A stretch of DNA of 10,960 bases, from positions 1-10,960 of the forward strand of contig JALVUY010000116.1 in assembly GCA_027023665.1 (NCBI GenBank). The letters are read 5' to 3'. The notes beneath the pieces were generated by a model that searched no databases, was not told the origin of the DNA, and worked only from the letters and a program-made list of their open reading frames with translations. The position numbers and the translations under genes were made by a program. Below, in pieces: positions 1 through 10,960 of the stretch; position 1 is the stretch's first letter; the number at the start of each line of letters is the position of its first letter. The stretch is from Methanocaldococcaceae archaeon (GTDB lineage Archaea; AGJL01; Methanococci; Methanococcales; Methanocaldococcaceae).

Positions 1-70
1 GTATAATATTATTTAATAGTATAATATTATTTAATAGTATAATATTATTTAATAGTATAATATTATTTTT
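1..70. repeat. 18-bp AT-rich tandem repeat, about 3.9 copies
   Basis: The unit GTATAATATTATTTAATA occurs at 1-18, 19-36 and 37-54 without change. A fourth copy at 55-70 diverges at its end. The array may extend left of the window. It lies directly upstream of the ABC exporter operon, and each unit contains a TATA-like TATAATATTA core. The copy nearest the gene (about 56-65) is placed so that transcription could start near 80-85, ahead of the ribosome binding site at 88. The repeat is seen directly; a promoter role is inference. Confidence 0.85.
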
Positions 71-99
71 AAAATGTGGTTTGTTTTAGGTGAAAAATT

Positions 100-1287
100 A
101 TGAAGACAGTTGATATTATATCCTTTGCTTGGAAAAATATGAAACAAAAAAGAACTCAAAGTTTATTAACAATAATAGGGATTGTTATTGGAGTAATGGC
201 TATAGTGAGTTTAATTTCTTTAGGATATGGTGTTCAAAATTACATTCACGAGGAAATGATGAAAATGGGAGCAAATAAATTAACAATTCTCCCATTTAAG
301 CAGTTTGGTGTTCCTCCAACGCACTATTTTAGTGATAAAGAAGTTAAGGCTATTAAAAACATTAAGGGAGTAAAAGAAGTTTTATATGGTTGGTATGGGG
401 GCGTAGATATTGAATTTAATGGAGAGAAAAAATATGTTTCTTGCTATTATTCTAAACCATCAACTTTAAAGGAAGTTTATTTGGATAGTGGATATGACCT
501 TGAATCTGGAAGATGGTTGAGTGATAACGATAAATATAAGTGCATTATTGGTTATGGAACTGCCCATAATATGTTTGATAGGGAAATTAAAGTTGGAGAT
601 ACGATAAAGATTAAAGGGAAAAAGTTTAAAGTCGTTGGAATATTGAAACAGATAGGAGATCAACAGGATGATGATAGTGTTATAATCCCTCTAAAAGTTG
701 GAGAGGAACTTTTTGGTAATAAAGATAAGTATAACTTTATTATGGTTACTGTGAAAGAAGGAGAGGATATAAATAAAGTCGCAGAAGATGTTAAAAAAGC
801 ATTAAAAAAATCCCTTGGAGATGAAGATTTCTCTGTCTTAACAGCTGAACAGTTAGCAGAAACTGTTGGAGGAATTTTAGGAGTTATTACTTTATTTGTT
901 TCAGGAGTTGCTGGAATCTCATTACTTGTGGGGGCTGTTGGAATTTCAAATACAATGCACATGAGCATTTTAGAGAGAAGGAGGGATATTGGAATCTTAA
1001 AGGCTTTGGGAGCAGAAACAGGAGATATTTTAGCAATTTTTGTTGTTGAATCTGGATTTTTAGGACTATTTGGAGGAATCATTGGATTGATATTAGGGAT
1101 TATTTTTGCAAAAATAGTTGAAGTTATAGCCCATAAGCAAGGTTATTTAATGGTTAATGCTTGGATTTCTTGGGAATTAATTATTGGGGTTTTATTATTC
1201 TCTTTTGTTGTTGGAGTTGTTAGCGGATATTTCCCAGCAAGAAGTGGGGCAAAATTAAATCCAATTGAGACATTGAGGGGAGAATAA
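100..1287 (+). CDS. MacB/FtsX-type ABC transporter permease
   Basis: This is the membrane subunit of a MacB/LolCDE-like ABC exporter, 395 aa. The visible layout is typical of the family: a cytoplasmic N-terminus, one transmembrane helix at about 22-46, a large extracytoplasmic MacB-type domain (about 50-262), then three C-terminal helices (about 263-288, 312-345, 355-385). The loop RRRDIGILKALGA after the second helix is the conserved segment that contacts the ATPase. AGGTGA at 88-93 sits 6 nt before the ATG and fixes the start. The stop overlaps the ATPase start by one base (TAATG), so the two genes are translationally coupled. Family members export lipoproteins, peptides or drugs or act mechanically. 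The substrate here cannot be read from sequence. Confidence 0.9.
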   Translation: MKTVDIISFAWKNMKQKRTQSLLTIIGIVIGVMAIVSLISLGYGVQNYIHEEMMKMGANKLTILPFKQFGVPPTHYFSDKEVKAIKNIKGVKEVLYGWYGGVDIEFNGEKKYVSCYYSKPSTLKEVYLDSGYDLESGRWLSDNDKYKCIIGYGTAHNMFDREIKVGDTIKIKGKKFKVVGILKQIGDQQDDDSVIIPLKVGEELFGNKDKYNFIMVTVKEGEDINKVAEDVKKALKKSLGDEDFSVLTAEQLAETVGGILGVITLFVSGVAGISLLVGAVGISNTMHMSILERRRDIGILKALGAETGDILAIFVVESGFLGLFGGIIGLILGIIFAKIVEVIAHKQGYLMVNAWISWELIIGVLLFSFVVGVVSGYFPARSGAKLNPIETLRGE

Positions 1288-1961
1288 TGGCATTAATAGA
1301 GGGTAGAAATATTTGGAAAATTTATGGGAGTGGGGAAGCTAAAACCTACGCGTTAAGAGGAATTGATATTTCCATTAACGAGGGAGAGTTTGTAGCAATA
1401 ATGGGACCAAGTGGTTGTGGAAAATCCACACTTTTAAACATTTTAGGACTTTTAGATGTGCCTACAAGGGGGGTGGTTTATATAAAAGGCAAAAAAACTA
1501 CATTGATGAATGAGAATGAAAGAGCTATTTTTAGGAGAAGAATAAGTGGATTTATATTTCAACAGTTTCATTTAATAAAAACACTAACAGCCCTTGAAAA
1601 TGTGGAATTGCCAATGATTCTTGATGAGAAAGATAAGAAGTATAGAAGAAAGAGGGCTAAAAAACTACTTGAAATGGTTGGATTGGCAGAGAGAATATAT
1701 CATTATCCTAACCAGTTGAGTGGTGGGCAACAGCAGAGAGTGGCTATAGCAAGAGCTTTGGCAAACAATCCAAAGATAATTTTTGCTGATGAGCCAACTG
1801 GAAACTTGGACAGTAAAAGTGGAAAAATTGTTATGGATTTGCTAAAAGAACTAAATGAAAAAGGAATTACAATCATTATGGTAACTCACGACAAAGATTT
1901 GGCTAAATATGCATCAAGAATTATAAAAATGAAAGATGGGAAGATAGTATCTTATGAATAA
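1287..1961 (+). CDS. MacB/LolD-type ABC transporter ATP-binding protein
   Basis: This is the 224-aa ATPase partner of the upstream permease. All nucleotide-binding motifs are present: Walker A GPSGCGKST (40-48), Q-loop Q92, signature LSGGQQQR (144-151), Walker B IIFADE (164-169), D-loop NLDS, and the switch histidine H201 in VTHD. Length and motif spelling fit the MacB/LolD subfamily, whose best-known archaeal structure is M. jannaschii MJ0796; this protein is a relative, probably not the same gene. Two copies would form the ATP sandwich dimer that powers the permease. The ATG overlaps the permease stop by one base, and GAGGGG at 1275-1280 serves as its ribosome binding site. Confidence 0.93.
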   Translation: MALIEGRNIWKIYGSGEAKTYALRGIDISINEGEFVAIMGPSGCGKSTLLNILGLLDVPTRGVVYIKGKKTTLMNENERAIFRRRISGFIFQQFHLIKTLTALENVELPMILDEKDKKYRRKRAKKLLEMVGLAERIYHYPNQLSGGQQQRVAIARALANNPKIIFADEPTGNLDSKSGKIVMDLLKELNEKGITIIMVTHDKDLAKYASRIIKMKDGKIVSYE

Positions 1962-1984
1962 AATAAACTTATGTGGTGAATAAC

Positions 1985-3334
1985 TTGCAAAACTGTAGGA
2001 AAACTAAAATTTTAGTAACAATGGGTCCTTCTTTAGAAAGTAGATTAAATGAGGCAATAAATTTAATAGATGGAGTTAGATTTAATATGTCTCACTCTAC
2101 AAAAGACTACTGTGAAAAATTTTTGAATATATTGGAAAAAAATAACATCGCCAAAGTTATGGATTTGAAGGGAATAAAGATTAGAGTAAAAAAAGTCAGA
2201 TTAAAAGATAAGATATTAAAAGAAAGGGATAAAATAGTTATTGGTAAAAATGGAGATATAGAACTTAATTATAATATAAATACAATTGATGAAGGACACT
2301 TTATTCTAATAAACGATGGGAAAGTTAAATTGAAAGTAGAAAAAAATGAAAATGATAATATAATTGCAGTTGTAATTGTTGGTGGAGAGATTAAGGAAGG
2401 AATGGGTGTAAATCTTCCAGATACAAAAATAGAATTGCCAATAATTGATAAACAAGATAGGGAGAATATAAAATTTGCTGTAGAAAAAGATTTTGAATAT
2501 ATTGCTTTATCCTTTGTTAGAAATAAGGATGATGTTAAGGAGTTAAAGGAAATTATAGAGGAATATAAAGGAGATTGTGAAGTAATATCAAAAATAGAAA
2601 CTAAGGAAGGTTTAAAAAATGTTAAAGAGATAGGAAAAGTTAGTGATGGATTGATGGTAGCAAGAGGAGATTTAGGGGTTGAGGTTCCAATAGAGAACAT
2701 ACCCATAGAACAAAAAAACATTTTGAGAATTGCCAATAAATACGGAATTTTGTCAATAACTGCCACGCAGATATTGGATTCTATGATTCACAATCCATAT
2801 CCTACGAGGGCTGAGGTTACAGACATTGCCAACGCCATATATGATGGAACTGACTGCTTAATGCTGTCTAATGAAACTACCATTGGAAAGTATCCAATAG
2901 AAGCAATAAGAGTTTTAAATAAAGTGGCAGAAGTTGCTGATAAACACTATGAAGAGTTTGGGGATAGAGTTTGCTTAGAAGTTGAGAGCATTGATGAAGG
3001 TTTAGCATACGCTGTTTATGAACTCTATAAAAAATTAAACTGTAAATTAATCATAACTCCCACATATTCTGGAAGATCTGCAAAGATTATATCAAAATTG
3101 AGGATAAATAGTAAAATAATAGCTCCAACGCCAAACTTAAAAACTATAAGAAAACTAAGATTAGTTTGGGGAGTAAATAGTTGTTTAATGGAAGAATTCA
3201 ACGATATAGAGAGTATAATAAATGCATGTAAGGATATTGCAAAAAGAGAAATTAAGAGTGGGATTTATATAGTTACCTTAGGACATCCAATAGGTAAGAA
3301 GAAAACAAACACTGTGAAAGTTGAATATATCTAA
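1985..3334 (+). CDS. pyk: pyruvate kinase (TTG start preferred)
   Basis: It converts phosphoenolpyruvate plus ADP to pyruvate plus ATP, the last glycolytic step. In the 449-aa numbering, RKTKILVTMGPS and RFNMSHS open the A domain. A B domain follows at about 68-150. The pyruvate-kinase signature ISKIE carries catalytic K203 and metal ligand E205. RGDLG carries D229, ATQ carries T261, and TRAEVTDIANAIYDG is the usual substrate-loop region. The C domain runs from about 330 to the end. I chose TTG 1985 because GGTGA (1975-1979) stands 5 nt before it. The longer in-frame GTG at 1973 has no ribosome binding site and would overlap this one. The segment normally written DTKGPEIR reads DLKGIKIR; the Glu-to-Lys change at position 65 is typical of potassium-independent enzymes. 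The gene is convergent with the next. Confidence 0.93.
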   Translation: MQNCRKTKILVTMGPSLESRLNEAINLIDGVRFNMSHSTKDYCEKFLNILEKNNIAKVMDLKGIKIRVKKVRLKDKILKERDKIVIGKNGDIELNYNINTIDEGHFILINDGKVKLKVEKNENDNIIAVVIVGGEIKEGMGVNLPDTKIELPIIDKQDRENIKFAVEKDFEYIALSFVRNKDDVKELKEIIEEYKGDCEVISKIETKEGLKNVKEIGKVSDGLMVARGDLGVEVPIENIPIEQKNILRIANKYGILSITATQILDSMIHNPYPTRAEVTDIANAIYDGTDCLMLSNETTIGKYPIEAIRVLNKVAEVADKHYEEFGDRVCLEVESIDEGLAYAVYELYKKLNCKLIITPTYSGRSAKIISKLRINSKIIAPTPNLKTIRKLRLVWGVNSCLMEEFNDIESIINACKDIAKREIKSGIYIVTLGHPIGKKKTNTVKVEYI

Positions 3335-3338
3335 AGTT

Positions 3339-3368
3339 TTAATTTAATCTTTTAATTTTATTTTTTAT
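3339..3368 (+). terminator. T-rich terminator region after pyruvate kinase
   Basis: Several T runs, including TTTTATTTTTTATT, start five bases after the pyruvate kinase stop in the 75-bp convergent intergenic region. Archaeal intrinsic termination mainly needs such U tracts and no stem-loop. No strong hairpin is seen. Confidence 0.4.
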
Positions 3369-3409
3369 TAACTAAATAATCAGTTTTAGCGTTAATTATT
3401 TTAATTATT

Positions 3410-4174
3410 TTATTTTTGTAATGTTTCCAATATCATATTTAACATTTCCTTACTATTTGCTACAATAATATTTAATCTATCTGTTGCATTTAATTTAAAT
3501 TTAAGTTCTTTTCCATTTTCGTCAGTTATTAATGCTCCTGCCTCCTTACATATTATATATGAGGAGGCGATATCCACCGCTCTAACTTTTGGTCTTATAT
3601 CTAAAACAGCGTCTAAGGAACCTTTTGCCACATAACACATCTCTAATCCAAAGGCACCAAATATTCTAACTCTTTTAACTTTATCTCTTAATTTATTAAT
3701 ATCTGTTTTATTATTAGGATAGTAACTTATAGTTATGTCATTAGGGTCAAAATCTTTAACTTTAATTTTTTCTCCATTTAAATAACTTCCTTTTTTATAA
3801 TATGCCTCATAAAAGCTTTTAGTTATAAATTCATATGTTAATCCATAGTAAGGTTTATTATTCTTATAAACCCCAAAACAAAAGGCAAAGAATGGAATTC
3901 CATTTATAAAATTAAATGAACCATCTACAGGGTCTATAACAACAGTCCATTCACTACCATTGTCTATAATTCCAATTTCTTCACTAACAATATTTACATT
4001 CAAAGGTTTCAAATACTTTAAGGCAATATCTTCACTTATTTTATCAAAAATTTCTGTATCATCACCACTCGGAGATTTTCCAACAACATAAGATTTCTCT
4101 TTTTTCCCAAAATACTTTAATATTGAACTCTCAATTTCCTTAGCAATATTTTTTCCGATTTCATCCCATTTCAT
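3410..4174 (-). CDS. suhB: bifunctional inositol monophosphatase / fructose-1,6-bisphosphatase
   Basis: This is a 254-aa class IV FBPase/IMPase that dephosphorylates myo-inositol 1-phosphate (phospholipid and compatible-solute synthesis) and fructose 1,6-bisphosphate (gluconeogenesis). The metal ligands of the family are all visible: E65 in VSEE, D81 and D84 in DPVDGS, and D201 in RAVDIAS. These positions agree with those I recall for M. jannaschii MJ0109. The start is fixed by GATGATC, a good match to the methanogen anti-SD, 4-5 nt before the ATG on the minus strand. An in-frame ATG 15 nt upstream hits a stop after two codons. Its 3' end faces pyruvate kinase, so a gluconeogenic and a glycolytic enzyme are neighbours but transcribed separately. 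Confidence 0.93.
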   Translation of the reverse strand: MKWDEIGKNIAKEIESSILKYFGKKEKSYVVGKSPSGDDTEIFDKISEDIALKYLKPLNVNIVSEEIGIIDNGSEWTVVIDPVDGSFNFINGIPFFAFCFGVYKNNKPYYGLTYEFITKSFYEAYYKKGSYLNGEKIKVKDFDPNDITISYYPNNKTDINKLRDKVKRVRIFGAFGLEMCYVAKGSLDAVLDIRPKVRAVDIASSYIICKEAGALITDENGKELKFKLNATDRLNIIVANSKEMLNMILETLQK

Positions 4175-4232
4175 AACTGATCATCTCATAATTTTTTCTT
4201 TTTTTAAGTTCATCTTTTATTTTTAATTTAAA

Positions 4233-4267
4233 ATTTAAATAGGTATAGCAATAGGACGTAGTCCTAT
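4233..4267 (-). promoter_or_regulatory. probable IMPase/FBPase promoter with upstream hairpin/operator-like dyad
   Basis: On the minus strand a TATA-like TATTTAAAT occupies 4241-4233, which would place transcription start near 4214 and leave a leader of about 40 nt. Immediately upstream is a perfect 7-bp dyad, ATAGGAC (4251-4257), GTA, GTCCTAT (4261-4267). It is nested inside a second pairing, TAGCAA (4246-4251) with TTGCTA (4279-4284). It could be a regulator site or the 3' hairpin of the SemiSWEET transcript, which ends at 4282. The dyad is seen directly; both roles are inference. Confidence 0.4.
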
Positions 4268-4281
4268 GTTTGTAATACTTG

Positions 4282-4566
4282 CTAACTAAGTTTTCTTTTC
4301 TTCAGGGTATCCTTTATTTTTAAATAAGTTATAGGAATCCAAAACATCAAAGATAAAATGTTAAATACTATTATTGGATAATCATTTCTTAATATTCCAT
4401 ACACTAACCAAAGAGCCAAACCTGTAGTAAATGTTATTACAAATGCTAATGATATGTTCTTCATATCTCTATCCTTCAATGATTTTATTAGTTGAGGCAG
4501 AGAAGCAAAGGTTGTTAAAGTTCCAGCAATGTATCCAATAATTGAAATGTCAATAAAATTGTCCAT
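4282..4566 (-). CDS. SemiSWEET sugar transporter (PQ-loop/MtN3 family)
   Basis: This is a 94-aa, three-helix membrane protein. Helix 1 (about 7-24) ends in the PQ motif (P24-Q25), followed by the short basic loop KSLKDRDMKNIS. Helix 2 spans about 39-59 and helix 3 about 64-82, and the tail is lysine-rich and cytoplasmic. W53 and N69 sit where SemiSWEETs keep the Trp and Asn that contact the sugar. Two copies form one transport unit, moving mono- or disaccharides down their gradient. The frame stays open upstream to 4635, but GGTGAT (4576-4571) lies 4 nt before the ATG at 4566, and the resulting length matches the family. It is divergent from secD. The substrate is unknown, and the presence of a sugar facilitator in an autotroph-like methanogen is unexplained. 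Confidence 0.85.
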   Translation of the reverse strand: MDNFIDISIIGYIAGTLTTFASLPQLIKSLKDRDMKNISLAFVITFTTGLALWLVYGILRNDYPIIVFNILSLMFWIPITYLKIKDTLKKRKLS

Positions 4567-4677
4567 AATCATCACCATCTTTACTTTATTTATATCATTG
4601 ATTAGTAATAAAAACTTATCATAAATGAAATTCAACAGACTATTAATATACTGAACTAACTGTACTACTAATATTAT

Positions 4678-4690
4678 TGAAGATTATATA
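4678..4690 (+). promoter_or_regulatory. secD promoter (BRE/TATA)
   Basis: Purine-rich TGAAGA (4678-4683) followed by TTATATA (4684-4690) has the archaeal BRE-TATA arrangement. Transcription would start near 4710, leaving a short leader that carries the ribosome binding site AGGTGG at 4723-4728. Confidence 0.5.
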
Positions 4691-4733
4691 CTAGGCACAT
4701 TGTCTGTAAAACTAAACTATATAGGTGGAAGTG

Positions 4734-5918
4734 ATGGATATTAAAAAACTGCTAAAAGATAAAAAAATACTGCTATTAATAATAACACTTACTGTGTCTA
4801 TCTTTCTAATAGCATTTAAAGGACTTCAGTTTGGGATAGATCTAAGCGGTGGAACAGTTATTGTCTTAAAATCCGAAAAACCTATGAACGATCAAGAAAT
4901 ACAATTAACTGTAGATATTATTAAACAAAGATTAGATGCCAATGGTCTGAGTAATGTTGTAGTGTATCCAAGAGGTAATGATGAAATTGTAGTTATGATA
5001 CCTAAAAGTTCAGATACTGATAGAATAATTAAAATACTTAAACATCAAGGGGTTTTAATAGCAAAAATTGACAATGTAACAGTATATACTGGAAAAGATG
5101 TTAAAAATGTATATCCTCCAACTAAAGTTCCTACAGAATCTGGATGGGCTTATGGTGTGCAGTTTGAATTATCTTTGGATGCAGCTAAAAGATTTGCTGA
5201 AATTGCCAAAGGAAAGGCATATCATAAAATATATATATACTTCGATGGAAAGTTAATCTCTGCTCCAGTTTTGGATCCCGGTTTGACCGATGGAATTCCT
5301 CATCCACAGCAGGTTATTACTCTTGGCCCTTACCCTCCAACTAAGAAAGAAGAGGATGAGGCAACAGTTCTCTATACTGCATTAAAATCTGGAGCCTTAC
5401 CTGTAAAATTAAATGTTGAGTATGTATATACGGTATCTCCAGAATTTGGAAAAGAGTTCTTAAAAGGAACATTTATTGCCTTGTTATTGGCATTTGTGGC
5501 TGTTGGAATAATAGTTGGATTAAGATATAGACAGATAAAAATTGCCATACCAATTTTAATAACATGTATCTCAGAGATAATTATAATATTAGGATTTGCG
5601 TCTCTAATTAATTGGAAATTAGATATTCCATCAATTGCTGGTATTATTGCGGCTGTTGGTACCGGAGTAGATAACCAAATAGTTATAACAGATGAGGCAT
5701 TAAAAGGTAGAAAAATAAAAGCAAGTATTAAAAGGGCGTTCTTTATAATATTTGCCTCAGCGGCAACATCAATAGCAGCAATGCTTCCTTTATTCGTGCT
5801 TGGAGTAGGTATGTTAAAAGGTTTTGCTATAACAACAATAGCAGGAGTTCTAATTGGAATATTTATAACAAGACCTGCATTTGCCAGAATTATTGAGGAG
5901 ATGTTTAAAAAATTTTAG
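4734..5918 (+). CDS. secD: protein-export membrane protein SecD
   Basis: SecD works with SecF beside the Sec translocon and helps complete protein export across the cytoplasmic membrane. The protein is 394 aa, about the usual archaeal length. Visible parts are helix 1 (about 12-28), the conserved FGIDLSGG (33-40), a large external domain, then five C-terminal helices (about 244-265, 269-288, 298-318, 336-359, 363-378). The fourth helix carries IAAVGTGVDNQIV with D313, the conserved Asp of the SecD/RND motif. I chose ATG 4734 because AGGTGG precedes it by 5 nt; GTG codons at 4725 and 4731 are alternatives. SecD is usually next to SecF, but no secF lies on either side here. Confidence 0.93.
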   Translation: MDIKKLLKDKKILLLIITLTVSIFLIAFKGLQFGIDLSGGTVIVLKSEKPMNDQEIQLTVDIIKQRLDANGLSNVVVYPRGNDEIVVMIPKSSDTDRIIKILKHQGVLIAKIDNVTVYTGKDVKNVYPPTKVPTESGWAYGVQFELSLDAAKRFAEIAKGKAYHKIYIYFDGKLISAPVLDPGLTDGIPHPQQVITLGPYPPTKKEEDEATVLYTALKSGALPVKLNVEYVYTVSPEFGKEFLKGTFIALLLAFVAVGIIVGLRYRQIKIAIPILITCISEIIIILGFASLINWKLDIPSIAGIIAAVGTGVDNQIVITDEALKGRKIKASIKRAFFIIFASAATSIAAMLPLFVLGVGMLKGFAITTIAGVLIGIFITRPAFARIIEEMFKKF

Positions 5919-5963
5919 ATTAAAATTTTAATCTCTTAACTCTTACTCTTTTTTATTTATTTG
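5917..5963 (+). terminator. terminator after secD
   Basis: An 18-bp perfect palindrome, AGATTAAAATTTTAATCT, spans 5917-5934 and overlaps the last two bases of the secD stop. A T-rich run (CTTTTTTATTTATTT) follows at about 5949-5963. This fits transcription termination before the next gene at 6004. Confidence 0.5.
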
Positions 5964-6003
5964 AGATTTTAAAATTTACAGAAATTACTTTTTCAGTGAT
6001 ACT

Positions 6004-7404
6004 ATGAAAGATTGGGTTGAATTAAAGAAAGGAACTAAAGTATTAGAACAAAACAAAAACAACAAAATATTGATAATTACTCACATAGATACAGATGGAT
6101 TAACATCAAGGGTTATTTTACAAAAACTATCTGAAAGATTGCAGTTGGATGCTGATTTTATGTTTTTAAAGCAGATAACATTAGAAACTATCGATAGTAT
6201 TCCATTTAAAGATTATGACTTAGTAATTTTTGCTGATTTAGGAAGTGGACAGTTAAAAATGATTACTGAGAAAATTGAAGAGATAAACTACAAAAAGAAT
6301 ATTATAATATTGGATCATCATCAACCTGAAGAAGTTAAGATTCCTAAAAATATTATTCATATAAATCCAATAACTATAGGAAAGAGTGGGGGAGAAATTT
6401 GCGGGGCGGGAGTTTCATATTTATTTGCAAAAACTATTAACAATAACTGGATTGATTTGGCTAAGTATGCAGTTTTAGGGGCTGTTGGAGATATACAAAA
6501 CATTGAAGGTAAATTAACTGGGTTGAATAAAATTATATTGGCAGATGCAATATTCGCAGGAGATATTAAGAAATATATGGATCTACAATTTTATGGTAGG
6601 CAAACTCGCCCTCTATTTGTTTCTATGAGATATTGGAGCGATATTAGGACTGATTTATTAAATAATGACTCAAGAATTATCAAATACATTCACTATATAA
6701 ATAAAAAATACGACATAGATATAGATCCAACGACAAGATTGGCTGAAATACCTTTTGAATACAAAAAAATTATTGGAAATGAACTTTTAATTAAATGTTT
6801 AAACTATGTTCCAAATCACTGGGCCCCATATGTTCCAAAAGTTATATTTGGAGAGGTTTATGAATTTAAAAATGAGGAATTTGGATCTCCTTTGAGAGAT
6901 TTGGAGGAATTCTCAACATGCATAAATGCTTGCTCAAGATATGGTGATTATGAAACTGCCTTAAATGTCTTAATGGGAGATAGAGGAAAATATTATAGTA
7001 GAATGCTTTCAAATTTGAGAAAACATAGGAATAATTTAAGAGAGGCATTAGAACATGTAAAGAATGAAGTTGAAATAGTTAAAAAAGATAAATTTCAATA
7101 CTTTGAAACTGATAAGATTATGCCAAATATTGTTGGAATAGTTGCTGGAATGATCTATTCTATTGAAGAAGTAGATTGGATGAAGCCAATATTTGCTATA
7201 ACAGAGGATGAAAATGGTTATAAAGTTTCTGCAAGATGTCCAAGACTTTTATGTTTTGCAGATAATGTAAATTTAGCTAAAGCAATAAAATACGCTTCTG
7301 AAAAAGTTGATGGTAGTGGGGGAGGGCATAAATTTGCCTGTGGGGCATATATTCCTAATAATAAGAAGGAGTTTATAAGATATCTTGAAGTTGCTTTAAA
7401 ATAG
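6004..7404 (+). CDS. RecJ-like DHH/DHHA1 single-strand exonuclease (GAN type)
   Basis: This is a 466-aa DHH-family phosphoesterase. The four metal-binding motifs are present in order: HIDTDG (27-32), FADLGSG with D78, the name-giving DHH (104-106), and LGAVGDIQN with D163. The C-terminal DHHA1 domain ends with GGGHKFACG (about 439-447), which holds nucleic acid. Length and architecture fit the archaeal RecJ homologue GAN, which binds the GINS part of the replicative helicase and degrades single-stranded DNA 5' to 3'. The shorter archaeal paralogue (HAN) or a nanoRNase-like role is the alternative, and sequence alone does not settle this. The start ATG at 6004 has GTGAT 3 nt upstream. A TATA-like TTTTAAAATTT at about 5967-5977 may be its promoter. 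Confidence 0.88.
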
Positions 7405-7454
7405 GACATATATTAAAATTAAAGTTTAATTAAAATATTTTTTGTGGTGATATT

Positions 7455-8120
7455 GTGCAGATTCCAATTTTAATAGTTCGTTTAAAAACAAATAAACCAC
7501 TAAAAAAATCACAAACACCATTTTTGAGAGGTTATATTTTAAATATGTTTGATAAGGAAAATTATGTGGAGTTGCATAATCATAGCGGGAATGGTTTTGT
7601 CTATACCTATCCAAAAATACAGTATAAAATCATTAGTGGAGATGCTGTTTTAATTGGTATAAAAGAGGGAATAAATATTTTAGGAGAAATTATTTTACAC
7701 ATTAGAGAGTTGAATTTGAAAGGGGAAGTTTATAAGGTTGTAAATGGTTATGCAAAGGTTAAATTTGAAGAATTTGGAGTTGCAGATGAGATGATAAAAT
7801 ATAAGTTTATATCTCCATGGATTGCCTTGAATGAGAGGAATTATTTGAAATATAGAGAGTTGGATGATGAAGGAAAAAAAGAATTGTTAGAAAGGATTTT
7901 AATTGGAAATGTTTTGTCAATGAGTAAGTATTTAAATTACACTGTTGAAGAAAAACTAAAAGCAGAACTTTTAAAATTTGATGATTTAGTTGTTAAATAC
8001 AAAGGCAATAAATTTATTGGCTTTTTTGGAGAATTTTTAATTAACTTTAATATCCCAAATTATTTAGGAATTGGAAGAAAAGTGTCTAAAGGTTTTGGAA
8101 GTGTTGTTAGAATACCATAG
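7455..8120 (+). CDS. cas6: CRISPR endoribonuclease Cas6 (Cas6b type)
   Basis: It cuts the CRISPR transcript inside each repeat to release crRNAs. The 221-aa protein has the double ferredoxin-fold signature end GIGRKVSKGFGSV (about 205-217), the glycine-rich loop of Cas6. LHNHSGNGF near the N-terminus contains H41 and H43, spaced like the histidine pair reported as important in Methanococcus maripaludis Cas6b (H38/H40). That match is from memory. The start is GTG 7455, with GGTGAT 3 nt upstream (7446-7451). It stands alone, 50 bp after the nuclease gene and on the strand opposite the cas1-2-4 genes. The last codons (ATACCATAG) resemble the arms of the hairpin repeats just downstream, so the extreme C-terminus may have been altered. 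Confidence 0.85.
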   Translation: MQIPILIVRLKTNKPLKKSQTPFLRGYILNMFDKENYVELHNHSGNGFVYTYPKIQYKIISGDAVLIGIKEGINILGEIILHIRELNLKGEVYKVVNGYAKVKFEEFGVADEMIKYKFISPWIALNERNYLKYRELDDEGKKELLERILIGNVLSMSKYLNYTVEEKLKAELLKFDDLVVKYKGNKFIGFFGEFLINFNIPNYLGIGRKVSKGFGSVVRIP

Positions 8121-8174
8121 AGGGGGCTTTGATTTCTTTATTGGTATATATCTCTATATTTTTTAGAAAAACTA

Positions 8175-8198
8175 TTTTTCATCCTTATTTTAATAAAC
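8175..8198 (-). repeat. decayed CRISPR repeat fragment
   Basis: This 24-bp stretch matches the first 24 positions (plus-strand reading) of the locus CRISPR repeat, including the block CATCCTTATTTTAAT, with four mismatches. The other 13 bases are gone and are replaced by the start of a GC-rich hairpin. It lies farthest from the leader and is the most diverged copy, as expected for an old trailer end. Confidence 0.65.
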
Positions 8199-8262
8199 CC
8201 ATAGGGGCTTCGCCCCTATTGGTATCCCGCCCCATAGGAGGGTTCCACCCTCCTATTGGTAT
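8198..8262. repeat. two tandem GC-rich hairpins with compensatory differences
   Basis: Hairpin 1 pairs CCCATAGGGGC (8198-8208) with GCCCCTATTGG (8212-8222) around a TTC loop. Hairpin 2 pairs CCCATAGGAGGGT (8231-8243) with ACCCTCCTATTGG (8247-8259) around TCC. Each has a single mismatch at the same place near the base. Both are followed by TAT, so TATTGGTAT recurs at 8217 and 8254. The stem tops differ between the two but both stay fully paired. In this very AT-rich genome, GC islands usually mark structured RNA. It could be an ncRNA, the cas6 3' end or terminator, or a small mobile or palindromic repeat. The structure is certain; the role is not. Confidence 0.8.
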
Positions 8263-8318
8263 ACCTCCCATAATAAGCCTGCTTTTTTTAATTTTTAATT
8301 ATTTTTATTTTTATACAG

Positions 8319-8355
8319 GTTTCCATCCTTATTTTAATGGACTACCGATTCAAAC
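8319..8355 (-). repeat. orphan diverged CRISPR repeat
   Basis: This full 37-bp copy of the repeat is in the same orientation as the array repeats at 8807 and 8881. It differs only by ACTACCGATT in place of ACTAATTATT (three adjacent substitutions at 8345-8347). It has no neighbouring repeat at spacer distance. With the array repeat at 8807 it brackets a 451-bp segment carrying a membrane-protein gene and a truncated kinase. Confidence 0.85.
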
Positions 8356-8367
8356 AATAAAGATTTA

Positions 8368-8383
8368 TAGAAAGGTTTATAAT
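8368..8383 (+). promoter_or_regulatory. promoter of the small membrane-protein gene
   Basis: Purine-rich TAGAAAGG (8368-8375) runs directly into TTTATAAT (8376-8383), a good BRE-TATA pair. Start of transcription would fall near 8402-8406, just before the GGTGAT at 8413. A second TATA-like TTTATATA at 8396-8403 is too close to the start codon to give a leader. Confidence 0.5.
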
Positions 8384-8421
8384 TAATTTTATATTTTTAT
8401 ATAAAGATGTTCGGTGATAGA

Positions 8422-8724
8422 ATGAAATGGTTAATTAAACTAATAATATATTTGATTGTTTTGTTTATTCTATATATAATTGCCGCAGTTATGTTGGCGG
8501 TGGATAATTTTGTATTGAATATGATTGCAATTGTTATTTTGTTTGGAAGTGTGATATGGATATATTATAAAATTTTAGTATCAAAATATTTCTGGTTCAT
8601 CGGAATACCAGTATGTATCATAATGATTATGTTAAATCCGATTGTTGGTATTATATTTACGCTTGCATTACATTATTTAAGAGAATGGTTGATAAAAAGG
8701 AAGAATAAATCAAAAAATCTATAA
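8422..8724 (+). CDS. small membrane protein of unknown function
   Basis: I do not recognise this family. It is a 100-aa, highly hydrophobic protein with a helix at about 4-27, a second at about 31-55, and a long hydrophobic stretch at about 58-90 that could be one or two helices. It ends in a basic tail (LIKRKNKSKNL), suggesting a cytoplasmic C-terminus. ATG 8422 is preferred over an upstream ATG at 8407 because GGTGAT (8413-8418) stands 3 nt before it. The kinase start at 8740 follows 15 bp after the stop, as in an operon. The gene lies between two same-orientation CRISPR repeats, so it is either an insertion or the remains of a neighbouring region joined to the array. Size and topology would also suit a viral or plasmid membrane protein, but nothing proves that. 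Confidence 0.7.
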   Translation: MKWLIKLIIYLIVLFILYIIAAVMLAVDNFVLNMIAIVILFGSVIWIYYKILVSKYFWFIGIPVCIIMIMLNPIVGIIFTLALHYLREWLIKRKNKSKNL

Positions 8725-8739
8725 AGTATGGTGATTTAG

Positions 8740-8850
8740 ATGATAATTGCGTTTAGTGGAGTGCAAGGGGTTGGGAAAGATACATTAGCGAAAAAAGTGT
8801 ATAATAGTTTCCATCCTTATTTTAATGGACTAATTATTCAAACAATTTGA
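8740..8850 (+). pseudogene. P-loop nucleotide kinase N-terminus, truncated by a CRISPR repeat
   Basis: An excellent ribosome binding site, GGTGAT (8730-8735), precedes ATG 8740. The frame reads MIIAFSGVQGVGKDTLAKKV, a first beta strand and Walker A loop (GVQGVGKDT, residues 7-15) like those of small P-loop kinases. The GKDT spelling resembles phage-type deoxynucleoside monophosphate kinases. After 22 codons (8805) the sequence becomes CRISPR repeat (8807 on). The frame then continues through the whole repeat and stops at 8848-8850 inside the spacer. The resulting 36-aa chimera lacks every other kinase element and is surely inactive as a kinase. The rest of the gene is not in the window. The exact kinase family is inferred from only about 20 residues. 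Confidence 0.7.
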
Positions 8851-8917
8851 CCCAAATAATTGCCCTTTGAGAAAATATATGTTTCCATCCTTATTTTAAT
8901 GGACTAATTATTCAAAC
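8807..8917 (-). CRISPR. minimal CRISPR array: two 37-bp repeats, one 37-bp spacer
   Basis: Two identical 37-bp repeats lie at 8807-8843 and 8881-8917, with one 37-bp spacer at 8844-8880. The plus strand begins GTTTCCATCCTTATTTTAAT and ends CAAAC. The reverse complement ends in ATGGAAAC, like the 5' handle of archaeal crRNAs, so transcription should be leftward. The leader therefore lies at higher coordinates, next to the cas genes. Each repeat can form a weak stem (TCCAT 8884-8888 with ATGGA 8899-8903). No third repeat follows at spacer distance. The distal repeat abuts a kinase fragment in place of a spacer. Confidence 0.93.
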
Positions 8918-8952
8918 ACTACTAACTATAACATATCTAATACACAAACTCC

Positions 8953-8970
8953 TATATAAATCTTTCTTTT
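8953..8970 (-). promoter_or_regulatory. CRISPR array promoter (BRE/TATA)
   Basis: Read on the minus strand, AAAAGAAAGA (8970-8961) is followed by TTTATATA (8960-8953), a textbook archaeal BRE-TATA pair. Transcription would begin near 8931, about a dozen bases before the first repeat. Confidence 0.55.
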
Positions 8971-9026
8971 AACACCCTATTTTTCTGACTGCATCATTAT
9001 CAAAGTGTTTATAAAAGTAAGAAAGA

Positions 9027-9058
9027 TTGTGCAAACTATTTATAAATAAATTGCACAA
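9027..9058. promoter_or_regulatory. 32-bp dyad in the CRISPR leader
   Basis: TTGTGCAA (9027-9034) and TTGCACAA (9051-9058) are exact inverse complements. They share one centre with the inner palindrome TATTTATAAATA (9037-9048). 28 of 32 positions are symmetric. It is a candidate site for a dimeric regulator or leader-binding protein, about 110 bp from the first repeat. The symmetry is seen; the function is inference. Confidence 0.6.
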
Positions 9059-9286
9059 CCATAAACAAAAATCTCAATAATCAAACCTTATTCCATATAA
9101 AATAAGTTTTATCTAACTCTAAAACATACAAAATAAAAACAAATAACAAAAATCTCTAAAAAATATAAATTTTAATAAGAAAAAATTAGTATTACTTTTT
9201 ATCAATTTTCTAATACCAAATTCAAACAACCCCTTTATAAAAGCAAGAAAGTAAAATTAAAGAATCTAATAACAATATTAAAAACT

Positions 9287-9880
9287 TTATTTACAACATA
9301 TATTTCTATAACAACAATCAATGCATTTCCTTTTATTTACTTTAATGTTCAATGGAAACTCCTCATTTTTAATAATCTTAAATATTAAATCTACAAACTC
9401 AATAGCTTTATCAAAATCTTTTTGTTTGAACTTAATTTCCTTAACTAAATTACTACTCCTTACATAAACAATAAATCCTCTATTAACTTCAACTCCAAAG
9501 TTCTCTTTAATTAATAAACCATATAATATGGACTGATACTTGTGAGTTTTAAATAATCTATTCTTATATTCTGAAAATTTGTAATCTAAAGGGGAATAAC
9601 TTCCATCATCCAATTCCAAAACTTCATCCACAATACCAACAATTTTATATTTTTTTGATGATAAATACACATTTAAAAACTTTGCCTTTGCATTTATGGA
9701 TTTTCTAATGTAATTTTTGTTTATTTTTTCTTTTAAGTCATGAATGTTCCTACCAATTAAAACTTTTTCTCTTTTCTCTTCATGTTGAGGAATTCCTAAA
9801 ACTCTTTCAAAATAAACGAATCTTGGACAATACATATACTCAACAACATCAGATACAGTAATCATCTCTTCCAATTCCAT
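9287..9880 (-). CDS. cas4: CRISPR-associated exonuclease Cas4
   Basis: Cas4 is a RecB-like nuclease with an iron-sulfur cluster that trims pre-spacers and checks their PAM before Cas1-Cas2 integrates them. The 197-aa protein shows C18 in YCPR, H47, metal ligand D85 in GIVDEV, the D99-x-K101 pair in PLDYK, and Q116 with YG at 120-121. The C-terminal cysteine cluster (C186, C189, C190, C195, C196) would complete the Fe-S site with C18. The ATG directly follows the cas2 stop with no gap (TAAATG), showing one operon with cas1 and cas2. A weak GGTG lies about 8 nt upstream. Its 3' end faces the leader. Confidence 0.92.
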   Translation of the reverse strand: MELEEMITVSDVVEYMYCPRFVYFERVLGIPQHEEKREKVLIGRNIHDLKEKINKNYIRKSINAKAKFLNVYLSSKKYKIVGIVDEVLELDDGSYSPLDYKFSEYKNRLFKTHKYQSILYGLLIKENFGVEVNRGFIVYVRSSNLVKEIKFKQKDFDKAIEFVDLIFKIIKNEEFPLNIKVNKRKCIDCCYRNICCK

Positions 9881-10165
9881 TTAAAGCACCATCGTCTTTT
9901 TATTATCTCTAACTAAATCCTTATCAAAATCCTCACCAATACAAATCAACTTTCCAAAACATTTCTCGCAAACCTCTATAATATAGACCTTGTCATTTTC
10001 CTCAATAATATTCTCACAAAAAACTCTCAACTCATCAATCCTATTTTTATTCAAACTCCCAGCAAACACACTCTTTTGAATTCTCAATAATCCATAGCTC
10101 AGACATTTATCTGAAATTTTCTTTCTAATTTTGTCATTGCTTATGTCATAAATTACATAAATCAT
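9881..10165 (-). CDS. cas2: CRISPR-associated protein Cas2
   Basis: This is the 94-aa structural partner that bridges two Cas1 dimers in the spacer-integration complex. It has the ferredoxin fold start MIYVIYDIS with the conserved Asp D7, and the family block RIQKSVFAG (about 28-36). Its length is normal. The ATG overlaps the cas1 stop in an ATGA (4 nt), and GGAGAG lies about 6 nt upstream inside cas1. The stop touches the cas4 start. The three genes are translationally coupled. Confidence 0.93.
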   Translation of the reverse strand: MIYVIYDISNDKIRKKISDKCLSYGLLRIQKSVFAGSLNKNRIDELRVFCENIIEENDKVYIIEVCEKCFGKLICIGEDFDKDLVRDNKKTMVL

Positions 10166-10960
10166 AAATATCTCTCCTTTATGTTATTTGCAATCTCATA
10201 ACACTCTTTTTGGATGAAATCAGGAAACTTATACTTTTTTCCTTTAGATTCAAATTCTCTATTAAATACATTTTCATTCATAAATAAAGAGAATTCTCCA
10301 ATCCCTACATCCGACAATGCTATCCCATTATGCAAAGGAACAAAAAACTCATCTTTAACTTTCTTTTTGTTTATAAAATTTACAACTCCTCTATCCACAT
10401 AAACCCTATACATTTCAATTAAATCATAAACCAAACTTGTTTTATTATACCCATCAGAGTGGATAAACCCAACATAAGGGTCTAAACCAGCAATAATGCA
10501 ACATTTTTCAACAATAGGATAAAGCATTCCATAGCCATAATTTAATAAAGCATTAAATTCATCTTTTGCTGGTCTTCTACTTCTTTCTCTAAACTTATAC
10601 TTCTCTGGAAGAGCATAATTAATCCCTTTAAAATAATACTTTGAGGCAATTCCTTCAATTCCAATAATAGTATCTTTTATTGTTCTTTTTGGAATATTAT
10701 AATTTATTTTACTTAAATAATCGTTTAAATCATTAATACATGATTTTATACCTTCAATTAATCCATCAAAATCTCCCTTATGGTTGTGATTCTTTTTTAA
10801 TTCCTTTAAATATGTTATCTGATTTTTCATTTTTCTTTCAATCCATTTTGATGCATATTTTATCCCTTCAATAGTTTCGGAAAATTTTATCTGATTTCTC
10901 CTGATTTTTCCTGTCTTACCTAATTTACAGTGCCAAATCATTCCTGCTGGTTCTTCATTT
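10162..10960 (-). CDS. cas1: CRISPR integrase Cas1 (5' part beyond the window)
   Basis: Cas1 is the integrase that inserts new spacers at the leader end of the array. The reading frame is open to the right edge (codons NEEPAG precede the internal Met at 10941), so the N-terminal beta domain, roughly 60-80 residues, is outside the window. Counting from that Met, the catalytic metal ligands are E96 in GIEGIASKYYF, H161 in GFIHSDG and E176 at the end of SLVYDLIE, with D173 beside it. The start of the visible part (KIRRNQIKFSE..) is the family's RRxQ segment that opens the helical domain. It is the first gene of the cas1-cas2-cas4 operon seen here, overlapping cas2 by 4 nt. Confidence 0.94.
   Translation of the reverse strand, partial: NEEPAGMIWHCKLGKTGKIRRNQIKFSETIEGIKYASKWIERKMKNQITYLKELKKNHNHKGDFDGLIEGIKSCINDLNDYLSKINYNIPKRTIKDTIIGIEGIASKYYFKGINYALPEKYKFRERSRRPAKDEFNALLNYGYGMLYPIVEKCCIIAGLDPYVGFIHSDGYNKTSLVYDLIEMYRVYVDRGVVNFINKKKVKDEFFVPLHNGIALSDVGIGEFSLFMNENVFNREFESKGKKYKFPDFIQKECYEIANNIKERYL

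Follow-up and report, generated by a model that had tools for sequence, protein, structure and literature searches.

The window analyzed here is the whole of contig C116, 10,960 nt in length, from the genome of a thermophilic, methanogenic archaeon; this genome comprises 266 contigs, is 82% complete, and is inferred from its fragmentation to be a MAG. Its first 68 positions (1 to 68) form a perfect 18-nt tandem repeat of 3.8 copies, possibly the reason for the contig end there. On the forward strand, the cas6b gene encoding the crRNA processing nuclease was located at positions 7455 to 8120 (Pfam Cas6b_C, 6.6e-41, and Cas6b_N, 2e-26; PADLOC Cas6/Cas6b), and the adaptation genes were found on the reverse strand, comprising cas4 (Cas4b, 9287 to 9880), cas2 (Cas2b, 9881 to 10165), and cas1 (Cas1b, 10162 to 10959), the last having its N terminus cut by the contig end. 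All three matched their families nearly end to end, cas1 over the part that the contig preserves. Next to cas4 is a leader of about 370 nt (8918 to 9290, reverse strand) of a kind conserved beside arrays of the genus, with one more near-full copy within the MAG, on contig C122 (84%). The array runs leftwards from this leader, and transcription from the leader is expected to be leftwards as well, on the minus strand. On that strand the array consists of the leader-proximal repeat R1 (8881 to 8917), an ordinary 37-nt spacer, S1 (8844 to 8880), a second repeat, R2 (8807 to 8843), a segment of 451 nt (8356 to 8806), and the leader-distal repeat R3 (8319 to 8355), beyond which lies an array-distal element (8173 to 8318) in which half a CRISPR repeat (up to about 8194) is fused to GC-rich hairpins, with AT-rich sequence at the end. 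Repeats, leader, and adaptation genes are thus all present, as in a type I-B-like CRISPR array; interference genes were absent from the window.

R1 and R2 are identical over their 37 nt, and R3, which has the same orientation, departs from them only in three adjacent positions of the 37, where it reads CCG rather than ATT. The 37-nt unit is a genuine CRISPR repeat, as judged from exact matches to its core in arrays of G010 (at least 78, 28 + 50) and G002 (at least 61, 32 + 29), from the adjoining leader and cas4-cas2-cas1 genes, and from a match to Rfam CRISPR-DR7 that was itself below the gathering score (30.7 versus 37 bits, E value of 8e-4). The spacers in those G010 and G002 arrays are about 37 nt. 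Among and within arrays of the genus, positions 27 to 29 of the repeat are variable (ATT, CCG, ACG, GAT, CTA, and others), most of the repeat being constant. The same triplet also changes between neighboring repeats that flank normal spacers, as seen on C122 and at a locus of G001 (L155).

The 451-nt segment between R3 and R2 contains two genes in the forward direction. The first is complete and encodes a small membrane protein (8422 to 8724; 100 aa from the ATG at 8422, before which there is an RBS, GGTGAT, or 105 aa if read from the ATG at 8407). The second is the start of a P-loop nucleotide-kinase-like gene, of which 22 codons (8740 to 8806) are present before it is cut at R2. It has its ATG at 8740, the RBS GGTGAT upstream, and the P-loop GVQGVGKDT, and its frame (8740 to 8850, 36 aa) reads MIIAFSGVQGVGKDTLAKKVYN up to the entry into the repeat at 8807 and SFHPYFNGLIIQTI from there to a stop at 8850, after R2. 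The original prediction that a kinase-like gene start with RBS, P-loop, and 22 codons runs unbroken into a perfect repeat was therefore confirmed in the given sequence. It had further pointed to the frame staying open through the repeat to the spacer, which is real but not notable, since one of the three forward frames of the repeat is open. Such an open frame is a 1-in-3 event, and the idea that a fused gene matters here found no support; we regard the 36-aa frame as incidental and without function, and a functional fused gene was rejected because one of the repeat frames is open regardless.

That the kinase start resembles phage-type nucleotide kinases was supported by PHROG: at E values of 0.0013 to 0.014, the four best matches of the 22 aa (entries 761, 139, 2107, and 1815) were thymidylate, dNMP, and guanylate kinases of phages, sharing a G-x-G-K-D-T-like P-loop motif. 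Two of these alignments were at profile positions 4 to 23 and the others at 20 to 40 and 84 to 101. A phage-type dNMP kinase would be expected to have P-loop, LID, and NMP-binding domains; of these the P-loop alone is present here, and 22 codons are too short for family assignment. Because the Pfam matches were all below the cutoff and an NCBIfam search gave no match, the label is limited to "nucleotide-kinase-like." An intact homologue, which the original prediction had proposed to look for in relatives, did not appear: among 36 genomes of the order there was no close one (best nonself E value of 0.043, from generic P-loops). A search for G..G.GKDT within about 1.5 kb on each side of the membrane-protein relatives returned only the window's own ORF.

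The length of the segment was compared with other repeat-repeat gaps in a survey of 25 loci from 8 genomes, taking neighboring same-strand repeats that matched any of three reference repeats with no more than 9 mismatches; the G002 arrays covered were those among the matches listed. Gaps of 2000 nt or more were left out (those between separate arrays, plus one in G001 that spans a transposon pair), as were two gaps of 1276 and 1546 nt (G008 and G013) that hold a leader remnant and genes. The remaining 143 gaps among the matches listed ranged from 33 to 102 nt, with a mean of 38.3 and an SD of 8.1, compared with 451 nt for the insert; the window's other gap is 37 nt. All but five (138 of 143) were 33 to 50 nt, and of the five longer than 50 nt, three contained a partial extra repeat, one spanned a hairpin element, and one was 64 nt (G010). 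The insert shares with the ordinary spacers of this repeat family (Methanocaldococcus, Methanotorris) the slot, the repeats, the leader end, and the ordinary 37-nt spacer next to it, but differs from them in length. At either edge it passes directly into a complete 37-nt repeat, and no remnant of a leader or spacer was recognized there, flushness on the kinase side being judged by protein resemblance and hence precise to a few codons only.

At full length, the insert DNA was found in 1 of 61 genomes, its own, and the 8 other matching genomes (9 of 61 in all) had pieces of 26 to 49 nt. The single full-length match suggests that the insert is probably foreign to this locus, in keeping with that part of the original prediction, and a mobile element is its likely origin. 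The virus or plasmid source that had been proposed was not found. In plasmids and phages, the insert DNA gave short matches only, all of them spanning less than 80% of the query. Kinase pattern searches returned nothing in viral_contigs or genome_contigs, and an exact 27-mer of the kinase was likewise absent from viral_contigs, where a looser pattern gave 41 stretches; among those with the best scores, many were long phage proteins in which the motif is internal. An exact 28-mer of the S1 protospacer had no match in viral_contigs. The possibility that a virus carries a mini-array of this repeat was also considered and rejected on the weak evidence of zero exact pattern matches in viral_contigs.

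For the membrane protein, a single-sequence search found only itself, and a profile search gave a small Methanococcales family of 14 proteins including itself (E value of ≤0.01), in which the named organisms were Methanocaldococcus, Methanotorris, and Methanofervidicoccus. At an E value of ≤1, 19 of the 61 genomes matched, with values below 1e-4 in its own genome, G024, G016, G009, and G001. The relatives in G024 and G001 are on chromosome-sized contigs, and that in G024 adjoins a gene for an McrBC component (PF10117, 9.7e-64). In viral_contigs, none of 110 pattern stretches was confirmed by the profile, and no match was found in plasmids and phages at an E value of ≤1.

A simpler form of the site was observed in a relative, G009 (L146), in which cas6b, in three pieces with stops, is followed by one repeat, the leader, and a decayed cas4. 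This repeat, the one found in a search allowing up to 11 mismatches, carries the CCG triplet like R3, although its first bases are degenerate, unlike those of R3. On the leader side of R3, the surplus of the window over G009 consists of the insert, R2, S1, and R1, and beyond R3, away from the leader, the window carries the hairpin element, for which the G009 site has no counterpart. Since new spacers enter between the leader and the first repeat, the order insert-R2-S1-R1 is the expected trace of two acquisitions, the first of them oversized.

Arrays reduced to one to three repeats with a leader were seen in G008 (L142, L151, L219, and L220), G009 (L146), and G013, and in the same three genomes cas4 of this type was present as remnants only; that adaptation has been lost in them is a guess. 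The zone between cas6b and the array holds other DNA in several genomes, namely, a pair of genes shared by G008 and G013 (one of the two with a weak HEPN match below the cutoff), an IS200/IS605-type pair in G001 (Y1_Tnp, 8e-41; OrfB_IS605, 1e-22), and an unassigned ORF in G007. When L142 and L143 around 3450 to 3700 were compared with L149 at 8340 to 9398, the synteny of G008 and G013 near cas6b was found to be broken, with the junction in array-element sequence and a 307-aa gene brought beside cas6b. These breaks suggest that arrays act as rearrangement points.

The hairpin element occurs at the leader-distal side of several arrays (the window, G000:C60:3473, G000:C122:8276, G008, and G013). 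In the window, at 8173 to 8294, it opens with ~20 nt from the start of the CRISPR repeat, followed by AAACCCATAGGGG and GC-rich hairpins. With 16 matches in 3 of 14 genomes of the genus, it looks like a dispersed element mimicking the CRISPR repeat.

A second candidate case was located in the same MAG on contig C60 (L150), in which the hairpin element is followed by one repeat (3535 to 3571) and then by 314 nt to the contig end, with no leader. This piece is an antisense fragment of an ATPase gene with a 4-nt deletion relative to its homologues. By itself the 61-aa piece had no Pfam match, and the full-length relatives in G007 and G013 belong to the ATPase_2 family (Pfam PF01637, 5.5e-76 and 6.3e-71). 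Homology to L191 and L210 reaches the repeat edge, at ATTAAA/G with a 1-nt ambiguity, and the sequence of the relatives goes on. The leader-side flanks of other repeats (23 picked and two more) were all leader-like, as called by eye and for many, including the two added, by BLAST. No empty site for C60 was found among the loci examined, and a plasmid search with the piece gave a single match, 67 nt long, to a plasmid record of Methanocaldococcus jannaschii. C60 may be a second giant spacer, of at least 314 nt; as the contig ends inside the insert and the far boundary lies beyond it, the case is suggestive only. In C60 at about 3640 to 3690 and in ATPase relatives, there is also a stretch with palindromic CGAAGCTTCG in some copies that is absent from others, resembling an inserted coding repeat.

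With a repeat at each end of the 451-nt segment, its presence is most simply explained by insertion of a DNA fragment, in the manner of a spacer, between the old repeat and the leader. We consider it slightly more likely than not (probability of roughly 0.55) that the segment is a large pseudo-spacer captured by the adaptation machinery, on the basis of its slot and size, the flush complete repeats, the one-repeat site of G009, the presence of the adaptation genes, the C60 case, and the precedent of SiL-E1. By this account, Cas1-Cas2, with Cas4, would have integrated an untrimmed fragment of a foreign replicon at the leader-repeat junction, bringing in the small membrane-protein gene and the kinase gene start. 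The old repeat would have been duplicated to give R2, with S1 and R1 coming from a later, normal acquisition. Should transcription of the array start at the leader, Cas6b would cut at the repeats and 3' trimming could follow; the ~37 nt next to R2 could then remain as a usable guide, which would be antisense to the kinase start.

Several findings stand against capture. A fresh duplication should copy R3, yet R3 (CCG) differs from R2 and R1 (ATT), although this triplet also varies around normal spacers elsewhere. Failed trimming is not readily explained by Cas4 either, which has nearly full-length family matches and no obvious defect. The relatives of the membrane protein are in cellular genomes, with none in the viral contigs, phages, and plasmids searched, and the host genome is a fragmented MAG. 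In a type V-A system, loss of Cas4 shifted or lengthened spacers only modestly (PMC9419969), so loss of trimming alone is not obviously enough to account for 451 nt.

Homologous recombination and an assembly slip would both look like capture. In the former, two spacers from the same element, targeting sites about 414 nt apart, would have recombined with it so that spacer-repeat-spacer was replaced by the contiguous stretch of the element. Neighboring spacers from one element are expected after primed acquisition, and the exchange would leave the same flush ends. It is also the alternative scenario of the SiL-E1 authors (PMC3718332). Nevertheless, we judge it unlikely, since both spacers would have to match the element with the correct order and strand, and crossovers would have to occur twice within homologies of ~37 nt. 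In addition, no NGG or NGA was seen by eye after the first 33 to 45 nt of the insert, these being the complement of the CCN/TCN PAM that we assume for this system and that may not be its own.

Ranked next, and likewise rather improbable, is an assembly artefact in which the assembler slipped from an ordinary 37-nt spacer into the identical protospacer of a co-sampled virus or plasmid and back again, thereby importing the 451 nt. Repeats and protospacers are branch points in assembly, the 266 contigs of the MAG attest to its fragmentation, and the same slip, occurring once, would account for C60, which ends inside its insert. Against this, two coordinated slips would be needed here, with word sizes at or below the spacer length, and the 4-nt deletion in the C60 ATPase piece is unlike a gene of a live element; neither point is decisive.

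Less probable again is that the insert belongs to a rearranged zone of variable cargo between cas6b and the array, into which genes moved and in which deletions ended at the repeat edges by chance. The other DNA found there in G008, G013, G001, and G007 and the broken synteny in G008 and G013 would fit such a zone. However, that DNA is not flush between two complete repeats, being preceded by a leader piece in G008 and G013, by a partial repeat in G001, and by no first repeat in G007. Two end points would have to coincide with repeat edges in the window, with C60 providing a third, and G009 has the one-repeat site without cargo. Finally, the view that recombination linked the end of the array to a kinase gene, or that the array replaced the 3' part of that gene, leaving a fused gene, is very improbable despite the real gene start, RBS, and open frame, because the segment does not lie at the distal end of the array but has the same-orientation repeat R3 on its far side, because its open frame is a matter of chance, and because no kinase remainder was found past the array, where the leader and cas4 lie instead.

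Returning to capture by the adaptation machinery, the 451-nt insert and the C60 piece of at least 314 nt both end at a repeat edge, and repeated uptake of gene-sized DNA by the Cas1-Cas2 of this lineage is conceivable, though we hold it doubtful. In the prevailing view, the Cas1-Cas2 ruler and Cas4 trimming keep spacer length within narrow limits. If repeated capture were true, CRISPR adaptation would, besides supplying short guides, be an occasional route of gene capture, and the repeat-proximal end of a giant spacer could still serve as a guide. Such a site can be misread as a fused gene or an array end.

In our literature search, SiL-E1 of Sulfolobus islandicus LAL14/1 was the only large spacer recognized among the matches listed. 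It comprises ~2 kb resembling pING1-like plasmids and lies flush between identical repeats; its authors, to whom no previous report of spacers this large was known, suggested either faulty protospacer processing or homologous recombination with matching spacers (PMC3718332). That case raised two questions, one on the uptake of long DNA by the integrase and one on the immunity that such a spacer might confer, which a gene-sized segment in a spacer slot, a relative with the empty site, and a possible second case would make testable. SiL-E1 (PMC3718332) shares with the window insert a size far over spacer length, ORFs inside, a position between repeats with spacer-repeat units adjoining, and absence from the relatives examined (here, a full-length match in 1 of 61 genomes and the one-repeat site of G009). 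It differs in having five ORFs in ~2 kb rather than one gene and a gene start in 451 nt, and in having known similar plasmids, whereas no matching element was found here in plasmids, phages, and viral contigs. Its host is crenarchaeal with subtype I-A and III-B cassettes, compared with I-B-type cas6b, cas4, cas2, and cas1 here, and its flanking repeats are identical, while R3 and R2 differ at 3 of 37 positions. Size, slot, and absence from relatives thus agree between the two, whereas identical repeats and collinearity with a known element are features of SiL-E1 only; on this comparison, the window insert is a probable further member, alongside SiL-E1, of what seems to be a very small known kind.
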